Origin: Halobacteriales archaeon QS_8_69_73
Lineage (GTDB): Archaea; Halobacteriota; Halobacteria; Halobacteriales; Haloarculaceae
DNA: 64,000 nucleotides
Reading direction: 5' to 3'
Assembly: GCA_003022945.1 (NCBI GenBank)
Contig: PXRZ01000032.1
Location: 12,076 to 76,075 of the forward strand
Shown here one piece after another: positions 1-64,000 of the stretch. Each line of letters opens with the position of its first letter. The stretch's first letter is position 1. The notes beneath the pieces were generated by a model that saw only the letters and a list, made by a program, of their open reading frames with translations, did not search any database and had not been told where the DNA came from. The position numbers were made by a program, and so were the translations under genes.

Positions 1-1103
1 CACTCGAAGCCGGCCTCGATGAACGTCTCGTCGAGGCCGCGGCGCTCGCACTCCGCCCGGACGGTCTCCGAGCCCGGGACCGCCAGCGCCCGGACGTCGC
101 CGGCGACCGTCCGGCCTTCGAGGACGCAGGCGGCCGCCGCGAAGTCCGAGACCCGGCCGTTCGTGCACGTCCCCAGAAAGGCGACGTCGACGTCGTAGCC
201 GAGCATCGACTCCCCCGGCTCGACGCCCATGTGGTCGTGGGCCCGCTCGGCGGCCTCGCGGTCGGTGCGGTCGGCGAAGGCGTCGGGCGCCGGAACCGGC
301 TCCGAGATTTCGATCACCTGGCCGGGGTCGACGCCCCAGGTGACGAGCGGGTCCATCCCGTCGGCGTCGACCGTGACGACATCGTCGTAGACGGCGTCCT
401 CGTCGCTCTTGATCGACTCCCAGTATTCCTTGCGCTCCTCGAAGGCCTCGCCCTCGGGGGCGTACTCCCGGCCGCGCAGGTAGTCGTAGGTCGTCTCGTC
501 GGGGTTGACGTAGCCCGCGCGGGCGCCGCCCTCGATGGACATGTTGCAGACCGCCAGCCGGCCCTCCATGTCCAGCGCCTCGATCACGGGGCCACCGTAC
601 TCGTAGACGTGGCCGACGCCGCCGTCGACGCCCAACTCCCCGATGCGGATCTGGGAGGTGCCGACGCCGACGCCGATGGACCCGAAGGCGCCGTGGGTGG
701 CGGTGTGTGAGTCGCCGCAGGCGACGGTCATGCCGGGCCGGCTCAGCCCGAGTTCCGGCGCGACGACGTGGGTGATGCCCTGCTTGCCGGAGTCGAGGCC
801 GAAGAACGTGATGCCGTTCTCCGCGGTGTTGCGCTCCAGGGCCGATAGCATCGTCTCGGCCTCGTCGTCGGCCAGCGGTCGCTTCCGTCTGTCGGCCTCC
901 GTCGGGACGATGTGGTCCGTCGTCGCGAACGTCCGGTCCGGAAAGGCGACGTCGTGGCCGCGCTCCTCGAGCATCGCGAACGCCTGGGGGCTCGTGACCT
1001 CGTGGACCAAATGCAGGCCGACGAACAGCTGGTCCTGGCCGTTCGGGAGCTCGGTCACCTTGTGGCGCTCCCACACCTTGTCGTACAGCGTCCGCTCACT
1101 CAT
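1..1103 (-). CDS. leuC: 3-isopropylmalate dehydratase large subunit, partial (LeuC), with apparent internal deletion
   Basis: Aconitase-family subunit that isomerises 2- to 3-isopropylmalate in leucine synthesis. The start ATG at 1103 gives MSERTLYDKVWERHKV; HLVHEVTSPQAF, CGDSHTATHGAFG, the MEGRLAVCNMSIE block, PDETT and the cluster cysteine in GTCTNGR follow in family order. The C-terminus lies outside the window. Between GVGTSQ and GGVGHVYEYGG only about ten residues remain where E. coli LeuC has about 46 (the VEHVLATQT to ITAKD region), so roughly 36 codons seem to be missing in frame near 640-655. It overlaps the preceding small ORF by 8 nt and ends the ilv-leu operon in this window. Identity is certain; activity of this copy is doubtful. 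Confidence 0.93.
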   Translation of the reverse strand, partial: MSERTLYDKVWERHKVTELPNGQDQLFVGLHLVHEVTSPQAFAMLEERGHDVAFPDRTFATTDHIVPTEADRRKRPLADDEAETMLSALERNTAENGITFFGLDSGKQGITHVVAPELGLSRPGMTVACGDSHTATHGAFGSIGVGVGTSQIRIGELGVDGGVGHVYEYGGPVIEALDMEGRLAVCNMSIEGGARAGYVNPDETTYDYLRGREYAPEGEAFEERKEYWESIKSDEDAVYDDVVTVDADGMDPLVTWGVDPGQVIEISEPVPAPDAFADRTDREAAERAHDHMGVEPGESMLGYDVDVAFLGTCTNGRVSDFAAAACVLEGRTVAGDVRALAVPGSETVRAECERRGLDETFIEAGFE

Positions 1104-1533
1104 CCCTTGCTCCGCGGTCGTAGGCGGCCTGTGCGCCGTCGGCGTCGCCCGGCGGCTCGTGGGCGACGTCGGCCATCGTCGCTACGTCGTCCGTTTCCTC
1201 CTCCTCCTCGTCGTCGTGCGCGGCGGTCCCGGTCCCGGTTCCGGTCTTGGTCCCGTTCGTCCGGGGGTCGGCTTCCCGCTCGCCACCGTTGGACCGCGGC
1301 TCCGACGAGGGTCGGCTCGCATCGTTCGCCTCGCCACCGTCGGACCGCGGCTCCGACGAAGTTCGGCTCGCATCGCTCGCCTCACCACCGTCGGCCATGA
1401 CCGTCCGGCCGCGGCTGTACGTCTGCGTCGCGCCGAAGACCTCGTCCGTGTACGGGTCGGTGTGGTCGGTCTCGGCCAGGGTCGGTCGGTCGTCGGTGCC
1501 TCGTCGGTCGGTGTCGGTCGCGTGGTCGGTCAT
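1096..1533 (-). CDS. Small acidic protein between ilvC and leuC, with 17-residue internal repeat
   Basis: 145 residues, function unknown. Its position between ilvC and leuC, and the N-terminal stretch with TDHTDPYTDEVFGATQTY, resemble a small ORF I recall at this place in other haloarchaeal leu operons. The middle carries two near-identical 17-residue units (GGEASDASRTSSEPRSD and GGEANDASRPSSEPRSN) encoded by about 51-bp tandem DNA repeats at roughly 1270-1395, then a Glu run and a conserved-looking tail. The repeat appears to be an in-frame expansion inside a smaller ancestral protein. Its stop overlaps the leuC start by 8 nt, so translation is probably coupled. Confidence 0.7.
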   Translation of the reverse strand: MTDHATDTDRRGTDDRPTLAETDHTDPYTDEVFGATQTYSRGRTVMADGGEASDASRTSSEPRSDGGEANDASRPSSEPRSNGGEREADPRTNGTKTGTGTGTAAHDDEEEEETDDVATMADVAHEPPGDADGAQAAYDRGARDE

Positions 1534-1608
1534 GATGTCTGCGTGTCGCGTCTCGGTCGGTGTCCAGGTCCTCTACGTTCCGTCGGTCGGGTCGTCTCCG
1601 CGTCCATC

Positions 1609-2598
1609 TCACTCCTCCCCCCACGCGAACAGCGCGCGGAGCTCCTCGCCGACGTCCTCGATGTCGTGGTCCTCCTCGGCGGCCCGGAGCTGGGTGTAGC
1701 TCGGCCGGCCGGCCTGGTTCTCGGCGATCCACTCGCGGGCGAAGGTGCCGTCCTGGACCTCCTCGAGCACCTCCTCCATCCGCTCGCGGGCGCCGTCGTC
1801 GACGACCCGGTCGCCGCGGGTCAGCCCGCCGTACTCGGCGGTGTCAGACACCGAGTTCCACATCTCGCCGAGCCCACCCTCGTACATCAGGTCGACGATG
1901 AGCTTCAGCTCGTTTAAACACTCGAAGTAGGCCATCTCCCGGGAGTAGCCGGCCTCGACGAGTGTCTCGTAGCCCTGTTTGACGAGCGCGGTGACGCCGC
2001 CGCACAGCACGGCCTGCTCGCCGAAGAGATCCGTCTCGGTCTCCTCGCGGAACGTCGTCTCGACGACGCCGGCCCGCGTGCAGCCGATGGCCTTCGCGTA
2101 CGCCAGGCCGACGTCGTGGGCCTCGCCCGTGGCATCCTGATACACCGCCAGTAGGCCGGGCGTGCCCTCGTCGTTCTCGTAGTTGCGCCGAACGAGATGG
2201 CCCGGCGACTTCGGCGCGACCATCGTCACGTCGACGTCGTCGCTCGGCTCGATCTGGCCGTAGTGGACGTTGAATCCGTGAGCGAACTGCAGCGTGTCGC
2301 CGGGCTCGAGGGCGCTCTCGATGGTCTCGTAGACGGCCGGCTGGACGGTGTCGGGGACGAGGACGCTCACCACGTCGGCCCGCTCGGCGGCATCGTATGG
2401 CGTCGCCACCTCGAGGCCGTCCGCGCGGGCGGCCTCTCGGGAACTCGACCCCTCGCGCAGGCCGACGACGACGTCCACGCCGGAGTCGTCGAGGTTCTGG
2501 GCGTGGGCGTGGCCCTGGCTGCCGTAACCGAGGACGGCCACGGTCCGGTCGTTCAGTACGGTGCTGTCTGCGTCGTCGTCGTAGTAGATGTCCGTCAT
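1609..2598 (-). CDS. ilvC: Ketol-acid reductoisomerase
   Basis: NADPH-dependent isomeroreductase that turns acetolactate or acetohydroxybutyrate into dihydroxy acids for valine, leucine and isoleucine. 329 residues, the usual class I length. A Rossmann motif [13 protein letters not shown] lies near residue 24; [23 protein letters not shown] and the metal-binding E-rich segment around [12 protein letters not shown] follow, and the C-terminal knot domain is complete. The ATG overlaps the ilvN stop as ATGA, so the two genes are translationally coupled. No lesion was seen here, in contrast with leuA and leuC. Confidence 0.97.
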
Positions 2599-3227
2599 GT
2601 GTGTGTGTCGTCAACTCGTGCGGTCTCGGTCGCGCCGCGGGCCAGCGCCGCCTGTCCGGTCCGGGCGATCTCCCGGACGCCGAACTGCGCGTAGGCGTCC
2701 AGCGCGTCGTCGATCTTCCCCTCGCCGCCGGTGATCTGGACGGTGATGGTCTCCGGGCCGGCGTCCAGCGTCTCGCCGTCGTACATCTCGGTGATGGCCT
2801 GGACCTCGTCCGGCTCGTCGCCGTCGACCTTCAGGATGACCAGCTCCCTGGCGACGGGGTCGGCGTCCAGCTCGCGGACGTGGACCACCGGCAGCAGCTT
2901 CCGGAGCTGCTTTTTCGCCTGCTCGACGCCGGGGTCCGGCTCCTCGACGACCAGCGTGATCCGGGAGTAACCGTCGTTCTGCGTCGGCCCGACCGTCAAC
3001 GACTCGATGTTGAACTGCCGGCGGTGGAATAGCCCGGAGACGCTCGCGAGCACGCCCGGCTCGTCGGCGACGTACGCCGAGATGGTGCTCCGGCGCGGTT
3101 CGTGGTCGGCTGCGACCTCGGGGTCGACGCGGATGCCCTCCTCGTTGCGCCGGCCGACCGGCCGCTGGCGCTCCTCCGGCGCCGGCCCCGCCAGGCCGTC
3201 CCGGCGGGTGTCCTCGTTGCGGCTCAC
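2595..3227 (-). CDS. ilvN: Acetolactate synthase regulatory (small) subunit
   Basis: ACT-domain subunit that binds the catalytic subunit IlvB and confers feedback control by branched-chain amino acids. The GTG start at 3227 is chosen because it overlaps the ilvB stop as GTGA; this gives 210 residues. After a polar N-terminal extension of about 45 residues, [20 protein letters not shown] is the typical ACT start, followed by [12 protein letters not shown] and a second ACT-like half with [15 protein letters not shown]. The stop overlaps ilvC by ATGA. Confidence 0.94.
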
Positions 3228-4963
3228 AGCTGGTCCTCCGAGAGGGCGAACAGCCCGTTGTCGCCGCCGCTCGGCACCATCGGGTAGACGTTCTCGTCGG
3301 GGTCGATGTGGGCGTCGACGACGCTCGGGCCGTCGTAGGCCGTGGCGGCCTCGACGACCGCCTCGATCTCCTCGTAGCTCTCGATCCGAAAGCCGCGGGC
3401 GCCGAACGCCTCCGCCAGCGCGTCGAACTCCGGCACCCAGGGGTACTCCGAGGCGACGTGTCGCTCCTCGAAGAAGGCGTCCTGCCACTGCCGGACCATG
3501 CCGACGGCCGCGTTGTTCAGCACGACGACCGTGATGTCGAGGTCCTCCCGGACCGCGACGGACAGCTCCTGACACGTCATCAGAAAGGAGCCGTCGCCGT
3601 CGAAGCAGACGACCGGGCGGTCGTCGGCGGCGACCCGGGCGCCGATGGCCGCCGGCAGGCCGTAGCCCATCGTCCCCAGGCCGTGGGAGGACACCCACGT
3701 CCGGGGCTCGGTGAACGTCCAGTACTGGGAGGCCCACATCTGGTGCTGGCCGACGCCGGTCGTGACGACCGTGTCGTCGGCCGTCGCCTCGTCGAACGCC
3801 TCGACGACGTACTGCGGCTTGACCGGCTTGTCGGCCGGCGCGGCGTAGTCCATCGGGTACTCGGCCTTCCACGCCCGACACTGCTCGCGCCAGGCGCCGG
3901 CCGACGGCGACCGGGACATCGCGGCCGCGACCTGCTCGAGGACGGCCGCCGCGTCGCCGACCAGCGGGTAATCCGCCTCGACGTTCTTCGAGATCTCCGC
4001 GGGGTCGATGTCGACGTGGACGATCTCGGCGTCGGGCGCGAACGTCTCGACGCCGCCGGTCAGCCGGTCGTCGAACCGCGTGCCGACCGCCAGCATGCAG
4101 TCGGTCATCGTGAGCGCCATGTTGGCGTAGCCGGTGCCGTGCATGCCGGCCCACTCCAGCGAGAGGTCGTGGTCCTCGGGGAAGGCGCCGATGGCCGGCA
4201 TCGTCGTGACGACCGGAATCCCGTGGTCGGTGGCGAAAGAGCGCAACTCCTCGCAGGCGCCGGCCTTGACGACGCCGCCGCCGGCCAGGACGACCGGCCG
4301 GTCGGCGGCCGAAAGCGCCTCGATCGCCTCGTTGACGGCCTCTGGGTCGGCGGTCTCCGGCGGCCGGTACGTCGACGGCGTCCGCGGCTCGCCCGGGTCG
4401 CCCCGGCTCGTCTCGCCGTTGGTGACGTCCTTCGGGAGGTCGACCAGCGTCGGCCCCTGCCGGCCCTCGCCGGCCAGCGCGACGGCGGTGCCGACGTCGC
4501 TGCCGACGGTGTCGGCGTCGTCGGCGAAGACGTTGGCCTTCGTGACCGGGCCGGTGACGCCGACGGTGTCGGTTTCCTGGAAGGCGTCGCTGCCGACGAA
4601 CTCCGTCGGCACCTGCCCCGTCAGAGCAACCACCGGGTCCGAGTCCATGTTGGCGTCGGCCAGCCCGGTGACGAGGTTGGTCGCCCCGGGCCCGGACGTC
4701 GCCATGCAGACGCCCGGCTCGCCGCTGACGACGCCGTAGGCGTCGGCGGCGTGGGCGGCGCCCTGCTCGTGGGCCATCGTGACGTGGGTCATCCCGCTGT
4801 CGTACAGCGCGTCGTAGACGGGCATGATGGCGCCGCCCTGGACGCCGAAGAGGTGGTCGACGCCGGCGTTCTCCAGCGCGCGGACGACCGCGTCGGCGCC
4901 GGTGTCGACCTCGGTCGGGGTCGCCTCGGCGTCGGCCTGCGCCTCCTTCGGCTCGCCGCTCAT
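3224..4963 (-). CDS. ilvB: Acetolactate synthase catalytic (large) subunit
   Basis: Thiamine-diphosphate enzyme that condenses two pyruvates, or pyruvate and 2-oxobutyrate, in the first common step of branched-chain amino acid synthesis. 579 residues. Visible features are FGVQGGAIMPVYDAL at the N-terminus, the HEQGAAHAADAYG segment with the catalytic glutamate, TSGPGATNLVTGLADA, and the C-terminal cofactor motif GDGSFLMTCQELSVAVREDLDITVVVLNN in family order. The start ATG overlaps the stop of a 19-codon upstream ORF. First intact gene of the ilvB-ilvN-ilvC unit. Confidence 0.97.
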   Translation of the reverse strand: MSGEPKEAQADAEATPTEVDTGADAVVRALENAGVDHLFGVQGGAIMPVYDALYDSGMTHVTMAHEQGAAHAADAYGVVSGEPGVCMATSGPGATNLVTGLADANMDSDPVVALTGQVPTEFVGSDAFQETDTVGVTGPVTKANVFADDADTVGSDVGTAVALAGEGRQGPTLVDLPKDVTNGETSRGDPGEPRTPSTYRPPETADPEAVNEAIEALSAADRPVVLAGGGVVKAGACEELRSFATDHGIPVVTTMPAIGAFPEDHDLSLEWAGMHGTGYANMALTMTDCMLAVGTRFDDRLTGGVETFAPDAEIVHVDIDPAEISKNVEADYPLVGDAAAVLEQVAAAMSRSPSAGAWREQCRAWKAEYPMDYAAPADKPVKPQYVVEAFDEATADDTVVTTGVGQHQMWASQYWTFTEPRTWVSSHGLGTMGYGLPAAIGARVAADDRPVVCFDGDGSFLMTCQELSVAVREDLDITVVVLNNAAVGMVRQWQDAFFEERHVASEYPWVPEFDALAEAFGARGFRIESYEEIEAVVEAATAYDGPSVVDAHIDPDENVYPMVPSGGDNGLFALSEDQL

Positions 4964-5019
4964 GGCGACTCACCGGTCGTTCTCCTGCGATACCGTCGGT
5001 TCGTGTCTCGTGTGTTCAT
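4960..5019 (-). CDS. Possible 19-residue leader peptide upstream of ilvB
   Basis: ATG at 5019 opens MNTRDTNRRYRRRTTGESP, whose TGA overlaps the ilvB ATG as ATGA. An AGGAG sits just before this ATG. The peptide is basic and contains no Leu, Ile or Val, so classical branched-chain attenuation is not supported; a coupling role is possible. It could equally be a chance frame, since only its junction with ilvB and its start context support it. Confidence 0.35.
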   Translation of the reverse strand: MNTRDTNRRYRRRTTGESP

Positions 5020-5082
5020 ACTCCTGTGGATGTGACTGCGTCTATCGGAAGTCGATGCAGGTCGCGGCGACGAGGAAGGTGG

Positions 5083-5106
5083 TGTAGGGGCTAGACGGCC
5101 CCTACA
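5083..5106 (-). promoter_or_regulatory. Hairpin in the ilvB leader
   Basis: A perfect 9-bp inverted repeat (TGTAGGGGC / GCCCCTACA) with a 6-nt loop lies about 120 nt upstream of ilvB and about 85 nt downstream of the predicted TATA box. No T-tract follows in the minus direction, so it is not an obvious terminator. It could be a leader regulatory structure; its function is inferred from position only. Confidence 0.4.
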
Positions 5107-5190
5107 ATACGGATCGCGCCGCTGGCGGGACGCAGCGAGCGTCGGCCGGCGGTCGCCTCCGTCATTACCACGTGGGTAGTGCGAGCATCC

Positions 5191-5198
5191 TACATAAA
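5191..5198 (-). promoter_or_regulatory. TATA box for the ilvB-ilvN-ilvC unit
   Basis: TTTATGTA on the minus strand in an otherwise GC-rich region matches the haloarchaeal TATA consensus. Transcription would start near 5166, giving a leader of about 200 nt before ilvB, unusually long for a haloarchaeon. Confidence 0.5.
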
Positions 5199-5227
5199 CG
5201 TTCCCCGCGACACGGCCGTCGTGGTCG

Positions 5228-5345
5228 GTGCGCGCCCGCGGTTGTAGGTTCGGGCGCACTCGCGCTCGCGGCTGCGGTTGCACCCGTGGCTGCACTCGCA
5301 CCTGCACCTGCGGCTGCCGGGGGCGAGGGCGGTCCGCGACGGTCA
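5228..5345. repeat. Degenerate hexamer tract between leuA and the ilvB promoter
   Basis: About 115 nt of degenerate six-base repeats (GCACTC, GCACCT, GCGGCT-like units) lie between the leuA stop and the ilvB TATA box. No gene is supported here; one frame reads as alternating Arg/Gln/Pro/Val. Confidence 0.5.
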
Positions 5346-5347
5346 TC

Positions 5348-6411
5348 TCAGGCGCGGACCTCCGTGCGTCGGATGCCCACCTCGCGGGCGAACTCCGCGA
5401 GCCGGTCGACGGTGACCCGCTCGTCGCGGGCGCCACGGTCCTTCACTTTCCGAGTTACCGCCTGGACCTCGCCGTCGGTCGGCCGGAAGCCGGCGTCCTC
5501 GAGTCGCTCGCGGACCGAGTGGGTGCCGGTGTGCTTGCCCAGCACCAGCTCGCGGCTGGCGCCGACCATCGCCGGCGTCATCACGCCGGGCTCGAAGGTG
5601 TCGGCGTTCTCGATGACGCCGGCGGCGTGGATGCCCGATTCGTGGGAGAAGGCGTTGCGTCCCACGACGGGTTTGTTGGCCGGGACGTCGATGCCGCTCG
5701 TCGCCTCGACGAGCCGGGCCAGTTCGGTGATGCGCTCGGTCTCGACGCCGGTGTCGACGTCGTACACCGACTCCAGCGCCATCACCGTCTCCTCGTAGGC
5801 GGCGTTGCCCGCCCGCTCGCCGATGCCGTTGACCGACACCTGCGCCTGGGCGGCGCCGGCCTCGAATCCCGAGAGGGCGTTGGCCGTCGCCAGCCCGAAG
5901 TCGTCGTGGGTGTGAACGTCGACGTCGGCGTCGCCGGCGTGGGCGACGACCGTCTCGACGACGTCTCGGAACCGCCCCGGCGTCGCCACGCCGCAGGTGT
6001 CGGGGATGTTGATCCAGTCCGTCCCCACCTCGGAGACGGCCTCGACGACCGCCGTCAGGTACGATTCCTCCGTGCGCGTGGCGTCCATCGGCGAGAACAT
6101 GCAGGTCGCGCCGGCGTCGACGACGCGCTCGACGGCCGCGACCGACCGTTCCAGCGCCTCCTCGCGGCTGGCGTGCATCGAATCCTGCAGCTGCACGTCG
6201 CTAGTCGAACAGAAGACGTGCACCATCTCGACGCCGGACTCCAGCGCGGCGTCGATGTCCTCGTCCACGACGCGGGCCAGCCCGCAGACCGTGGTCGACG
6301 TCGCCTCGGCGATGTCTCGTACCGCCTTCGCTGATCTCCGAGGTGCTATCTAACGTGCCCTGGAAGAACTCGACCCGCCGGCGGAGCCGACGTATCCTCG
6401 TGTGATGTCAT
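5348..6411 (-). pseudogene. leuA: 2-isopropylmalate/citramalate synthase-type gene, broken by deletion and frameshift
   Basis: From 6268 downward the frame is a good LeuA/CimA homologue: HVFCSTSDVQLQDS, DATRTEESYL, THDDFGLATANALSG, NGIGERAGNAAYEE, HESGIHAAGV. Upstream the expected N-terminus is recognisable (RRRVEFFQGTLDSTSEISE) but in another frame, and it joins directly to the AVRDIAEAT-like part near 6326-6331. About 50 codons that should hold the catalytic metal motif (DTTLRDGEQ type) are absent. The ATG at 6411, correctly placed behind the promoter, is in yet another frame, so a second small indel lies before 6365. As written, the protein cannot be functional unless this is a sequence error. 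Confidence 0.85.
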
Positions 6412-6439
6412 TGCATTCCGTGCGAGTGTCTCGGGGGTA

Positions 6440-6447
6440 CTTAAAGA
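6440..6447 (-). promoter_or_regulatory. TATA box for the leuA locus
   Basis: CTTTAAGT on the minus strand lies about 30 nt before the ATG at 6411, the usual spacing for a leaderless haloarchaeal transcript. The promoter looks intact although the gene is broken. Confidence 0.55.
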
Positions 6448-6907
6448 TATCCCCGGGACGGATGACGCACGGTCCTTCGTAAGTGGCCGCCCCGGGCGAG
6501 CGACGAGAATGGCCGGACATAAACGCCTAATACGTGTTCCATCTCCCTTGCACGGTTGAGTATGATATCCGTTCGGCGGCCGTCAGGGACGATGATGACA
6601 CAGTTTCTTGTCCGTTCACGGTGTGAAACATACGGATTCGGCGCTCGGGCGCGGTCCGATCTCCGGGCGGCCGGTCGGACCGACCACGGGTCACACGCCG
6701 GGCCACTACTCGGGTGTGCTCCGGAGCTTCGATGGCGTCGAGCCGGCCGTTCACGAAGATGCCGGCGTCGACCCCGTGGCGGTCGTCGGCGACGTGACTC
6801 CGGAGGCCGACGCCGGCTCTGGCCGCTGGAGCGAGCGCCGGTTGTCGCGGCGGGTGGCTTCCTCGGCGCCGGCCGGGGGGTGTCCTCAATAGCGCCGGCT
6901 TCCAGCC
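6448..6907. other. About 460 nt without a supported gene
   Basis: Intergenic DNA between the leuA promoter and a small plus-strand gene. Open frames here are Arg/Pro-rich and show no family resemblance. AT-rich patches (CATAAACG at 6518, TATGATATC at 6560) could be promoter elements. I see no convincing RNA gene. Confidence 0.4.
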
Positions 6908-6913
6908 GTGCAC

Positions 6914-7189
6914 ATGGAGACGCTCCGCGTCAAGCTCAACCTCCCGGCCGACGGCGGGTCTCCGGCGGCCCGGGAGACGTTCGAGGAGATCGCCGACGTC
7001 CACTCCGATCAGGCCATCTTCCAGATCAACCGGAGCCGGTACGTCGACGAGGAGACCTGGGGGTTCAGAATCGAACACGGCGCCAAGCGCGACGCCGGCT
7101 TCGTCCGGACCACCTCCCCGGCGGCCGTCGAGCGGACGATGGCGGAGGTCGCGTTCGGCTCCTTCGAGCGGCGGCTGGACGGCGGGTAG
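6914..7189 (+). CDS. Conserved-looking small protein, unknown function
   Basis: 91 residues starting METLRVKLNLPADGG (an in-frame GTG lies two codons earlier at 6908). The composition is balanced and acidic, unlike shadow frames: YVDEETWGFRIEHGAKRDAGFVRTTSP is protein-like. No transmembrane segment, cysteine pair or known motif is visible. It converges on the zinc-ribbon gene at 7214. Confidence 0.55.
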   Translation: METLRVKLNLPADGGSPAARETFEEIADVHSDQAIFQINRSRYVDEETWGFRIEHGAKRDAGFVRTTSPAAVERTMAEVAFGSFERRLDGG

Positions 7190-7213
7190 CCAGTGGCCGG
7201 TAGTCGTCAGCCG

Positions 7214-7765
7214 TCAACCGTCGACCGAGACGAGATGCGGCTCCAGCACCGTCGCCTCGTCGGGGTGGGTCGCGCTGTAGGCCGCCCAGTCCCGGTGGCC
7301 GAACTCGAAGACGATCTCGCAGGGCCACTCGACGGTCCCGTCGGCGGCCTCGAGCCGGGACTGTATCGCCGCGGCCTCTTCGGCGTCGAGCAGCGCGTCG
7401 CTGGTCGCGTCGACGAACTCGCGGAAGGCCTCGTACGACTCGACGTCGAGGTCGGCGCGGTAGATGAGCCGAGGGTCGTCGCCGACGGCCGTCTCGTCGT
7501 TGCCGTCGGAAGGGGGCGTCCGTGTCGCTTCCGGCCGGGTGCCCCGACCGAAGTAGAAGACGAACCGCCGGCCCGTCCACCGGAACGGCCCGTGGTCGCA
7601 CTCGGGATCGTCCGGGAAGCACCGCCACGGGAACGTCGCCCGGCAGTCGAGACACCGGAACCGGGAGACGGTGTCCGTCCCGACGGGGTCGTCCCGCTCG
7701 AACCCGCCCGCCGGCTCGACGACCGCACACCGGGGGCAGTGGGCTGGCCCGCGTTCGTCGCTCAC
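7214..7765 (-). CDS. Zinc-ribbon protein, unknown function, downstream of the VWA gene
   Basis: 183 residues from a GTG start (VSDERGPAHCPRC). One zinc knuckle is clear from CPRC near residue 9 and CLDC near residue 38. The rest is acidic with aromatic-rich segments (RFVFYFGRG, ESYEAFREFVDA, EIVFEFGHRDWAAY). It follows the VWA gene by 52 nt in the same direction and may be the last gene of that operon. I do not recognise the family beyond the ribbon. Confidence 0.7.
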   Translation of the reverse strand: MSDERGPAHCPRCAVVEPAGGFERDDPVGTDTVSRFRCLDCRATFPWRCFPDDPECDHGPFRWTGRRFVFYFGRGTRPEATRTPPSDGNDETAVGDDPRLIYRADLDVESYEAFREFVDATSDALLDAEEAAAIQSRLEAADGTVEWPCEIVFEFGHRDWAAYSATHPDEATVLEPHLVSVDG

Positions 7766-7817
7766 GTCCGTTCTACCGTCGCGAGGAATTTCGTGTTTTC
7801 GCTCGCCGGCACGCGGG

Positions 7818-9950
7818 TCAGAATAGAACCCGACCGGCGAGGTGCTCGAGCCGCCGGCCCAGCGACGACCACTCCTCGACGACGGCCAACTGGTGGAAGT
7901 ACGAACGGTCGGCGTCGACCGGGCGGCCGTCAAGATCGGGCGACGCGAGATAGACCCCCAGCACGGGGAAGGTGACGGCGTCGAGTTCGGCCGTGTAGGC
8001 GGCCGCGTCGTCGGGCTGTCCGTCGGTGACGACGACGGCGAACGGGTTCTCGGCGTCCCGGAGTCGCGTCCGCACGAGCGCCAGCGCGGTCGACAGTGGG
8101 GTGCCGCCGCCCGCCTGCCCGGTCAGCACGCGCTCGCGGGCCTCGCGGGCCGTCTCGGCGCCCGTCTTGACGAGCCGTACCTCCGACCCGTGGACGTCGA
8201 GCAGCGTCACGGCGACGCCGACTGACTCGAGAGCGGCGACGGCCGTCAGCGCCCCCGTCTCGGCCGCCGTGACCGCGCCGTCGCCCATCGACCCCGAGCG
8301 GTCCAGCACGACGATGCAGCTGTACTGCCGTTCGTCGCCGGCCTCCGTCCGGGCGAACACGTCCGGCCGGCCGCGGGCCGCGGCGACGAGCCGGGAGCGG
8401 TCGAACTCTCCGCGCCGGCGGCGGGACCGCTCGACGTCGCGCCGCTGCTCCCGGAGGCGGCTCCGGAACCGGCGGGCGAGCCGCCCGGCGTCCCGCCGGA
8501 CAGTCCGCCAGCGGTCCGCGGCGTGTCCATCGCCGCCGGTCACAACGCGGAGCGACGCGCCGTCGAGGTCGGCCCGCTTGAGCGCGTCGACGAACCCATC
8601 GAGTTCGGCGAGCCGCGCCTCGGCCCTGTCGAGTTCGGTCGCCTCGGCGGCCAGCTCCTCGCGGTACCGCTCCCGGATCGCCGCCTGCGTCCGGTCGTCG
8701 GCCGGCCTCGGCGTTTCGTCCGCTCCGTCTGCGGACCCGGGCTCTGCCGGCTCGCCCTCGGCGTCGGCCCCCGACTCGCCCGGCAGTCGGCCGGCCCCGG
8801 GGTACGGCGACGCCTCGGCCCACTCGTCGTCCGGGTCGTCGCCGGCGGTGTCGCCCTCGGCGTCGGGCTGCTCGCGGCGCGTCTCCGGCGGGTCGTCGCC
8901 GACGTGGTCGCCCGGGTCGGCGACGCGGGTGACCTGGCTGGTCACCTCCCGGGCGACCGTCTCCCGCGGGAGCTCCCGGGCCGACCGCGTCTCCCGGCCG
9001 AACTCGCCGGCCGTGTCGTCCGGCTTCCCCTCTACGGGGGCGCCGGCACCGGGGTCGGGCAGGACGTCGGCGTCGGTCGCCCGGGCGGCGCGGTCGGGGC
9101 GACCGTCGGTGCGGACGGTTCCGTCGGCGTCGAGCAGCCGTGCCAGCTCGCTCGCGCCGGCGCCCGACGCCGTCGCGTCGTCCAGCGCGTCGCGGAGGGC
9201 CGTCCAGAACGACCAGACGTGCCGGTTGCGGGCCGCGGGCTCCGGCTCGGACAGCACCCGTCGGACCGTCCGCCGCATCACTGGGATGAACTCCTCCAGC
9301 ACGCGGCGGTCCCGCAGCGACGCCATCCGCAGCGCGGCGTCGTCGTCGCCGAGCCGCCGGAACCGTCCGCTGTCGTAGATGGCCATGTCCGCGAGCCCGC
9401 AGACGACCGCGTGGAAGAAGCTGAACCGCCGGCGTCCGTCGTGGCTCTCGTGACCGAACGTCCCCGTCTCCAGCAGGTTCGCGTTCAGCAGGTCGAGTTC
9501 CGTCGCCACCGCGTACCGGTGGCGGAGCTGTCGCTCGACGGCGCCGTCCTCGAGGGTGTTCCAGATCCGGGCGAACAGCCGGCGTCGGTCGGGGTCGACG
9601 TCGGCGAGCAGGTCGTGGAAGCCGTCGACGTCGGTGTACAGCAGGTGTCCCATCTCGTGGACGACCAGCGCCTCCTGCACCGCCAGGTCGAACACCCGCC
9701 GGCGAAGGTCGGTCACCGGCTGGTCGAACGCCCGCGTCGTGACCGCGATGGTCGGCCGGTCGCCGTCGTACTCGGTGACCGCCGTCCGCAGCGTCTCCGA
9801 GAACCGAACCGTCGGCCGGTCGGTGGCCAGGAGTCGGGCGTACGTCTGGAGGTAACGGCGCCGCTTCTCGGACTCCCGGAGGGTTTCGGCCTCGCCGACC
9901 CCGAGCCGCTCCCGTATCGCCTGCGTCGACGTCGACCCGGTCAGTCGCAC
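7818..9950 (-). CDS. VWA-domain protein with HExxH motif (CobT/NorD-like partner of a MoxR ATPase)
   Basis: 710 residues. HEMGH at residues 98-102 is a zinc-peptidase-like metal motif. A long acidic, low-complexity middle (about 260-400) precedes a charged helical segment and a C-terminal von Willebrand A domain whose MIDAS loop reads DRSGSMGDG near residue 550, followed by a TG-G-TPLSTAL stretch and VVVTDGQPDD. CobT, NorD and related proteins share this plan and act with a MoxR-type AAA ATPase to remodel or insert metal into a target enzyme. The ATPase gene lies immediately upstream (start codon 1 nt from that gene's end), so the two probably form one complex. The target is unknown. Confidence 0.88.
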   Translation of the reverse strand: MRLTGSTSTQAIRERLGVGEAETLRESEKRRRYLQTYARLLATDRPTVRFSETLRTAVTEYDGDRPTIAVTTRAFDQPVTDLRRRVFDLAVQEALVVHEMGHLLYTDVDGFHDLLADVDPDRRRLFARIWNTLEDGAVERQLRHRYAVATELDLLNANLLETGTFGHESHDGRRRFSFFHAVVCGLADMAIYDSGRFRRLGDDDAALRMASLRDRRVLEEFIPVMRRTVRRVLSEPEPAARNRHVWSFWTALRDALDDATASGAGASELARLLDADGTVRTDGRPDRAARATDADVLPDPGAGAPVEGKPDDTAGEFGRETRSARELPRETVAREVTSQVTRVADPGDHVGDDPPETRREQPDAEGDTAGDDPDDEWAEASPYPGAGRLPGESGADAEGEPAEPGSADGADETPRPADDRTQAAIRERYREELAAEATELDRAEARLAELDGFVDALKRADLDGASLRVVTGGDGHAADRWRTVRRDAGRLARRFRSRLREQRRDVERSRRRRGEFDRSRLVAAARGRPDVFARTEAGDERQYSCIVVLDRSGSMGDGAVTAAETGALTAVAALESVGVAVTLLDVHGSEVRLVKTGAETAREARERVLTGQAGGGTPLSTALALVRTRLRDAENPFAVVVTDGQPDDAAAYTAELDAVTFPVLGVYLASPDLDGRPVDADRSYFHQLAVVEEWSSLGRRLEHLAGRVLF

Positions 9951-9951
9951 G

Positions 9952-11004
9952 TCACGCCCACCGCGTCGAGTCGATCGCCTTCGCGACGGCGTTGCGGTCC
10001 TCGACGGTGGCCCGCGTCTCGAGCACCTGCTTCGTCGCCGCCGCCGGCGTCATGTCGAACTCCGACACCAGTCGGCCGACCTTGATGACGGCCCGGTGGG
10101 ACGTCGGCGTCGCGATGTCGCGGTCCCGGTAGCTCGCCCGGAGGTTCGCGGCCAGCTCCGTCAGCCGCTCGGCGACCTGCTCGTCGCGCTCGACGCCGCG
10201 CCGGAGGTCGGTCGTCTCGTACAGCAGCCGCCGCTCGTCGGCCGGCTGGAGGTAGTCCAGCGTCAACTCCCAGAACCGTGACCGGAAGGCGTCGTTGAGC
10301 GGGCTGGTCCCGGCGTACCGCGGCGGGTTCATCGTCGCGACGAACCGAAACGACGGGTGCGGCTCCAGCACCTCGGCGGTCGACTTTACGACCAGCCGGC
10401 CGTCGCGCTCGGTCAGCCCGTGCAGCGGCATCGTCGCCGCCGGGCCGGCGGCGTTCAGCTCGTCGGCCACGAACGTCCAGCCGTGCTCGACCGCCCGGTA
10501 GAGGATTCCCGGCGTGAACGCGAAGGCGTGTTCGGCGCCGACCAGCTCGGCGGCCTCGCCGACGGTCACGTCGCGGTCCTCGGCCAGCCGCTCGACGCGG
10601 GCGATGCGGGTCTCCTCGGCCGTCTCGTCGGGGGCGTACTCGCCGACCAGATCGGCGTACGTCGTCCCCGAGCCGAAGTTGACGCGAACGAGCGGCCTGT
10701 TCGTTCGCGCACAGAGCTGTCTGACCAGCCGGTTCTTGCCGACACCCGTCTCGCCGGTCAACAGCAGCGCGTACTCCTCGTCGGCGAGGAACCGACCGGC
10801 CAGCTCGACGTCGGAGCTGCCGTCCCGGACCTCTCGGTCGACGTACGTGTGGTCCGTCTCGGGGACGAGCGGGTGATCCGGGTCGTCCAGCACCGGCAGT
10901 CCGTGAAACGTCTCTCCGGTCGGGCTCCCGGCGGGCCGCGTCAGCCCCGAGATGGCGACGTCGGCGGCGTCCCCGCCGGCCGACACCGCCCCGTTTTCGC
11001 TCAT
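9952..11004 (-). CDS. MoxR/CobS-like AAA ATPase with atypical Walker A (GKN)
   Basis: 350 residues from ATG 11004. The Walker A region at about 84-91 reads GETGVGKNR, with Asn where Ser or Thr is usual; Walker B is FVADELN; the sensor segment FVATMNPPRYAGTSPLNDAFRSRF is typical of AAA_5/MoxR proteins. The C-terminal lid is present. It pairs with the VWA protein immediately downstream. ATP use is expected, but the Asn makes the P-loop unusual; I recall GKN variants in some haloarchaeal relatives, so it may be a subfamily trait. The minus strand upstream of its ATG is GC-rich with no clear TATA. Confidence 0.87.
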   Translation of the reverse strand: MSENGAVSAGGDAADVAISGLTRPAGSPTGETFHGLPVLDDPDHPLVPETDHTYVDREVRDGSSDVELAGRFLADEEYALLLTGETGVGKNRLVRQLCARTNRPLVRVNFGSGTTYADLVGEYAPDETAEETRIARVERLAEDRDVTVGEAAELVGAEHAFAFTPGILYRAVEHGWTFVADELNAAGPAATMPLHGLTERDGRLVVKSTAEVLEPHPSFRFVATMNPPRYAGTSPLNDAFRSRFWELTLDYLQPADERRLLYETTDLRRGVERDEQVAERLTELAANLRASYRDRDIATPTSHRAVIKVGRLVSEFDMTPAAATKQVLETRATVEDRNAVAKAIDSTRWA

Positions 11005-11074
11005 CGGGGGACGTACCGGTTCGGCGAATAAAAACCTCCGTGGACGCCGCGGGGCCGCCGCCCGGCAGCGACGC

Positions 11075-12838
11075 TCACAGCGCGACGAGACACTCCTCGA
11101 TCTGTCGCCGGACGGCCTCGACGACCGCGCCGCCGGTCCCGGCCAGCCGGACCAGCGGCGGCAGGGCCGACACCACCCCGGCGTCGACTGAGAGGAACTG
11201 CTCCGAGACGCCGGCCGTCCCGTCGCCGATGTCCGGGACGAGCCCGCAGCTGGCCTCCGTCGCGAGCACGATCGTCGACCCGGAATCGAACCACTCGTGG
11301 GCCTTAGCAAGGGCCTCCTCGTGACGCCCGGCGATGACCAGCCGCTTCACCCGACAGAGTTGCCGGTGACAGGCGACGCCGACCCGGAGCGAGTCGTCGT
11401 CGGTCGCGACCGCGTCGTAGCGCTCGAGCGCCGTCTCGAAGTCGCCGCGCCGCTCCGCTCGCCGGGCGGCCGCGACCGTCTCGATGGCGTCCAGTTCCCG
11501 GAGCTGCAGCGACCCCTGCGGCGCCGCCGCCGCCTCGGCGCGCGCCGCCTCGGCCGCCCGGCGGACCGTCCCGTAGTCGGCCGCCTCGAAGGCGAGCCGC
11601 GCCCGCGTCTCGTGCTCGCGGCAGCGGTGGGTACGGATTGTGCCGGCGACGGCGGACTCGATTTCCTCGGGCGAGGCGCGTCCCGTCGGCGCCATCGTCG
11701 CCGGCTCGAGCCGCTCGAACAGCCGGCGCGCGGCGACGTGGAGCCGCCGCCGACTCGCCGGCTCGTCGACCGCGTGGGCCGCGTGCCGGACGGCCTTGCT
11801 GAGGTACTTGACGAACCGGGCGGCGTCGACCGACCGGACTGCGGTAGCCGCCCGTGCGTACTCGTCGGCGACGGTCCACCAGGCCGGCTCCGGCCGCCCC
11901 GCGCGGGTCGACAACCACCGACCGCCGCCGGCCTCGATGGCCCGTGCGAGATGAAGATACGACTCGACGTACGCCGCCCGCTCGGGGTCCCCTGCGTACG
12001 GCGCGACGTCACACAACAGTTGCAGGTGACGCCGCGCCAGGATGAACTCCGCCCGGGTGACGTCGTCGTCACCGTGTCGGTACGCCTCGACGTCGCGCGT
12101 CGCCGTCAGGTAGAGGTAGCCGCAGATGGTTTCGACCGACGGGGCGTCGTGAACCGCCGCCTCGTGGAGCCGGCGCTTCTCGGGGTCGACGAACGACCGT
12201 TCGGCGGCGGCGGCGAGATAGCCCGGCGCGCTCCGCTCGCCGTCGACCGGGGGGTCCGGTGTCGGAACCGTCTCGGCGTACGTGGCCGCCGCCGCCGACA
12301 GTCGCTCCGTCGGCGTTCCCGCCGCGAGCGTGACCTCGGTCAGCCACGCGCGAGCGACGTACTCGACGGCGGCGTACTCCCCGGACGGGACGGCCGACAG
12401 CAGGTCCGCGAGTGTCTCGCGGGTCCCGACCGGCGTCTCGACCTCGTCGTAGAGGTGTTCGACCGTTGTCTTGACCACTGACAGCAGGGTCGGGACGGTT
12501 ACCTCCAGCGTGCCGAACCGCCGCCTGCGGCCGGCGAGTTCCCGCAGCGTCGACACGGAGTACGCCCGGCCTCGCGGGCTGTCGCCGAGGATCATGTTCT
12601 TCAGGCTGCGGTCGAGTCGCTCCTCGAGCCGTCGCCGGACGGCCGCCGTCGGCCCGCGGTCGAGGAACACCCGCCGTAGCTCGACGTACTCCTCGAACGA
12701 CAGCGACCGCTGTGCGTTGCCCCGCAGCGCCGAGTAGAAGCCGACTTCGTCGTCGTAGTCGGCCGCGAACCGCTCGTACAACTCCGGGTCCGCAACGAGC
12801 GCGGCGGCCTGCTCGGCAGGGTCCGTCGCGCGATTCAT
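11075..12838 (-). CDS. Helical-repeat (TPR-like) protein of the MoxR-VWA cluster, unknown function
   Basis: 587 residues from ATG 12838. Almost entirely predicted helical, with Ala/Arg/Glu-rich pairs such as RAAEAARAEAAAAPQ and ERRGDFETALERYDAVATDDDSLR that look like TPR units in the last third. No signal peptide or membrane segment. It ends 71 nt before the ATPase gene in the same direction, so it is probably the first gene of a four-gene unit (TPR-like, AAA ATPase, VWA, zinc ribbon). A role as scaffold or target adaptor is inference from context. Confidence 0.68.
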   Translation of the reverse strand: MNRATDPAEQAAALVADPELYERFAADYDDEVGFYSALRGNAQRSLSFEEYVELRRVFLDRGPTAAVRRRLEERLDRSLKNMILGDSPRGRAYSVSTLRELAGRRRRFGTLEVTVPTLLSVVKTTVEHLYDEVETPVGTRETLADLLSAVPSGEYAAVEYVARAWLTEVTLAAGTPTERLSAAAATYAETVPTPDPPVDGERSAPGYLAAAAERSFVDPEKRRLHEAAVHDAPSVETICGYLYLTATRDVEAYRHGDDDVTRAEFILARRHLQLLCDVAPYAGDPERAAYVESYLHLARAIEAGGGRWLSTRAGRPEPAWWTVADEYARAATAVRSVDAARFVKYLSKAVRHAAHAVDEPASRRRLHVAARRLFERLEPATMAPTGRASPEEIESAVAGTIRTHRCREHETRARLAFEAADYGTVRRAAEAARAEAAAAPQGSLQLRELDAIETVAAARRAERRGDFETALERYDAVATDDDSLRVGVACHRQLCRVKRLVIAGRHEEALAKAHEWFDSGSTIVLATEASCGLVPDIGDGTAGVSEQFLSVDAGVVSALPPLVRLAGTGGAVVEAVRRQIEECLVAL

Positions 12839-13011
12839 CGGGATACCCGGTCTTGGACACCGGCGGTTAACTGCCCTTCGTCCCGCCGGGGTCGGCCGCA
12901 TCGTCGGGTGCGAATCCGTGTAGACGGGAGACCGCTGCTGCCGGTGGGCGCCGAGCAGGGTCAGAACCGCAGGCGAGCGACGGCGGGTCGACCGTCGCCG
13001 ACGGGGACGGT

Positions 13012-13662
13012 TCACCGCGGCGAGCGATCGAAGGGCCGCCACCCGTCGGGCTGGCCCGGGAGCCCACGGGCCCGCAGTTCGGAGCCACCGTCGCCGTCCC
13101 GGACCTCGATGCGGCCGCCGCAGAACTGCGACAGCGTCCGGATGGCCTGCTCGTCGTGGCTTGCGGGATCGAGGAGAAACGCCCCGAGTCCGCCGACGCT
13201 GTCGATACGGCCGACGAGCGTGTGGACGAACCGCGAGACGGTCCGGAGGTCGCCGAACGACAGCAGCGTCGACAGTGAGAATAGCCCGGTCCGGACGCGC
13301 TCGATACCGTCGCCGTCGAAATCGACGTAGACGTCGGAAAAGCGCATCCCGATGCCGGTGAGATCCGCCGGCCCGGACACCGGTAACACCTGCGCCAGGA
13401 CGTCGTCGTCCTCCTGGCCGACGCAGTCGAGGATGGCGGTGCGGTCGTCGCTGACCTGGATGCCGAGCCGCTCGCAGTCGGCGGCGACCCGCTCGGCCCG
13501 CCGGTTCGTGGTGACGACGATGGCGCCCTCGCCGGCCGGCCCGGCCAGCAGCCGCAGCCCCAACTCGCGGGCGCCCTCGTGCCGCGGCCCGGTGACGAGG
13601 ACGGTCGTTCCCGGCCGGATATCGTCGAGCGGGAGCCGGTCGAAGGCGTAGGCGTCACCCAT
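13012..13662 (-). CDS. RecA-superfamily ATPase-like protein (DUF7504/KaiC-type, degenerate)
   Basis: 216 residues from ATG 13662, overlapping the upstream regulator by 8 nt. The fold order is that of RAD55/KaiC-like haloarchaeal proteins: PGTTVLVTGPRHEGARELGLRLL (P-loop position, but without a Lys-Ser/Thr), IVVTTNRRAERV, then DVYVDFDGDGIERVRTGLFSLSTLLSFGD and FLLDPASHDEQAIRTLSQFC. The nucleotide loop is therefore degenerate. Such proteins are often found next to receiver/GAF regulators in haloarchaea, as here, and probably signal rather than hydrolyse ATP. Confidence 0.75.
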   Translation of the reverse strand: MGDAYAFDRLPLDDIRPGTTVLVTGPRHEGARELGLRLLAGPAGEGAIVVTTNRRAERVAADCERLGIQVSDDRTAILDCVGQEDDDVLAQVLPVSGPADLTGIGMRFSDVYVDFDGDGIERVRTGLFSLSTLLSFGDLRTVSRFVHTLVGRIDSVGGLGAFLLDPASHDEQAIRTLSQFCGGRIEVRDGDGGSELRARGLPGQPDGWRPFDRSPR

Positions 13663-14536
13663 CGTCGCCTCCCGTCTCGCGGAGCCGGCGACGCAGCTCC
13701 AGTTGCTCCATCGTCTGGCCGGCGAACAGCGACAGCAGCTCCCGGTCCCGTCCATCGAACTCCCGAGACTCGCCGTCCTGGAGGCAGAACGTCCCGATTG
13801 CCCGGCCGTCCGGCGCCGTCAGCGGCGCCCCCGCGTAGAACCGTATCTCCGCGGCCGCCAGCGTCTCGTTGTCGCTGAACCGCGGGTCAGCCGTCGCGTC
13901 CTCGACGACCGTCACGCCCTCTTCGAGGATGGCGTACGTACAGATGGTGTCCTCGCGGTCCAGGGAGTCGACGTCGGCGCCGTGACAGGAGAGGAACCGC
14001 TCCTCGTGGCTGTCGACGAGACCGACGGCCGCCGAGTCGACGTCGAACTGCGCGGCGGCCAGCTCGGTCAGCCGGTCCAGCGACGCCGACAGCGCCGCCG
14101 GGTCGGTCGCGTACCGCGACAGCGTCGCCAGCCGCGCGTCCTCGTCGTCCGGCAGCGGGTAGGCCGTCTGACTCCGGAAGGCGAGGCTGTGCTCGACGAT
14201 CTCGACCAACCGGTCGGCCGACCCCGGGTCGTCCTTGCGGACGTACTCGGCGATCACTTCGCCGAACGCCTCCGTGTCCATCTCCCCGATGCCCGCGTCG
14301 GTGTAGAGCACGCAGGCGGTATCCGGCGACGCGGCCCGCGTCTCTCGGACCAGCTCCAGCCCGCTGCCGTCGGGGAGATCGTACTCGGTGACCAGACAGT
14401 CGACCGGGCCGACCTCCTCGAGGGCCTCCCGGGCCGCGCCGGCGGAGTCGACCCCGTGGGTCCGGAATCCGCCCGCCTCCAGCGCGTCGCGAGCCGCCGA
14501 CAGCTCGTCCGTGTCGGGGTCGGTACAGAGTATCAC
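13655..14536 (-). CDS. Receiver-GAF signalling protein
   Basis: 293 residues from a GTG start at 14536 (VILCTDPDTDEL), chosen because it opens the receiver beta-strand and follows a TTTTGA box at 25-30 nt; an ATG at 14590 is an alternative. Residues 1-115 form a CheY-like receiver (EYDLPDGSGLELV region, phospho-acceptor position degenerate). A GAF domain follows (DSAAVGLVDSHEERFLSCHGAD ... CTYAILEEGVTVVEDATADPRF ... FYAGAPLTAPDGRAIGTFCLQDG). It lacks a kinase domain and ends in a short amphipathic helix. It overlaps the DUF7504-type gene by 8 nt, implying joint function. Confidence 0.82.
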   Translation of the reverse strand: MILCTDPDTDELSAARDALEAGGFRTHGVDSAGAAREALEEVGPVDCLVTEYDLPDGSGLELVRETRAASPDTACVLYTDAGIGEMDTEAFGEVIAEYVRKDDPGSADRLVEIVEHSLAFRSQTAYPLPDDEDARLATLSRYATDPAALSASLDRLTELAAAQFDVDSAAVGLVDSHEERFLSCHGADVDSLDREDTICTYAILEEGVTVVEDATADPRFSDNETLAAAEIRFYAGAPLTAPDGRAIGTFCLQDGESREFDGRDRELLSLFAGQTMEQLELRRRLRETGGDDG

Positions 14537-14730
14537 TCGGAGAGCTCGGACCGGGTGAGTCAAAAGCCTACCGGCAAAATCGGCCGACATACGGCCGCTG
14601 GCCTGCGTCCGACCGCCGGTCACCGCCAGGAGACGCAGGCGACCGCCCTGCCCCCGGCGCCGGGACCTGGAGGCCGCGGAGACCGGCGACGAACCGCTCG
14701 GCGACCCGGGTGTCGGCGTAGCGGGCCACC

Positions 14731-14921
14731 TCACCGGAGGAACGAGTAGATCGCCGCGACGGTCTCGGCGAGCATCACCGCCGTGGACAGCACCGGTTCG
14801 AGGAGAGGTCGGGACGAAACGTCCGGTGGCCGTCGAGCCAGACCCAGCCGAGTACCGCGAGAAGCAGCACGTTTCCCGCCGCGAGAACCGTCGCGATCGT
14901 GACCGGACCGGACGAACCCAC
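14731..14921 (-). pseudogene. Small two-helix membrane protein, frameshifted
   Basis: A GTG at 14921 opens a hydrophobic helix (VTIATVLAAGNVLLLAVLGW), which continues in the +1 alternative frame as LEPVLSTAVMLAETVAAIYSFLR and ends at 14731. Together they make a plausible ~63-residue protein with two membrane spans, of a kind common in haloarchaea. The span of 191 nt is not a multiple of three and the shift lies near 14805-14830. A TATA box precedes it. Confidence 0.5.
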
Positions 14922-14950
14922 GCCCGTGCTCTCTCCCGTGAATTGAACCC

Positions 14951-14960
14951 CACTTTATCG
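14951..14960 (-). promoter_or_regulatory. TATA box upstream of the small membrane protein
   Basis: CGATAAAGTG on the minus strand, 30-39 nt before the GTG at 14921. Confidence 0.5.
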
Positions 14961-15024
14961 ACCGAGCCTTGGAGTTTCCTGCCGGACCTGTACCGGCGAC
15001 CGAAGCGTCGCCGGACCGGGCGGC

Positions 15025-15702
15025 TCAGTCGTCGGCCGCCGCGGCGTCGTCGGTCAGCGCCCGCCGGGTCGTCGGCGCGAGCGTCGCGACGACCGCCTCG
15101 CCGGCCCGCTCCCGTTCGATGACGCCGCGCTCTTCGAGCCGCGAGAGGTGGTGTGAGGCCGTCGAGACCGCCCGGTCGGTCGCGGCCGCGACGGTCGCCG
15201 TCGCGGCGGGTTCGTTGGCGGCGACCGCCCGCAGCACCGCCGCCGTCGCGTCGGCGCCGAGCACCCCCGCCAGCTCGGCGTCGATGTCGGCGGGCGCGAA
15301 CCGGTCCGTCCCGGCGACGGTCGCGCCGCCGACCAGCCCCGCGTCTCGGAGTACGCCGACGTGGTACTTGACCGTCGACTTCGCGACACCGACGGCCGTC
15401 GCGATGGCGGAGAGACTCGCTCCGGGCGACGATTCGATGGCCTCGAACACCGCCGCCCGCGTCGGCTGCTCGAGGACGCCCTCGGTGTCGGTCCGGCTGA
15501 GGCTGCCGGACGACGCCCCGAGCCGGACCGTGTCAACGGTCGCGCCGCCAGGGCCGCCAGGGCCGCCGAGCCCGCCCACGCCGCCGGCCGCCGCGTGCGA
15601 GGCGTCCCGCTCGGCCGCGTTCGCGCCGCTCGCGGCCGCCGGGACCGCCAGCGCGGCCGTCAGACAGACGACGAGAATCCCCAGGAGTAACCGTCGGTCC
15701 AT
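15025..15702 (-). CDS. Secreted or membrane-anchored double winged-helix protein
   Basis: 225 residues. An N-terminal signal-like hydrophobic segment (RRLLLGILVVCLTAALAVPAAAS, residues 3-25) is followed by a Gly-rich linker and two winged-helix modules: TRAAVFEAIESSPGASLSAIATAVGVAKSTVKYHVGVLRDAGLV and a second with STASHHLSRLEERGVIERERAG. Haloarchaea have many such membrane-tethered HTH proteins. If the segment is an uncleaved anchor with the HTH inside, it could act as a membrane-bound regulator; the orientation is not settled by the sequence. It lies alone, 49 nt from the DoxX gene end. Confidence 0.8.
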   Translation of the reverse strand: MDRRLLLGILVVCLTAALAVPAAASGANAAERDASHAAAGGVGGLGGPGGPGGATVDTVRLGASSGSLSRTDTEGVLEQPTRAAVFEAIESSPGASLSAIATAVGVAKSTVKYHVGVLRDAGLVGGATVAGTDRFAPADIDAELAGVLGADATAAVLRAVAANEPAATATVAAATDRAVSTASHHLSRLEERGVIERERAGEAVVATLAPTTRRALTDDAAAADD

Positions 15703-15751
15703 GGAACCGCTCGACCGCCGGGTCGTGTATGCCTTTCGACCTGTGGCGACG

Positions 15752-16849
15752 TCAGTCGCCGCCGGCCGCCTGCCCCGTCGGCTCCTCGACGGTGCCGGCC
15801 AGCCGGCGGTGGAGCCGCGGGATGACCCGCGAGTCGAGGGCGTACGGCCCGCTGCCGGTCACCAGTAGCGCCGAGGAGAGCCCGAACAGCGTCACGTGCG
15901 CGAGCACGGGGTCGTTCGGCAGGCCGAACAGCGTCGTCGTGAAGAGGACGAATCCGACGGCCGCGGCCCCGCGGGTGAAACAGCCGGCCACGAGCAGGAC
16001 GCCGACGGCCAGCTCCGCGAGGCCAGCGCCGAACACCCACAGCTCCGGGGCGACCGGAACGATCGCCGTGAGGTCGTACTGCTCGACGACGGCGAGCCCG
16101 CGGCCCGGCTGGAGCCACTTCTGGGTGACGCCGAGGTAGGCGAAGTTGAGCCCGAGGCCGACCCGGACGACCGTCGGTACGATCTCGTGGGTCAGCCCGG
16201 CCCGGTCGAACAGTTCTCCCGGCGTCGGCGCGTCGCGGAACCGGCTCAGGGCGGTACCGTCGGTCACCGTGATGCGCTGCAGGAGCATGTCCGCCGACGG
16301 CTGACCCGGCCCGAGCGCCACGATGGCCAGCAGGCCGGGGACGTACTCGCTGGCCAGCAGCATCGTCGGGAAGTGTGTGGCCAGCCCGACGAGGTACGCG
16401 ATCAGTCCGACGGCGGCGACGAGCCGCGTTGCCAGCCCGAACAGCAGCATGAAGCCGACGAACACCTGCAGCAGCCGCGCCTCGACCGGGACGCTCGGCG
16501 AGAAGTAGTAGCCCGCGAACCCGGCGCCGACCAGCGGTAGTCCCATACTCAGCCGGAGCATCCACGGCAGGTACGGCCGGTAGGACCGCAGCGTCCGGAT
16601 GCCGACCCGGACGTCGGTCAGCCGGTCGGCGTACCGCAGGTACGCGACGGCGGTCCCGGCCGCCGCGGCGCCGCCGCCGGCCAGCAGCAGTAGGTTCAGC
16701 GGCGCGGCGGCCACGCCGCCGAGGAGCTCCGCGAACGATTCCGAGCCGGCCGGGGCGTCGGTGACGTAGTCGACGTGGGCCGACGCGACCCCTGTGCCCC
16801 CGCAGGCGGCGGCCGAAAGCACCACGAGCAGCCGTGCGAGCCGCTTCAT
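15752..16849 (-). CDS. DoxX-family membrane protein
   Basis: 365 residues with a signal-like N-terminus and about eight hydrophobic spans. The second half (RVGLGLNFAYLGVTQKWLQPGRGLAVVEQYDLT ... WVFGAGLAELAVGVLLVAGCFTRGAAAVGFVLF) is the DoxX pattern, seen in quinol-oxidase-associated and thiosulfate-linked membrane proteins; the first half holds a similar four-helix unit, so the protein looks like an internal duplication. The substrate or partner is unknown. Confidence 0.8.
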   Translation of the reverse strand: MKRLARLLVVLSAAACGGTGVASAHVDYVTDAPAGSESFAELLGGVAAAPLNLLLLAGGGAAAAGTAVAYLRYADRLTDVRVGIRTLRSYRPYLPWMLRLSMGLPLVGAGFAGYYFSPSVPVEARLLQVFVGFMLLFGLATRLVAAVGLIAYLVGLATHFPTMLLASEYVPGLLAIVALGPGQPSADMLLQRITVTDGTALSRFRDAPTPGELFDRAGLTHEIVPTVVRVGLGLNFAYLGVTQKWLQPGRGLAVVEQYDLTAIVPVAPELWVFGAGLAELAVGVLLVAGCFTRGAAAVGFVLFTTTLFGLPNDPVLAHVTLFGLSSALLVTGSGPYALDSRVIPRLHRRLAGTVEEPTGQAAGGD

Positions 16850-16900
16850 ACGTCCCCTTCCGGCGAGCGTGTCTTCACCTTTGCGACACGTCCCGGCGGT

Positions 16901-17292
16901 AGTGTTCAGATAAGAGACCGAGAGAACAGAACACGGGAGAAAGTCCTCGGCGCTTTCGACTTCTGCTCGCGGGCCGGAGGCCCGCTCGCACGGCCCGAGG
17001 CGACGGAGTCGCCTCGCCGCCCGCGACTCGCTGTCATTCGAGAGAGCGGAGCTCTCTCGTGGTAACGAAAGACGGCTCCGTGAGCCGTCTTTCGAACCAC
17101 GCGCTTCGGGCGCGGTGCGCCCTGCAGTGTTCTCGCGCGGCTGCGCCGCGCGAGCGGCCCGAGGGAGCCGCAGGCTCCCTCGCTGCTTGCGTCGTCGGGG
17201 GTCGTCGAGAGCGCCTCGCCCTTTCAGTCCGCCAGGAGTCGGGGTCGTAGCCGGCAGAAACTGGCTTGTCAGTCGGTTCTTATCTGAACACC
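16901..17292. mobile_element. Hairpin-array element with inverted termini GTGTTCAGATAAGA (MITE-like)
   Basis: 392 bp with matching ends: AGTGTTCAGATAAGAGACC on the left and GGTGTTCAGATAAGAACC on the opposite strand at the right. The interior holds at least six perfect hairpins with three-base loops: 16969-16985 (7 bp, GGA), 16996-17016 (9 bp, GGA), 17039-17059 (9 bp, GGA), 17066-17094 (13 bp, CGT), 17132-17154 (10 bp, TGC) and 17160-17182 (10 bp, GCA). A CTGGCGGACTGAAA motif lies 53 bp from the right end (complementary strand). No coding frame is supported. A shorter relative lies at 43580-43705. Target duplication is not clear. Confidence 0.7.
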
Positions 17293-17359
17293 GCCCGTCC
17301 CGGCCCGCGGGACCGGGGGGTCCCCTTCGACGACCGGCGGCGTGCCGCCGGCGCGGCGG

Positions 17360-18388
17360 TCACCCGTCGAAAAAGCCCTCGATACCGTCCAGCTCGAGGG
17401 CGAACTCGGGGGTGAACGCCGCCGCGGGCGTCTCGAAGCCGGTCCGGTCGCCGGCGAGGACCCGCTCGGCGGCCGTCGTGGCGGCGTCGACCGTCAGGGC
17501 GTACGGCTCGGGCGTCCGGAGCCGAGTGACGACGGTCCGCTCGCCGTCGGTGGCCTCGCCCCAGACGTAGCCGACGCCGGCCTCCCGTTCGGCGGCCGAG
17601 GGGCCGACGGCCGCCCCGGCGACCGACCGCAACACGCGTCCGACCGGCTCGGCGCCGAGCAGCGGCAGCAGCGGCCGGGCGAGCCGTAGCGCCCGCTCGA
17701 CGCCCTCCGGTATCGCCGTGTACACCTCGACGTTCTCGATGCCGGTCGTGTAGTAGGCCGTCGAGACGTCGCCCCACGGAACGGTGACGGCGTTGCGCTC
17801 GCCGCGGCCGAAGTCGACGTACCGGCTCCGGTGGGCCAGCGGCACCTCGACGACCTCGCCGTCGCGGCGGACCCGGCCGCCGGCGCCGGCGTGTTCCAGC
17901 GCCGAGGCGAGGGTGCCGCCGGAGACACCACCGTCGACATCGAAGCCGAGCCGAAGGGTCGTCGCCGCCGGGTGCCGGTCATGGAGGTGACCCGCCAGAC
18001 AGTCCGTCGGCACGACGTCGAAGCCGACGCCCGGCAACAGACAGACGCCGGCCCGCTCGGCCTCGCGGTCCCGCTCAGCGAGCGCCTCGAACACCGACAG
18101 CTCGCCGGCGATGTCGAGGTAGTCGACCCCCGTCTCGATGCAGGCGTCGACCAGCGGTTCGGCGGTGTCGACGAACGGCCCCGCGCAGTTGAGGAGGACA
18201 TCGACGTCGTCGAGACGGGAGGCGGCGGCGTCGACGGCGAAGGCGCGGCCCGGGCAGCCGAGTCGCTCGGCGAGGTGCTCGACCCGGAGGTCGTCGCGGC
18301 CGGCGACGGCCGTCTCGAGGCCGCGGTCGACCGCCGTCTCGACGATCAACTCGCCGGTGTAGCCGTAGGCACCGTATACCAACAGCAT
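17360..18388 (-). CDS. Saccharopine dehydrogenase-like NAD(P)-dependent oxidoreductase
   Basis: 342 residues from ATG 18388. N-terminal Rossmann GAYGYTGELIVETAVDRG, followed by AGRDDLRVEHLAERLG and the substrate-side segment NCAGPFVDTAEPLVDACIE and DYLDIAGE, which mark the saccharopine dehydrogenase NADP-binding family (trans-acting enoyl reductase/YP_-type proteins). GVGFDVVPTDCLAGHL is the family's second signature. True substrate unknown; haloarchaeal members are not lysine-pathway enzymes by default. It stands alone between the hairpin element and a small membrane protein. Confidence 0.85.
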   Translation of the reverse strand: MLLVYGAYGYTGELIVETAVDRGLETAVAGRDDLRVEHLAERLGCPGRAFAVDAAASRLDDVDVLLNCAGPFVDTAEPLVDACIETGVDYLDIAGELSVFEALAERDREAERAGVCLLPGVGFDVVPTDCLAGHLHDRHPAATTLRLGFDVDGGVSGGTLASALEHAGAGGRVRRDGEVVEVPLAHRSRYVDFGRGERNAVTVPWGDVSTAYYTTGIENVEVYTAIPEGVERALRLARPLLPLLGAEPVGRVLRSVAGAAVGPSAAEREAGVGYVWGEATDGERTVVTRLRTPEPYALTVDAATTAAERVLAGDRTGFETPAAAFTPEFALELDGIEGFFDG

Positions 18389-18493
18389 ACCCGGGGGCTC
18401 GCGCCGGGGCGGCAAAACCCCACCGGCGACCGCGCCTCCAGCCTCGGCCGCTCCGACGCGTGGCGTCGCGTCCGCCCCGGGTCGGCCCCACGC

Positions 18494-19042
18494 TCACCCG
18501 CCGGCCAGCTCCCGGGAGACCCGGTCGCCGTCTCGGGTGCCGCGGTCGGTGACGGTGGACCTGCCGTCGCAAGCGCCGGCGTTCCCGACCCGGTCCGGCT
18601 CCAGCGGCGTGTCCTCGACGCCGATTCGGGTCGTGTCAATCGTGTCGCAACACCGCCCGAGGATCGCCGTCGGCGCGACCGCGCGGGCCCGTCCGGAGAT
18701 GTTCGCCCGAAGCTCGTACGCGACCGTCGGCCGTCTCCGGGCGTCCTCGACCCGGACCTCGAGGCCCGAAACCGAGAGCCCCAGGAGCCGCCGTCGAAGC
18801 GCCGCTGCTCGACGGTCGCTCGGTCGGGAAGGTCGGGGTCGGCTAACCGACACCGACGCCGGTCGGGATACCGACGTCGCAGTCGGAGCTCGACGGGGCG
18901 CCGGCCGGCCCCCCACCCCGACCACGACCCCGACCACCGAGACGGCGGGCAGCGCCGCGACGACGAGTAGCCCGCCGACCGCGACCGGCGCGTAATCGGC
19001 CCATTTCGTGCCATCGTACGGTGCCGACCGCCGGAGTAGCAC
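18494..19042 (-). CDS. Membrane-anchored hypothetical protein
   Basis: 182 residues from a GTG start at 19042 (LLRRSAPYDGTKWADY). One strong membrane span at about 18-42 (PVAVGGLLVVAALPAVSVVG), an Arg/Ser-rich linker, then a mixed domain with three or four cysteines (GRCCDTID, GNAGACDG). It is less acidic than its neighbours. A TATA-like GGTATAACC lies about 35-40 nt upstream on the minus strand, sharing DNA with the divergent lipoprotein gene. Family not recognised. Confidence 0.5.
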   Translation of the reverse strand: MLLRRSAPYDGTKWADYAPVAVGGLLVVAALPAVSVVGVVVGVGGRPAPRRAPTATSVSRPASVSVSRPRPSRPSDRRAAALRRRLLGLSVSGLEVRVEDARRRPTVAYELRANISGRARAVAPTAILGRCCDTIDTTRIGVEDTPLEPDRVGNAGACDGRSTVTDRGTRDGDRVSRELAGG

Positions 19043-19075
19043 CGTCGATCCATGTCGGCATCGGAGGACACCGAC

Positions 19076-19113
19076 CGGTTATACCGGCGATACGGACGGG
19101 GAAGACATATACG
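19076..19113. promoter_or_regulatory. Divergent promoter region with a short palindrome
   Basis: CCGGT-TAT-ACCGG at about 19077-19089 is palindromic and contains TATA-like DNA on both strands; ACATATACG at 19105-19113 lies 26-34 nt before the lipoprotein ATG at 19139. The layout suggests a divergent promoter for the 19042 (minus) and 19139 (plus) genes. Confidence 0.45.
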
Positions 19114-19138
19114 TGGTCCCGTCACCACATGGCGACCG

Positions 19139-19822
19139 ATGGTCCCACACACGCGACGGCGTCTCCTCCAGGCAGCGGCGGCGACGACGGCGGCCCTCGC
19201 GGGCTGCAACGCACTCTCCGACGAGGAGTCGAGTTCGGGCCGGGGCTCCGAGGGCGGCACAACTCTCCCCGGCGGTAGCTCGACCGACAGCCCCGAGACG
19301 CTTCTCGTGCGGGCCGACACCGCGACCCGTCCGATCCGGCTCGGCGATTCCGACGAGGAGACGCCGGACCGGGGCGAGCGCCGCCGCCGACGGCGGGAGA
19401 TCGAAATCGTCGACTCCGAGGCAACCGCCGCGGAGCTGACGACCGCCGACGGAATCGACGGCGCCGACGTCGAGGCGTTCGTCGCGGCGACCGACTTCGA
19501 CGCCGAGACGCTGCTACTGCAGACGAGTCGGCCGGAGGCATGCTACCGGCTCCGACTGTGCGGCGTCTCGTGGACGGACAGCGAGGTCCAGACCGACTAT
19601 GTGCAGCGGCTCCGGCCGTACGACGAGCGGTGTGCCGCCGACGAGACCGTCTTCGAGTCGCGGCTCGTCCGGATTCCGGCGGCGATCGACGCCGACTCGG
19701 TCAGCTCCTACGGCTCCGGCGTCAGCGCCGGCGGCAGCTGCGACGAGCGGGTCGCCGGCGCCGAGGGGTCGGCCGGCTCCGGGCCGGCCACGCCGACGCC
19801 GACCGACGGGGGTAAGGAGTGA
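19139..19822 (+). CDS. Tat-exported lipoprotein, unknown function
   Basis: 227 residues from ATG 19139. The N-terminus has a twin-arginine-type signal (HTRRRLLQAAAATTAALAGC) with a lipobox Cys near residue 23, then a Ser/Gly/Asp linker. The mature domain contains a conserved-looking CYRLRLCGVSWTDSEVQ pair of cysteines and a further Cys pair, so disulfides are possible. Its TGA overlaps the next ATG (TGATG), and both are Tat lipoproteins, so they form an operon. Confidence 0.78.
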   Translation: MVPHTRRRLLQAAAATTAALAGCNALSDEESSSGRGSEGGTTLPGGSSTDSPETLLVRADTATRPIRLGDSDEETPDRGERRRRRREIEIVDSEATAAELTTADGIDGADVEAFVAATDFDAETLLLQTSRPEACYRLRLCGVSWTDSEVQTDYVQRLRPYDERCAADETVFESRLVRIPAAIDADSVSSYGSGVSAGGSCDERVAGAEGSAGSGPATPTPTDGGKE

Positions 19823-21105
19823 TGCCGCGGCGATCGACGACCCGACGGGCGTTCGTCGCCGCGGCGGGGGCGGCTGCCCTCGCCGGCTGTAGCGACGTCG
19901 GCTCGGGTGGGCGGTCGGACGAGGAAATCTCACCGACCGAGCTGCCGGACGTCCCCGACGAGGGCGAGGCGGTGCCGGTCGTCGGCGACGACCTCCCGGT
20001 CGACATCGAACGCGACCACCTCGCCGACGCGGCCGGCCGCGTGACCGAACTGTTGGAGCCGCTGCCGCTGCCGCTCGGCCCCGGGGCGGTGCCAAACGGC
20101 GTCGTCCGCGAGGAGCTGGCGACCGCAGCGGCCGAGGCGCGGTCCGGCGTCGAGACCGCCCGGTCGTCGCCGACGCGTCTGTCGGCGCTGGCGTCGCTGC
20201 GTCGCGCCCGTACCGAGGCCCGCTTCGCCGCCGAGGGGTGGGCCTTCGTCGAGGACGGCCGGACCGCGGCGGCCCTCCGCGAGGAGCTGGCGGCGACCGC
20301 CGACGAGGCCGAAACGTTCCGCGCGGACCGCGAGTACGTCGGCGACGACCCCGTCCGTGCGGCCGTCGTCCATGCTCGGATCGAGCGGTACCTGGATCGC
20401 GCGGCGGACCGGGACGGGCCGTCGGCGGTCGAGCGGTCCAACGACCTGTTGACCGTCGCGGAGTGGGGCGACCACGCCGAGTCGGCGCGGGCACACCTCT
20501 CGGACGCCCGGTACCTCGACGACCGGTTCACGACGTCGCTGTCTTCGAGCCGCGACCTCGGGTCGACGTTCGCCGACGCGGCCGACGCGCTCCGGGGGAC
20601 GCTCCGGGAGCGCCGGCGCGAACTCCCGTCGCCGCCGACCGACGGCGGCGACCGGGACCTCGCCGTCGACGTCCAGTACCGGCTCCGGAGCGACGCCGAC
20701 TCCGCCGTCGACCGCGTCCTCGACGCCGACCGACCGGCGACGGCGGTGCTGAGGGCGGTCGAGGGGCTGGTCGACGTTCTCGCCTACGGCCGGATACGGC
20801 GTCGGGCCGACGAGGAGGGCGACCTCCGACCGCAGGACGGTGCCGACGTCCGGCGGGTGCGGTCGGCGGCACTGGAGGCGGTGCCGGCGGCCCTCGAGAC
20901 GGCACCGCGGCCGGCGCTGGGCCGCGAGGTCCTATCAGACATCGCCGAGCGGCTCACCGTCGCCGACGACGAACTACGGCGGACCCGTCGGGCCGTCCGG
21001 CCGGCGGCGCTGGACGACGCGGTGCGGCGATATTTAGCCGCGACGGCCCGGGCGAGAAGCGTCCCGGAGGCGACCGAGCGGGTCGCGGCGACGCTAACGG
21101 GCTGA
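19822..21105 (+). CDS. Tat-exported lipoprotein, large, unknown function
   Basis: 427 residues. Tat motif TTRRAFVAAAGAAALAGC places the lipid-bearing Cys near residue 25. The mature part is almost wholly helical, with repeated Ala/Arg/Asp-rich segments (VRAAVVHARIERYLDRAADRDG, AALEAVPAALETAPRPALGREVL). No enzymatic motif is visible. It follows the first lipoprotein with overlapping stop/start and probably stays at the outer face of the membrane. The family resembles other large haloarchaeal helical lipoproteins of unknown role. Confidence 0.75.
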   Translation: MPRRSTTRRAFVAAAGAAALAGCSDVGSGGRSDEEISPTELPDVPDEGEAVPVVGDDLPVDIERDHLADAAGRVTELLEPLPLPLGPGAVPNGVVREELATAAAEARSGVETARSSPTRLSALASLRRARTEARFAAEGWAFVEDGRTAAALREELAATADEAETFRADREYVGDDPVRAAVVHARIERYLDRAADRDGPSAVERSNDLLTVAEWGDHAESARAHLSDARYLDDRFTTSLSSSRDLGSTFADAADALRGTLRERRRELPSPPTDGGDRDLAVDVQYRLRSDADSAVDRVLDADRPATAVLRAVEGLVDVLAYGRIRRRADEEGDLRPQDGADVRRVRSAALEAVPAALETAPRPALGREVLSDIAERLTVADDELRRTRRAVRPAALDDAVRRYLAATARARSVPEATERVAATLTG

Positions 21106-21173
21106 GCGACGGCAGACGTCTCGGCCCCCTTGCGACAGCATCCGTCGCCGGCCGGCCGACGGCCCGCCGGACG

Positions 21174-22091
21174 TCAGTCGTACTGCGAGCAGACCCGACG
21201 GAGTCCCTCGCGGAAGCCGATCTCCGGCGCCCAGCCGGTCGCCTCGCGCATCTTCGTGGCGTCGGCACAGGTATCGTGGACGTACACCGACTCGGGAATA
21301 GGGTTGTCGACGTACTCGGGGGCGACGTCGGTCCCCAGTTCCTCGTTTATGAGTTCGACGACCGTGTCGAACGAGTAGGCATCGCCGGTGCCGAGGTTGT
21401 AAATCCCGTTGAGTTCGTGGTCGGCCGCCAGCGCGAGCCCCCGGACGACGTCGTCGACGTGGGTGAAGTCCCGGGTCTGCGTGCCATCGCCGTACAGCTC
21501 CGGTCGGCGGCCGTTGGCGACGTCGTCGGCGAACTGCGCGATGACGTTGGCGTACTCGCCCTTGTGTGCCTCGGCGCCGCCGTAACCCTGGTAGACGGAG
21601 AAAAAGCGCATCCCGGCCGTCGAGAGACCGTAGTGGTTCGAGAAGTACTCCGCGTAGCGCTCGCGAGCCAGCTTCGAGGCCTCGTACCCCGTATTCACCT
21701 CGACGGGCATCTCCTCCGGCGACGGCTCGGTCCGGCTGCCGTAAATCGAGGACGTCGAGGCGTAGACCACCGTCTCGCAGCCGTCCCGGCGGGCCTGCTC
21801 GACGACGTTGACGAACCCCTCGACGTTGACGCGGGCGCCCATCGTCGGGTCGTCCTCGTGCATCGCGTAGGAGGACAGCGCCGCCAGGTGGTAGACGACG
21901 TCGACGTCCGTCGGCAGGTCGCCGTCGAGGACGCTCGCCTCGCGGTAGTCGACCGCCGACTCGAGGTTCGCCGGCGTGCCGAGGTGTCCGTCGTCGACGA
22001 CCACGACCTCGTTGTCGGCCGCGAGCGCGTTCGCGAGGTTCGATCCGATGAAGCCGGCGCCGCCGGTGACGAGTACTCGTCGTCCCTGCAT
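21174..22091 (-). CDS. NAD-dependent sugar epimerase/dehydratase
   Basis: 305 residues from ATG 22091. Extended SDR enzyme: GGAGFIGSNL at residues 10-19 binds NAD, the active site has S-S-IYG and the YEASK motif (Tyr and Lys four apart), and RDFTHVDDVVRGL and NLGTG are typical of UDP-glucose 4-epimerase-like proteins. It probably acts on a nucleotide sugar for surface glycans or protein glycosylation. Alone in its orientation here; glycosyltransferases lie 3 kb away and nucleotidyltransferases 10 kb away. The exact substrate cannot be told. Confidence 0.9.
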   Translation of the reverse strand: MQGRRVLVTGGAGFIGSNLANALAADNEVVVVDDGHLGTPANLESAVDYREASVLDGDLPTDVDVVYHLAALSSYAMHEDDPTMGARVNVEGFVNVVEQARRDGCETVVYASTSSIYGSRTEPSPEEMPVEVNTGYEASKLARERYAEYFSNHYGLSTAGMRFFSVYQGYGGAEAHKGEYANVIAQFADDVANGRRPELYGDGTQTRDFTHVDDVVRGLALAADHELNGIYNLGTGDAYSFDTVVELINEELGTDVAPEYVDNPIPESVYVHDTCADATKMREATGWAPEIGFREGLRRVCSQYD

Positions 22092-22263
22092 ATCTCGGGC
22101 GGACGTTCGCCGACGGGCGTCATTAAGCCCGGGGTCCTGCGCCGCTGGCGGTTGCGACGAACTGGACGCCGTCGCTGAGCGTCCGGAGGACCGTCCTGCG
22201 GGAGACCGTGCGCGGGTCACGAGACCGGGCGACGAAGGGTTCCACCCCCGGGCCGGCGGGCCA

Positions 22264-22340
22264 TTTTATAAAAACTTGCCCCGACTTCGAGCCGAGAAGC
22301 GAATCATGGCTATTTATTACGGCATATCATCCGATTTAGT
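22264..22340 (+). promoter_or_regulatory. AT-rich promoter region of the sensor kinase
   Basis: Unusually AT-rich for this window. TTTTATAAAAA at 22264-22274, TATTTATTAC at 22311 and GATTTAGTT at 22333 are candidate TATA elements; the last is 25-32 nt before the ATG at 22365. Confidence 0.5.
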
Positions 22341-22364
22341 TGAGCTCGACGCTCGAGAGGACGT

Positions 22365-24056
22365 ATGCTCAGAACGCTCCACGTCGCCGCGTTCGCCCTC
22401 GCGGCCAGCGGCTGTCTCGCCGCGCTGTGGCGGGTCCGGCGGGTGCCACACGATGGTATCCGCCGGGGGCTGGCGGGGCTGGTCGGCGCCTCCGGCGTCT
22501 GGGCGACGGCCGAACTGGTCACCTTTCTCCCGCTACCGCGGCCGGCCGTCGTCGTCGTCTACCAGGTCGGACTCGTCGCCGGCCTGACGACCGTCGGCGC
22601 GTGGCTCTACTTCTGTTCGGCGTACACCGGCCACGACTACCACCTCAACCCGCTCTACAGGCGGATCGCCGCCGCCGTGTTCGTCTGCGTCAGCACACTG
22701 AAGCTCACCAACGGGCTCCACGGCTGGTACTTCGAGCTGGAGGTGGTGACGACGCCGTTCCGGCATGCGAACATCGACCTGCTCGGGCTGCACTGGCTCA
22801 CGACCACCGTCGCCTACTCGCTGACGGCCGTCGGAACCTACATGCTGTTCCGGACGTTCGTCCGGTCGAACATCGACACGACGGCGCTGACGGTGCTCGT
22901 CGGCCTCACCGTCGTTCCGGTGGTACCGAACGTCATGGCAGCCTTCTCGGTTCCGGGGCTGCTGGCGAATAACTACGAGCCGGCCGGGGTCGCCGTCTTC
23001 GCGCTCGGGGCGCTCTACGTCGTCGACGGGACGTTCGAGCGGGTGACCTGGACCAGCCACAGACAGCTGCTCAACAGCATCAACGACGCCGTGATCGTCG
23101 TCGACGGGAACGACGTCGTCCGAGAGTTCAACGACGCGGCGACGACGCTGTTTCCGGGCGTCGACGCCGGGTCGTCCCTGTCGGCGGCAGCGCCGGAGCT
23201 GGCCGCCCACGCCGGCGCGACGGCCGACGACACCGCCGACTCGCGCTTCTGCTCGGTCGACCGTGGCACCGGAACGCGACACTACCTCGTGACCGAGACG
23301 GCGATGACGATCGGCCCCGAACGGACCGGGCGGGCGCTGGTGGCGACGGATGCGACGGAGGCCGAGCGCCAGCGCCGGGCGGCACGGCGACAGTCCGACC
23401 AGCTCGAGGGGTTCTCGACGGCGGTGGCCCACGAGCTGCGGAACACGCTCAGTATCGCCGACGGCTCCGTCGACCTCGCGGCCGAGGCGGTGGCCGCCGG
23501 CGACGAGGAGGCCGCCGCCGAACACCTCGAGCGGACCGACGCGGTCACCGACCGGATGATCGGGGTCGCGGAGACGCTGATGCAGATGGCGCGGCTGAGC
23601 CAGCGGGTCACCGACCCGGCCACGCTGCGGTTCGAGCCGACCGTCCGGGAGGCCGTCCGGACGGCCGACGACCACGACGTGCGTCTCGCCGTCGAGGGAG
23701 ACGGCCGCGTTCGGGCGTGTTCCGAGCGGTGGAGCGAGCTCGTCGGCTGTGCGGCGCGGCTGGCCGAGGAACTCGACGCGGCGGAGCTGGCGGCGACCCT
23801 GTCGGGCGACGAGGTCCGATTCCGGGTCGTCGGCGGGCAGCTGGACTGTGCCGACCCGTCGACGCTGTTCGACTACGGCGCGGTCCCGCACGCCGAGGCC
23901 GGGCTCGTGGGGCCGAACATCCGGGCACTGGCGCAGGCCCACGGCTGGGAGGTCGAGGCGACGGATCGAGACGCCGGAATCGAGATCCGCGTCTCGGGCG
24001 TGACGACGGAGCCCACCGCGGACGCCGACGGACGCGGGGCGACCGGCGACGACTGA
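22365..24056 (+). CDS. 7TM sensor histidine kinase homologue with degenerate ATPase domain
   Basis: 563 residues. Residues 1-225 form a seven-span sensor of the haloarchaeal histidine-kinase N-terminal type; a PAS-like domain follows (LLNSINDAVIVVDGNDVVREFND, from about 234). The dimerisation domain keeps the phospho-acceptor: VAHELRNTLSIA with His356. The catalytic domain is the right length but has lost its nucleotide motifs: the N-box position reads GCAARLAEELDAA, the DxGxG position VVGGQLDCADP, and the GxGLGL position EAGLVGPNIR. It may therefore be a pseudokinase that is phosphorylated by a partner or only senses. The protein ends in an acidic tail. Confidence 0.85.
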   Translation: MLRTLHVAAFALAASGCLAALWRVRRVPHDGIRRGLAGLVGASGVWATAELVTFLPLPRPAVVVVYQVGLVAGLTTVGAWLYFCSAYTGHDYHLNPLYRRIAAAVFVCVSTLKLTNGLHGWYFELEVVTTPFRHANIDLLGLHWLTTTVAYSLTAVGTYMLFRTFVRSNIDTTALTVLVGLTVVPVVPNVMAAFSVPGLLANNYEPAGVAVFALGALYVVDGTFERVTWTSHRQLLNSINDAVIVVDGNDVVREFNDAATTLFPGVDAGSSLSAAAPELAAHAGATADDTADSRFCSVDRGTGTRHYLVTETAMTIGPERTGRALVATDATEAERQRRAARRQSDQLEGFSTAVAHELRNTLSIADGSVDLAAEAVAAGDEEAAAEHLERTDAVTDRMIGVAETLMQMARLSQRVTDPATLRFEPTVREAVRTADDHDVRLAVEGDGRVRACSERWSELVGCAARLAEELDAAELAATLSGDEVRFRVVGGQLDCADPSTLFDYGAVPHAEAGLVGPNIRALAQAHGWEVEATDRDAGIEIRVSGVTTEPTADADGRGATGDD

Positions 24057-24128
24057 CCGCCACCGCCGGCGCCGGACCGACGGCCCGCGGTCGGCACGCT
24101 TAACCCGTGTCCCGCGAGACATCCAACC

Positions 24129-24689
24129 GTGTTCCCGCTCGGGCACGCGGCGTTCGCCTACCTGTCGTACGTCGGCCTCGCCGCCGCGACCCGCCGGCCG
24201 CTGCCCGTCCGCCGGGCGCTGGTGCCGCTGGCCGTCGGCAGCCAGCTCCCGGACCTGCTCGACAAGCCGCTGGCGTTCTACGGCGTGCTGGCCAGCGGGC
24301 GGTCGCTCGGCCACTCGGTTCTCGTCGCCGGCGTGTTCGTCGCCGGGGTGTGGGCGCTCGCGCGACGGGTCGACGGGACCGGCCGGGGGTGGCGACGGCC
24401 GCTCGAGCACGCACCGGCGGCCGTCGCGGTCGGCTACCTGTCGCACCTGCTCGGCGACTCCGTTGGGGCGCTGGCTGCCGGCCAGTATGGCGACCTAACG
24501 TTCCTGCTGTGGCCCGTCCTGCCGCCGACGGCGTACCCGGGCGACGCCGTCTCGCCGGTCGTCCGTCTTCTGGAGCTGTACCGGACCCCGCTGGCGCATC
24601 CCGAACTAGAGCTAATCCTGCTCGCCGCCGGCGTCTTCGTCGCGCTCGAGGCCCGCGAACGGCGGTCGGCGGCCCCGGACGCCCGGTAG
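24129..24689 (+). CDS. Membrane-bound metal-dependent hydrolase family protein (YdjM/DUF457-like)
   Basis: 186 residues from GTG 24129. Begins FPLGHAAFAYLSYVG; GSQLPDLLDKPLAFYG, GRSLGHSVLV and SHLLGDSVGAL place His/Asp residues as in the LexA-regulated/YdjM membrane hydrolase family. About four or five membrane segments. Cellular role unknown. It converges on the glycosyltransferase gene at 24720. Confidence 0.8.
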   Translation: MFPLGHAAFAYLSYVGLAAATRRPLPVRRALVPLAVGSQLPDLLDKPLAFYGVLASGRSLGHSVLVAGVFVAGVWALARRVDGTGRGWRRPLEHAPAAVAVGYLSHLLGDSVGALAAGQYGDLTFLLWPVLPPTAYPGDAVSPVVRLLELYRTPLAHPELELILLAAGVFVALEARERRSAAPDAR

Positions 24690-24719
24690 ACGGCGGCCTT
24701 GCAATGGTCGCTCGACGGT

Positions 24720-25655
24720 CTACCGGTCCACGCGGCCCTCGACCTCAACGTCGAACCGCCCCCGCCAGCGGTAGCGGCGGCCGCCCCAGACGAAGGTCCG
24801 GCGCGCCAGCGCGTAGCAGAGCAGCGGGAGGAAGGCGACGACCGAGGCGGCGCTCCAGAGAACGGCCGGACGGCCGACGCCGAGCGTCGCGTAGGCCGCG
24901 GCGGTCAGTGCCGTCACGAGGGCGACGCCGACGACCGGGGCGACGAGACAGACGGCGGTCAGCAGCGCGAGGACGGCGACGGCCTTCGCCAGCCCCCACG
25001 GCGCGAACCGCCGGAATATCTGCACGAACCGGACGTGCCGTTCGAGGGACGTCCGGAGCGAGCCGCCGACCGGGACGCGCCGCAGCCGGGGGCGCTGGGT
25101 CACCTCGAGGTGCTCCGACAGGAGGCCGTCGTCGCTCACCGTCCGCCGGAGCCGCCGCCGGACGACCGGGCCGTCGACGTCGGCGCGGTCGAAAATGAGC
25201 GCGCCGCCCCACGGCGTGTCGCTGCGGGAGAGCCCGAGCGTCCCCCAGGCGTACAGCGGCTCCAGCAGCCTTGACAGCGGGTCCCGGCCGACGAACAGCG
25301 GTAGCTCCGAGACCGGGCCGAGCCGCTCGTAGTCCGCCCGGAGTCGGTCGAGCCACGACGGCGGCCGGGCGAAATCGTCATCGGTCAGCACGAACCGGTC
25401 GTGGGCAGCCGCCTCCAGGCCCGCCGCCACGGCGTTGGCCTTCCCGGAACAGCCCTCCGGCTCGCCGGCGACGACGACGCTGGCGGCCGCCGGCAACTCG
25501 GCGTCGACGATGGGGTCGGCGCCGGTGTCGCAGACGACCAGCAGCTCGTCGTCGGGCGCCAGCAGCGCCGCCACCTCCCGACAGGCGCCGACGCCGTCGG
25601 TCGTCGGCAGGACGACGCTGACCGGCAGGCTCCGCGAGCGACGGGCGGCCGTCAC
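24720..25655 (-). CDS. Family 2 glycosyltransferase, membrane-bound
   Basis: 311 residues from GTG 25655, overlapping the upstream paralogue by GTGA. The N-terminus (SVVLPTTDGVGACREVAALL) opens a GT-A fold; GEPEGCSGKANAVAAGLEAA and FVLTDDDFARPPSWLDRLRADYERLG hold the DxD-type nucleotide-sugar site. Two membrane spans at about 230-280 anchor it. It and the next gene are tandem copies about 35-40 percent alike by eye, so they arose by duplication and may work in one glycan pathway. Acceptor and donor unknown. Confidence 0.88.
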   Translation of the reverse strand: MTAARRSRSLPVSVVLPTTDGVGACREVAALLAPDDELLVVCDTGADPIVDAELPAAASVVVAGEPEGCSGKANAVAAGLEAAAHDRFVLTDDDFARPPSWLDRLRADYERLGPVSELPLFVGRDPLSRLLEPLYAWGTLGLSRSDTPWGGALIFDRADVDGPVVRRRLRRTVSDDGLLSEHLEVTQRPRLRRVPVGGSLRTSLERHVRFVQIFRRFAPWGLAKAVAVLALLTAVCLVAPVVGVALVTALTAAAYATLGVGRPAVLWSAASVVAFLPLLCYALARRTFVWGGRRYRWRGRFDVEVEGRVDR

Positions 25656-26593
25656 CGCGCCACCACCTCGACGCCGTCGGCGGTCACGCGGTAGCGCCGG
25701 CCGGCCCACTCGACATCGGTGACGACCATCCCGATCGCGAGGAGCAGCGGTATCAGCAGAACGGCAGGGTAGGCGAGCGCGGCGTGCCACCGGAGCTGGC
25801 CGGCCGCCGAGAGAGCGACGCCGACGGCGGCCGTCGCGACGACCGCGGCCGGAAGCGGCGCGAGCACGGCGGCGGCGGCGATGGAACACCACAGCGCGAA
25901 CTCCGCCGTCAGGCCGCCGTCCTTGTGGACGTGGTCGGCCCGGAAGTACCGCAGCAGCCGGTCGGAGACGCTCTTCAGGTCGCCGTCGACGGCGACCGTC
26001 GCGTCCAGCTCCGGGTCCCGGCGGCACCGCCGGAGGTGGTCGTCGAGGACGAGATCGTCGCTCAGACAGCGCCGCAGGTCGGCGACGAGCGCGTCGACGC
26101 CGTCCTCGAGGTCGGAGCGCCCGAAGGCGACGCCGCCGCCCCACGGGAAGGCCTCGCCGTCCCCGCGGCGCTCGACGAGGAGCGTCCGGACGACGAGCAC
26201 TTGCAGTAGCGCCGGCTTGGCGAGGTGCCACCAGCCGCCGCCGACGAACTCCGGCAGCAGCGTCGTCGGGCCGTGGCGCCGGCTCTCCGTGACGAGACGG
26301 TCGAGCCACCCGGGCGACCGATCGAAGTCGTCGTCGGTCCAGACGAACCGGTCGTTCTCCGCCCGTTCCATTCCCGCCGCGAGGGCGTTGGCCTTCCCCG
26401 AACAGCCCTCCGGTTCGCCGGCGACGACGATCTCGACCCCGTCCGAAGTGTCACGGTACGCGACGGGGTCGGCCTCGGTATCGCAGACGACCAGCAGTTC
26501 GTCGCCCTCCGCGAGTCCGGCCCGCAGCTGCTCGCAGGCCGGGCTCCACTCCGTCGTCGGCAGCAGCACGCTCGTCGGCTCCCTGTCGCTCAC
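25652..26593 (-). CDS. Family 2 glycosyltransferase, membrane-bound (paralogue)
   Basis: 313 residues from GTG 26593 (VSDREPTSVLLPTTEW). Same plan as the downstream copy: GEPEGCSGKANALAAGMERAENDRFVWTDDDFDRSPGWLDRLV, FPWGGGVAFGRSDLEDG and a C-terminal pair of spans (AAAAVLAPLPAAVVATAAVG, LAYPAVLLIPLLLAIGM). A segment HVHKDGGLTAEFALW after the catalytic part differs from the paralogue and may set acceptor choice. First gene of the pair; the 180 nt upstream separate it from the ligase gene on the other strand. Confidence 0.88.
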   Translation of the reverse strand: MSDREPTSVLLPTTEWSPACEQLRAGLAEGDELLVVCDTEADPVAYRDTSDGVEIVVAGEPEGCSGKANALAAGMERAENDRFVWTDDDFDRSPGWLDRLVTESRRHGPTTLLPEFVGGGWWHLAKPALLQVLVVRTLLVERRGDGEAFPWGGGVAFGRSDLEDGVDALVADLRRCLSDDLVLDDHLRRCRRDPELDATVAVDGDLKSVSDRLLRYFRADHVHKDGGLTAEFALWCSIAAAAVLAPLPAAVVATAAVGVALSAAGQLRWHAALAYPAVLLIPLLLAIGMVVTDVEWAGRRYRVTADGVEVVAR

Positions 26594-26773
26594 GTCGTAC
26601 GGACCGACGGCCGGCGGACGGAAATGGATTGCTCGTCGGTGCCGCCCGCCGTCGGAGCCGACGACCGGCGGCGACGAAATAGAACGGAACGATCCGGAGT
26701 GGAACGGGCGGCACGGAACGAGCGGCACGGGCCGACGGCACCTCTAAGGCGGGGGCGGCCCTACCGGCGGTCG

Positions 26774-28450
26774 ATGGAGTACGCCGACGCGGTGGCGGTC
26801 TACCGGGAGCTCGACGCGACGGACGCGGACCTCGAGAAGATCGAGACGCTGGCCGAGGCACTGGCGGCTGTCGACGACGACGAGCTGGGACCGCTGGTCG
26901 GGACGGTCCGGGGGAAGGTCTTCGAGCCGTGGGTCGACGCCGACCTCGGGGTGTCCTCGAGCCTGACGGCCGAGGCCATCGAGACGGCGACGGGCGTGTC
27001 GGCCGAGGAGATCGAGTCCGTCTGGCGGGAGTCCGGCGACCTGGGCGACGCCGCCGCCTGGGCGGTCGATCACGCCACCCAGCAGTCGCTGTTCTCGGAG
27101 CCGCTAACCCTCAGGCGGGTCCATGACGACCTGCGGGAGCTGGCCGACTACGAGGGCTCGGGCAGCCAGGACCGCCGCGTCGACGAGGTGGCGGGGCTGC
27201 TGTCTGACGCCGACCCGGAGGAGGCCCGCTATCTCGTCCGGACCGCACTGGGGCATATGCGGCTGGGCGTCGGCGACGGAACGACCCGGGAGGCCGTCGC
27301 CGCGGCCTTCCTCGACGGCGACGAGGCCGCCGCGGCCGTCGAGCGCGCCCACCAGGTGACAAACGACCTCCGGCTCGTCGCCCGGACCGCCCGCGACGAA
27401 GGTCGAGCGGGGCTCGACGACCTTGAGGTGGAGCTGTTCCGGCCGGTGCAGATGATGCTCGCGAAGAAGGCGGAGGGCCTGGAGGACGGCGTCGAGAGCG
27501 TCGCCGACGACCCCGCGTCCGTCCGGGCGGAGTACAAGTACGACGGTGCCCGCGTCCAGGTGCACGTCGACGGCGACCGTGTCGAGGTGTATACCCGGCG
27601 GCTGGAGACGATCACCGAGCAGTTCCCCGACGTCGTCGCGGCCGTCCGCGAGCACGTCACCGCCGAGCGCTGTCTGCTCGACGGCGAACTGGTCGGCTAC
27701 GACGACGCCGGCGAGCCGGTGCCGTTCCAGGACTTTTCCCGCCGCATCAAGCGCAAGTACGACGTCGAGGAGCTGGTCGAGGAGATCCCCGTCGTGCTCC
27801 ACCTGTTCGACGCCCTCAGCCACGAGGGCGAGTCGCTGTTCGACCGGTCGCTGTCGAGTCGGCTGTCGCACCTCGAAGACGCCTTCACGCCGGCGGACGG
27901 CGCCGTCGAGCGGGCGACCGGCCACCGGTTCGAGGACCTCGCCTCGATGCGGTCGTTCTACCAGTCGGCGCTGGAAGCCGGCCACGAGGGGGTGATGTTG
28001 AAGAACCTCGAGGCGACCTACCAGCCGGGCAACCGCGTCGGCTACGTGATGAAGGCGAAGCCGGTGATGGAGCCGCTGGACCTGGTCGTCACCCGCGCGC
28101 AGTGGAGCGAGGGCCGCCGCAGCGACTACCTGGGGCGGCTGTTCCTCGGCTGTCGGGACCCCGACGGCGGCTTCGCGGAGGTCGGCCGGCTGTCGACGGG
28201 CTACACCGACGAGGAGCTGGCGGCGCTGACCGACCGGCTGACCGACCACGCCGTCGCCGAGGACGGCCGCATGGTCGACGTCGACCCGGCCGTCGTCCTC
28301 GAGGTCGAGTACGAGGAAATCCAGGCCTCGCCGGAGTACGGCTCCGGCTACGCGCTGCGGTTCCCGCGGTTTCTCGACGTCCGGGAGGACCTCGCGCCGG
28401 CCGACGCCGACGGCCTCGAGCGGGTCGAGCGGCTGTACGAACGGCAGTAG
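26774..28450 (+). CDS. ligA: ATP-dependent DNA ligase
   Basis: 558 residues from ATG 26774. The N-terminal DNA-binding domain ends near 245; the adenylation domain has motif I AEYKYDGARVQVH with Lys255 as nucleotidyl acceptor, motif III LDGELVGYD, motif IV HEGVMLKN, motif V MKAKP, and an OB fold at the C-terminus with RFPRFLDVRED. It seals nicks in replication and repair. The next gene, 45 nt away, encodes an MBL nuclease, a pairing also seen for bacterial ligase-associated exonucleases. No lesion seen. Confidence 0.96.
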   Translation: MEYADAVAVYRELDATDADLEKIETLAEALAAVDDDELGPLVGTVRGKVFEPWVDADLGVSSSLTAEAIETATGVSAEEIESVWRESGDLGDAAAWAVDHATQQSLFSEPLTLRRVHDDLRELADYEGSGSQDRRVDEVAGLLSDADPEEARYLVRTALGHMRLGVGDGTTREAVAAAFLDGDEAAAAVERAHQVTNDLRLVARTARDEGRAGLDDLEVELFRPVQMMLAKKAEGLEDGVESVADDPASVRAEYKYDGARVQVHVDGDRVEVYTRRLETITEQFPDVVAAVREHVTAERCLLDGELVGYDDAGEPVPFQDFSRRIKRKYDVEELVEEIPVVLHLFDALSHEGESLFDRSLSSRLSHLEDAFTPADGAVERATGHRFEDLASMRSFYQSALEAGHEGVMLKNLEATYQPGNRVGYVMKAKPVMEPLDLVVTRAQWSEGRRSDYLGRLFLGCRDPDGGFAEVGRLSTGYTDEELAALTDRLTDHAVAEDGRMVDVDPAVVLEVEYEEIQASPEYGSGYALRFPRFLDVREDLAPADADGLERVERLYERQ

Positions 28451-28494
28451 CCGACGGGAACGATTTTTGGGTCGGCCGCCCCAAGTCCGGGTGA

Positions 28495-29490
28495 GTGACG
28501 ACGATCCGACACACCGACGGCATCGAGGTGACGCTGCCGGACGACCGCGTGGTGCAGGCCGACGCCGCCGCGCCGGCCGGCGACGTGAACGTGCTGAGCC
28601 ACGCCCACGGCGACCACCTCTACGACGAGCCGCCGGCGTCTATGATCTGCTCGGAGCTGACCGCCGCGCTGGCCGGCGTCCGCCGCGAGACGGCGCCCGA
28701 ACCGGCGACCCACCCGGACGTGGAGCTGCTGGACGCCGGCCACATCCCCGGCTCGCGGGCCACCCTCGTCGCCGGCGAGGACCCGGCGACCGGCGAGACG
28801 ACGCGCGTACTGTACACCGGCGACGTGTCGATCCGAGACCGGTTCTACCTCGAAGGGTTCGACCCCGTCCCGGCGGACGTACTGATCGTCGAGGCGACGT
28901 ACGGCACCCCGGAGTACGTCTTCCGGCCGCAGGCGGAGTTGGAGGCCGAGATCGTCGACTGGTTCGAGGACACCGCCGATCGGCCGGCCATCTGCATGGG
29001 GTACAGCCTCGGCCGCGCCCAGGAGATCCAGCGACTGGCCGCCCGGGCCGGCCGCTCGCGGCTGCTCGTCAGCGACGCCATCGCCGATCTCAACGCCGTC
29101 ATCGAGCAGCACCTGGACGTCCGCTTCGGCGCCGAACGGTACGGCGAGGCGACGACCCTGGAGGCGGGCGACGTACTGGTGCTGCCGAGCCAGACCAACC
29201 ACCTCGCCTTCGTCGAGCAGCTACAGGAGTCGGCCGGTGCGCTGAAGGCCGGCTTCTCCGGGTGGGCCGTCGACTCCGCGTTCCTGTACCAGGGCGACTA
29301 CGACGAGACGTTCGTCCTGTCGGACCACTGCGACCACACCGAGTTGGTGGAGCTGGTCCGCGGCGTCGACCCCGAGCAGGTGTACGTCACCCACGGGTCG
29401 GTCGACGAGTTCGCCAGCTACCTCACCGCGGAGACTTCGTACCGGGCGCAGTCGCTGCAGCAGAACCAGACGACGCTGGGCGACTTCTGA
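28495..29490 (+). CDS. Metallo-beta-lactamase-fold nuclease (SNM1/CPSF-like), ligase-associated
   Basis: 331 residues from GTG 28495. SHAHGDHLYD is the HxHxDH zinc motif; DAGHIPGSRATLV and YTGDVSIRDRFYLEG supply further metal ligands, and SDHCDHTELVELVRGVDPEQVYVTHG forms the beta-CASP-like end. Members act as DNA or RNA nucleases. Being 45 nt after the ATP-dependent ligase on the same strand argues for a DNA-repair role (end trimming before sealing). An ATTTTTGGG tract in the gap could be its own promoter. Confidence 0.88.
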   Translation: MTTIRHTDGIEVTLPDDRVVQADAAAPAGDVNVLSHAHGDHLYDEPPASMICSELTAALAGVRRETAPEPATHPDVELLDAGHIPGSRATLVAGEDPATGETTRVLYTGDVSIRDRFYLEGFDPVPADVLIVEATYGTPEYVFRPQAELEAEIVDWFEDTADRPAICMGYSLGRAQEIQRLAARAGRSRLLVSDAIADLNAVIEQHLDVRFGAERYGEATTLEAGDVLVLPSQTNHLAFVEQLQESAGALKAGFSGWAVDSAFLYQGDYDETFVLSDHCDHTELVELVRGVDPEQVYVTHGSVDEFASYLTAETSYRAQSLQQNQTTLGDF

Positions 29491-29710
29491 GCGACGGCCG
29501 CGAGCGTCTCCGGCCCGGTCACCCGTCGCCGCTCACCGCCGTCCGTCGATACCGGAGCGCACGCCACGAGCCGCGCCCACACCCGGCGCCGGACCGTGCT
29601 CGCCGTCGACTCGTCGTATATATCAACGTCTCGGTCGGGCGCGAGTTGGCGCTTTCACCGACGTATTGGTGTCGGTGGCCCCGGTCGCCACCTCCGGCCA
29701 CCGACGGCCC

Positions 29711-29866
29711 TCAGCGATACCTGACGCTGAACTCCCGGTCGCACCGCGTGCAGGTCTCCCGGCTGCCGTACCGCAGACTGACGTGGAGTTCGTCGAGTTG
29801 CGCCGACGCCGGTGGGTCGACCACCGTCGGCTGGTCGCAGTGCGGACAGAGCACCTCCTCGACCAC
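29711..29866 (-). CDS. Small zinc-ribbon protein (51 residues)
   Basis: From GTG 29866: a short protein with CPHC near residue 7 and CTRC near residue 39, the two halves of a zinc ribbon, and a hydrophilic end (REFSVRYR). Size and cysteine spacing fit the haloarchaeal small CPxC zinc-finger proteins. It is missed easily because of its length. It lies opposite to its neighbours and has no strong TATA box in view. Confidence 0.65.
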   Translation of the reverse strand: MVEEVLCPHCDQPTVVDPPASAQLDELHVSLRYGSRETCTRCDREFSVRYR

Positions 29867-30191
29867 TACGGACCCCTCCCCGTGGCCGGTCCGGTGCCGG
29901 GCGTAACCGTGGTTGCCAGAGAGCCATCGGCGACTGTCCTCCCGTGGTGCCGTGTGCTATCGTTCATCGGCTACGGCCGTCGGTACGTACCGAATTGATT
30001 TCATTCCGGGTGCCGACGGACGGGTCGTCGGTCGCCCCCCACGGGTCGCGCCCGAACCGGGTGGTGCGGATGATTTATTTTCCGCGGGACCGTCGTCGGC
30101 GACACGTGAACCCGCCGAGAGTGTCCTCGTTCGTTGGAGTCGGTTGCGCGCGCCGGACGGTCCATCGTGGCGGGCGCGCCGGGGCGTCGCC
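29867..30191. other. About 325 nt intergenic region before the MATE gene
   Basis: No supported gene. A GATTTATTTTCC box at about 30070-30080 is a promoter candidate for the MATE gene but lies about 115 nt before its start. Two GTACGTACC/GAATTGATTTC patches near 29985 are AT-richer than average. Confidence 0.4.
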
Positions 30192-31634
30192 GTGAGCCTG
30201 CGGAGCCGTCTCGGCGGGCTGTTCAAGGGCCAGTCGGAGCTGGACCTGACCGACGGCTCGATTCCGAAGTCGAACCTCGCCGACACCTTCTGGCTGGGCC
30301 GCTACAGCACGGAGGCGCTGGCGGCGATCAGCCTCGGCTTCCCGCTCGTCTACCTGTTCATCTCCCTCGGTCTGGGGCTCACGGTCGCCGGGAGCGTCCT
30401 CGTCGCCCAGCACACCGGCGCCGGCGACACGGCGGCCGCCGAGCACGCCGCCTCGCAGACGGTTAGCCTGACGCTGCTGGCCGGCGCGGGGCTCGGCGCC
30501 GTCGGCTTCGTCTTCGTCGCCGACCTCCTGCGGCTGTTCGGGGCGACGCCGACCGTCCTGGAGCTGGCGACCGACTACATGGAGGTCATCAGCCTCGGAC
30601 TGCCCTTCCTGTTCGGCTTCACGGTCTTCATCGCGCTGATGCGGGGCGCCGGCGACACCGTCACGCCGATGCTCGTCATGCTCGGGACGGTCGTTCTCAA
30701 CGTCGTCATCGACCCGGTACTCATCTTCGGCGTCGGGCCCGTCCCCGAACTGGGCGTCGAGGGCGCGGCCGTCGCGACCGTCCTCTCGCGCGGGTCGGCG
30801 ACGGCGGTCGGGCTGTGGCTCATGCTGCGCGGCTCTCACGGCATCCGGATCGACCCGCGAGAGATGGTTCCGGAGCCGTCCTACGTCCGGAAGCTCCTGC
30901 GGATTGGCGTGCCGGCCTCGGTCGAGAACACCGGCCGGGCGGTCTCGGTCAACGCCGTGCTCGTCATCGTGACGCTGTTCTCGACGCCCGTCGTCGCTGC
31001 CTTCGGCGTCGGCCTCCGGGTGTTCTCGATGATCTTCATGCCGGCCATCGCGGTCGACCGGGGCGTCGAGACGATGACCGGTCAGAACATCGGCGCCGGC
31101 CGCGAGGACCGCGTCGTCGCGACCAACCGCTTCGCCGCCAAGGCGTCGTTCGTCATCCTCGCGGCGCTGGGCGTCGGCACGTTCGTCCTCGCGCCCGACA
31201 TCATCCGGCTGTTCGACGACTCGCCGGCCGTCGTCGCCGAGGGGGCGACCTTCCTGCGGTGGATCGCGCCGACGTTCGGCTTCGTCGGCGTCCTGCGGGC
31301 CTACAGCGGCGGCTTTCGCGGCGCCGGTCGGACGCTGACGGCCGCCGCCATCGCGGTCGTCCTGTTCGGCTTCATCCGGCTGCCGGTCGCCTACGTCGCC
31401 TCCCAGGGGCTCGTCCCCCTCGACGTCTGGTTCTTCGGCGAGACGACACCGGTCGGCATCTGGTTCGCCTTTGCCGTCTCCAGCGTCACCGCCGCCACCG
31501 TCGCCGCCGGCTGGTTCGAGCTCGGGAAGTGGCGCGGCGTCGACGTCACCGGCGACGACGCCTCCGACCCGGCCGGCGGAACGGCCGCCGAAAGCGACGA
31601 GGCGGACCCCGGAAGCGCCGCCGGCGAGGCCTGA
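30192..31634 (+). CDS. MATE-family efflux transporter, apparently lacking the first membrane helix
   Basis: 480 residues from GTG 30192. MATE signature repeats are clear: NLADTFWLGRYSTEALAAISLGFP, GAGDTAAAEHAASQTV, RGAGDTVTPMLVMLGTVVLNVVIDPVLIFG, ETMTGQNIGAGREDRV, FRGAGRTLTAAAIAVV. Haloarchaeal relatives have about 20 more residues (a PLFYLSLPIVVTNLLQTAY-like helix 1) between GSIPK and NLADTFWLG; here SIPKS joins NLAD directly at about 30272, in frame. Without helix 1 the topology would be altered. It exports cationic drugs or metabolites in antiport with Na+ or H+ if intact. Ends in an acidic tail. Confidence 0.92.
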   Translation: MSLRSRLGGLFKGQSELDLTDGSIPKSNLADTFWLGRYSTEALAAISLGFPLVYLFISLGLGLTVAGSVLVAQHTGAGDTAAAEHAASQTVSLTLLAGAGLGAVGFVFVADLLRLFGATPTVLELATDYMEVISLGLPFLFGFTVFIALMRGAGDTVTPMLVMLGTVVLNVVIDPVLIFGVGPVPELGVEGAAVATVLSRGSATAVGLWLMLRGSHGIRIDPREMVPEPSYVRKLLRIGVPASVENTGRAVSVNAVLVIVTLFSTPVVAAFGVGLRVFSMIFMPAIAVDRGVETMTGQNIGAGREDRVVATNRFAAKASFVILAALGVGTFVLAPDIIRLFDDSPAVVAEGATFLRWIAPTFGFVGVLRAYSGGFRGAGRTLTAAAIAVVLFGFIRLPVAYVASQGLVPLDVWFFGETTPVGIWFAFAVSSVTAATVAAGWFELGKWRGVDVTGDDASDPAGGTAAESDEADPGSAAGEA

Positions 31635-31801
31635 ACGGTCTCGCCCGTCGCTGTCTCGCCCGCCGGTACGCCCGCCCGTCGGCGCCGTATACGTACCGCT
31701 CACGAGCGTCGAGGTGACGAACGGATCCACGGTGAGGCACGGTGGCAACGACGCGCTCGGTGGTACAGACTTATGTCGCTGGGTATTTTGGGTGCCAAAC
31801 A

Positions 31802-32776
31802 ATGCACGCAATCGTCCTGGCGGGTGGATACGCGACGCGGCTGTGGCCGATCACCAGGAACCGGCCGAAGATGCTGCTGCCGATCGGCGAGCGGACGGTC
31901 ATCGGGACGATCTTCGACGCCCTCGAGCGGGACGAGCGGATCGACGACGTCTACGTCTCCACCAACGAGAAGTTCGCGCCCGACTTCGAGGCGTACCTCG
32001 AGGAGTCGGAGTTCGAGAAGCCGGAGCTGTCGGTCGAGGAGACGACCGCCGAGGACGAGAAGTTCGGCGTCGTCGGCGCCCTCGCACAGCTGGTCGACCG
32101 GGAGGGGCTGACCGACGACACGCTGGTCGTCGCCGGCGACAACCTCATCAGCTTCGAGGTTGCCGACTTTCTCGACGCCTTCGAGGCCAACGACGCGCCG
32201 ACGCTGGCCAGCTACGACGTCGGCTCCTACGACCGCGCCGGGTCGTACGGACTGGTCGAGCTAAACGACGACGGCCGGGTGATCGACTTCCAGGAGAAGC
32301 CCGACGATCCCAAGAGCACGCTCGTGTCGATTGCCTGCTACGGGTTCCCCGGCGAGACGCTGCCGAAGCTCGAGGCGTACCTCGCCGACGACAACAACCC
32401 CGACGAGCCGGGCTGGTTCGTCCAGTGGCTGCAGGACCGCGAGCCGGTGTACGGGTTCACCTTCGACGAGGCGTGGTTCGACATCGGGACGCCGGAGAGC
32501 TATCTCGACGCCGTCGCGTGGTACCTCGACGGCGGCACCTACGTCCACCCGGACGCCGACGTCGACGGCGCCACGCTCGGCGAGAACGTCCAGGTACTCG
32601 CGGGGGCGACGGTCGACGACGCGACCGTCGAGAGTAGCATCGTCTTCCCCGAGGCGACCATCGTCGGCGGCGAGCTCCGGCGGTCGATCGTCGACGAGAA
32701 CACGCAGGTCGAGGGGCTCAACCTCTCGGGGGCGGTCATCGGCGCGCACACGGAGCTGAACGGCGGCGGGACGTGA
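31802..32776 (+). CDS. Sugar-1-phosphate nucleotidyltransferase (AglF/RfbA-like) with left-handed helix tail
   Basis: 324 residues from ATG 31802 behind a CTTATGT box about 30 nt upstream. AIVLAGGYATRLWPITRNRPKMLLPIGE is the NTP-transferase motif; VAGDNL, FQEKPDDPKS and FDIGTPESYLDAV follow. Residues 245-320 are hexapeptide-repeat-like (GATLGENVQVLAGATVDDATVESS). It activates a hexose-1-phosphate with a nucleoside triphosphate, most likely for the N-glycosylation or surface polysaccharide pathway. The convergent DUF1616 frame reads into its last 240 nt. Confidence 0.92.
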   Translation: MHAIVLAGGYATRLWPITRNRPKMLLPIGERTVIGTIFDALERDERIDDVYVSTNEKFAPDFEAYLEESEFEKPELSVEETTAEDEKFGVVGALAQLVDREGLTDDTLVVAGDNLISFEVADFLDAFEANDAPTLASYDVGSYDRAGSYGLVELNDDGRVIDFQEKPDDPKSTLVSIACYGFPGETLPKLEAYLADDNNPDEPGWFVQWLQDREPVYGFTFDEAWFDIGTPESYLDAVAWYLDGGTYVHPDADVDGATLGENVQVLAGATVDDATVESSIVFPEATIVGGELRRSIVDENTQVEGLNLSGAVIGAHTELNGGGT

Positions 32777-33762
32777 CCTGCCGGCGGGGCGTTCGCCGCG
32801 GTCGGCCGGGCCGGGGCGTCGCCGCGGTACAGCAGGAACTTCACCCGGCGGTCGTCGCCCGCGTACGCCGCCGCGGTCTCGTCGTCGACCGACAGGTTCT
32901 GCCGACGGACGTCGCTGCCGTTGTGCGGCACCGTCGTCGAGTACCGGGTCAGCTCGGTGCGGTCGGTCACGACCGTCTCGTTGACCGTCCGCGTGGTTTC
33001 GGTCCCGTTCGGCCCGGCGGTGGCGGCGGAGTCGTTCTCCCGGAACTCGACGGCCTGTAGCTGCACTACCACCGTGTAGTCGAGTTCCTCGTACTCGTTG
33101 TTCTCGACGCCGACGTGGACCGACTCGGGGTCGTCGGCGGACAGCTCGCTCGGGTAGCCCGCCGCGACCAGGTCGTCGGTTTCGTTTTCGGTCAGCACGT
33201 AGAACTCGGTGAACTGCTCGCCCTGCTGGGGGACCGCGACCGCGTAGACGACGCTGGTCGTCGCCAGCAGGATCGCGACCACGAGCGCGACGTTCAGCGC
33301 CGCGTCGGCCGTCGATTCGGGGTCGAGAAGCTCCGAACGGCCGGCCGCGAGCCACTCCCGGTACGGCACCGCGAACCGCTCGTCGGCCGGCAGGTCCCAC
33401 CGGCGCCGGGCCGCGACGGCGGTCGCGACGGCGGTGAACCCGCTGATGCCGACCAGAATCGGGACGAGCCGAATGCCGAACGGCGTGAAGTTCAGCACGA
33501 GCCCGATGAGCGGGACGATCGCGATCGAGAGCCCGAACGACAGCGCCGTCCGCTCGATGCCGTCGATGCCGCGGTCCTGCAGGCCGCCGTCCGGCTCCGA
33601 GCCGTCGTCGGCCGTCGGCGGCTCGCCGGCCTCGGGGAACAGCGCGGCGACGAAGGCGTAGCCGGGGACGAACAGCACGAACGCCAGGCCGACGACGACC
33701 AGATCCGCCGACAGCCGCCGGACGGGCGCCGGCAGCAGCAGCCACAGTCGCTCCCGTTCCAT
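32539..33762 (-). CDS. DUF1616 membrane protein with lost natural 3' end
   Basis: The start ATG 33762 and the first ~330 residues are a typical haloarchaeal DUF1616 protein: four N-terminal membrane spans, then YAVAVPQQGEQFTEFYVLTENETDDLVAAGYP and RRVKFLLYRGDAP. After this point the family normally ends within about 20 residues (a TxENAYRELHLWV-type tail). Here the frame instead continues about 80 residues into antisense DNA of the nucleotidyltransferase gene, as PPFSSVCAPMT and further Ser/Thr/Pro-rich text. The last few codons and the intergenic DNA between the convergent genes seem deleted near 32775-32800. DUF1616 proteins often accompany glycosylation loci. Confidence 0.8.
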   Translation of the reverse strand: MERERLWLLLPAPVRRLSADLVVVGLAFVLFVPGYAFVAALFPEAGEPPTADDGSEPDGGLQDRGIDGIERTALSFGLSIAIVPLIGLVLNFTPFGIRLVPILVGISGFTAVATAVAARRRWDLPADERFAVPYREWLAAGRSELLDPESTADAALNVALVVAILLATTSVVYAVAVPQQGEQFTEFYVLTENETDDLVAAGYPSELSADDPESVHVGVENNEYEELDYTVVVQLQAVEFRENDSAATAGPNGTETTRTVNETVVTDRTELTRYSTTVPHNGSDVRRQNLSVDDETAAAYAGDDRRVKFLLYRGDAPARPTAANAPPAGHVPPPFSSVCAPMTAPERLSPSTCVFSSTIDRRSSPPTMVASGKTMLLSTVASSTVAPASTWTFSPSVAPSTSASGWT

Positions 33763-33851
33763 ACGCCGCCGACGCGGGCGACGGTGAAAAGCGAGTCGGT
33801 CGTCGCGGTGCCGTCGCGGTGCCGCCGCGACCGCCGCGCGACTGTGCCCGC

Positions 33852-34550
33852 TTACAGCCGCGCCGCCGCGCGGTCGACGTCCCCGGGGGTGTTGACGTTG
33901 ACCCGCCAGCCGTCGAGCCGGACGGTCTCGACGGTACCGCCGTGTTCCAGCAGCCACCGGACGGCGTCGGTGAGTTCGTACTCGCCGCGCGGCGAGGGGT
34001 CGATCGCCCGACACCCCTCGAAAACCCGCGGCGAGAGAACGAAACAGCCGGTCGTCGCCAGCCGCGAGGGCGGGTCGTCGGGCTTCTCGACGAGGTCCGT
34101 GACCGCGCCGTCGGTCAGTTCGACGACGCCGCCCCGGCGGGCGCGGGACTCCGACACCCTCTCGACCAGCAGCGTCGCGTCGGCCCCCCGTTCGCGGTGC
34201 CGATCGAGGACCTCGTCGACGTCGCCACGGAGGACGTTGTCGCCGTTCAGCTGTAGGAACGACCCCTCGAGCAGCGGCTCCGCGCGACGAACCGCGTCGG
34301 CCAGCCCCCGTGGCTCCGGCTGCTCGACGTAATCGATCGGCCGGCCGTCGTAGGCATCGCCGAAGGCGTCGCGGATCTGCTCGCCGCGGTAGCCGACGAC
34401 GACGATGAACCCCTCGACGTGCGGCGCCAGCGCCTCGAGGACGTGCTCGAGCAGCGGCCGGCCGCCGACCTCGACGAGAGCCTTCGGTCGGTCGTCGGTC
34501 AGCGGACGGAGCCGGGTGCCGCGGCCGGCCGCCGGGACGAGTCCCCGCAC
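33852..34550 (-). CDS. Nucleotidyltransferase (sugar-1-phosphate type)
   Basis: 232 residues from ATG 34550. GLVPAAGRGTRLRPLTDDRPKALVEVGGRPLLEHVLEAL is the catalytic loop, LNGDNVL the metal site, and VEKPDDPPSRLATTGCFV, GEYELTDAV and WRVNVNTPGDVDRA complete the fold. It lacks the beta-helix domain of the gene at 31802, so it is a distinct shorter type. Same general role: making a nucleotide sugar. It ends 90 nt before the DUF1616 gene starts, on the same strand. Confidence 0.92.
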   Translation of the reverse strand: MRGLVPAAGRGTRLRPLTDDRPKALVEVGGRPLLEHVLEALAPHVEGFIVVVGYRGEQIRDAFGDAYDGRPIDYVEQPEPRGLADAVRRAEPLLEGSFLQLNGDNVLRGDVDEVLDRHRERGADATLLVERVSESRARRGGVVELTDGAVTDLVEKPDDPPSRLATTGCFVLSPRVFEGCRAIDPSPRGEYELTDAVRWLLEHGGTVETVRLDGWRVNVNTPGDVDRAAARL

Positions 34551-34808
34551 GACCGCCAGTTTCGGCGCCGACCGGATAAAGCGTCCGTCCTCCGGCGCTG
34601 GCGGTGTTCGGTCACGCGAGAGCCGGCCGGTCGACCGGCGTCGGGCGGGAGTTCGAACGGGGCCGACCGCTCGCTCGGCCTCGCCGCGCGAGCGGGGGGG
34701 CGTCCGGACACGCCGTCATCACCGCCGAAAGACGCTACTTCGTCCTCACCGAACACTACGCGCTCGGCGGCCGCTACGCTTTTCACCCGAACGGCGCCAG
34801 GGGGTCGT

Positions 34809-35603
34809 ATGCGAACACGCTCGGCGCTGGCGGTGTCGGTTCTTCTCGTCTGCGTCCTGCTCGCCGGCTGCTCGGCGCTGCTCGGCGACGGCAACGGCGA
34901 CGGCGCCTCCGTCGGCGGGACGGCCGACCCGACGCCGGACGCCTCGACGTTCGACTACGCCGACGGCTTCGGCCCCGACGGGGTCGTCGACGGGTCGGCG
35001 GCCGTCGAGAGCCACCAGTCGGGGCTCATCGCCGCCGGGAACTACGCGACGGCGTACAACTACACCCTCGACACCGCGGAGGGGACGACGGTCCTCGACG
35101 TCGAGGGACGGGTCGACTTCAATGACACGCGTGTCGGCCAGCAAGTGGTGTTCGACCGGCCGAACGCCAACGGCACCGTCGAGATTTACCGCACCGACGA
35201 CACCCTGTACCGCCGGGTGGAGACGGAAAACGACACCTCGTTCCGGCGGCGAGGGCAGGCCTTCAACGCCGAGAACCTCACCGCGCTCGACCCCGTCCGG
35301 CCGCTACTGTCGAACATCTCCGGCTACGAGGCGTCGGTCGGCGACCGCGACGGCGCCACGGTCGTCGTCTACGAGAAAGACAGCAGCGAGGGGGTCGACT
35401 CCTTCTACGGGGTCCGCGACTCGGCGAACATCACGAGCTTCTCCGGGCGGTTCGCCGTCGACGCCGACGGCGTCGTTCGCTCGGCGAGTTACGAACTCGG
35501 CTACGTCGTCGACGGTGAAGAGCGGACGCTGACCGTCGAGTACACCGTCTCGGCGATCGGGGAGACGTCGGTGTCCGAACCGGACTGGACCGACCGAGCT
35601 TGA
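34809..35603 (+). CDS. Secreted lipoprotein, DUF7537-like (copy 1)
   Basis: 264 residues from ATG 34809. Signal peptide (ALAVSVLLVCVLLAGC, lipobox Cys near 21), then an acidic linker and FDYADGFGPDGVVDGSAAVESHQSGL. Many N-x-T/S sites (YNYTL, FNDTR, ENLTAL) suggest heavy N-glycosylation outside the cell. The same layout recurs in the next gene, so they are tandem paralogues. Function unknown; the fold resembles LolA/LppX-like beta proteins by pattern only. Confidence 0.8.
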   Translation: MRTRSALAVSVLLVCVLLAGCSALLGDGNGDGASVGGTADPTPDASTFDYADGFGPDGVVDGSAAVESHQSGLIAAGNYATAYNYTLDTAEGTTVLDVEGRVDFNDTRVGQQVVFDRPNANGTVEIYRTDDTLYRRVETENDTSFRRRGQAFNAENLTALDPVRPLLSNISGYEASVGDRDGATVVVYEKDSSEGVDSFYGVRDSANITSFSGRFAVDADGVVRSASYELGYVVDGEERTLTVEYTVSAIGETSVSEPDWTDRA

Positions 35604-35712
35604 CCGGCCCCGGCCAGGTTCGACTGGACCGATCAGGCTCAACCAGACCGGACTGGCCCCGACCAGGCGACCGACTCCGACCGGAGCCGACCGGACCTGG
35701 CTCGACCGGAAC
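35604..35712. repeat. Degenerate GACCGG/GACCAGG tract
   Basis: About 105 nt of imperfect repeats around GACCGG, GACTGG and GACCAGG between the two lipoproteins. It begins right at the stop codon of copy 1, whose last codons (DWTDRA) carry the same motif. No gene is present. Confidence 0.5.
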
Positions 35713-35765
35713 ACGGACACGGCGCTGGCGGTGCTACTATACGTGCCCGGCGGGACCGTCGAGCC

Positions 35766-36572
35766 ATGGAGCGTCGTGTCGTCGCCGCCGCCGCGGTCGT
35801 CGTCGTGATCTCGCTCGCCGGCTGTTCGGTGCTGCTCGGCGACGGCGGCGCCGGGCCGTCGACGGCGACGCCAATCCCGGAGCCGACCGCGACGGCGACG
35901 CCGACGCCCGGATCGGCGGCCTTCGACTACCCCGACGGCTACGGACCGGACGGCGTCACCGACGCGACGGCCGCCGCCGAGACCCACGCCGGAACCCTCG
36001 CCGGCTACGACAGTTACCGCATCCGGTTCGACGTCGCCGTCGGGGCAGGCAACGGGACCGAAAGCCGGTTCAGCTACCGGCTGTCGGTCGACCAGACCGA
36101 CGAGACGGCCCTGGAGATCCGCGAGGACGGCGTCGTGACGCGGCGGCAGTACTACGAAAACGACCGGCTGTACGCCAACGTCGAGACCCCGGACGGCGAG
36201 CAGTACAACGCGACGGACGCGCCGTTCGCCCCCGAGGCGTTCGGCGGCGGGGAGTTCATCGACCCGCTGTTCGGCGCCGTCGACTACGGCACCCCGGAGC
36301 GGGTCGAGACGGACAACGGGACCGTCTACCGGTACCGGAGCGAGCGGGTCACCGATCCGAGGGCGATCGTCCCGGGCAACGTCGTCGACGAAGGAATCCG
36401 GCGATTCGACGTCCAGCTGCTCGTCCACGAGGACGGCTACGTCAGGGGCGCCAGATACACCGTCGTCACCGAGGAGGGCACGGAACTGCAGGGGGTCGCG
36501 GTCGTCGACTCCGTCGGCGACGAGCGGGTCGAGCGGCCGGCCTGGTACGACCGGGCCGCCGAGACCGGGTAG
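35766..36572 (+). CDS. Secreted lipoprotein, DUF7537-like (copy 2)
   Basis: 268 residues from ATG 35766. Lipobox LAGC at residues 17-20 after a short hydrophobic signal; a Pro/Thr/Ala linker (TATPIPEPTATATPTPG) precedes FDYPDGYGPDGVTDATAAAETHAGTLAGYDSY. It shares the N-terminal FDY-GPDGV block and Asn-rich beta-strand pattern with copy 1. N-glycosylation sites (NGTESR, YNATDA, NGTVYR) fit an extracellular place. Confidence 0.8.
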   Translation: MERRVVAAAAVVVVISLAGCSVLLGDGGAGPSTATPIPEPTATATPTPGSAAFDYPDGYGPDGVTDATAAAETHAGTLAGYDSYRIRFDVAVGAGNGTESRFSYRLSVDQTDETALEIREDGVVTRRQYYENDRLYANVETPDGEQYNATDAPFAPEAFGGGEFIDPLFGAVDYGTPERVETDNGTVYRYRSERVTDPRAIVPGNVVDEGIRRFDVQLLVHEDGYVRGARYTVVTEEGTELQGVAVVDSVGDERVERPAWYDRAAETG

Positions 36573-36600
36573 CGTTCAGATAACGGACCTGAACTGAGAG
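36572..36600. repeat. Fragment of the GTGTTCAGATAAG repeat terminus
   Basis: GCGTTCAGATAACGGACC just after the lipoprotein stop matches the end of the hairpin-array element family at 16901 with two changes; the rest of such an element is not seen. Confidence 0.4.
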
Positions 36601-36736
36601 CAGTGGCATCGAGGACTTCGAAAGCCCGGCCCCCTTCATCCCGCCCGGCGAGGTGTATTCGGCTGGCCATCGCTCGTTCGAACACCGCTCGGGGCCGACG
36701 GCCAAGCCTCTTGGGGCCGCGGACCCGACGGCCGAC

Positions 36737-36973
36737 ATGGCACGTGAGGTGCGCCACGAAGCGACCGAGCCGGCCGTCTTCGACGCCGACGACCTCGGCG
36801 ACGACGGCGAACTGTACGTCTGCCGCTGTGGGCTCTCGGAGCGGCCGCCGCTCTGCGACGGCTCCCACCGGCGGACCGACGACGAGGCCGACGACGTCGT
36901 CTACCGGTACGACCCGCCCGGTGCCGACGGCGAGCGCCGCGTCGTCGAGTCGCTGGAGTTCGCCGACGAGTAG
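36737..36973 (+). CDS. CDGSH iron-sulfur domain protein
   Basis: 78 residues from ATG 36737. The [2Fe-2S] site reads CRCGLSERPPLCDGSH, the C-x-C-x2-S-x3-P-x-C-D-G-x2-H pattern of CDGSH proteins. Single domain. Archaeal members probably store or transfer Fe-S clusters or electrons; no partner is obvious. It lies 34 nt before the HAD gene on the same strand. Confidence 0.9.
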   Translation: MAREVRHEATEPAVFDADDLGDDGELYVCRCGLSERPPLCDGSHRRTDDEADDVVYRYDPPGADGERRVVESLEFADE

Positions 36974-37007
36974 GGAGAGTTAATCCCGCCGGCCCCGTAC
37001 CGGCGGT

Positions 37008-37796
37008 ATGGACTACGACGGTGCGGTGCTGGACCTCGACGGGACGGTCTACCGCGGCGACCGGCTGCTTTCCGGGGCGGCGACGGCGGTCGAGGAGCTC
37101 CGGGCGGCCGGCGTCCGGACGGTGTTCTTCTCGAACAACCCGACCCGGTCGCGGGCGGAGTACGTCGACCGTCTCGAGGGGTTCGGCATCGAGACCCGCC
37201 CGGCGGAGGTGCTGTCGGCCGGGACGGTGACGACCCGGTATCTCGCCGACGAACACGCCGACGACGCAATCTACCTCGTGGGCGCGCCGGGGCTGCGGCG
37301 ACAGCTGGAAGCCGCCGACATCGAGCTGACGGCGGTGCCGGCCGACGCCGACGTCCTCGTCGTCTCCTACGACCGGGAGTTCGACTACGACGACATGCTG
37401 GCGGGCTACCGGGCGGTCGCGGGCGGGGCGACGTTCTACGGCACGGACCCGGACCGGCTCGTGCCGGCCGAGGAGGGGCTGGTTCCCGGCTCCGGAGCGG
37501 TCGTCGGCGCCGTCGGCGCGGTCGTCGACCGCGAGCCGGAGCGTCTGTTCGGCAAGCCGAGCGAGCCCGCCCGGCGGGCCGCCCTCGACGCGCTCGGGGC
37601 GCCGCCGGAGCGCTGTGTCGTCGTCGGCGACCGCCTGGAGACCGACGTCGCCCTCGGCGAGCGAGCCGGCATGACGACGGTGCTGGTCCGGACCGGCGTC
37701 GAGACCGGGGCCGACCCCGGTTCCGGAGCCGAAAGCGACGTCGAGCCCGACCACGTCGTCGACTCACTGGCCGATCTCGGGGACGTCCTCGGCTGA
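37008..37796 (+). CDS. HAD-superfamily phosphatase (NagD/4-nitrophenylphosphatase type)
   Basis: 262 residues. DLDGTVYRG (motif I, nucleophile Asp9), FFSNNPTRSRAEY (motif II), FGKPSEPARRAALDALG and VVGDRLETDVALGERAGMTTVLV (motifs III/IV). The C2-cap of the NagD branch lies between motifs II and III. Likely dephosphorylates a small metabolite such as a sugar phosphate, glycerol phosphate or pyridoxal phosphate. Ends with an acidic segment. Confidence 0.9.
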   Translation: MDYDGAVLDLDGTVYRGDRLLSGAATAVEELRAAGVRTVFFSNNPTRSRAEYVDRLEGFGIETRPAEVLSAGTVTTRYLADEHADDAIYLVGAPGLRRQLEAADIELTAVPADADVLVVSYDREFDYDDMLAGYRAVAGGATFYGTDPDRLVPAEEGLVPGSGAVVGAVGAVVDREPERLFGKPSEPARRAALDALGAPPERCVVVGDRLETDVALGERAGMTTVLVRTGVETGADPGSGAESDVEPDHVVDSLADLGDVLG

Positions 37797-37843
37797 CCGT
37801 CGCCGCCGGGGGTGCTTATGCCCGTCCGTGTCCTCGCGGGCGC

Positions 37844-38535
37844 ATGGAGACGGACGCGCTCGGCCGCGGCGACGACCTGCTGTTCGTGATGGGGTGGGGC
37901 ACCGGGTCGACGGGACGAACGAGCGGTGGTTCGCCGAGCAGCTCGCGAACGAGGGCTACCGCGTGACGCTGGTCGAACTGCCGACGAACCCGACCAGCTT
38001 CGAGCGGGACTACCTCGTGCCGATGGCGGGCGTCCGCGACGACCTGGAGTCGCCGACCGTCGTCGGCCACAGCGCCGGCGGGCTGGTCGCTGCCCACCTC
38101 GAACCACGGGGTGCCGTCTACGTGAGCCCGTGGTGGGCGTTCTACGGCGAGCGGCTCCGCGGCCGATTACTCGAACTCGGCTCGAAGCTCCCCGTCTCGA
38201 CGCCGCTCGTCCCGGTCGACTTCGGCCGCGAGGAGGTCGGCCCGCGGGTGACCGACCGGGGGTGGCGGCGGATCCCCGACCGCGTCTCGCCGGCGTTCGT
38301 TCGGGAGGTACGCCGTGCGCAGGCGGAGCTGCCGGCGATCGGCGACGACGCGCGGGTCTGCGTGTCGCTGTCCGATACCGTCGTCGGCCTACAAGGCGTC
38401 GGCGACCGCGTGCCCCCGGAGCGGATTCACCTCTACGAGGGCCGCCACGAGCCGTTCACCGCCGCCGACCGGGCGGCCGCCACCGGGGTCGTCACGGAGG
38501 CGCTGTCGGCCGCCGAATCGAGTGTCACCCTCTGA
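37844..38535 (+). pseudogene. Alpha/beta hydrolase, single-base frameshift near the N-terminus
   Basis: ATG 37844 opens METDALGRGDDLLFVMGWG. The rest of the protein (RVDGTNERWFAEQLANEGYRVTLVELPTNPT ... VVGHSAGGLVAAHL, nucleophile Ser in GHSAGG, ... HLYEGRHEPFTAADR) is in another frame. Adding one base near 37900-37904 restores a full ~230-residue esterase-like hydrolase (expected GWGNRVD). So a one-base deletion, real or technical, has broken it. Catalytic Ser and a late His are present. Confidence 0.75.
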
Positions 38536-38540
38536 CGAGG

Positions 38541-38547
38541 ATTTATG
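38541..38547 (+). promoter_or_regulatory. TATA box for the 49-residue gene
   Basis: ATTTATG at 25-31 nt before the ATG at 38572, in a haloarchaeal promoter position. Confidence 0.6.
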
Positions 38548-38571
38548 TGTGAGGGCCCCACAGTAGTACGT

Positions 38572-38721
38572 ATGCCAGGAAGTCACACACCCTACGACTA
38601 CGGCGACGCCGAGACGGAAGCCGTCGGCGAGGTCCCGCCGCAGGAACGCCAGCACGGCCTCGACACGGTCATCGTCGACGGGTCGGTGATGAGCTACAGG
38701 AGCTACGCGACCGACGGGTGA
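38572..38721 (+). CDS. 49-residue hypothetical protein
   Basis: From ATG 38572: MPGSHTPYDYGDAETEAVGE, then VPPQERQHGLDTVIVDGSVMSYRSYATDG. Acidic and Tyr-rich with no shadow-frame bias, and preceded by a well-placed TATA box, so it is probably expressed. No known motif. Its small size may point to a regulatory or accessory peptide, but nothing in the sequence decides this. Confidence 0.55.
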   Translation: MPGSHTPYDYGDAETEAVGEVPPQERQHGLDTVIVDGSVMSYRSYATDG

Positions 38722-38874
38722 CGCCCCGGGGCGGCGCTCCGCTAGCTCTCGGGTAGCCGCTGCCGTCCGCCCCGAGACGAGCACCGCTTCCGGTCGACCG
38801 GACTCTGCCGTCCGCCCCGACGCTCCGACGGCGCTGCATGCCGGCGGCGCCCGCTCCGAGTTCACCGGCGGCAA

Positions 38875-39426
38875 TCAGTGGAACCCGCGGCCGACGTCGC
38901 TGTCCTCGATGAGGTCGTCCAGTTCGCTCGACAGCAGTTCCTCGGCCTCCTCGAAGGTGTCGCCCAGCGTCTCCAGCTCCTCCGGGCGGTCGTACATGTC
39001 GTACTCCATCGGTCCGAAGGCGGGGCTGTCGAGTGCGTCCATCACGTCCTCGAAGAGGGCGTCCGGCGTCGTCGGGGCGTCGGCGTGGGTCTCGAGCACC
39101 GTCTCGAGTTCCTCGGCCCGCTCCCTCGCGGCGTCCTCGTCGTCAACGCCGTCGTTGACGCCGAACAGCCCGTCGGCGTCGTCCGTCGGCAGCAGCGGGT
39201 CGAGTTCGTCGTCGACCTTCCGGGCGACGCGGGAGCCGACCCCCCGCACCTCGTGGGGGTTCTTGGCGAACGTCTTCAGCTGATAGACCCCGGCCGACGG
39301 GTGCCCGAGGAACATGTCCTCGCCGGGCCCGCCGCGGCGGTCGCCGGCGACGGCGCGCCAGCCGCCGGGGTCGGCATCCGACTCGACGACGTCCTCGAGG
39401 ATGTCCTGCCAGTCGCGGACGCGCAT
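38875..39426 (-). CDS. Acidic haloarchaeal hypothetical protein
   Basis: 183 residues from ATG 39426 (MRVRDWQDILEDVVESDADPGGWRAVAG). Very acidic, soluble. GEDMFLGHPSAGVYQLKTFAKNPHEVRGVGSRVARKVDDELDPLLP is a distinctive block that looks conserved, followed by two Asp/Glu-rich helices. I recognise it as a type of protein common to haloarchaea but not its function. Confidence 0.7.
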   Translation of the reverse strand: MRVRDWQDILEDVVESDADPGGWRAVAGDRRGGPGEDMFLGHPSAGVYQLKTFAKNPHEVRGVGSRVARKVDDELDPLLPTDDADGLFGVNDGVDDEDAARERAEELETVLETHADAPTTPDALFEDVMDALDSPAFGPMEYDMYDRPEELETLGDTFEEAEELLSSELDDLIEDSDVGRGFH

Positions 39427-39468
39427 ACTGACGGTAGGTCCGGCGCGGAAAAGAAGCTATCGACCCTG

Positions 39469-39880
39469 TCAATCGTCGAACTCGTCGGCGGTCGCCGGCA
39501 CGGAGCCGGAGCCGGAGTCGGAGCCAGGGACCCCCGACTCGACGGCGTCGAAAGCGGTGTAACCGGCCGTCATCGCGAGCGGCATCCCCGTCGTCCGTGC
39601 GCCGACGGTGGCGGCCCCGACATCGTATACGAGCGGCGCCGCGACGAGCCACGGCCCGATGACGCCGGCGACGACGCTCGCCGCGAACCGCGGCACGTCG
39701 GCGGTGACGATCGAGTAGGCGTCGTCGCCGGCGAGGACCGCTGCCAGGGGGTTCGACCTGACGATCGCGCGGCGGAAGGCGCCGTCGCTCCCGGCGGCGA
39801 GCGGCACCGCGGCGTCGCCACGGCCGCCAGCAGGGCGACGACGTCGACGGCGGCTCGGAGCCGGTTCAGTGACGTGTCCG
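39469..39880 (-). pseudogene. Small membrane protein, one-base frameshift
   Basis: LNRLRAAVDVVALLAAVATP (from about 39868) and, in the next frame, AVPLAAGSDGAFRRAIVRSNPLAAVLAGDDAYSIVTADVPRFAASVVAGVIGPWLVAAPLVYDVGA form one plausible two- or three-span protein; one base appears to be missing near 39810. The start codon is uncertain. It ends at 39469 with an acidic/Ser tail, 42 nt before the next gene's start on the same strand. Confidence 0.5.
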
Positions 39881-39955
39881 GCGGTGCTCGCCGGCAGAAG
39901 GGAACTATTCCCGGCGACCGATAGCGTTTTTCCGCCGAGGGCGCTGGAGGGGGAC

Positions 39956-42637
39956 GTGCAGATACGGGGACCTGTCGTCGAGGCGCGCGAGCCGCGGACC
40001 GTCGAGACCTCCAGCGGGAGTTCGGAGCTGGCGGAGGTGGTCGTCCGGCCCGACCGCGGGGCCGGCGAGCCGGTCCAGGTGACGCTGTGGGGCAAGTGGA
40101 CCGGCACGGCGGAGCTGCTGGAGCCGGGGATGGGGCTGCTGGTCACCGACGCCGACGAGCGGGAGTTCCGCGGCGGGACCCAGTACGCGACGACCGGCGA
40201 CTCCGCCGTCGTCGTCGAGCCCGACTTCCTCGTCGACGTGACCGACGTCCGGGGGTGGGTGCAGTGCCCCCGGATCTACTACCTGAACAAGCTCTCCGGC
40301 GTCCCGCTGAAGTACCCGGTCGCGAGGGGGACGATCGTCCACGAGGTGTTCGGCGACCTACTGCGGGGCCGGGACCTGGAGGACAGCGTCGACGAGCGGG
40401 TCGCGGAGGCGGCCCTCGAGTTGGGCCTGCTCGGGGAGTCCGCCGAGGCCGTCGCCGACGACGTCCGGGCCAACGCCGCCGCCATCGAGGGGTGGCTCGA
40501 GCAGGGGGCGCTAACCGACGAGGACTCCTGGCGCTCCGAGCAGACGCTCGTCTCCGAGCGGTTCGGGATCAAGGGCCGGGCCGACGCCGTCCGCCGGGGG
40601 GCGCCGGTCGAGCTGAAGACCGGCAAGAACACCGGTCGGGAGCCGCGATTTCACGACAAGATCCAGGCGGCCTGCTACGCGCTGCTGCTGGCCGACGACG
40701 TCGCGACGGCGCCGGACACCGGGACGCTGCTGTACACGAAGAACACGACGCTGGACCGCGGCGACGCCTCCGGGGACCTCTCGCCGGCCAAGGACTTCTC
40801 CGTCGGGCCGGGGCTCCTGAAGTACGTCCTCCGGCAGCGCAACGAGATCGCCGCCGCCGAGTACGACCTGACGGTGCCGACGGGGTACGAGGCCGACGCG
40901 AAGTGCGAGTACTGCTTCGAGCGGGACACCTGCATGGTCGTGGCGGGCCGGCTCGACCAGGAGTCGAAGGCCGGCCGCGTCGGCGAGCCGGTGCCCGACG
41001 CCGAGCAAGCGTACTTCGAGCGGCTCTACCGGGCGATCGAGGAGGAGCGCCGCGAGGTCCACGCCGAGTACCGGAAGCTGTGGGAGCAGACCGCCGCCGA
41101 GCGGGTCGACGACGACCGCGCACTCGTCGACCTCGAGCCCGTCGGCCGGGAGTCGCTCGACGGCGGCCGCTGGCGGCTCCGGGCCCGCCGGACCGGCGAC
41201 GCCGTCTCGAAGATCCGCGAGGGCGACCGGGTGCTGGCCAGCGACGGCCACCCGACCCGCGGCACCGCCGAGCTGGCGACCGTCGAGCGGCTCGGCGAGG
41301 AGGTGGTCGTCGTCGCCGACGAGCCCTTCGAACTCCGGCGGCTCGACGTCTACCCCTCGGAGATCGGCGTCGATCGCCAGCTGACGGCGCTGCACGACGC
41401 AATCCTCCGCGGCAACGAGGACCGGAAGGACGTCCTCTTCGGCCGCCGCGACCCCGCCTTCGGCGACGACCGCGGCGTCTACATCGACAACAACGACGCC
41501 CAGAACGAGGCGGTCAACGCGGCGTTGAACGCCCAGGACTTCGCGCTCGTTCATGGCCCGCCGGGGACGGGCAAGACGTACACGCTGGCGCGGACAGTCC
41601 GGGCGCTGGTCGCCGACGGCCGGCGGGTGCTGCTGTCGGCGTTCACGAACCGCGCGGTCGACAACGCGATCGAGGCGCTGGAAGCCCAGGGCTTCACCGA
41701 CGTCGTCCGGTGGGGCTCGGAGTCCGGCGTCCGCGAGGACATGCGGTCCTACCGGCTGGAGCGGGCCGGCGACCCCGAAGAGCGGGCGGCGGCGCTGGAC
41801 GAGGCCCGCGTGGTCGCCGCGACGACGGCGGCCTGCGGCTCGCGGGCACTGAAGGCGCAGTCCTTCGACGTCGCCGTCGTCGACGAGGCCGGCCAGCTCA
41901 CTGAGCCCGGAACCTTCCTGGCGACGAACCTCGCCGACCGGTTCGTCCTCGTCGGCGACCACCGCCAGCTGCCGCCGGTCGTCCGTGCGGAAAACGACCT
42001 CCGGGAGTCGCTGTTCGAGCGGCTCATCGACGACCACCCCGAGGCCGGCGTGATGTTGGACCGGCAGTACCGGATGAGCCAGCGCGTGCAGTACTTCCCG
42101 AGCCGGGAGTTCTACGACGGCCAACTGCGGCCGGCCTCCGGCGAGGTGGCCGGCCGGCGGCTCGCGGACCTGCCGGGCGTCGACCCCGAGGCCTTGCCGC
42201 CGGCGCTGTCCGACCCGGTGTCGTTCGTCGACCCCGACGGGGCTGCGGCGGGCAACTCCAACCCAGCGGAGGCCGACCGGGTCGCCGAGGTCGTCGCCGC
42301 GTTCCGCGCCGCGGGCGTCGACGCCGACGACATCGGCGTCATCGCACCGTTCCGGGCGCAGGTGGCGGAGATATCGAAGCGGCTCGACGCCGTGGCCGTC
42401 GACACCGTCGACCGGTTCCAGGGGTCGGCGAAGGAGGTGATCGTCGTCTCATTCGTGGCGACCGGCGACCTCGACAGCCCCATCTTCGAGGACCACCGCC
42501 GGGTGAACGTCGCGCTGACGCGGGCCAAGCGGGCGCTCGTGCTGGTCGGCGACGAGGCTGCCCTCCGGAGCCGGCCGTTCTACGAGCGGATGCTGGAGTG
42601 GGCTGAGCGGTCGAGCGGTAGCGAGGCCGCCGAGTGA
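39956..42637 (+). CDS. dna2: Dna2-type Cas4-like nuclease fused to SF1 helicase
   Basis: 893 residues from GTG 39956. An N-terminal OB-like part leads to a Cas4/RecB-like nuclease: CPRIYYL near 104, HEVFGDLL, GRADAV, VELKTGK near 219, QAACYALLL, and the cluster cysteines CEYCFERDTC near 317. The helicase follows: GPPGTGKT near 535, DEAGQ near 642, GDHRQLPPVV, DRQYRM and ALTRAKRALVLVGD. This is the archaeal Dna2 plan, acting on flaps and resected ends in replication and repair. Its last residues (ERSSGSEAAE) are encoded by the first copy of a 63-bp tandem repeat. Confidence 0.93.
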   Translation: MQIRGPVVEAREPRTVETSSGSSELAEVVVRPDRGAGEPVQVTLWGKWTGTAELLEPGMGLLVTDADEREFRGGTQYATTGDSAVVVEPDFLVDVTDVRGWVQCPRIYYLNKLSGVPLKYPVARGTIVHEVFGDLLRGRDLEDSVDERVAEAALELGLLGESAEAVADDVRANAAAIEGWLEQGALTDEDSWRSEQTLVSERFGIKGRADAVRRGAPVELKTGKNTGREPRFHDKIQAACYALLLADDVATAPDTGTLLYTKNTTLDRGDASGDLSPAKDFSVGPGLLKYVLRQRNEIAAAEYDLTVPTGYEADAKCEYCFERDTCMVVAGRLDQESKAGRVGEPVPDAEQAYFERLYRAIEEERREVHAEYRKLWEQTAAERVDDDRALVDLEPVGRESLDGGRWRLRARRTGDAVSKIREGDRVLASDGHPTRGTAELATVERLGEEVVVVADEPFELRRLDVYPSEIGVDRQLTALHDAILRGNEDRKDVLFGRRDPAFGDDRGVYIDNNDAQNEAVNAALNAQDFALVHGPPGTGKTYTLARTVRALVADGRRVLLSAFTNRAVDNAIEALEAQGFTDVVRWGSESGVREDMRSYRLERAGDPEERAAALDEARVVAATTAACGSRALKAQSFDVAVVDEAGQLTEPGTFLATNLADRFVLVGDHRQLPPVVRAENDLRESLFERLIDDHPEAGVMLDRQYRMSQRVQYFPSREFYDGQLRPASGEVAGRRLADLPGVDPEALPPALSDPVSFVDPDGAAAGNSNPAEADRVAEVVAAFRAAGVDADDIGVIAPFRAQVAEISKRLDAVAVDTVDRFQGSAKEVIVVSFVATGDLDSPIFEDHRRVNVALTRAKRALVLVGDEAALRSRPFYERMLEWAERSSGSEAAE

Positions 42638-42799
42638 GCGAGCGGGGAACGAAGTGACCCGCGAGGCCGGGCGGTCGAGCGACAGCGAGGCCACCGACTG
42701 AACGAGCGGGGAACGAAATGACCCGTGAAGCGGGCGGCCGAGCGGTAGCGAGACCGCTGAGTGAACGAGCGGGGAACGAAGTGACCCGCGAGGCCGGGC
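42607..42799. repeat. Three tandem 63-64 bp repeats overlapping the dna2 stop
   Basis: AGCGGGGAAC recurs at 42641, 42705 and 42768; the units share GAGCGGTCGAGCGGTAGCGAG and GAACGAAGTGACCCGCGAG with a few changes. The first unit contains the dna2 stop codon. Spacing is head-to-tail with no unique spacers, so it is not a CRISPR array. Confidence 0.8.
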
Positions 42800-42876
42800 A
42801 TGCAAGGGTGGGCGCTCCGGCTGGCGGCGGCACACCGGCGTCAGCCATTTAGCCGTCCCCACCGTCCGTATGAGCC

Positions 42877-43389
42877 ATGAGCGAGGAGGACACGGCCGTC
42901 GGCATGTCGGACATCAGCGACCGGGACTCGAACTCATTGACCGGCATCGTCATCGACGGGCTCATCGGTGCGGTCGGCGGCGCGGTCGGCACCGGGCTGA
43001 TGACGCTCGTGCTGATGGCCGCTTCGACGCTCGGCGCCTTCGATCTTGGCTCCTTCGCGACCCTGGCCGAGACCAGCGGCGTGGCCGTACTGGCGCCCGC
43101 CTACGCCAACGCCATCGGCTACGTCATCTTCCTGCTCGGCGGGATGGTGACGTGGCCGCTGCTGTTCGCCTCCATCGGGCGGTACCTGCCCGGCGACACG
43201 TTCGCCACCGCGGGCGCCTCCTATGGGTTCGTCCTCTGGACGGGGTTCGTGCTCGCCTTCTACACCGGCTACTCCGGGGTCCAGCTGCCGCTGTACGTCG
43301 TTGCGACGCTGCTCGGCCACATCACCTACGGATTCGGCCTCGGATCGGTGCTGGACTACCTCGGCGACCGCGGGGAGCCACTAGTCTGA
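42877..43389 (+). CDS. DUF6789-type membrane protein
   Basis: 170 residues from ATG 42877. Four hydrophobic spans: VIDGLIGAVGGAVGTGLMTLVLMAAS, VIFLLGGMVTWPLLFASIG, SYGFVLWTGFVLAFYTGY and LPLYVVATLLGHITYGFGLGSVLDY. Found widely in haloarchaea with unknown role. Directly after it lies hairpin-rich repeat DNA. Confidence 0.78.
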   Translation: MSEEDTAVGMSDISDRDSNSLTGIVIDGLIGAVGGAVGTGLMTLVLMAASTLGAFDLGSFATLAETSGVAVLAPAYANAIGYVIFLLGGMVTWPLLFASIGRYLPGDTFATAGASYGFVLWTGFVLAFYTGYSGVQLPLYVVATLLGHITYGFGLGSVLDYLGDRGEPLV

Positions 43390-43579
43390 AAACGAGTTCC
43401 TTCGCTCGAGCGTCGGACGCCCGGTCGCTAACCCCCGAGGGGCCGCTTCGAACAGTTCGGTGACCGTCCGGTCGCTACTTCGAGCATCCGCGAGGGAGCG
43501 CCCGGAGGGCGCGACGAGCGGGTCGCGGCAACGAGGCGGCCAGAGGCCGCTGCGTCGCCGTAGCGGGCGCTGACTGGAC
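43390..43579. repeat. Hairpin-rich non-coding stretch
   Basis: No gene supported. Contains perfect hairpins with three-base loops at 43498-43512 (6 bp, loop GGA) and 43536-43550 (6 bp, loop AGA), and CCCC-CGA-GGGG near 43433. Same style as the element at 16901. Confidence 0.55.
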
Positions 43580-43705
43580 GGTATTCGGATAAGCGATAGC
43601 CGGCGAGCCGGCTTCTGCCGATCGGTCAACTCACTCCTGGCGGACTGAAACCACGAGGGCTTTCTCCCGCGTCCCGTTCTCTCGACTCCTTATCTGAACA
43701 CTACC
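43580..43705. mobile_element. Short 126-bp relative of the hairpin-array element
   Basis: Left end GGTATTCGGATAAGC; right end, opposite strand, GGTAGTGTTCAGATAAGGAG. The right subterminal region (CGAGAGAAC, CGGGAGAAAG) matches the left end of the 16901 element, and CTGGCGGACTGAAA lies about 56 bp from its left end as it does from the other's right end, so it is an inverted, internally deleted copy lacking the hairpin array. Confidence 0.65.
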
Positions 43706-43757
43706 GCTGGCTAACGTCAAGCGCCAAAGACGCAAAGCGGCCAGAAGCGCTTGCGGA

Positions 43758-45230
43758 TCAGTCGTCGGCCACTCCAGCCTCGGCGCCGTCGATGTCGGGC
43801 CGTGCGACGTCGCGATCGGCCGCCTCGCCCTCGATGTCGTAGGGGTATTCGCCGGTGACGCAGCCGAGACAGAGGTCGGTCCTCGACTCCTCGAGGGCGT
43901 CGGCGACGGCGTCGACCGAGAGGTACGACAGCGAGTCGGCGCCGATTTCCTGGCGGATCTCCTCGACGTCGCGGCCGGCGGCGATGAGCTCCTCGCGGGA
44001 GGCCATGTCGATGCCCATGTAGCAGGGCGCGGCGATGGGCGGGGCGCCGATGCGCATGTGGACGGCCTCGGCGCCGACGTCCCGCAGCAGCTCGACCAGC
44101 TGCGTCGACGTGGTGCCGCGGACGATGGAGTCGTCGATGACGGTGACGGTCCGGCCCTCGATGACGTCCTTGATCGGGTTGAGCTTCAGCCGGACGGCCC
44201 GCTCGCGGGCGTCCTGGGTCGGCATGATGAACGTCCGGCCGACGTAGCGGTTCTTCATGAGCCCCTCGGCGAACTCGACGTCGGCGCCGTCGGCCTGGGC
44301 GGCGTCGGCGTAGCCGGAGGCGAACGCCCGTCCGGAGTCCGGCACCGGCAGGACGACGTCGGTGTCGACGCCGCCTTCCACCCAGAGCTTTCGGCCCAGC
44401 TCCCGGCGGACGTCGTAGACGAGGCTGCCGTCGATGCGGGAGTCCGGCCGGGCGAAGTAGACGTGCTCGAAGAAGCAGTGGGCGGCGTCGTCGACCTCGA
44501 CCAACTGGTAGCTGTCGAAGCCGGAGCCGTCCGGCCGGAGGACGACCAGCTCGCCGGGCTCGACGTCCCGCACCAACTCGCCGTCGAGGACGTCGATGGC
44601 CGCCGACTCGGAGGCGAGCATGTAGCCGTCGTCGAGCTCGCCGATGCAGAGCGGGCGGTTGCCCTGCGGGTCCCGGACGCCGAGAACGGTGTCGTCGTGG
44701 GTGATGGTCAGCGAGTAGGAGCCGTGGACCCGGCTCATCATTCGCTTGACGGCCCGCACGAGGTCCGCCTCCAGCAGGTTGCGCGCGAGCTCGTGGGCGA
44801 TGACCTCGGTGTCGCCGTCGCTGGTGAAGGCGTGGCCCTTCGCGGCCAGCTCCTCGCGCAGCTCGGCGGTGTTGACGAGGTTGCCGTTGTGGCTCAGCCC
44901 GAGCGAGCCGGACTTGAACGACACCGAGAAGGGCTGTGCACAGCAGGAATCGACGCTGCCGGCGGTCGGATACCGGACGTGACCGATGCCGTTGGAGCCG
45001 TTCAGCGACTCCACGTCGCCGGCGTCGAAGGCGTCGCCGACCAGCCCCATCTCCACGTGACTGTGCTGCTGGAAGCCGTCGTGGGTGACGATGCCCGCCG
45101 ACTCCTGGCCCCGGTGCTGGAGCGCGTACAGCGAGTAGTACAACGGTCGCGCCGCCTCCCGACCGTCGAGCGAAACGCCGACGACGCCGCACTTCTCCGT
45201 CGGCCCCTCCGGATGCCGCCCATCTGGCAT
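43758..45230 (-). CDS. purF: Amidophosphoribosyltransferase
   Basis: First committed step of purine synthesis: PRPP plus glutamine gives phosphoribosylamine. 490 residues from ATG 45230. The propeptide is short; Cys14 in EKCGVVGVS is the Ntn nucleophile. SHNGNLVN, HVRYPTAG and the PRPP loop VTVIDDSIVRGTTS near 345 are clear. The C-terminal cysteines (CLGCVTGEYP) fit the Fe-S-bearing type. Acidic tail. A 148-nt gap separates it from the rpl37e gene. Confidence 0.97.
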   Translation of the reverse strand: MPDGRHPEGPTEKCGVVGVSLDGREAARPLYYSLYALQHRGQESAGIVTHDGFQQHSHVEMGLVGDAFDAGDVESLNGSNGIGHVRYPTAGSVDSCCAQPFSVSFKSGSLGLSHNGNLVNTAELREELAAKGHAFTSDGDTEVIAHELARNLLEADLVRAVKRMMSRVHGSYSLTITHDDTVLGVRDPQGNRPLCIGELDDGYMLASESAAIDVLDGELVRDVEPGELVVLRPDGSGFDSYQLVEVDDAAHCFFEHVYFARPDSRIDGSLVYDVRRELGRKLWVEGGVDTDVVLPVPDSGRAFASGYADAAQADGADVEFAEGLMKNRYVGRTFIMPTQDARERAVRLKLNPIKDVIEGRTVTVIDDSIVRGTTSTQLVELLRDVGAEAVHMRIGAPPIAAPCYMGIDMASREELIAAGRDVEEIRQEIGADSLSYLSVDAVADALEESRTDLCLGCVTGEYPYDIEGEAADRDVARPDIDGAEAGVADD

Positions 45231-45377
45231 GTCTCTTCGTCCGTCGCGCAGGGGTAAAAATTCACTCCACCGTGCGTGTCGTTCCGCCGCTGCCGGCCGG
45301 GTGTATGCACGTTCGTGTACAGCCTGGTCGGCGCGGCCGTCGCTGTGGAACGGGCGGAACGCGGTACAATCGGTCGG

Positions 45378-45551
45378 CTACTCGTTCTGCTTGGACTGCC
45401 ACTCGTAGTCGCGCCGCTTTGCGGTCTTGCCGAAGCCGCAGGAGGCACACACCTTCTTGCGGGAGTGGTAGGACTTCTCGCCGCAGCGCCGACACCGCAC
45501 GTGGGTCGTCTTGTTCTTCTTGCCCTGGCTGGGGGTCCCGGAACCGGTCAT
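45378..45551 (-). CDS. rpl37e: Ribosomal protein eL37
   Basis: 57 residues from ATG 45551: [20 protein letters not shown]. Zinc ribbon C-x2-C (CRRC) and C-x2-C (CASC) with [28 protein letters not shown], as in all archaeal L37e. Intact. It follows the LSm gene on the same strand, the usual archaeal pairing. Confidence 0.96.
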
Positions 45552-45672
45552 GGCTGTATCGAAACGAGTCGTAGCCGGCGAGGATGCCGTCGTACATTTC
45601 GCCACCCTTCAGGGTGACGTTCACTTCGGAGCCGAGCGTCTCCTCCAGTACGTCAAGCGGCCGGTCTGTCAT
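45552..45672 (-). pseudogene. lsm: LSm (Sm-like RNA-binding) gene, truncated
   Basis: ATG 45672 starts MTDRPLDVLEETLGSEVNVT, then [15 protein letters not shown], the Sm1 motif. A normal archaeal LSm would continue with QHMNLVLE and an Sm2 motif (IRGDNVV). Here the frame goes straight to SFRYSHDRF and runs into rpl37e in a different frame. About 35-38 codons including Sm2 seem to be missing at about 45560. The Sm fold cannot form without Sm2. LSm normally forms heptamers that bind small RNAs. Confidence 0.82.
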
Positions 45673-45763
45673 GTGGACCGTCGCGCGCGCCGACGGCATA
45701 AACGCACCGACCCGCGCCGTGGCCGACGCCCGGATTGAAGTGCAGCAGACGCGAACCGGCGGC

Positions 45764-46012
45764 ATGGTCGAGCTGACGCTGCTGAAGGTCCACGTCGACG
45801 TCGACGACTCGGAGTTCAGCGCCGCCGCAGACGCCTACGCCCCCGGGCAGAAGGACGTCGAAGCCGGCGGTACCCCGCCGGACGGCGACGGCGACGACGG
45901 CGGCAGCGGGCGGACGGCCGCCGGGGCCGTCGTCGGCCTCGTCTTCGCCGTATTCGTGGCCTACGCCGCACGGCGGCAGCTCAGCACCCGAGATGGGGAC
46001 GGCGGCGGGTAG
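45764..46012 (+). CDS. Small haloarchaeal membrane-anchored protein
   Basis: 82 residues from ATG 45764. A β-strand-rich start (MVELTLLKVHVDVDDSEFS), an acidic Gly-rich linker and one C-terminal membrane span (AAGAVVGLVFAVFVAYAARR). Function unknown; the plan is common in haloarchaea. It lies 41 nt before the zincin gene on the same strand. Confidence 0.65.
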   Translation: MVELTLLKVHVDVDDSEFSAAADAYAPGQKDVEAGGTPPDGDGDDGGSGRTAAGAVVGLVFAVFVAYAARRQLSTRDGDGGG

Positions 46013-46052
46013 CCGCCGGAACGCATTTGTCTCGCGCCGGGCTAGCGAGACC

Positions 46053-46933
46053 GTGAATCTCTATCGCGCTGTCCGTGCCGTCACCGACTCCGGCGGCGAC
46101 GGCCCGGTCGACTGGACCGCCGTGGGCACCGCCGCGAGGGCGGCGACGGCTCCGGGCGACCTGACGCTGTCGGCCGCCGAGCGGCAGGGATACGCCGACG
46201 ACGTCGGCGACGCTCGCGACGCGATTCGTGCGGCGGCCGGCGTCGAGTTCGACCTTCCGGCGCACGTCGAGGTCCAGAACCGCCACCACTGGGTCGACGC
46301 CAACGTGGCGACGTTCCGGCGGGTACTGTCGCCGCTTGCTTCCTCGCGAACAACGTCCTCGGGCAGTACGACCCGCTACTGTTGGGCGACGGCGACCACC
46401 AGCTCTACTTCGTCCACCCGAACATCGAGTCGGCAGCGACGACGCTGGACGTCGACCGCGACCGGTTCCGCCGGTGGATCGCCTTCCACGAGGTCGCCCA
46501 CGCCGCCGAGTTCGGCGCGGCGCCGTGGCTCCCCGAGCGGCTCGAGCGCGGCGTCGAGACGGCCGTCTCGGAGCTGGCCGACGGCGGCCTCGACCGCGAG
46601 GCGATGCGGGAGCTTGACGTCACGATGACCGCCGTCGAGGGATACGCGGAACTGGTGATGGACCGGGCCTTCGACCGCGAGTACGCCGACCTCCGCGAGA
46701 AGCTGGACGAGCGCCGGGGCGGGAGTGGCCCGGTGTCGGTGCTGCTACGGCGGCTGCTCGGCGTCGGCCGCAAGCGCCGCCAGTACGAGCGCGGGAAGGC
46801 GTTCTTCGAGGCGGTCGCCAAGGCCCGCGGCGTCGAGGCCGCCGCCGCCGTCTGGGACCGCCCCGAGAACCTCCCGACCGACGAGGAACTCGACGATCCC
46901 GAGGCGTGGCTCTCGCGGGTCTACCGAGAGTAG
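46053..46933 (+). pseudogene. F420-associated zincin-like protein, broken by deletion and frameshift
   Basis: From GTG 46053: VNLYRAVRAVTDSGG ... FDLPAHVEVQNRHHWVDANVATFRRVLSPL in one frame; FLANNVLGQYDPLLLGDGDHQLYFVHPNIE ... FHEVAHAAEFGAAPWL with the HExxH zinc motif in another. The junction is near 46336-46341. About 25 codons (the VNTGTMAV-type stretch before the ANNVLGQ block in relatives) seem to be missing and the frame is lost. Relatives are called coenzyme F420 biosynthesis-associated or zinc-dependent proteins; substrate unknown. Confidence 0.75.
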
Positions 46934-47340
46934 TGTTTAGCTAAGAGGGAGTGGTGTACGGCAGTGATGAGGGCGTGTCCGAACGCCCCCTTCCGCTCGC
47001 GGGCTGTGGCTCACGGCTCGCTTCACTCGCCGGCAGAGCGACACTCTGCCGAGCCCTCGCTCGTTTCGCTCACGAGGACGCCGTTCGCAACGTCGAGATA
47101 CCTCGCTCCCGCTCGGTATCTCGCAACGCCTCGCTGCGCGCGGCCTGCGTGCTTGCGTCGGCTCGCTCCGCTCCGCGGCTCCCTGCGGTCACCGGCAGAG
47201 CGAAGTTCTGCCGAGCCCTCGCTCGCTTCACTCGCGAGGCCGCTCTCGCTCCGCTCGCTCGGCCTCGCGCCGCGAGCGGTCGGCCCCGTTCGAGTCCCCG
47301 CCCGACGCCGGCTGACCGGCCGGTCCTCGGTTAATCGAAT
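46934..47340. repeat. Hairpin-rich non-coding stretch with a degenerate repeat terminus
   Basis: Starts with TAGTGTTTAGCTAAGAGGG, a diverged form of the GTGTTCAGATAAG terminus. Inside, CGGCAGA...TCTGCCG hairpins occur twice (about 47031 and 47192), and CGAGATACC...GGTATCTCG once (about 47094-47123). No gene supported. Confidence 0.55.
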
Positions 47341-47397
47341 ACTGCTCGACCCGGCCGCCGAAATGATAAGTATCGGCATGACATAGGTTCTCGATGC

Positions 47398-47694
47398 ATG
47401 AACGATCTCCTCTGGCTGGGCGCCGCAGCGGGGCTGTTCGTGCTGCTGCACGTGGCGGTCGCCGCCTACCTCTACCGGTCGGCCGCCGCCGACGGGCCGG
47501 ACCACGCCGGGGAGTACATCCCTACGCAGGCCGACGAGCGGCCGACGGGCCCCGCCGACGAGCGGGTCCCCTGTCCGACCTGCGGGGTGCCAAACGACCC
47601 GAGCTACCGGTTCTGCCGCCGCTGTGTCGCCGATCTCTCGGCGGGCCTGTCATCGTCGGCGGGCGGCGACGGTAGGAAACGACTCGGGAGCTGA
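47398..47694 (+). CDS. Membrane-anchored zinc-ribbon protein
   Basis: 98 residues from ATG 47398. One N-terminal span (LLWLGAAAGLFVLLHVAVAAYLY), an acidic linker and a ribbon CPTCGVPNDPSYRFCRRC. Plan typical of the haloarchaeal DUF7577 group. A GATAAGTAT box 25-35 nt upstream is the probable promoter. Confidence 0.72.
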   Translation: MNDLLWLGAAAGLFVLLHVAVAAYLYRSAAADGPDHAGEYIPTQADERPTGPADERVPCPTCGVPNDPSYRFCRRCVADLSAGLSSSAGGDGRKRLGS

Positions 47695-47699
47695 CGGCC

Positions 47700-48065
47700 T
47701 CAGGCGGGCTCGAACCGCGGCACGACGTACCCCTGCTCGTCCTCGACGTGGCCGGCGAGTGCGACCGCGTCGCCGATCTCCGCGGCGCCGTCCAGCCGGC
47801 CCAGCACCCGAGCCACCCCGAGGTCGACGACCGCCACCTGGTAGCCGCGCTCGTCGATCCCCTCCGGCGGCACCTCGACGGTCGTCTCGGTGTAGACGGT
47901 GCCGGCCGTCGGGAGTTCGACTGGCTCGAGGCCACGCGCCCCGCAGTGTGGGCAGGCGGCCTTTGGAGTCCCGACCGTCGCCCCGCAGTCGTCGCAGGCG
48001 CCGCCGAGCAGGACCCCCTCCCGGAGCGCGTCGCTCCAGGCCGCGTGGGTCAGTCCCTCGCTCAT
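47700..48065 (-). CDS. Zinc-ribbon OB-fold protein, thiolase partner (DUF35)
   Basis: 121 residues from ATG 48065, overlapping the thiolase stop. Rubredoxin-like ribbon CDDCGATVGTPKAACPHCG, then an OB fold (GTVYTETTVEVPP ... YQVAVVDLGVARVLGRL). DUF35 proteins bind acyl-CoA thiolases of the SCP-x type and HMG-CoA synthase to channel acetoacetyl-CoA. Here the pair is thiolase plus DUF35 in one operon. Confidence 0.88.
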   Translation of the reverse strand: MSEGLTHAAWSDALREGVLLGGACDDCGATVGTPKAACPHCGARGLEPVELPTAGTVYTETTVEVPPEGIDERGYQVAVVDLGVARVLGRLDGAAEIGDAVALAGHVEDEQGYVVPRFEPA

Positions 48066-49234
48066 CCGCGGACCTCCATGACGCTGACGACGGTGGTGGC
48101 GGCGTCGCCGCCGAGGTTGTGCGCGACGGCGCGGTCGGCGTCCGGGAGCTGTCGGGCGCCGGCCTCGCCGCGCAGCTGTTCGGTCAGCTCGACGACCTGT
48201 GCGGTGCCGGTCGCGCCGATGGGGTGGCCCTTCGCCTTCAGCCCGCCCGACGGATTGATCGGCACGTCGCCGTCCCGGGCCGTCCGACCCGCCGCGGCGG
48301 CGGGGCCGCCTTCGCCGTCGGCGACGAGGCCGAGCGCCTCGCTGGCGAGCACCTCCGCGCCGGTGAAGCAGTCGTGGACCTCCGCGAAGTCGATGTCGTC
48401 GGCCGAGACGCCGGCCTGCTCGTAGGCCTCCTCGGCGGCGTCGCGGGCCGCCTGCGTGACGTGCGGTGTCTTCTTGTCCGCGATGGGGACGACGTCGGTG
48501 GCGTGGCCGACGCCCGTCACGTCTACCGGGGCGTCGTATGAGTCGGCGACATCGTCGCCCACCACGACGACGGCGCTGGCGCCGTCGGAGAACGGACAGC
48601 AGTCCATCAGTCGGAACGGGTCGGCGACGACCGGGCCGTCGAGGACCTCCTCGATGGTGACCTCCTTGCCGAAGTGCGCCCGCGGGTTCAGCGCGCCGTT
48701 GCCGTGGTTCTTGACTGCGACGTGGGCGAGTTGCTCCTCCGTCGTCCCGTGTTCGTGCATGTGCCGCTTGGTGAGCAGCGCGAAGACGCCCGGGAAGGTG
48801 AGGCCGGCCGGTTGCTCGTACTGACGGTGGGAGGCCGACGCGAACACGCGGGTCATCGCGGCGGTGTCCCTGCCCGTTTCGGGGGTGCAGCGCTCGACGC
48901 CGCCAACCAGGACGGCATCGTGGACGCCGGCCTCGACGGCCGCGACGGCGTTTTTGAACGCGTTGGCCGAGGTGGCGCAGGCGTCCTCGAAGCGCTGGAC
49001 CGGGATTCCCGCCATCCCGGCGTGGGCGGCGACCTTCGGCCCGAGGTGGGTGGCGTTTTCCGCCTGGCCGCTCATTGCGTTGCCGAAGTACAGCGCCTCG
49101 ACGTCGGCCGGCTCGGCGCCGGCGTCGTCGAGGGCGCCGAACGCCGCCTCGGCGAACAGTTCCTCCAGTGGTACGTCGTGGATGCCGAACTCCGTCATGC
49201 CGGCGCCGACGACTGCGACTCGTGGCATGCCCAC
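48062..49234 (-). CDS. SCP-x-type thiolase (acetyl-CoA acetyltransferase)
   Basis: 390 residues from ATG 49234. Nucleophile Cys in FEDACATSANAFKNAV near residue 87, VHDCFTGAEVLASEALG, NPSGGLKAKGHPIGATGTAQ and late HNLGGDAATTVVSV. It cleaves or forms acetoacetyl-CoA or longer 3-ketoacyl-CoA. Its DUF35 partner follows with overlapping codons. Fits with the nearby acyl-CoA dehydrogenase and hydratase genes in beta-oxidation. Confidence 0.93.
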   Translation of the reverse strand: MGMPRVAVVGAGMTEFGIHDVPLEELFAEAAFGALDDAGAEPADVEALYFGNAMSGQAENATHLGPKVAAHAGMAGIPVQRFEDACATSANAFKNAVAAVEAGVHDAVLVGGVERCTPETGRDTAAMTRVFASASHRQYEQPAGLTFPGVFALLTKRHMHEHGTTEEQLAHVAVKNHGNGALNPRAHFGKEVTIEEVLDGPVVADPFRLMDCCPFSDGASAVVVVGDDVADSYDAPVDVTGVGHATDVVPIADKKTPHVTQAARDAAEEAYEQAGVSADDIDFAEVHDCFTGAEVLASEALGLVADGEGGPAAAAGRTARDGDVPINPSGGLKAKGHPIGATGTAQVVELTEQLRGEAGARQLPDADRAVAHNLGGDAATTVVSVMEVRG

Positions 49235-49276
49235 ACGTGGGTCCGACCGGGTAATAACGGGACCGGTGCGCCGCGG

Positions 49277-49513
49277 CTACCGTCGGTAGTCGCGGTCGGA
49301 GGCCGGCGACAGCCCCTCGAGGCTCGGAAACAGGTACCGGACGAGGACGACGCCGAGCGCCAGCCCCGCGACGACGGCGGCGACGACCACCCGGAGGGAG
49401 GCGTCGCCCTGCGAGGTGATGAGCCCGGACGACACACCCACCAGCAGGACGCTGCCGATCTTCAGTCGGCCCATCGTCCGTTCGCGGTCCTCCTCGGGGA
49501 TGGGGCCGGTCAC
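49277..49513 (-). CDS. Small two-span membrane protein
   Basis: 78 residues from GTG 49513. GRLKIGSVLLVGVSSGLITSQ and LRVVVAAVVAGLALGVVLVRYLF are two membrane spans. Overlaps the NTF2-like gene by GTGA, so they are co-translated. Role unknown. Confidence 0.65.
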   Translation of the reverse strand: MTGPIPEEDRERTMGRLKIGSVLLVGVSSGLITSQGDASLRVVVAAVVAGLALGVVLVRYLFPSLEGLSPASDRDYRR

Positions 49514-49905
49514 GCCGTTTCCCCCTCCGTGCTGACGTGCATGCCGACGAACCGCCACGGCGTCCCCAGGTTGGCGTCGTCCGCGCGGCGCTGCAGCGTC
49601 CCGCTCCAGCGGGTATCGAACTCGTTGCGGCGGTCCCGCTCGACGTCGGTCCAGGCCATGAACACGTCGTCGGAGAACCACGCGTGGTCGCCGGCGGTCT
49701 CGACGAGCAGCCGCCCGGAGTCGACGACCCACCCCTCGGTCGTCTCGGTCTGTGCCTCCAGGCCGGCCCGGACCGCCTCGTAGCCGGTCAGCCGCTCGCC
49801 GATGCCGAACTTGACGGTCGACTCCTCGCGGGCGAAGAACGGGTGCAGCGGCTCCCCCGCCCGGAGCGCCTCGTAGTACGTCCGCACGGTAGCCTCGGGA
49901 TCCAT
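49510..49905 (-). CDS. NTF2/SnoaL-like protein (DUF3225 type)
   Basis: 131 residues from ATG 49905. Starts MDPEATVRTYYEALRAGEPL, then FFAREESTVKFGIGERLTGYEAVRAGLEAQ and WFSDDVFMAW. Cone-shaped alpha+beta fold of SnoaL-like proteins, which include small hydrolases/isomerases and non-enzymatic binders; substrate not known. A short membrane protein follows with GTGA overlap. Confidence 0.75.
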   Translation of the reverse strand: MDPEATVRTYYEALRAGEPLHPFFAREESTVKFGIGERLTGYEAVRAGLEAQTETTEGWVVDSGRLLVETAGDHAWFSDDVFMAWTDVERDRRNEFDTRWSGTLQRRADDANLGTPWRFVGMHVSTEGETA

Positions 49906-49980
49906 GCCGGTCTTTCGTGGCGGATGCTCTTACCGCTGCTGGAACGAAACGAGACGCCGACTGTCGCCGACGGCCGCCGG

Positions 49981-51864
49981 TCAGTCGTCGGCGGGGGCCG
50001 TTTCGACCAGCGACTCCGGGTCGACGCGGGCGTAGCCGGCGACGGCCGCGAAGACGTCGTCCTCCATGGCGAACCGCTCGCCGGAGGTGACGCCGTAGGC
50101 CTCGTCGTCGCCGAACCGCGTCTCGACGAACCGCCGTGCGACCAGTGCCTTCCGGCCGTCGTCGTCGCGGTCGAGGGTCATCTGTGCCTCCGCCAGCAGC
50201 AGCGCCGCCGTGACGACGTCGAAGACAAGGTCCGCCAGCCGCTTGGCGTGGTACTGGGCGTAGTCATCGTCCTCGGCCGCCAGCGTCGCCAGCGCGTCCT
50301 GCAGTTCGTGGAACCGGTCCTCGACGGTCGCCGCCGGTTCCTCCAGGAACGGGTGTTCGACCGCCCCGAGCCGCTCGTCGACGTACGGCAGCAGCGCCTC
50401 ATGGGCGTCCTCGCGGTTCAGCGCCCGCAGGGTGTCCAGCGCGAGGATGTTCGACGGGCCCTCCCAGATGGGCAGCACCTGCGCGTCCCGGAGCAGCCGC
50501 TCGGTCGTGTGCTCGCGGACGTAGCCGTTGCCGCCCAGCACCTCCATCGCGTAGGAGGTCGTGTCGACGGCCATCCGGGCGGTCTTGTACTTCGCGACGG
50601 GGATGAACAGCCGCATCAACTGGTAGGCCGCCGAGTCGTCTTCCTCACCCCGCGGGTCGCTCCGCTCCATACTCGCTCGTTTTGCGTCGCCGCGCGACGC
50701 CTGCCGTTCCCGCTCGTCCAGCAGTCGCGCGGCCTCGAAGGAGAACGCGGCGGCGGCCTCGTAATCGACGGTCATGTCGACGAGGTCCCGCCGCATCAGG
50801 GGGTACTCGTCGATGGCGTCGCCGAAGGCCTCCCGGTCGGCGGCGTGGACCTTCGCTTCCAGCAGCGCCCGGCCCATCACGCCGACGGCGCCGGTGGCGT
50901 TGGTCAGCCGCTCGAAATTCATCATCTCGGCCATCGCCCGAAAGCCCTCGCCCTCCTCGCCGACGAGGTAGGCCTCGGCGCCCTGGTACTCGATTTCGCC
51001 CGTCGGCACCGAGATGGTGCCGAGCTTGTCCTTCAGCCGCCGGAAGTGCGCCTCGTTGACCTCGCCGTTCGGCTTCGTCCGCGGGACGAGAAACAGGCTG
51101 AGCCCCTCGACGCCGTCCGGCGCGTCCGGCGTCCGCGCCAGCGCCAGCGCGCCCTCGGCGTCGATATTCGAGCAGAACCACTTCTCGCCGTACAGTTCGT
51201 AGACGCGCTCGGCCGGTACCCCGCCTCCCCTCCGCGGCGTCTCCGACGCCTCGCTTCCTCCGCCGGTCGGTTCGGCCCGCACCTCGTTGGCGCCGACGTC
51301 CGAACCACCCTGCTCCTCGGTGAGGAACATCGCGCCCTCGATGTGGTCCTCGAGGTCACGGGCGGTCAGCGCCTCGAAGTACTCCGCAAGCGACCCGTCG
51401 TCGAACTTCTCGAGGACGAGCGCGGCGCCGGTGGTCATCGAGACGGGACAGCAGAAGCCCCCGTCGACGTACGACAGCAGCGCCTGCATGGTGAGCACGT
51501 GCGTCAGCCCGAGCGGCTCCTCGCGGCCCGGCGGCGGGTGGAACGCGTCGTGGGTGACGCCGAACTCCTCATAGGCGATCTCCTCCTGTTCGCGGACGAG
51601 CGGGTGGTACTCCACTTCGTTCAGCCGGTCACCGTGCTTGTCGAACGACCGCAGTTCGTGGCCCGCCTCGTCGATGCGGTCGGCCGTGTCGGCCATTCGG
51701 CGGCCGAGTACATCGCCGAACTCCTCGAGGACCGGCTCGGCCCACTCGAACTCGTCGTCCGGGTAGACGCGTCGGGCCTCGAACCGCAGCGTCGGGTCCA
51801 GCCGCCAGTAGTTGCAGTCCCGGCCGGCGTTGTAGTCGCCGTACGGTATCGGGTCCGCGTCCAT
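49981..51864 (-). CDS. Acyl-CoA dehydrogenase, AidB-like, with low-complexity inserts
   Basis: 627 residues from ATG 51864, longer than standard ACADs (380-400) because of an N-terminal and C-terminal extension, as in AidB/FadE-type enzymes. MFLTEEQGGSDVGANEV, LGTISVPTGEIEYQGAEAYLVG, GNGYVREHTTERLLRDAQVLPIWEGPSNILALDTLRAL are the flavin and substrate elements. Two inserts of low complexity stand out: near 201-218 (GGGSEASETPRRGGG) and near 390-405 (RGDAKRASMERSDPRGEEDD). The latter is encoded by GC-rich palindrome-like DNA. It probably oxidises acyl-CoA in beta-oxidation. Confidence 0.88.
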   Translation of the reverse strand: MDADPIPYGDYNAGRDCNYWRLDPTLRFEARRVYPDDEFEWAEPVLEEFGDVLGRRMADTADRIDEAGHELRSFDKHGDRLNEVEYHPLVREQEEIAYEEFGVTHDAFHPPPGREEPLGLTHVLTMQALLSYVDGGFCCPVSMTTGAALVLEKFDDGSLAEYFEALTARDLEDHIEGAMFLTEEQGGSDVGANEVRAEPTGGGSEASETPRRGGGVPAERVYELYGEKWFCSNIDAEGALALARTPDAPDGVEGLSLFLVPRTKPNGEVNEAHFRRLKDKLGTISVPTGEIEYQGAEAYLVGEEGEGFRAMAEMMNFERLTNATGAVGVMGRALLEAKVHAADREAFGDAIDEYPLMRRDLVDMTVDYEAAAAFSFEAARLLDERERQASRGDAKRASMERSDPRGEEDDSAAYQLMRLFIPVAKYKTARMAVDTTSYAMEVLGGNGYVREHTTERLLRDAQVLPIWEGPSNILALDTLRALNREDAHEALLPYVDERLGAVEHPFLEEPAATVEDRFHELQDALATLAAEDDDYAQYHAKRLADLVFDVVTAALLLAEAQMTLDRDDDGRKALVARRFVETRFGDDEAYGVTSGERFAMEDDVFAAVAGYARVDPESLVETAPADD

Positions 51865-52000
51865 AACCCCCAGTTCGGACCGCGGCGCATAAATCCTCGC
51901 GCCGCCGGCGAAACGGCCGCTCCGCGCGTCGCAATTGAACTGATCGTTCGTTTACCTCCGTCCGAAATGGTGATGAACCGGGGGCCGCATCCACCCGATA

Positions 52001-52843
52001 ATGGTCACGCGCGACGACCTCGGCAACGACGACCTGGCGGTGACCGTGGCCGACGATGGCCTCGCCGTCCGTGCGGTCATCGACCGCGAGGAGGACCGCA
52101 ACGCCCTGAACGGCGCCGTCATCAAGGGGCTGCTCGACGTCCTCGCGTACGCCGACGGGGGCGAGACCCGCGTCGTCGTGATCCGCGGCGCCGGCGGCAC
52201 CTTCTGCGCCGGCGGCGACATCAAGTCGATGGCCGGCGCCATCGGCCAGGGGTCGGCGGCCTACCGCGAGGGGTTCGCCGGCATGAAGCGGCTCGTCGAG
52301 GCGGCCGTCGACACCGCCGCGCTCACCGTCGCCGCCGTCGAGGGCTACTGTCTGGCCGGCGGCATGGGACTGGCAGGGGCCTGCGACGTGATCCTCGCCA
52401 GCGACGAGGCCACCTTCGGCACCCCCGAGGTGGAACTCGGCATCTTCCCCGCACAGGCGCTCGTGCCCGTGATGCGGACGGTCAACGAGAAACAGGCCTT
52501 CCGGTATCTGTTCACCGGCGAACAGTTCGACGCCGAGACCGCCCACGACATCGGCTTCACGACCGACGTCGTCCCCGCCGACTCCTTCGAGGCCGAACTC
52601 GACGACCTCGTCGATGGCCTCGTGACGCCGTCGGCGTTCACCATCGAGATGGGCAAGGAGGCCTTCTACAACCAGCGCGAGATGGGCTTCGAGGAGGCGC
52701 TAGACTACATGCGCGAGATGGTGACGCTGCTGGCGATGAGCGACGACGCCGAGGCCGGCTTCAACGCCTTCCTCACCGACTCCACGCCCGACTGGAAGGG
52801 CCGCCCCGACGATCCCGACGACACCGACGACGCCGACGAGTGA
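52001..52843 (+). CDS. Enoyl-CoA hydratase/isomerase
   Basis: 280 residues from ATG 52001. Crotonase fold: EEDRNALNGAVIKGLLDVL, VIRGAGGTFCAGGDIKSMAG (oxyanion loop), AAVEGYCLAGGMGLAGACDVILASDEATFGTPEVELGIFPA. Hydrates enoyl-CoA in beta-oxidation or acts as a related isomerase. C-terminal acidic tail. 22 nt before the BKACE gene on the same strand. Confidence 0.92.
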   Translation: MVTRDDLGNDDLAVTVADDGLAVRAVIDREEDRNALNGAVIKGLLDVLAYADGGETRVVVIRGAGGTFCAGGDIKSMAGAIGQGSAAYREGFAGMKRLVEAAVDTAALTVAAVEGYCLAGGMGLAGACDVILASDEATFGTPEVELGIFPAQALVPVMRTVNEKQAFRYLFTGEQFDAETAHDIGFTTDVVPADSFEAELDDLVDGLVTPSAFTIEMGKEAFYNQREMGFEEALDYMREMVTLLAMSDDAEAGFNAFLTDSTPDWKGRPDDPDDTDDADE

Positions 52844-52865
52844 CGCGACACCCACACCCACATCC

Positions 52866-53756
52866 ATGACCATCGAGCAAGATTCAGTCAAGGGCAACGA
52901 CCCCGACAAGGCGATCATCAGCGCGGCGCTGACCGGCGCGCTCACGACCCGCGACCAATGTGAGCACATCCCCTACACGCCGGAGGAAATCGCCGAGGAC
53001 GCCGCCGCGGCCCGCGATAACGGCGCCGCGGTGGCGCACATCCACGCCCGCACCGAGAACGGCTCGCCGACCTTCGACGAGGAGATCTACCAGGAGATTT
53101 ACGACGAGGTGCGCGCCCGGACGGACATCCTGATCAACTTCTCGACGGGGGCGCTACACGAACCCGTCGACTCCCGGGTCGAGTACGTCGAGGGCGTCCG
53201 GCCGGACGTCGCGGCGCTCAATATGGGATCGATGAACTACGCGAAGTACAGCGACTCCCGGGACGACTTCGTCTTCGACATGGTGTTCGACAACCCGTTC
53301 AACGAGATCGAGTCGTTCCTCGAGGCGATGAACGACGCGGGCGTCAAGCCCGAACTGGAGTGTTTCGACACCGGTCACGTCGGCAACATCCGGCCGTTCC
53401 TGAAGTCGGGCACCCTCGAACATCCCATCCACTTCTCGCTCATCATGGGCGTACTCGGCGGCGTCCCGCCGACCGTCGAGAACCTCGCCCACCAGGTCCG
53501 CCAGCTGCCCGACGACGCCAACTGGCAGGTGATCGGCATCTCCGAGGACCAGTGGCAACTGGCGGCCGGTGCGCTGTCGATGGGCGGCAACGTCCGCGTC
53601 GGTCTGGAGGACAACTTCTACCTGCCGAGCGGCGAGATGGCGACGAACGGCGAACTGGTCGCCAAGGCCGCCGGACTCACCCGCAACGTCGGCCGCGAGC
53701 CCGCGACGCCCGCGGAAGCGGCGGAGATCATGGAGATCGACGCCGACCACCTCTAA
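52866..53756 (+). CDS. 3-keto acid cleavage enzyme (BKACE, DUF849)
   Basis: 296 residues from ATG 52866. AIISAALTGALTTRDQCEHIPYTPEEIAEDA and AAVAHIHARTENGSPTFD hold the zinc His and substrate residues; MGSMNYAKYSD and SLIMGVLGGVPPTVENL follow. BKACE proteins take a beta-keto acid plus acetyl-CoA and give acetoacetate plus a new acyl-CoA. Which keto acid is used cannot be told. A T-rich tract follows its stop. Confidence 0.92.
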   Translation: MTIEQDSVKGNDPDKAIISAALTGALTTRDQCEHIPYTPEEIAEDAAAARDNGAAVAHIHARTENGSPTFDEEIYQEIYDEVRARTDILINFSTGALHEPVDSRVEYVEGVRPDVAALNMGSMNYAKYSDSRDDFVFDMVFDNPFNEIESFLEAMNDAGVKPELECFDTGHVGNIRPFLKSGTLEHPIHFSLIMGVLGGVPPTVENLAHQVRQLPDDANWQVIGISEDQWQLAAGALSMGGNVRVGLEDNFYLPSGEMATNGELVAKAAGLTRNVGREPATPAEAAEIMEIDADHL

Positions 53757-53772
53757 ACCCACTTTTATTTCC
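53757..53772 (+). terminator. T-rich terminator after BKACE
   Basis: ACTTTTATTT right after the stop codon of the BKACE gene is the only T-run here and fits an archaeal T-tract terminator for the hydratase-BKACE unit. Confidence 0.5.
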
Positions 53773-53820
53773 TCGGGCTTCCTCGGGCGCCTCCGACGCC
53801 CTGCGGAGAGCCCCCCGGTC

Positions 53821-54064
53821 ACAAAAACGTGGGGAAAAAGCCGCAGCCGACGGCTCCCTGCGGTCGCCGCCGGGGTCGTTCGAAAGACGACCTGAGGTCG
53901 TCTTTCGTGATTTCGTCAGAACGCTTCGTGTTCTGACTGCAAGCGGGAAATCAGAGATTTCCCGCAATGACGAGAGACGCCTCTGGCGTCTCTCGAACCG
54001 AACCGCTCGCACCCAGCGGGCGCTCGCGGATGCTCACACCTGAACTTAGGTTCGTTGAGCGCAT
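53821..54064. repeat. Array of triloop hairpins beside the panB remnant
   Basis: Four long hairpins in a row: 53881-53907 (12 bp, loop TGA), 53915-53937 (8 bp, 7-nt loop), 53943-53965 (10 bp, loop AGA) and 53971-53995 (11 bp, loop TCT). Each is perfect in its stem. No coding frame is supported. This is the same style as the element at 16901 but without its termini. Confidence 0.7.
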
Positions 54065-54094
54065 GTCGGAATCGAAGTTCCGTCCAACCGGTCA

Positions 54095-54470
54095 CTAATG
54101 GAATATCGTCCAGCCCGTCCTCGTAGTGGCTGTGTTCCTCGGCGGGGAACTCGTCGCCTTCGACGGCGTCGACGTAGCCGTCGATCGCGTCGGCCATCTC
54201 GCCGCGGACGTCGCCGAAAGCTTTCGAGAACGGCGCGGTGCCCTCCGAAAGGCCGATCAGCTCGTCGACGACGAGCACCTGGCCGTCGCAGTCGGGGCCG
54301 GTGCCGATACCGATCGTCGGGATGTCGATGGCCTCGGTGACCGCCGCCGCGAGGTTGGCAGGGACGTGCTCGAGGACGAGCGAGAAGGCAACGGCGTCCT
54401 CATGCTGTTCGAAGCGCTTGACGATTCGGCGGGCGGATTCGGCGTCGTGCCCTGCCAGAACAGGTATCCT
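54095..54470 (-). pseudogene. Duplicated 3' end of panB, degenerate
   Basis: Corresponds to the C-terminal ~120 codons of panB: DAESARRIVKRFEQHEDAVA then FSLVLEHVPANLAAAVTEAI, GIGTGPDCDGQVLVVDELIGLSEGTAP and EEHSHYEDGLDDI. Its 5' part is missing, a base is lost near 54460, and its 3' end runs into unrelated DNA. It lies in the same orientation as the complete panB 0.9 kb away, so the two form direct repeats flanking a toxin-antitoxin pair. Confidence 0.85.
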
Positions 54471-54505
54471 AGCCGATAGATATCGATGGTGTATCGACCA
54501 GCAGA

Positions 54506-54513
54506 CTTATTTT
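54506..54513 (+). promoter_or_regulatory. TATA box of the toxin-antitoxin pair
   Basis: CTTATTTT 28-35 nt before the ATG at 54540. Confidence 0.6.
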
Positions 54514-54539
54514 GATGGCGCAACTACCATCAGTTAGGG

Positions 54540-54830
54540 ATGGCAGACGGCGACGCCGAGATCGTTCGCGATCGGCGCCGTGATTTCGGCGACGAGGTCG
54601 TCCGAATTCGCGTGCTCCGAGTCCCGGAGTCCGAGACCTTCCCCGAGGGAATCAAATATGCGTTCCACTACGGTCGGAAAGACAGCGACGTTCCGATTCT
54701 CAGGTACGACAACCATCACGGCGTCCACGAACGACATAGCGGCTCGGAACTGGAGGAGGTCGACTTTCCAGGAACCGAGGCCCTGCTCCGACAGTTCGTT
54801 CGCGAACTCCCCGACCACGTTTCACCCTGA
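54540..54830 (+). CDS. TumE-like toxin (DUF6516 family)
   Basis: 96 residues from ATG 54540. VRIRVLRVPESETFPEGIKYAFHYG, ILRYDNHHGVHERHSG and VDFPGTEALLRQFVRELP match the haloarchaeal DUF6516/TumE group, which are toxins of type II-like pairs with an HTH antitoxin. The next gene starts after 3 nt and is such an HTH protein. Both are more AT-rich than the neighbourhood, suggesting transfer. Confidence 0.72.
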   Translation: MADGDAEIVRDRRRDFGDEVVRIRVLRVPESETFPEGIKYAFHYGRKDSDVPILRYDNHHGVHERHSGSELEEVDFPGTEALLRQFVRELPDHVSP

Positions 54831-54833
54831 CCC

Positions 54834-55238
54834 ATGACCATGGACACGCTGCATATCACAGTCGAACCGACCACGGAGTTCTTCGAGTCGGCCCTCAAGG
54901 ACGTCCGGCAACTCGAAGCTGACGAAGCCGATGGAAGCGAGTACGTTCTCAGCCTCCCCGATGAGGAGACCCTCGAACGAGTGCTGCGTGCGAAGAACAT
55001 CGAACTCATCCGGATGACCGCCACCGAGGAGCCCGAAAGCGTTCGGGAACTCGCCCGGCTCGTTGACCGCGACATCAAGAACGTCTCGACGGCGTTGAAC
55101 CGGCTCGAGGAGATCGGCCTCGTCGAACTTGAAGACGGCGGACGGGCGAAGAGGCCGACGGTCTGGTACGACCACGTCGAAATTGACATCCGGCTGACGC
55201 CTGACGGTGCGGACGACACCGACGTGGCCCCTGCGTGA
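54834..55238 (+). CDS. HTH antitoxin-like protein (TumA/HVO_A0114-type)
   Basis: 134 residues from ATG 54834. An N-terminal alpha/beta part (LHITVEPTTEFFESALKDVRQLEADEAD) is followed by a MarR-type winged helix (ESVRELARLVDRDIKNVSTALNRLEEIGLVELEDGG). Such HVO_A0114-like proteins pair with DUF6516 toxins and are likely to bind the promoter of the pair. A 3-nt gap to the toxin means strict co-expression. Confidence 0.75.
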   Translation: MTMDTLHITVEPTTEFFESALKDVRQLEADEADGSEYVLSLPDEETLERVLRAKNIELIRMTATEEPESVRELARLVDRDIKNVSTALNRLEEIGLVELEDGGRAKRPTVWYDHVEIDIRLTPDGADDTDVAPA

Positions 55239-55298
55239 ACCACCCGGGGTCGCCGGTGACCCCGACAGCGCACACGTCGGACGCTACCTCATTGCAAC

Positions 55299-56105
55299 TC
55301 AGTACACATCGTCGACGTCGTTCTCGTAGTGGCTGTGCTCCTCGGCGGGGAACTCGTCGCCTTCGACGGCGTCGACGTAGCCGCCGATAGCGCGGGCCAT
55401 CTCCCCGCGAACGTCGCCGAAGGCCTTCGAGAACGGCGCGGTCCCCTCCGAGAGGCCGATCACATCGTCGACGACGAGCACCTGGCCGTCGCAGTCGGGG
55501 CCGGCGCCGATACCGATCGTCGGGATGTCGATGGCCTCGGTGACCGCCGCCGCGAGGTTGGCGGGGACGTGCTCGAGGACGAGCGAGAAGGCACCGGCGG
55601 TCTCGTGTCGCTCGGCGAGGTCGACGATCTCGCGGGCCGACTCGGCGTCGGTGCCCTGCCGGAACAGCCCGGTCTCGTTTTCCCGCTGGGGGGTCAACCC
55701 GAGGTGGGCCTGGACCGGAATCCCGAGGTCGGTCAGCCGGTCTGTGAGCCCGACGGTGTGGGGGCCGGACTCCAGCTTGACGGCGTCGGCGTCGGCCTCT
55801 TTCAGCATTCGGCCGCAGTTCTCGACGGCGTCGCCCTCGTCGGCGCCGTAGGAGAGAAAGGGCATGTCCGCGATGACGAGGGCGTCGTCGGTCGCCCGCG
55901 CGACGGCGGCCGTGTGGCTGGCCATCTCGTCGACGGTGACCGGCAGCGTCGACTCGTAGCCGAGCCGGGTGTTGCCGACGGAGTCGCCGACGAGCGTCAT
56001 GTCGACGCCGGCCTCGTCGACCAGCCGCGCCGTCGGCGCGTCGTAGGCCGTCAGCATCGTGAGCGTCTCCTCGCCGGCCCTCGCGCGGATGTCCCTTGCG
56101 CGCAT
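55299..56105 (-). CDS. panB: 3-methyl-2-oxobutanoate hydroxymethyltransferase
   Basis: Makes ketopantoate from 2-oxoisovalerate and methylenetetrahydrofolate, first step of pantothenate synthesis, and links to the ilv operon product. 268 residues from ATG 56105 (MRARDIRARAGEETLTMLTAYD). The metal and substrate sites (LVGDSVGN, MPFLSYG, KLESG, LVLEHVP with the catalytic Glu) are all present. A partial copy of its 3' part lies at 54095-54470, with a toxin-antitoxin pair between. Confidence 0.95.
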   Translation of the reverse strand: MRARDIRARAGEETLTMLTAYDAPTARLVDEAGVDMTLVGDSVGNTRLGYESTLPVTVDEMASHTAAVARATDDALVIADMPFLSYGADEGDAVENCGRMLKEADADAVKLESGPHTVGLTDRLTDLGIPVQAHLGLTPQRENETGLFRQGTDAESAREIVDLAERHETAGAFSLVLEHVPANLAAAVTEAIDIPTIGIGAGPDCDGQVLVVDDVIGLSEGTAPFSKAFGDVRGEMARAIGGYVDAVEGDEFPAEEHSHYENDVDDVY

Positions 56106-56265
56106 GCCCCGGCGTCGGTGGCGCCGCGGGTTAAACGCTGTCACTCCGCGAAGGCGAGCCGGTCGGGAGGCTCCGGACTCGACGCGACGGGTCGCCGGGC
56201 GCCGACCTCGACGGAGCGTGCGCCGAACCGTAACCGCTTAGCCGGCGAGCGCCCGACGCGGTGGT

Positions 56266-56502
56266 ATGCCGGAGCGCGTCGAGTCCACCGACCCCGAGGG
56301 CGTCGATTACGGGTGGGTGCTGCAGACGACGTTCGTCCTCACCATCGTCATCGGCGCGCCGGTCGTCGCGGTCCTATCGACGCTGGTACCGCTGCCGACC
56401 TGGACCGGGCGGGCGGAGTTCGCCGTCCGGGTCGGCGCGCCGGTGTGGTTCTGTCTCGGCGTCGGCGTCTACGCCTACGCCCGCAGCCACTCGGAGACGT
56501 AG
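56266..56502 (+). CDS. Small membrane protein (DUF5822)
   Basis: 78 residues from ATG 56266. MPERVESTDPEGVDYGWVLQ, then two spans (TTFVLTIVIGAPVVAVLSTL and RVGAPVWFCLGVGVYAYA). Recognised as a haloarchaeal DUF5822-type protein. Its last 28 nt overlap the convergent HAD gene. Confidence 0.75.
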   Translation: MPERVESTDPEGVDYGWVLQTTFVLTIVIGAPVVAVLSTLVPLPTWTGRAEFAVRVGAPVWFCLGVGVYAYARSHSET

Positions 56503-57065
56503 ACGTAGTCGATCCCGGCCCGCTCGGCGGTCACCTCGTCGCGCTCGCTGTCGCCGACGAACAGCGTCTCCGCGGGGTCGCCGCCGAGCCGCCGGACCGT
56601 CTCCAACAACGGCTCGGGGTCCGGCTTCTCCGTCTCGACGGTGTCGCGGCCGACCACCGCGTCGACGCCGCCGATGTCGTGGACCTCGAGAGCGACCCGG
56701 CAGGCCGCCTCGCAGTTCAGCGAGCAGACCCCGACGTCTGCGTCCACGCCAGCGTCAATGCCCGTGTTCGTGTCCGTGTTCACGCCCGCGCCCCCGGGAA
56801 CCGTGTCGGCGGCCGGCAGCCGCTCGGAGTTGCGGGCGCCGTCGCGCTCGCGGTCGGCGAGGACGGTCTCGACGGCCTCGCGGTGGCCCGTCCGGTCGGC
56901 CGTCTCCAGCATCGTCCACAGGTCGCCCGACGGCGACACGCCGCGGCTCTCCAGCACCGCGGCGACGGCCTCGGCGGCCTCGTCCCAGTCGACCGCCAGC
57001 CGGACGAGCGTCCCGTCGAGGTCGAAGACGAGCGTCTCGTGGTCGTCGTGGTTGCCGCTTACCAT
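56475..57065 (-). CDS. HAD-superfamily hydrolase with hexamer-encoded insert
   Basis: 196 residues from ATG 57065. VFDLDGTLVRLAVDWDEAAEAVAAVL, CSLNCEAACRVALEVHDIG, EKPDPEPLLETVRRLGG and FVGDSERDEVTAERAGIDYVYV are motifs I-IV. An insert of about 20 residues (AGVNTDTNTGIDAGVDADV) after the PAADTVPG stretch is encoded by repeats of a six-base unit (AACACG/GACGTC-like) and is not expected from relatives. Substrate unknown; phosphoglycolate-type is a guess. Confidence 0.82.
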   Translation of the reverse strand: MVSGNHDDHETLVFDLDGTLVRLAVDWDEAAEAVAAVLESRGVSPSGDLWTMLETADRTGHREAVETVLADRERDGARNSERLPAADTVPGGAGVNTDTNTGIDAGVDADVGVCSLNCEAACRVALEVHDIGGVDAVVGRDTVETEKPDPEPLLETVRRLGGDPAETLFVGDSERDEVTAERAGIDYVYVSEWLRA

Positions 57066-57077
57066 CCGTCCGTGCGG

Positions 57078-58205
57078 TCAGTCGAGCAGCTCACGGGCGA
57101 TGACCTTCTTTTGGATCTGGCTCGTCCCCTCGTAGATGGTCGTGATCTTGGCGTCCCGGTAGAGCCGCTCGACGGGAAAGTCCGTCGTGTAGCCGTAGCC
57201 GCCGTGGATCTGGACGGCCTCGTTGGTCACGTCCATGGCGGCCTCGCTGGCAAAGTACTTCGCGGTGCTGGCGGCCATCGACGGCGGCCGCCCCTCGTCG
57301 AGCCGGCGGGCGGCGTCGTAGGTGAGCGTCCGGCCCGCCTGGGTCTTCGTATACATCTCCGCGAGCTTCTGTCTGATCGCCTGGATGTCGGAGATGGCGC
57401 CGCCGAACTGCTCGCGGTCGTCGGCGTAGTCGACCGCCGCGTCGAGCGCCGACTGCGCCAGCCCGACCGCCTGGGCCGCGATGCCGACCCGGCCGCCGGT
57501 AAGAATCGATAGCGCCGCCGACAGCCCCCGGCCCTCCGGCGTCAGCCGGTTGGCTTCGGGGATGCGGACGTCGTCGAAGATCAGCGAGGTGGTGTCGCTG
57601 GCCCGGAGCCCGAGCTTCTTCTCCTTCTTGCCGACCTCGAGGCCGTCGGCGTCCTTCGGGACGACGAACTGCGTCACCGTCCCGGGGTCGTCGGATTGGG
57701 TCTTGGCGAAGAGGACGACGACGCCGCTACGAACCCCGTTCGTGATCCACTGTTTCGTCCCGTCGATGACGTACTCGTCGCCCTCGCGGCGGGCCTCGGT
57801 CGACATCTCGGCGGGGTTGGAGCCGGCGTCGGGTTCCGACAGCGCGAACGCGCCGACGGGCCGGCCGTCGGCCATCTCCGGCAGCCACCGCTCCTTCTGG
57901 TCGTCGTCGCCGAACTCCGCGATACAGGAGGTCGCAAGACAGTGTACCGACAGTGCCGTCGCCACCGACAGTTGGCCGTAGGCGAGCTCCTCGTTGCAGA
58001 CGGCGTAGGTCGTCCCGTCGACGTCGAGACCGCCGTACTCCTCGGGGACGGTCATCGCGGTCAGGCCGATGTCGGCCAGCCCGTCCCAGACGTCCTCGGG
58101 GAAGGACTCCGTCTCGTCGGCCTCGCGGGCCGTCGGACGGACCTCCTCGATGGCGAACTCCCGGACTGTCTCGCGGATGGCCTCCTGCCCCGGCGTCAAG
58201 TCCAT
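57078..58205 (-). CDS. Acyl-CoA dehydrogenase (short, standard type)
   Basis: 375 residues from ATG 58205. Standard ACAD: FALSEPDAGSNPAEM, KQWITNGVRSGVVVLFAKT, FGGAISDIQAIRQKLAEMYTKTQAGRTL, and QIHGGYGYTTDFPVERLYRDAKITTIYEGTSQIQK with the catalytic Glu after TTIY. Oxidises acyl-CoA to enoyl-CoA in the mitochondrial-type way using FAD and an ETF partner. Ends 13 nt before the HAD gene. Confidence 0.95.
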   Translation of the reverse strand: MDLTPGQEAIRETVREFAIEEVRPTAREADETESFPEDVWDGLADIGLTAMTVPEEYGGLDVDGTTYAVCNEELAYGQLSVATALSVHCLATSCIAEFGDDDQKERWLPEMADGRPVGAFALSEPDAGSNPAEMSTEARREGDEYVIDGTKQWITNGVRSGVVVLFAKTQSDDPGTVTQFVVPKDADGLEVGKKEKKLGLRASDTTSLIFDDVRIPEANRLTPEGRGLSAALSILTGGRVGIAAQAVGLAQSALDAAVDYADDREQFGGAISDIQAIRQKLAEMYTKTQAGRTLTYDAARRLDEGRPPSMAASTAKYFASEAAMDVTNEAVQIHGGYGYTTDFPVERLYRDAKITTIYEGTSQIQKKVIARELLD

Positions 58206-58245
58206 GCGTGGGCGTCGACCGCGAGCGGCAAAAATCGCCCGCTCG

Positions 58246-59499
58246 TCAGGCGCCGCCGTCGCCGTCGCTGCCGCCGTCGCCGCTTCCGTCCCGGAGGAAG
58301 GCGACGACGGTCTCGCCGTCGGCGTCGAGCCCGCCGGCCTGGGCGACCGTCGGTGACCCGCCGCCGCCCCCGCCGAAGGCGTCGGTGAGTTCCCCGATTA
58401 CGGCGCCGGCCTCGGGGTCGCCGTCGGTGCCGACCGCCAGCCGTCCGGCCGGCGACGCCAGCACGAGCACGTCGACGCCGTCGGGCCGCTCGCGGACCGC
58501 CTCGGCGAGGGCGTCGGCGTCGGCGTCGACGACGCCGGCCGCCCACCGGGTGCCGTCCCGCTCGAAGGCGTCGGCCGCGACCTCGGCGACCTCGGCCTCG
58601 AGCAGCCGCTCCCGCAGTTCGTCGCGGTCGGCCTCCAACTCGGCTCGCTCCGCCCGGAGTCGCTCGACCTCTTCGGGCAGCGAGTCGACGTTCGTCCCCA
58701 GCGCCGCCGCGGCCTTGAGGGCGGCGGCCTTCTCGTCGCTCCGGCGGTCGACGCCGGCCGGTCCGACCGCGAGCTCCACGCGCGTCAGCCCCTCGCCGGG
58801 GTTCGACCGGCCCAGCACCGTCACCGGGCCGATCTCCCGGGTGTCGCGGACGTGGGTGCCGCCGCAGGCCGCCGCGTCCCAGCCCTCGATCTCGACGACG
58901 CGGACCGTGTCGCCGCCGACGCCTTCCTCGGTCTTGGCGTTGAACGCGACGTCGTCGCGGCCGAGGGCCTCCTCACGGGGGAGCCGCTCCCAGGACACCT
59001 CGCGACCCTTCCAGACGCAGCGATTGACCAGCCGCTCGAGGTCGACCAGCGTTTCGTCGTCGATGGTCGTCGAGGTGGTGAAGTCGACGCGGACCTTCTC
59101 CTCGTCGGCCGTGGGCGTGCCGTCCGCCCGCCGCTCCGGTTGCGCGGCGGCGATTCCGAAGCCGCCGTAGCCGATGTCGTCGAAGAGCCGGCGGCCGGCG
59201 CCGTACAGCGCGTGGCTGGCGGTGTGGGCCCGCCGGCAGTAGCGCCGGAACGCCGGATCGATGGCGGCCTCGACGGTCCGGCCGGCTTCGAGCTCGCCGT
59301 CGACCGTGTGGACGACCGCGCCGTCCCGCGTCTGCACGTCGCGGACGGGGCGGCCGCCGACGGTGCCGCGGTCGGGTGGCTGGCCGCCGCCCTCCGGGTA
59401 GAAGTACGTCTCCGAGAGGACGACCTCGCTGCCGCCGCGCTCGACGGTCGCCTCGAAGGCCAGCGTCTCGGGGTCGTCGGGTGCCAGGGAGCCTGCCAT
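58246..59499 (-). CDS. Alanyl-tRNA editing protein (AlaX-type with DHHA1-like tail)
   Basis: 417 residues from ATG 59499. The editing domain has HTASHALYG (H-x3-H zinc site), YFYPEGGGQPPDRGTVGG and CGGTHVRDT with the third zinc ligand. A coiled-coil (LRAERAELEADRDELRERLLEAEV, near 280-310) links to a DHHA1-like C-terminal domain ending GGGGGSPTVAQAGG. This is the AlaX-L plan: hydrolysis of Ser or Gly mischarged on tRNA-Ala. Tail very Gly/Asp-rich. Confidence 0.9.
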   Translation of the reverse strand: MAGSLAPDDPETLAFEATVERGGSEVVLSETYFYPEGGGQPPDRGTVGGRPVRDVQTRDGAVVHTVDGELEAGRTVEAAIDPAFRRYCRRAHTASHALYGAGRRLFDDIGYGGFGIAAAQPERRADGTPTADEEKVRVDFTTSTTIDDETLVDLERLVNRCVWKGREVSWERLPREEALGRDDVAFNAKTEEGVGGDTVRVVEIEGWDAAACGGTHVRDTREIGPVTVLGRSNPGEGLTRVELAVGPAGVDRRSDEKAAALKAAAALGTNVDSLPEEVERLRAERAELEADRDELRERLLEAEVAEVAADAFERDGTRWAAGVVDADADALAEAVRERPDGVDVLVLASPAGRLAVGTDGDPEAGAVIGELTDAFGGGGGGSPTVAQAGGLDADGETVVAFLRDGSGDGGSDGDGGA

Positions 59500-59536
59500 G
59501 CCCGGCCCGACGGACGACGACGAGAAAAGGCCGGCG

Positions 59537-60047
59537 CTATTCCTCGGCGAGGTCGACGTCGAGCCGTCCTTCCAGCGCCTCGATGACCGACCCGCCGACG
59601 TTCGCGCGGGCGGCCCGGCCCTGTTCGACGGCGACGAGGTCGTCCTCGGCGACGCTCAACTCGGCGGCGAGTTCGTCGAGTTGGAGGCCAACCTCCTGTC
59701 GGGCGGCCGCCACCGTCTCGCCGTAGTCGGTCGTGAGGTAGGGGAGTGGGTCGTCCTCGTAGTCGGTCCCCTCCTCGAAGTCGGTGTCGACGCCCCGGGC
59801 GTCGTCCATCCGGGCGGCGTTACGGGCGGCGTTCCGTCGGCGTTCCTGTTCGCGGTCGTCGTCGCCCTCGCCGGCGTCGGCACCGGCACCGGCGTCGTCC
59901 TCGCCGTGTCTGGCACACTCCCTGCAAACCTCCAGTTCCGCGCCGGCGACCGTCGCGGTCTCGAGGCTGCGGCCATCGGCGCCGCAGAGCTCGCAGACGT
60001 CGCTGGCGTCACCCCCGACGCCGCCGGTCGAATACTTCGAAGGGCAC
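59537..60047 (-). pseudogene. MBF1-type transcription coactivator, frameshifted near the start
   Basis: The frame from 60035 down to 59537 encodes a typical archaeal MBF1: zinc ribbon CELCGADGRSLETATVAGAELEVCRECARHG, acidic linker, then the HTH DYGETVAAARQEVGLQLDELAAELSVAEDDLVAVEQGRAA. The expected start (GTG CC, then TCG AAG TAT) reads GTG CCC TTC here: one extra C at about 60041-60044 throws the GTG at 60047 out of frame, and no in-frame start exists upstream. Either a sequence error or a real knock-out; the next in-frame ATG at 59809 would lose the zinc ribbon. Confidence 0.75.
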
Positions 60048-60088
60048 GGCGGCCGTCGGTCGTCGGTCGTCGGTCGCCGGCCGCCGCG

Positions 60089-60304
60089 TCAGTCCTCCTC
60101 GTCCGGCCACCAGGTGCAGTGACCGAGCTGGTGGCCGCAGGTCCGGCAGATGACCGCCGACACGTCGTCGTCGTGGTACGTGTCGGCGGAGCTTCGCCGG
60201 AACGCCGGTTCGGTTTTCTCTTTACACTGCGGGCAGTACCGTTGGTAGGCGCCTCCGTCTCGGTCTTCGATTGAATCTCCCATCGTCACCTCGAGGTTCT
60301 CCAT
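60089..60304 (-). CDS. Small zinc-ribbon protein
   Basis: 71 residues from ATG 60304. MENLEVTMGDSIEDRDGGAY, then a zinc ribbon with CPQC near 26 and CRTCGHQLGHC near 55. A GATTTTGTTTC box on the minus strand at 60325-60335 is a correctly placed promoter for a leaderless message. Function unknown; the ribbon resembles haloarchaeal zinc-finger small proteins. Confidence 0.75.
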   Translation of the reverse strand: MENLEVTMGDSIEDRDGGAYQRYCPQCKEKTEPAFRRSSADTYHDDDVSAVICRTCGHQLGHCTWWPDEED

Positions 60305-60395
60305 TGCGACGGTGTTGGTGTCAAGAAACAAAATCACGGCGAAACGATCGCGCCGAAGCCGGGGGTCGGTGCCGCGGTCATGGCGAACGGAAAGC

Positions 60396-60404
60396 GTTAA
60401 AACC
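60396..60404 (+). promoter_or_regulatory. TATA box of tRNA-Leu
   Basis: GTTAAAACC about 40 nt before the mature 5' end of the tRNA. Confidence 0.5.
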
Positions 60405-60442
60405 GAACGACTTCGAGATGTTCGTGCGGAACGAGTTACTGC

Positions 60443-60527
60443 GCGTGGGTAGCCAAGCCAGGCCAACGGCGCAGCGTTGAGGGCGCTGTCCTGTAGAGGT
60501 CCGCCGGTTCAAATCCGGTCCCACGCA
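60443..60527 (+). tRNA. tRNA-Leu (anticodon GAG)
   Basis: 85 nt. The acceptor stem GCGTGGG pairs with CCCACGC, discriminator A. The anticodon stem CAGCG / CGCTG holds the 7-nt loop TTGAGGG, anticodon GAG, which reads CUC/CUU. A long variable arm (about TCCTGTAGAGGTC) is as expected for Leu tRNAs. T-arm CCGGTTCAAATCCGG is canonical. No intron seen. Behind it lie three further copies of its T-arm and 3' acceptor strand. Confidence 0.93.
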
Positions 60528-60936
60528 CGTCCTGCCGCGAGTACGCTCGCGAGCGGCGGGGCTGCCGACCGGATTTGTACCCCAGAAGACGCAGCGCGAG
60601 CGAAGTGAGCGACCGTCTTCCTCCGGTTCAAATCCGGTCCCACGCACTGAACGGACGCCGACGAGCGAAGCGAGTCGGCTGGAGTGAGGGAGTCGGACCG
60701 GATTCGAAGTAGACCGAGGTTCTGCGCCGCAGGCGCAGGTTCTCGGCCGTGGTTCAAATCCGGTCCCACGCATATTCTGCCGCGAGCACGTTCGGGAGCG
60801 GTAGGGCTGCCGACCGGATTTGAGCCCTGCCAGTCGCGCGCAGCGAACGACGTGAGCGAGCACGTCTGGCTCTGGTTCAAATCCGGTCCCACGCATGTCC
60901 TGCCGCGAGTACGCTCGCGAGCGGCGGGGCTGCCGA
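60506..60936 (+). repeat. Array of tRNA-Leu 3' tails with compound hairpins
   Basis: The last 22 nt of the tRNA (60506-60527) recur exactly at 60625-60646, 60751-60772 and 60874-60895, spaced 119, 126 and 123 bp. Each unit also has an inverted T-arm copy (GACCGGATTTG, with one change in unit 2) at 60567, 60696 and 60812 so that the outer arms pair, and an inner hairpin that differs in sequence but keeps pairing (for example CTGCGCC / GGCGCAG with loop GCA at 60722-60738). A spacer hairpin (CGCGAG / CTCGCG, loop TACG) follows the first and last tails. No gene is supported. Confidence 0.85.
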
Positions 60937-61052
60937 CTCCGCAAGAATGGGCGAAGACCACCTTCTCCCGCTCGGATGGCCTTGAGGCGCCCGAACGAGT
61001 TGGATCTGGTCCGTCGGGCCGCCGGAACCACCAACTGCCGCCGCTCCCGCGG

Positions 61053-61535
61053 TCAGCAGGGCTGTACCCACCGTATTTCCGGCCCGACGGTTTCGTTTTC
61101 TCTGACCAGCAGCACGTGAATCCGCTCGAGGACGTTCGGCGTGTCGGCGGCACACGGACGAAAGTGGTAGTGCGAATACTCGGCGTCCCTCGCCGGCGGT
61201 GCCCCGACGCGGACACGTACCCGGTAGGGTTGGCTCTCGACGCGGAACTCCCTGCTGCTCATCTCCTCAGCGCCCTCGTCGGATCCGGTGTCGGCCGCCT
61301 GCGCCAGCGTGAACCGCTCCTCAAGCTGCCGGCCCGTCTCGACCTCGCCTGCCTCGCTCCGGACCAGTTCCAGGTACACCTCGTGGCTCGCCGTCGTATC
61401 ATTGTTCCAAATCTTGATCATGAGCTCCGAGGACTCCTCGTCCTGGAGAGCGTCAGCCGAACAGCCAGCAACTCCGACGCTCAACCCCGCACCTGCGAGA
61501 CGGAGTGTGTCTCGCCGCGACAACCGCCGTGTCAT
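61053..61535 (-). CDS. Tat-exported lipoprotein, unknown function
   Basis: 160 residues from ATG 61535, with an AAGACTTTTTTCC promoter 24-35 nt upstream on the minus strand. Tat motif SRRDTLRLAGAGLSVGVAGC, lipobox Cys near 25. The mature domain is β-rich (LMIKIWNNDTTASHEVYLELVRSE) with a late pair of Cys (RPCAADTP, and the C-terminal Cys). Similar single-domain lipoproteins are common in haloarchaea. Confidence 0.8.
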   Translation of the reverse strand: MTRRLSRRDTLRLAGAGLSVGVAGCSADALQDEESSELMIKIWNNDTTASHEVYLELVRSEAGEVETGRQLEERFTLAQAADTGSDEGAEEMSSREFRVESQPYRVRVRVGAPPARDAEYSHYHFRPCAADTPNVLERIHVLLVRENETVGPEIRWVQPC

Positions 61536-61558
61536 GACATGTAATGCCTTACCGCTAG

Positions 61559-61570
61559 GAAAAAAGTCTT
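61559..61570 (-). promoter_or_regulatory. TATA/T-rich promoter of the lipoprotein gene
   Basis: AAGACTTTTTTCC on the minus strand, 24-35 nt before the ATG at 61535. Confidence 0.55.
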
Positions 61571-61723
61571 CCCGCCGAGCATAGCTCCGACTGCCGACGG
61601 GTCTCGTATCGAGAAGTGTGAGCCGTCGGTTCGGTGCGGAGGCGATATCCGTGGTGTCGGGGTCGGCAGACCGTCGTCTATCGCCGGGCACCCGACACGA
61701 AGCTCTATCGCGGCGACGGCTCC

Positions 61724-61858
61724 TTACAGCGACCGCTCGATACCGATGTTCTGGAGGTAACCGCCGCAGGCGCAGAGCCGGCCGTCGGGGTCCTTCTGCC
61801 GGTCGCCGCAGTCGACGCACTCGTAGAGCGTGGCGCCGTCGGGTTCCGTTCCTCGCAT
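61724..61858 (-). CDS. Rubrerythrin-like zinc-ribbon protein (44 residues)
   Basis: From ATG 61858: MRGTEPDGATLYECVDCGDR, then QKDPDGRLCACGGYLQNIGIERSL. Two Cys pairs (C-x2-C and C-x-C-G) form a ribbon of the small rubrerythrin-like kind annotated in many haloarchaea. Too short for simple ORF calling. No promoter box is clear. Confidence 0.75.
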   Translation of the reverse strand: MRGTEPDGATLYECVDCGDRQKDPDGRLCACGGYLQNIGIERSL

Positions 61859-61977
61859 ACCACCGACTTCGAGCGCGAAACTGTTAAACGTTAGCACGAA
61901 GCTCGAGAGGCGAACGTTCCGGCGGTTTCGGCGTCGAATCATCAACGCATATCCACCGCCCGGCCATAGATGTCGGC

Positions 61978-62541
61978 ATGGAGACGCGGACATGGGCGAA
62001 GGAGCACGTTCCGGCGCTGACCGCGCTGCTGACGGTCGCGTCGCTGGCGCTGGTGTTCGGCGCCGCCTTCCAGCGGCTTCCCGTAGAGGCGCTGCCGAGC
62101 TACGCGGGGTTGCTCGCTGCCATCCCGCACGTCAACGCCGTCGTCAGCCTCGCGGCCATCGGCACCATCGTCGCCGGCGTCCGCGCTATCAGACGCGGCG
62201 ACGTCCGACGGCACCGGGCACTGATGACGGCCAGCTTCGGGCTGTTCGCGCTGTTTCTGGCGCTGTACCTCTACCGCGTGGCCGTTCTCGGCCCGATGGA
62301 GTTCACCGGGCCGGCCGTCGTCCGGACATACGTCTACCTGCCTGTCCTGTTCGTCCACATTGGCCTGGCGGTCGTCTGCGTCCCGTTCGTCTTCTACGCG
62401 CTACTGGTCGCGAGCACCCGCCCGGTCGCGGAGATCTACGGGACGCGCCACCGGACGGCCGGCCGCGTCGCCGCGAGCCTGTGGCTCATCTCCTTTTCGA
62501 TGGGCGTGGCCATCTATGCGATGTTATATCACCTCTTCTGA
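61978..62541 (+). CDS. DUF420 membrane protein
   Basis: 187 residues from ATG 61978. Five spans with conserved His/Arg/Tyr placement: AAIPHVNAVVSLAAIGTIVAGV, RRHRALMTASFGLFALFLALYLYRV, VLFVHIGLAVVCVPFVFYALL and HRTAGRVAASLWLISFSMGVAIYAMLY. DUF420 proteins are linked by genome context to terminal oxidase assembly (heme-copper oxidases). No oxidase gene is in the window. Confidence 0.88.
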   Translation: METRTWAKEHVPALTALLTVASLALVFGAAFQRLPVEALPSYAGLLAAIPHVNAVVSLAAIGTIVAGVRAIRRGDVRRHRALMTASFGLFALFLALYLYRVAVLGPMEFTGPAVVRTYVYLPVLFVHIGLAVVCVPFVFYALLVASTRPVAEIYGTRHRTAGRVAASLWLISFSMGVAIYAMLYHLF

Positions 62542-62550
62542 CCGCGAGCC

Positions 62551-63156
62551 TCACGGCGCCCGCTCGGCGACGAGAACGCCGACCTGTTCGTGGACCATCT
62601 CGACGGCGGTCACGGCGAAGCCCGCCGCCGTCAGCGCGTCAGCGAGCACTCCGACCGTCGCCGGGTCGTCGACCGCGGGGCTGTAGAACGGCTCCTCGGG
62701 GTCCGGCTCGCCGAAGAACATCACGTCCCCGAGGACGAACCGCCGCGGCTCCATCCCGGCGACGACGTCGATTGCAGCCCTTTTTTCCCCGTCGGCGAGG
62801 TGATGCATCGCGAAGTTCGAGACGACGATGTCCGTCGGGCCGTCGTAGTTCGGCTCCCGGAAGCTCCCCTCTCCGACCGTGATGTCGTCGAGGCCGCGCT
62901 CGGCGGCCTTCCGGCGGGCCCGTTCCATCATCCCCTCGCTGATGTCGCGGCCGACGACCCGGTCGGCGTCGGTCGCCAGCCGGAGCCCGACCGCACCCGT
63001 CCCACAGCCCAGGTCGACGACGATGTCGTCCGGGTCGGGGTCGGCGTGGTCGACGACGAGCGAGACGCAGGCGCGGTACTCCGGGGTGGTGTCGTCGTCG
63101 TAGTCGGCGGCCTTCTCGTCGAAGCGGGCGGCGTGTTCCTCATGACTTCTCTTCAT
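62551..63156 (-). CDS. Class I SAM-dependent methyltransferase
   Basis: 201 residues from ATG 63156. VVDLGCGTGAVGLRLATDADRVVGRDISEGMMERARRKA carries motif I (D-L-G-C-G-T-G) and the acidic end of strand 2; VVSNFAMHHLADGEKRAAI and RRFVLGDVMFFGEPD are later motifs. Small-molecule or tRNA target unknown. It overlaps rnp3 by 17 nt, so they are co-transcribed. Confidence 0.87.
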   Translation of the reverse strand: MKRSHEEHAARFDEKAADYDDDTTPEYRACVSLVVDHADPDPDDIVVDLGCGTGAVGLRLATDADRVVGRDISEGMMERARRKAAERGLDDITVGEGSFREPNYDGPTDIVVSNFAMHHLADGEKRAAIDVVAGMEPRRFVLGDVMFFGEPDPEEPFYSPAVDDPATVGVLADALTAAGFAVTAVEMVHEQVGVLVAERAP

Positions 63157-63841
63157 GCTCGTGGTCGTCGATACGCACGCCGGGCTCCATGAACGTCTCG
63201 GAGCGGCGCCGTCGGTTGCGGGCGGCGAGTTCGCCCCACCGTGCCAGCCCGGCCTCGACGGTCCCGCGGTCGAGGCCGACGGCCTCGCCGACGGCGCACA
63301 GCTCCCGCGGCGCCCGGAGCTCGAGGTGCGAGCGGGCGTCCGCCGAGACGACGAACGGCGCGTCGTACTGCTCGACGAGCTCGCGCAGCTTCCGCAGTCC
63401 TTCGACCGCCCGGACCCGGGCGCCGCCGTCGCGCCGGAGGACGCGCCCGAGGTTGAACTCCAGGTGGACGCCGTTGTCGGCGGCGGCCCTCGCGAGGACG
63501 TGGTTGACGTCGCCGTCCCGCATCGGGTGTGCGAGCACGTCCACCTTCGGCTGCTCGACCGCGAAGCGGTTCAGCGGGCCGCCGTGGACGCAGACGAGTT
63601 CCCGCTTCGAGCGGTAGTTGCCGACGAGCCCGCTGGCCCGGCCGGCGTCGTCGGTCCGAATCTCGATGCCCCGGACAATGTCGATGTCGGAGGCATCGGC
63701 GACCGCCCCGGCGTCGTACTCCGGCTGGGCGTCGCCGTGGTTGCGGACGGCCACCCCCTCGTAGCCGCGGTCGGCGGCCGTCCGCGCCAGCCGGGCGACC
63801 GTCGCCTCGCCGTCGGGATACGCGTGGACGGCCTCGTACAT
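63140..63841 (-). CDS. rnp3: Ribonuclease P protein component 3 (Rpp30)
   Basis: 233 residues from ATG 63841. PHP/TIM-barrel-like fold of Rpp30: YEAVHAYPDGEATVARLARTAADRGYEGVAVRNHG, VDVLAHPMRDGDVNHVLARAAADNGVHLEFNLGRVLR, and VVSADARSHLELRAPREL. Part of the archaeal RNase P that trims tRNA 5' ends. Overlaps the methyltransferase gene. Confidence 0.94.
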   Translation of the reverse strand: MYEAVHAYPDGEATVARLARTAADRGYEGVAVRNHGDAQPEYDAGAVADASDIDIVRGIEIRTDDAGRASGLVGNYRSKRELVCVHGGPLNRFAVEQPKVDVLAHPMRDGDVNHVLARAAADNGVHLEFNLGRVLRRDGGARVRAVEGLRKLRELVEQYDAPFVVSADARSHLELRAPRELCAVGEAVGLDRGTVEAGLARWGELAARNRRRRSETFMEPGVRIDDHEHEEKS

Positions 63842-63905
63842 GTGCCGGGCTGGGTTCCGCCTGACCTTCGGTGTTGCGTTGTGCCGTGTCGTGTCGTCTC
63901 GCCGT

Positions 63906-64000
63906 TCAGGCCGCCGGGGCGTCGACGTGGAGCAGGCGGCCGCGGCCGGCGGCGGCGCCGACGAGGAAGCCGACGAAGTGCGCCACGAGCGCGACCCCGG
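63906..64000 (-). CDS. Rhomboid-family intramembrane protease, C-terminal fragment
   Basis: Only the last ~30 codons are in the window: GVALVAHFVGFLVGAAAGRG, then RLLHVDAPAA and stop. The AHFVGFLVG pattern, with the catalytic His before a Gly-rich last helix, is typical of rhomboids. The Ser is outside the window. Confidence 0.65.
   Translation of the reverse strand, partial: GVALVAHFVGFLVGAAAGRGRLLHVDAPAA

Follow-up and report, generated by a model that had tools for sequence, protein, structure and literature searches.

No landing site of mobile DNA is better known than the transfer RNA gene. The integrative elements that target these genes are kilobases in size, encode an integrase, and leave a direct repeat of the 3' part of the tRNA. 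We know of no integrative element that carries an inverted tail or forms arrays of 120-nt units. Integrons and CRISPR arrays are composed of tandem cassettes between repeats, with new cassettes added at one end, and the integron site is a folded hairpin whose attC core follows the consensus G/TTRRRY. To our knowledge, neither an integrase nor a Cas protein is associated with the haloarchaeal units described below. MITEs have terminal inverted repeats, a short target duplication, and transposon kin.

The 3' ends of tRNA genes are named as classic integration targets, with a direct repeat of the tRNA 3' part, in the accessible portion of PMC9897764, and the same end is the target of archaeal tyrosine-recombinase integrative elements (accessible portion of PMC8371274). 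Short non-coding mobile repeats are also described from haloarchaea. The part of PMC3119063 available to us reports the palindrome-bearing PATEs and other small mobile repeats of Haloquadratum, describes them as producing no target duplication, and mentions no tie of PATEs to tRNA genes. The closest described layout is that of RtT RNA (RF00391, rttR) in the tyrT-tyrV operon of Escherichia coli, where tandem units stand behind a tRNA gene and each ends in a tRNA tail. RtT is described, in the accessible text of PMC4986893, as a small RNA released from the tRNA transcript.

The window is the whole 64,000-nt stretch of haloarchaeal DNA that was analyzed. On its + strand, the tRNA-Leu(GAG) gene occupies 60443-60527 according to Rfam or 60443-60528 according to ARAGORN and is followed, on the same strand, by three complete units and one truncated unit. 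The parent tail (GGTTCAAATCCGGTCCCACGCA; 60506-60527), a 22-nt stretch that starts with the T loop and ends with the discriminator, is duplicated in each complete unit. Unit 1 (60528-60646, 119 nt) is composed of hairpin A (60529-60562), an inverted T arm (60567-60581), a hairpin B core, and the tail copy (60625-60646). Unit 2 (60647-60772, 126 nt) has hairpin A GCCGACGAGCGAAGCGAGTCGGC, the inverted arm at 60692-60708, a hairpin B core, and the tail copy at 60751-60772. Unit 3 (60773-60895, 123 nt) repeats this order with hairpin A at 60775-60806, the inverted arm at 60812-60826, a hairpin B core, and the tail copy at 60874-60895. In every unit, hairpin A comes first, and the inverted T arm then pairs with the tail around a GC-rich hairpin B. 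The truncated fourth unit (60896-60937) is hairpin A only and is identical in sequence to hairpin A of unit 1. Hairpin A of unit 2 is unlike that of units 1, 3, and 4. The hairpin B core of unit 3 is ~90% identical to a unit behind tRNA-Val(CAC) in the same genome.

A sequence-only reading of this DNA had reported three recurrences of the 22-nt tRNA-Leu tail at a spacing of about 120 bp, and exact copies were found with periods of 119, 126, and 123 nt. Three exact recurrences of 22 nt within 400 nt would lie beyond chance. The same reading had an inverted T-arm copy pairing with the tail in each unit, and this arm was located in all three. The B hairpins on the inverted arms have folding z scores of -5.6, -6.6, and -5.5, with none of 200 shuffles equally stable in each case, and the RNA fold of 60529-60940 (412 nt) has a z of -6.3, matched by none of 100 shuffles. 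Among the inner stems it had proposed, GAAGACG/CGTCTTC in unit 1 and CCGAG/CTCGG around CTGCGCC/GGCGCAG in unit 2 are present in the predicted folds; CGTG/CACG in unit 3 falls outside the minimum-energy fold.

Set beside the known systems, the haloarchaeal units resemble PATEs in being short and non-coding, and tRNA-targeted integrative elements in their site. Unlike a PATE or another IS605-derived element, each complete unit duplicates the 22-nt tail, and the units stand behind tRNAs. Unlike a tRNA-targeted integrative element, the units (median 123 nt) are too short to encode an integrase. They show hairpins and a 22-nt duplication where a MITE shows terminal inverted repeats and a short target duplication. 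No captured genes or spacers are recognized in them, in contrast to integrons and CRISPR arrays, and their site is a tRNA tail. The T loop of the units reads GTTCRAA, beside the attC core G/TTRRRY.

The flanking genes checked by Pfam are ordinary: an alanyl-tRNA editing type protein, an HVO_2718-like regulator, DUF420, a methyltransferase, and RNase P p30. The gene for this RNase P subunit lies at 63140-63841, 2.2 kb from the array. A search of 60300-61100 against Rfam at E values up to 1 returned no family besides tRNA. Three long open reading frames cross the array, one of which encodes RGTGFEP; none of the three matched a Pfam family, which fits the earlier proposal that such repeats give rise to spurious GTGFEP-type proteins. 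The literature search for GTGFEP-type motifs returned no paper containing them.

Each unit could be the remnant of an integrase-borne island that once integrated into the tRNA. Transfer RNA 3' ends are classic targets of such islands (PMC9897764, in its accessible portion), and the window genome itself holds a tRNA-Leu remnant ~1.4 kb behind tRNA-Leu(TAG) and its array. That remnant, however, keeps a longer part of the tRNA, and no hairpin was seen before it. Unit length, moreover, is fairly uniform (median 123, quartiles 108-140), each unit has two hairpins, and no integrase was found among the 20 window ORFs examined by Pfam, in agreement with the sequence-only reading. This origin of the units is highly improbable in our judgment. 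The remnant behind tRNA-Leu(TAG) (L009), a tRNA-Leu 3' end longer than the unit tails, is itself probably the end of an old integrated element.

The tie to tRNA genes was counted in three haloarchaeal genomes: the window genome (G000), a close relative (G011), and a single-contig genome (G022). This sample is not biased towards loci with units, and its denominators keep a few false ARAGORN tRNAs. A copy of the tail at 78% identity or more was found within 600 nt downstream of 46/112 tRNA genes (14/34 in G000, 17/36 in G011, and 15/42 in G022) and within 600 nt upstream of 0/112. No copy was found at this threshold for 66/112, and one tRNA of the 112 had its own tail behind a different tRNA. 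With a looser cut-off (17/24 nt, 1.5 kb), an upstream copy was found at two tRNAs of the window genome, Arg(tct) and Leu(tag). The tRNAs with tail copies in this genome are Val(CAC), Val(TAC), Gly(GCC), Arg(CCG), Arg(TCG), Tyr, both Lys, Pro, Glu, Asn, Ser(CGA), Leu(TAG), and Leu(GAG). Excluded from these counts, and from the tests of array decay, indels, and arms below, were tRNAs without a recognizable T loop, those longer than ~130-150 nt, and those near a contig end.

Other haloarchaeal genomes were searched with a pattern that makes no reference to tRNA genes (an inverted T loop, 20-50 nt, and a T loop). It matched 87/145 genomes of the class, in 39/58 genera, and its reversed control matched 0/145. 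A scan of the phylum found 32/294 genomes positive, all among the 53 of the window's order, with 0/241 positive outside that order. The window genome has no exact match to the pattern, so the pattern undercounts. A scan of one genome per species gave at least 119 stretches; among the matches listed, 108 are haloarchaeal by title and 11 are not. Taking 110 of 149 pattern loci (30 from the class scan and 80/119 from the one-genome-per-species scan, including one Woesearchaeota unit, L161, and one hairpin counted twice, L098 and L212), 99/111 hairpins stand 17-275 nt behind a tRNA on the same strand, of 29 tRNA kinds. Among the 12 others, L148, L149, L150, and L214 are bacterial, L140 and L152 are at the start of a contig, and the remaining six, by our reading, come after a remnant of a tRNA, a split tRNA, or one truncated at a contig end. 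The evidence as a whole suggests that hairpin cassettes matched to the local tRNA have been gained at a large share of the tRNA genes of haloarchaea. The wide distribution surmised from the sequence was thus borne out by the genome searches. That the units were overlooked is suggested by the literature searched, which held no description of them and left most subscription papers outside its range.

The tRNA-Leu(GAG) locus has other occupants in relatives. In many of them (L057-L064, L066, L067, L069-L073), a short conserved hairpin type, CAGTGCGGGTGCTCGAAGACAGCACCCACGCA, lies behind tRNA-Leu(GAG), mimics the tRNA-Leu acceptor end, and mostly replaces the units. In L065 and L066, the 3' part of the tRNA is repeated behind tRNA-Leu(GAG), with hairpins inserted inside its T arm.

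The ends of the units follow the tRNA that they stand behind. Past the T loop, the tail is on average 88% identical to that of its own tRNA, with 79/99 units at 80% or more; against the tRNA of another unit the identity is 47%, and 9.5% of 200 draws reach 80%. The variable base of the inverted arm pairs with the direct copy in 93/99 units and with the tRNA's own base in 95/99 (arm against copy at the variable T-loop base, Fisher p 1e-18). Five units stand behind tRNAs whose T loops are unusual; in four of them the local T loop is the better match for the inverted arm, and in the fifth the match is equal. This test and the first wobble tally included the non-haloarchaeal loci L215, L223, L238, L246, L247, and L250, which were left out of the nearest-core and array-decay tests and of the analysis that gave the acceptor-part figures and the wobble counts over hairpin B as a whole. 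On average, the inverted arm is only weakly local in its acceptor part (5.5 vs 5.2 of 11), which speaks against cassette gain. Outside the inverted arm, pairing with the acceptor part was near the control in 50 units, except at the first two positions, and slightly above it in a looser test.

The interiors are shared among tRNAs. In one genome (G061), hairpins A and B are nearly identical behind Arg(ccg), Arg(tct), and Lys(ttt), and the arms and tails differ with the tRNA. Among 210 haloarchaeal units under 110 genome labels, the nearest core stands at another tRNA kind for 146 and at the same kind for 64 (15 by permutation), and the nearest interior is under the same genome label for 25 (2.7 by permutation). 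Some genomes are under two labels, so the same-kind figure of 64 is, if anything, too high. These counts indicate that interiors are to some extent inherited together with their tRNA and have often moved from one tRNA to another; the share at the same kind would reflect partly vertical inheritance, a point against cassette gain. In different genomes, the same tRNA often carries another core or none.

The inner stems covary, with pairing in 396/485 cells; shuffles gave a mean of 273 and at most 304. Tandem G.A tips with a GNA loop occur on the tRNA-sense strand in 47/97 distinct hairpins and on the other strand in 1/97, and the strand that folds is probably the sense strand. In the T arms, G.T pairs exceed A.C pairs by 75 to 26, or by 35 to 14 when each core cluster is represented by a single unit. 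An initial conclusion that RNA-type pairing is absent, drawn from a first tally of 41 G.T and 70 A.C, was withdrawn, as A.C contexts in the tip caused the excess and the T arms favor G.T. The tip motif CGARCGNAGYGAG, with its GNA loop and tandem G.A, was dropped as a marker of units because its 128 copies in the window genome are far above the number of units. The reversed pattern gives 37 copies there. Three sites of this motif lie in the window, one of them (47245-47257) 13 kb from the tRNA-Leu(GAG) gene, and it is a general haloarchaeal hairpin.

Strand bias, the G.T excess in the arms, and covarying inner stems would all be expected of selected, tRNA-coupled small RNAs like RtT, which would be transcribed with the tRNA, cut at each tail by tRNA-processing enzymes, and copied by ordinary duplication and recombination. 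The E. coli RtT repeats, with the same layout and a released transcript (PMC4986893, accessible text), offer a precedent, and structure kept for an RNA function could stand in place of cassette gain. Over hairpin B as a whole, however, there are 92 G.T and 99 A.C, and the tRNA stems of the same genomes have 73 G.T and 0 A.C; two recurrent contexts make up 57/61 of the A.C cells in the hairpin tip. A.C also exceeds G.T, 16 to 7, at the variable T-loop base. Wobble pairs do not separate RNA from sense-strand DNA. The frequent change or absence of the core behind the same tRNA in other genomes, and the 66/112 tRNAs without a copy at the threshold used, also count against selected small RNAs, which we consider unlikely. 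Selection for structure, as the sequence-only reading had put it, is half sustained: the covariation is real, in the inner stems and in the arm base that pairs with the direct copy, but arm-to-arm copying by template switching could give an equal pattern.

Template switching is at the center of another explanation, in which the units are by-products of replication. Hairpins would stall the fork, the new strand would switch template onto the tRNA tail and so give rise to inverted and direct copies of it, and gene conversion between loci would move the interiors, with no element and no function involved. Local arms, arm pairing, and the swaps of hairpin B cores that keep hairpin A (unit 1 of Leu(gag), and Lys(ttt)) are all explained in this way, as is the occurrence of the same layout with unrelated-looking cores in E. 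coli, Alphaproteobacteria, and Woesearchaeota. Units that share both hairpins across tRNAs, by contrast, need transfer in trans at precise borders, and the excess of G.T over A.C in the arms suggests strand-specific upkeep. A pure by-product of replication is, on this evidence, distinctly unlikely.

Turnover was followed between close relatives at syntenic loci, and loci without matching upstream flanks were dropped. The genomes G000 and G011 differ by entire units, with borders exactly at the tails. A Val(tac) unit is in G000 and absent from G011, and indels directly behind the tRNA were found at Glu(ctc) (108 nt), Ala(ggc) (173 nt), and Val(cac) (126 nt), with tails matching at 21-22/22, and further at Gly(gcc) (149 nt) and Arg(tcg) (44 nt). 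At 22 loci, this pair has eight clean indels of at least 40 nt, six proximal and two distal, with a tail copy recognized in 4/8 and none recognized in 4/8. The pair G061 and G046 has 22 clean indels at 29 loci, nine proximal and 13 distal, with a tail recognized in 12/22 and none in 10/22. Both pairs together give 15/30 proximal. The 13/22 distal indels of G061/G046 and the many indels without a recognized tail weigh against cassette gain, and presence and absence can also come about by loss through recombination between the 22-nt direct repeats.

Tails also diverge with distance from the tRNA. In 92 arrays with two or more copies, a sample biased towards loci with units, the proximal tail is nearer to the tRNA in 49, the distal tail in 11, and 32 are ties (sign test p 8e-7). 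At Val(cac), A (GGTTCAAATCC) is found in the newest unit and the present tRNA of G011, and G (GGTTCGAATCC) in the older units and in the tRNA of G000. It seems that every unit preserves the tail that was current when it arose.

Placement of a cassette at the tRNA 3' end is the explanation most favored by the duplicated tails, the local arms, the sharing of interiors, the precise gain or loss of units, often next to the tRNA, and the decay with distance. We hold it reasonably probable that tRNA 3' ends have repeatedly acquired miniature non-coding cassettes, each time with the tail duplicated, and that the interiors of these cassettes spread in trans. Each gain would add hairpin A, the inverted arm, and hairpin B, ~95-110 nt of new sequence in all, directly behind the tRNA and leave a second copy of the 22-nt tail at the far end of the cassette. 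Because the tail is copied at the far end, the tRNA would stay whole and the new tail could serve again. This duplication, which runs from the T loop to the end of the tRNA, would be the analogue of a target duplication. Interiors would move in trans between tRNA genes, with the tail and the pairing arm following the local tRNA, and the tRNA-sense strand would fold into the hairpin. Older units would be pushed outwards, decay, or be lost by recombination between tails, and the differences between relatives would mostly be gains. A recombinase, or a replication-linked process, that recognizes the folded T-arm sequence may make the gains, and copying inside the hairpin may produce the inverted arm or hold it to the local sequence. 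A folded site with proximal addition can be likened to an integron, by analogy. No candidate for a mobilizing enzyme was found. Serial integration of a miniature element, as the sequence-only reading had proposed, is well supported in outline by the precise presence or absence of units in relatives and by interiors common to several tRNAs; the locally matched inverted arm that accompanies the 22-nt tail is unexplained by an ordinary integrase product.

The design extends to bacteria and to another archaeal lineage. In the E. coli tyrT-tyrV region, there are four RtT matches, and each repeat has a tRNA-Tyr tail, an inverted tail (GGGGAAGGAT), and GA-type hairpins; the inverted tail pairs with the direct tail (ATCCTTCCCCCACCACCA) as in the haloarchaeal units. 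An RtT unit of E. coli matches 1-9 places (median 2) in 4680/5426 E. coli genomes, which suggests that its copy number varies. A similar core stands behind argV/argY/argZ of the argV-argQ operon, with scores of 31 and 29 bits under the threshold of 45; the tail there is that of tRNA-Arg, and its inverse, GGGAGGAT, is shorter. Over five tRNA regions of E. coli K-12, RtT was found above threshold in one and weakly in a second. Two annotated K-12 genes may be spurious (L254): tpr ('protamine-like protein'), whose coding sequence falls within an RtT repeat, and ychS, which overlaps the adjoining RtT matches.

The Rfam model RF00391 matched none of 145 haloarchaeal genomes under stricter filters, with control matches in E. 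coli only, and did not match 60300-61100 of the window at E values up to 1. By this model the haloarchaeal units are not RtT members, although they follow the RtT plan. They are shorter (median 123 nt against a 178-nt period) and stand behind ~40% of tRNAs in three genomes, compared with RtT in one or two of five K-12 tRNA regions. In an alphaproteobacterial MAG, a near-perfect 100-nt array stands behind tRNA-Pro(CGG), and another such MAG has a unit behind tRNA-Pro(GGG). A Woesearchaeota MAG has a unit behind tRNA-Ser(CGA). By eye, the interiors of the E. coli, alphaproteobacterial, Woesearchaeota, and haloarchaeal units look unrelated. Near-perfect palindromes, GGATTTGAACC...GGTTCAAATCC, were also seen in Bifidobacterium contigs (L149, L150) and similar viral contigs (L409-L412, L414), mostly with ATGCCCCGCTAC on one side and with no tRNA found close by. 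Of seven viral-contig stretches, these five palindromes have no tRNA within 600 nt, and L413 and L415 overlap ARAGORN tRNA calls.

Short repeats behind tRNA genes are easily skipped or read as proteins. The E. coli RtT repeats may be one case of a wider design. It can tentatively be proposed, as a rather unlikely possibility, that the haloarchaeal units belong to a general, unnamed class of tRNA-tail hairpin cassettes in both prokaryotic domains, spanning haloarchaea genome-wide, enterobacterial RtT, Alphaproteobacteria, and Woesearchaeota. Its members would have one design with unrelated interiors, and a recombination process that reads the folded T arm would add them next to the tRNA, so that the arrays form a dated record of past tRNA sequences. 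If haloarchaeal tRNA genes do carry gained cassettes and RtT is one case of a wider design, the arrays would be usable as a record of insertion order, the mobilizing process would become searchable, and a source of spurious protein annotations would be explained.
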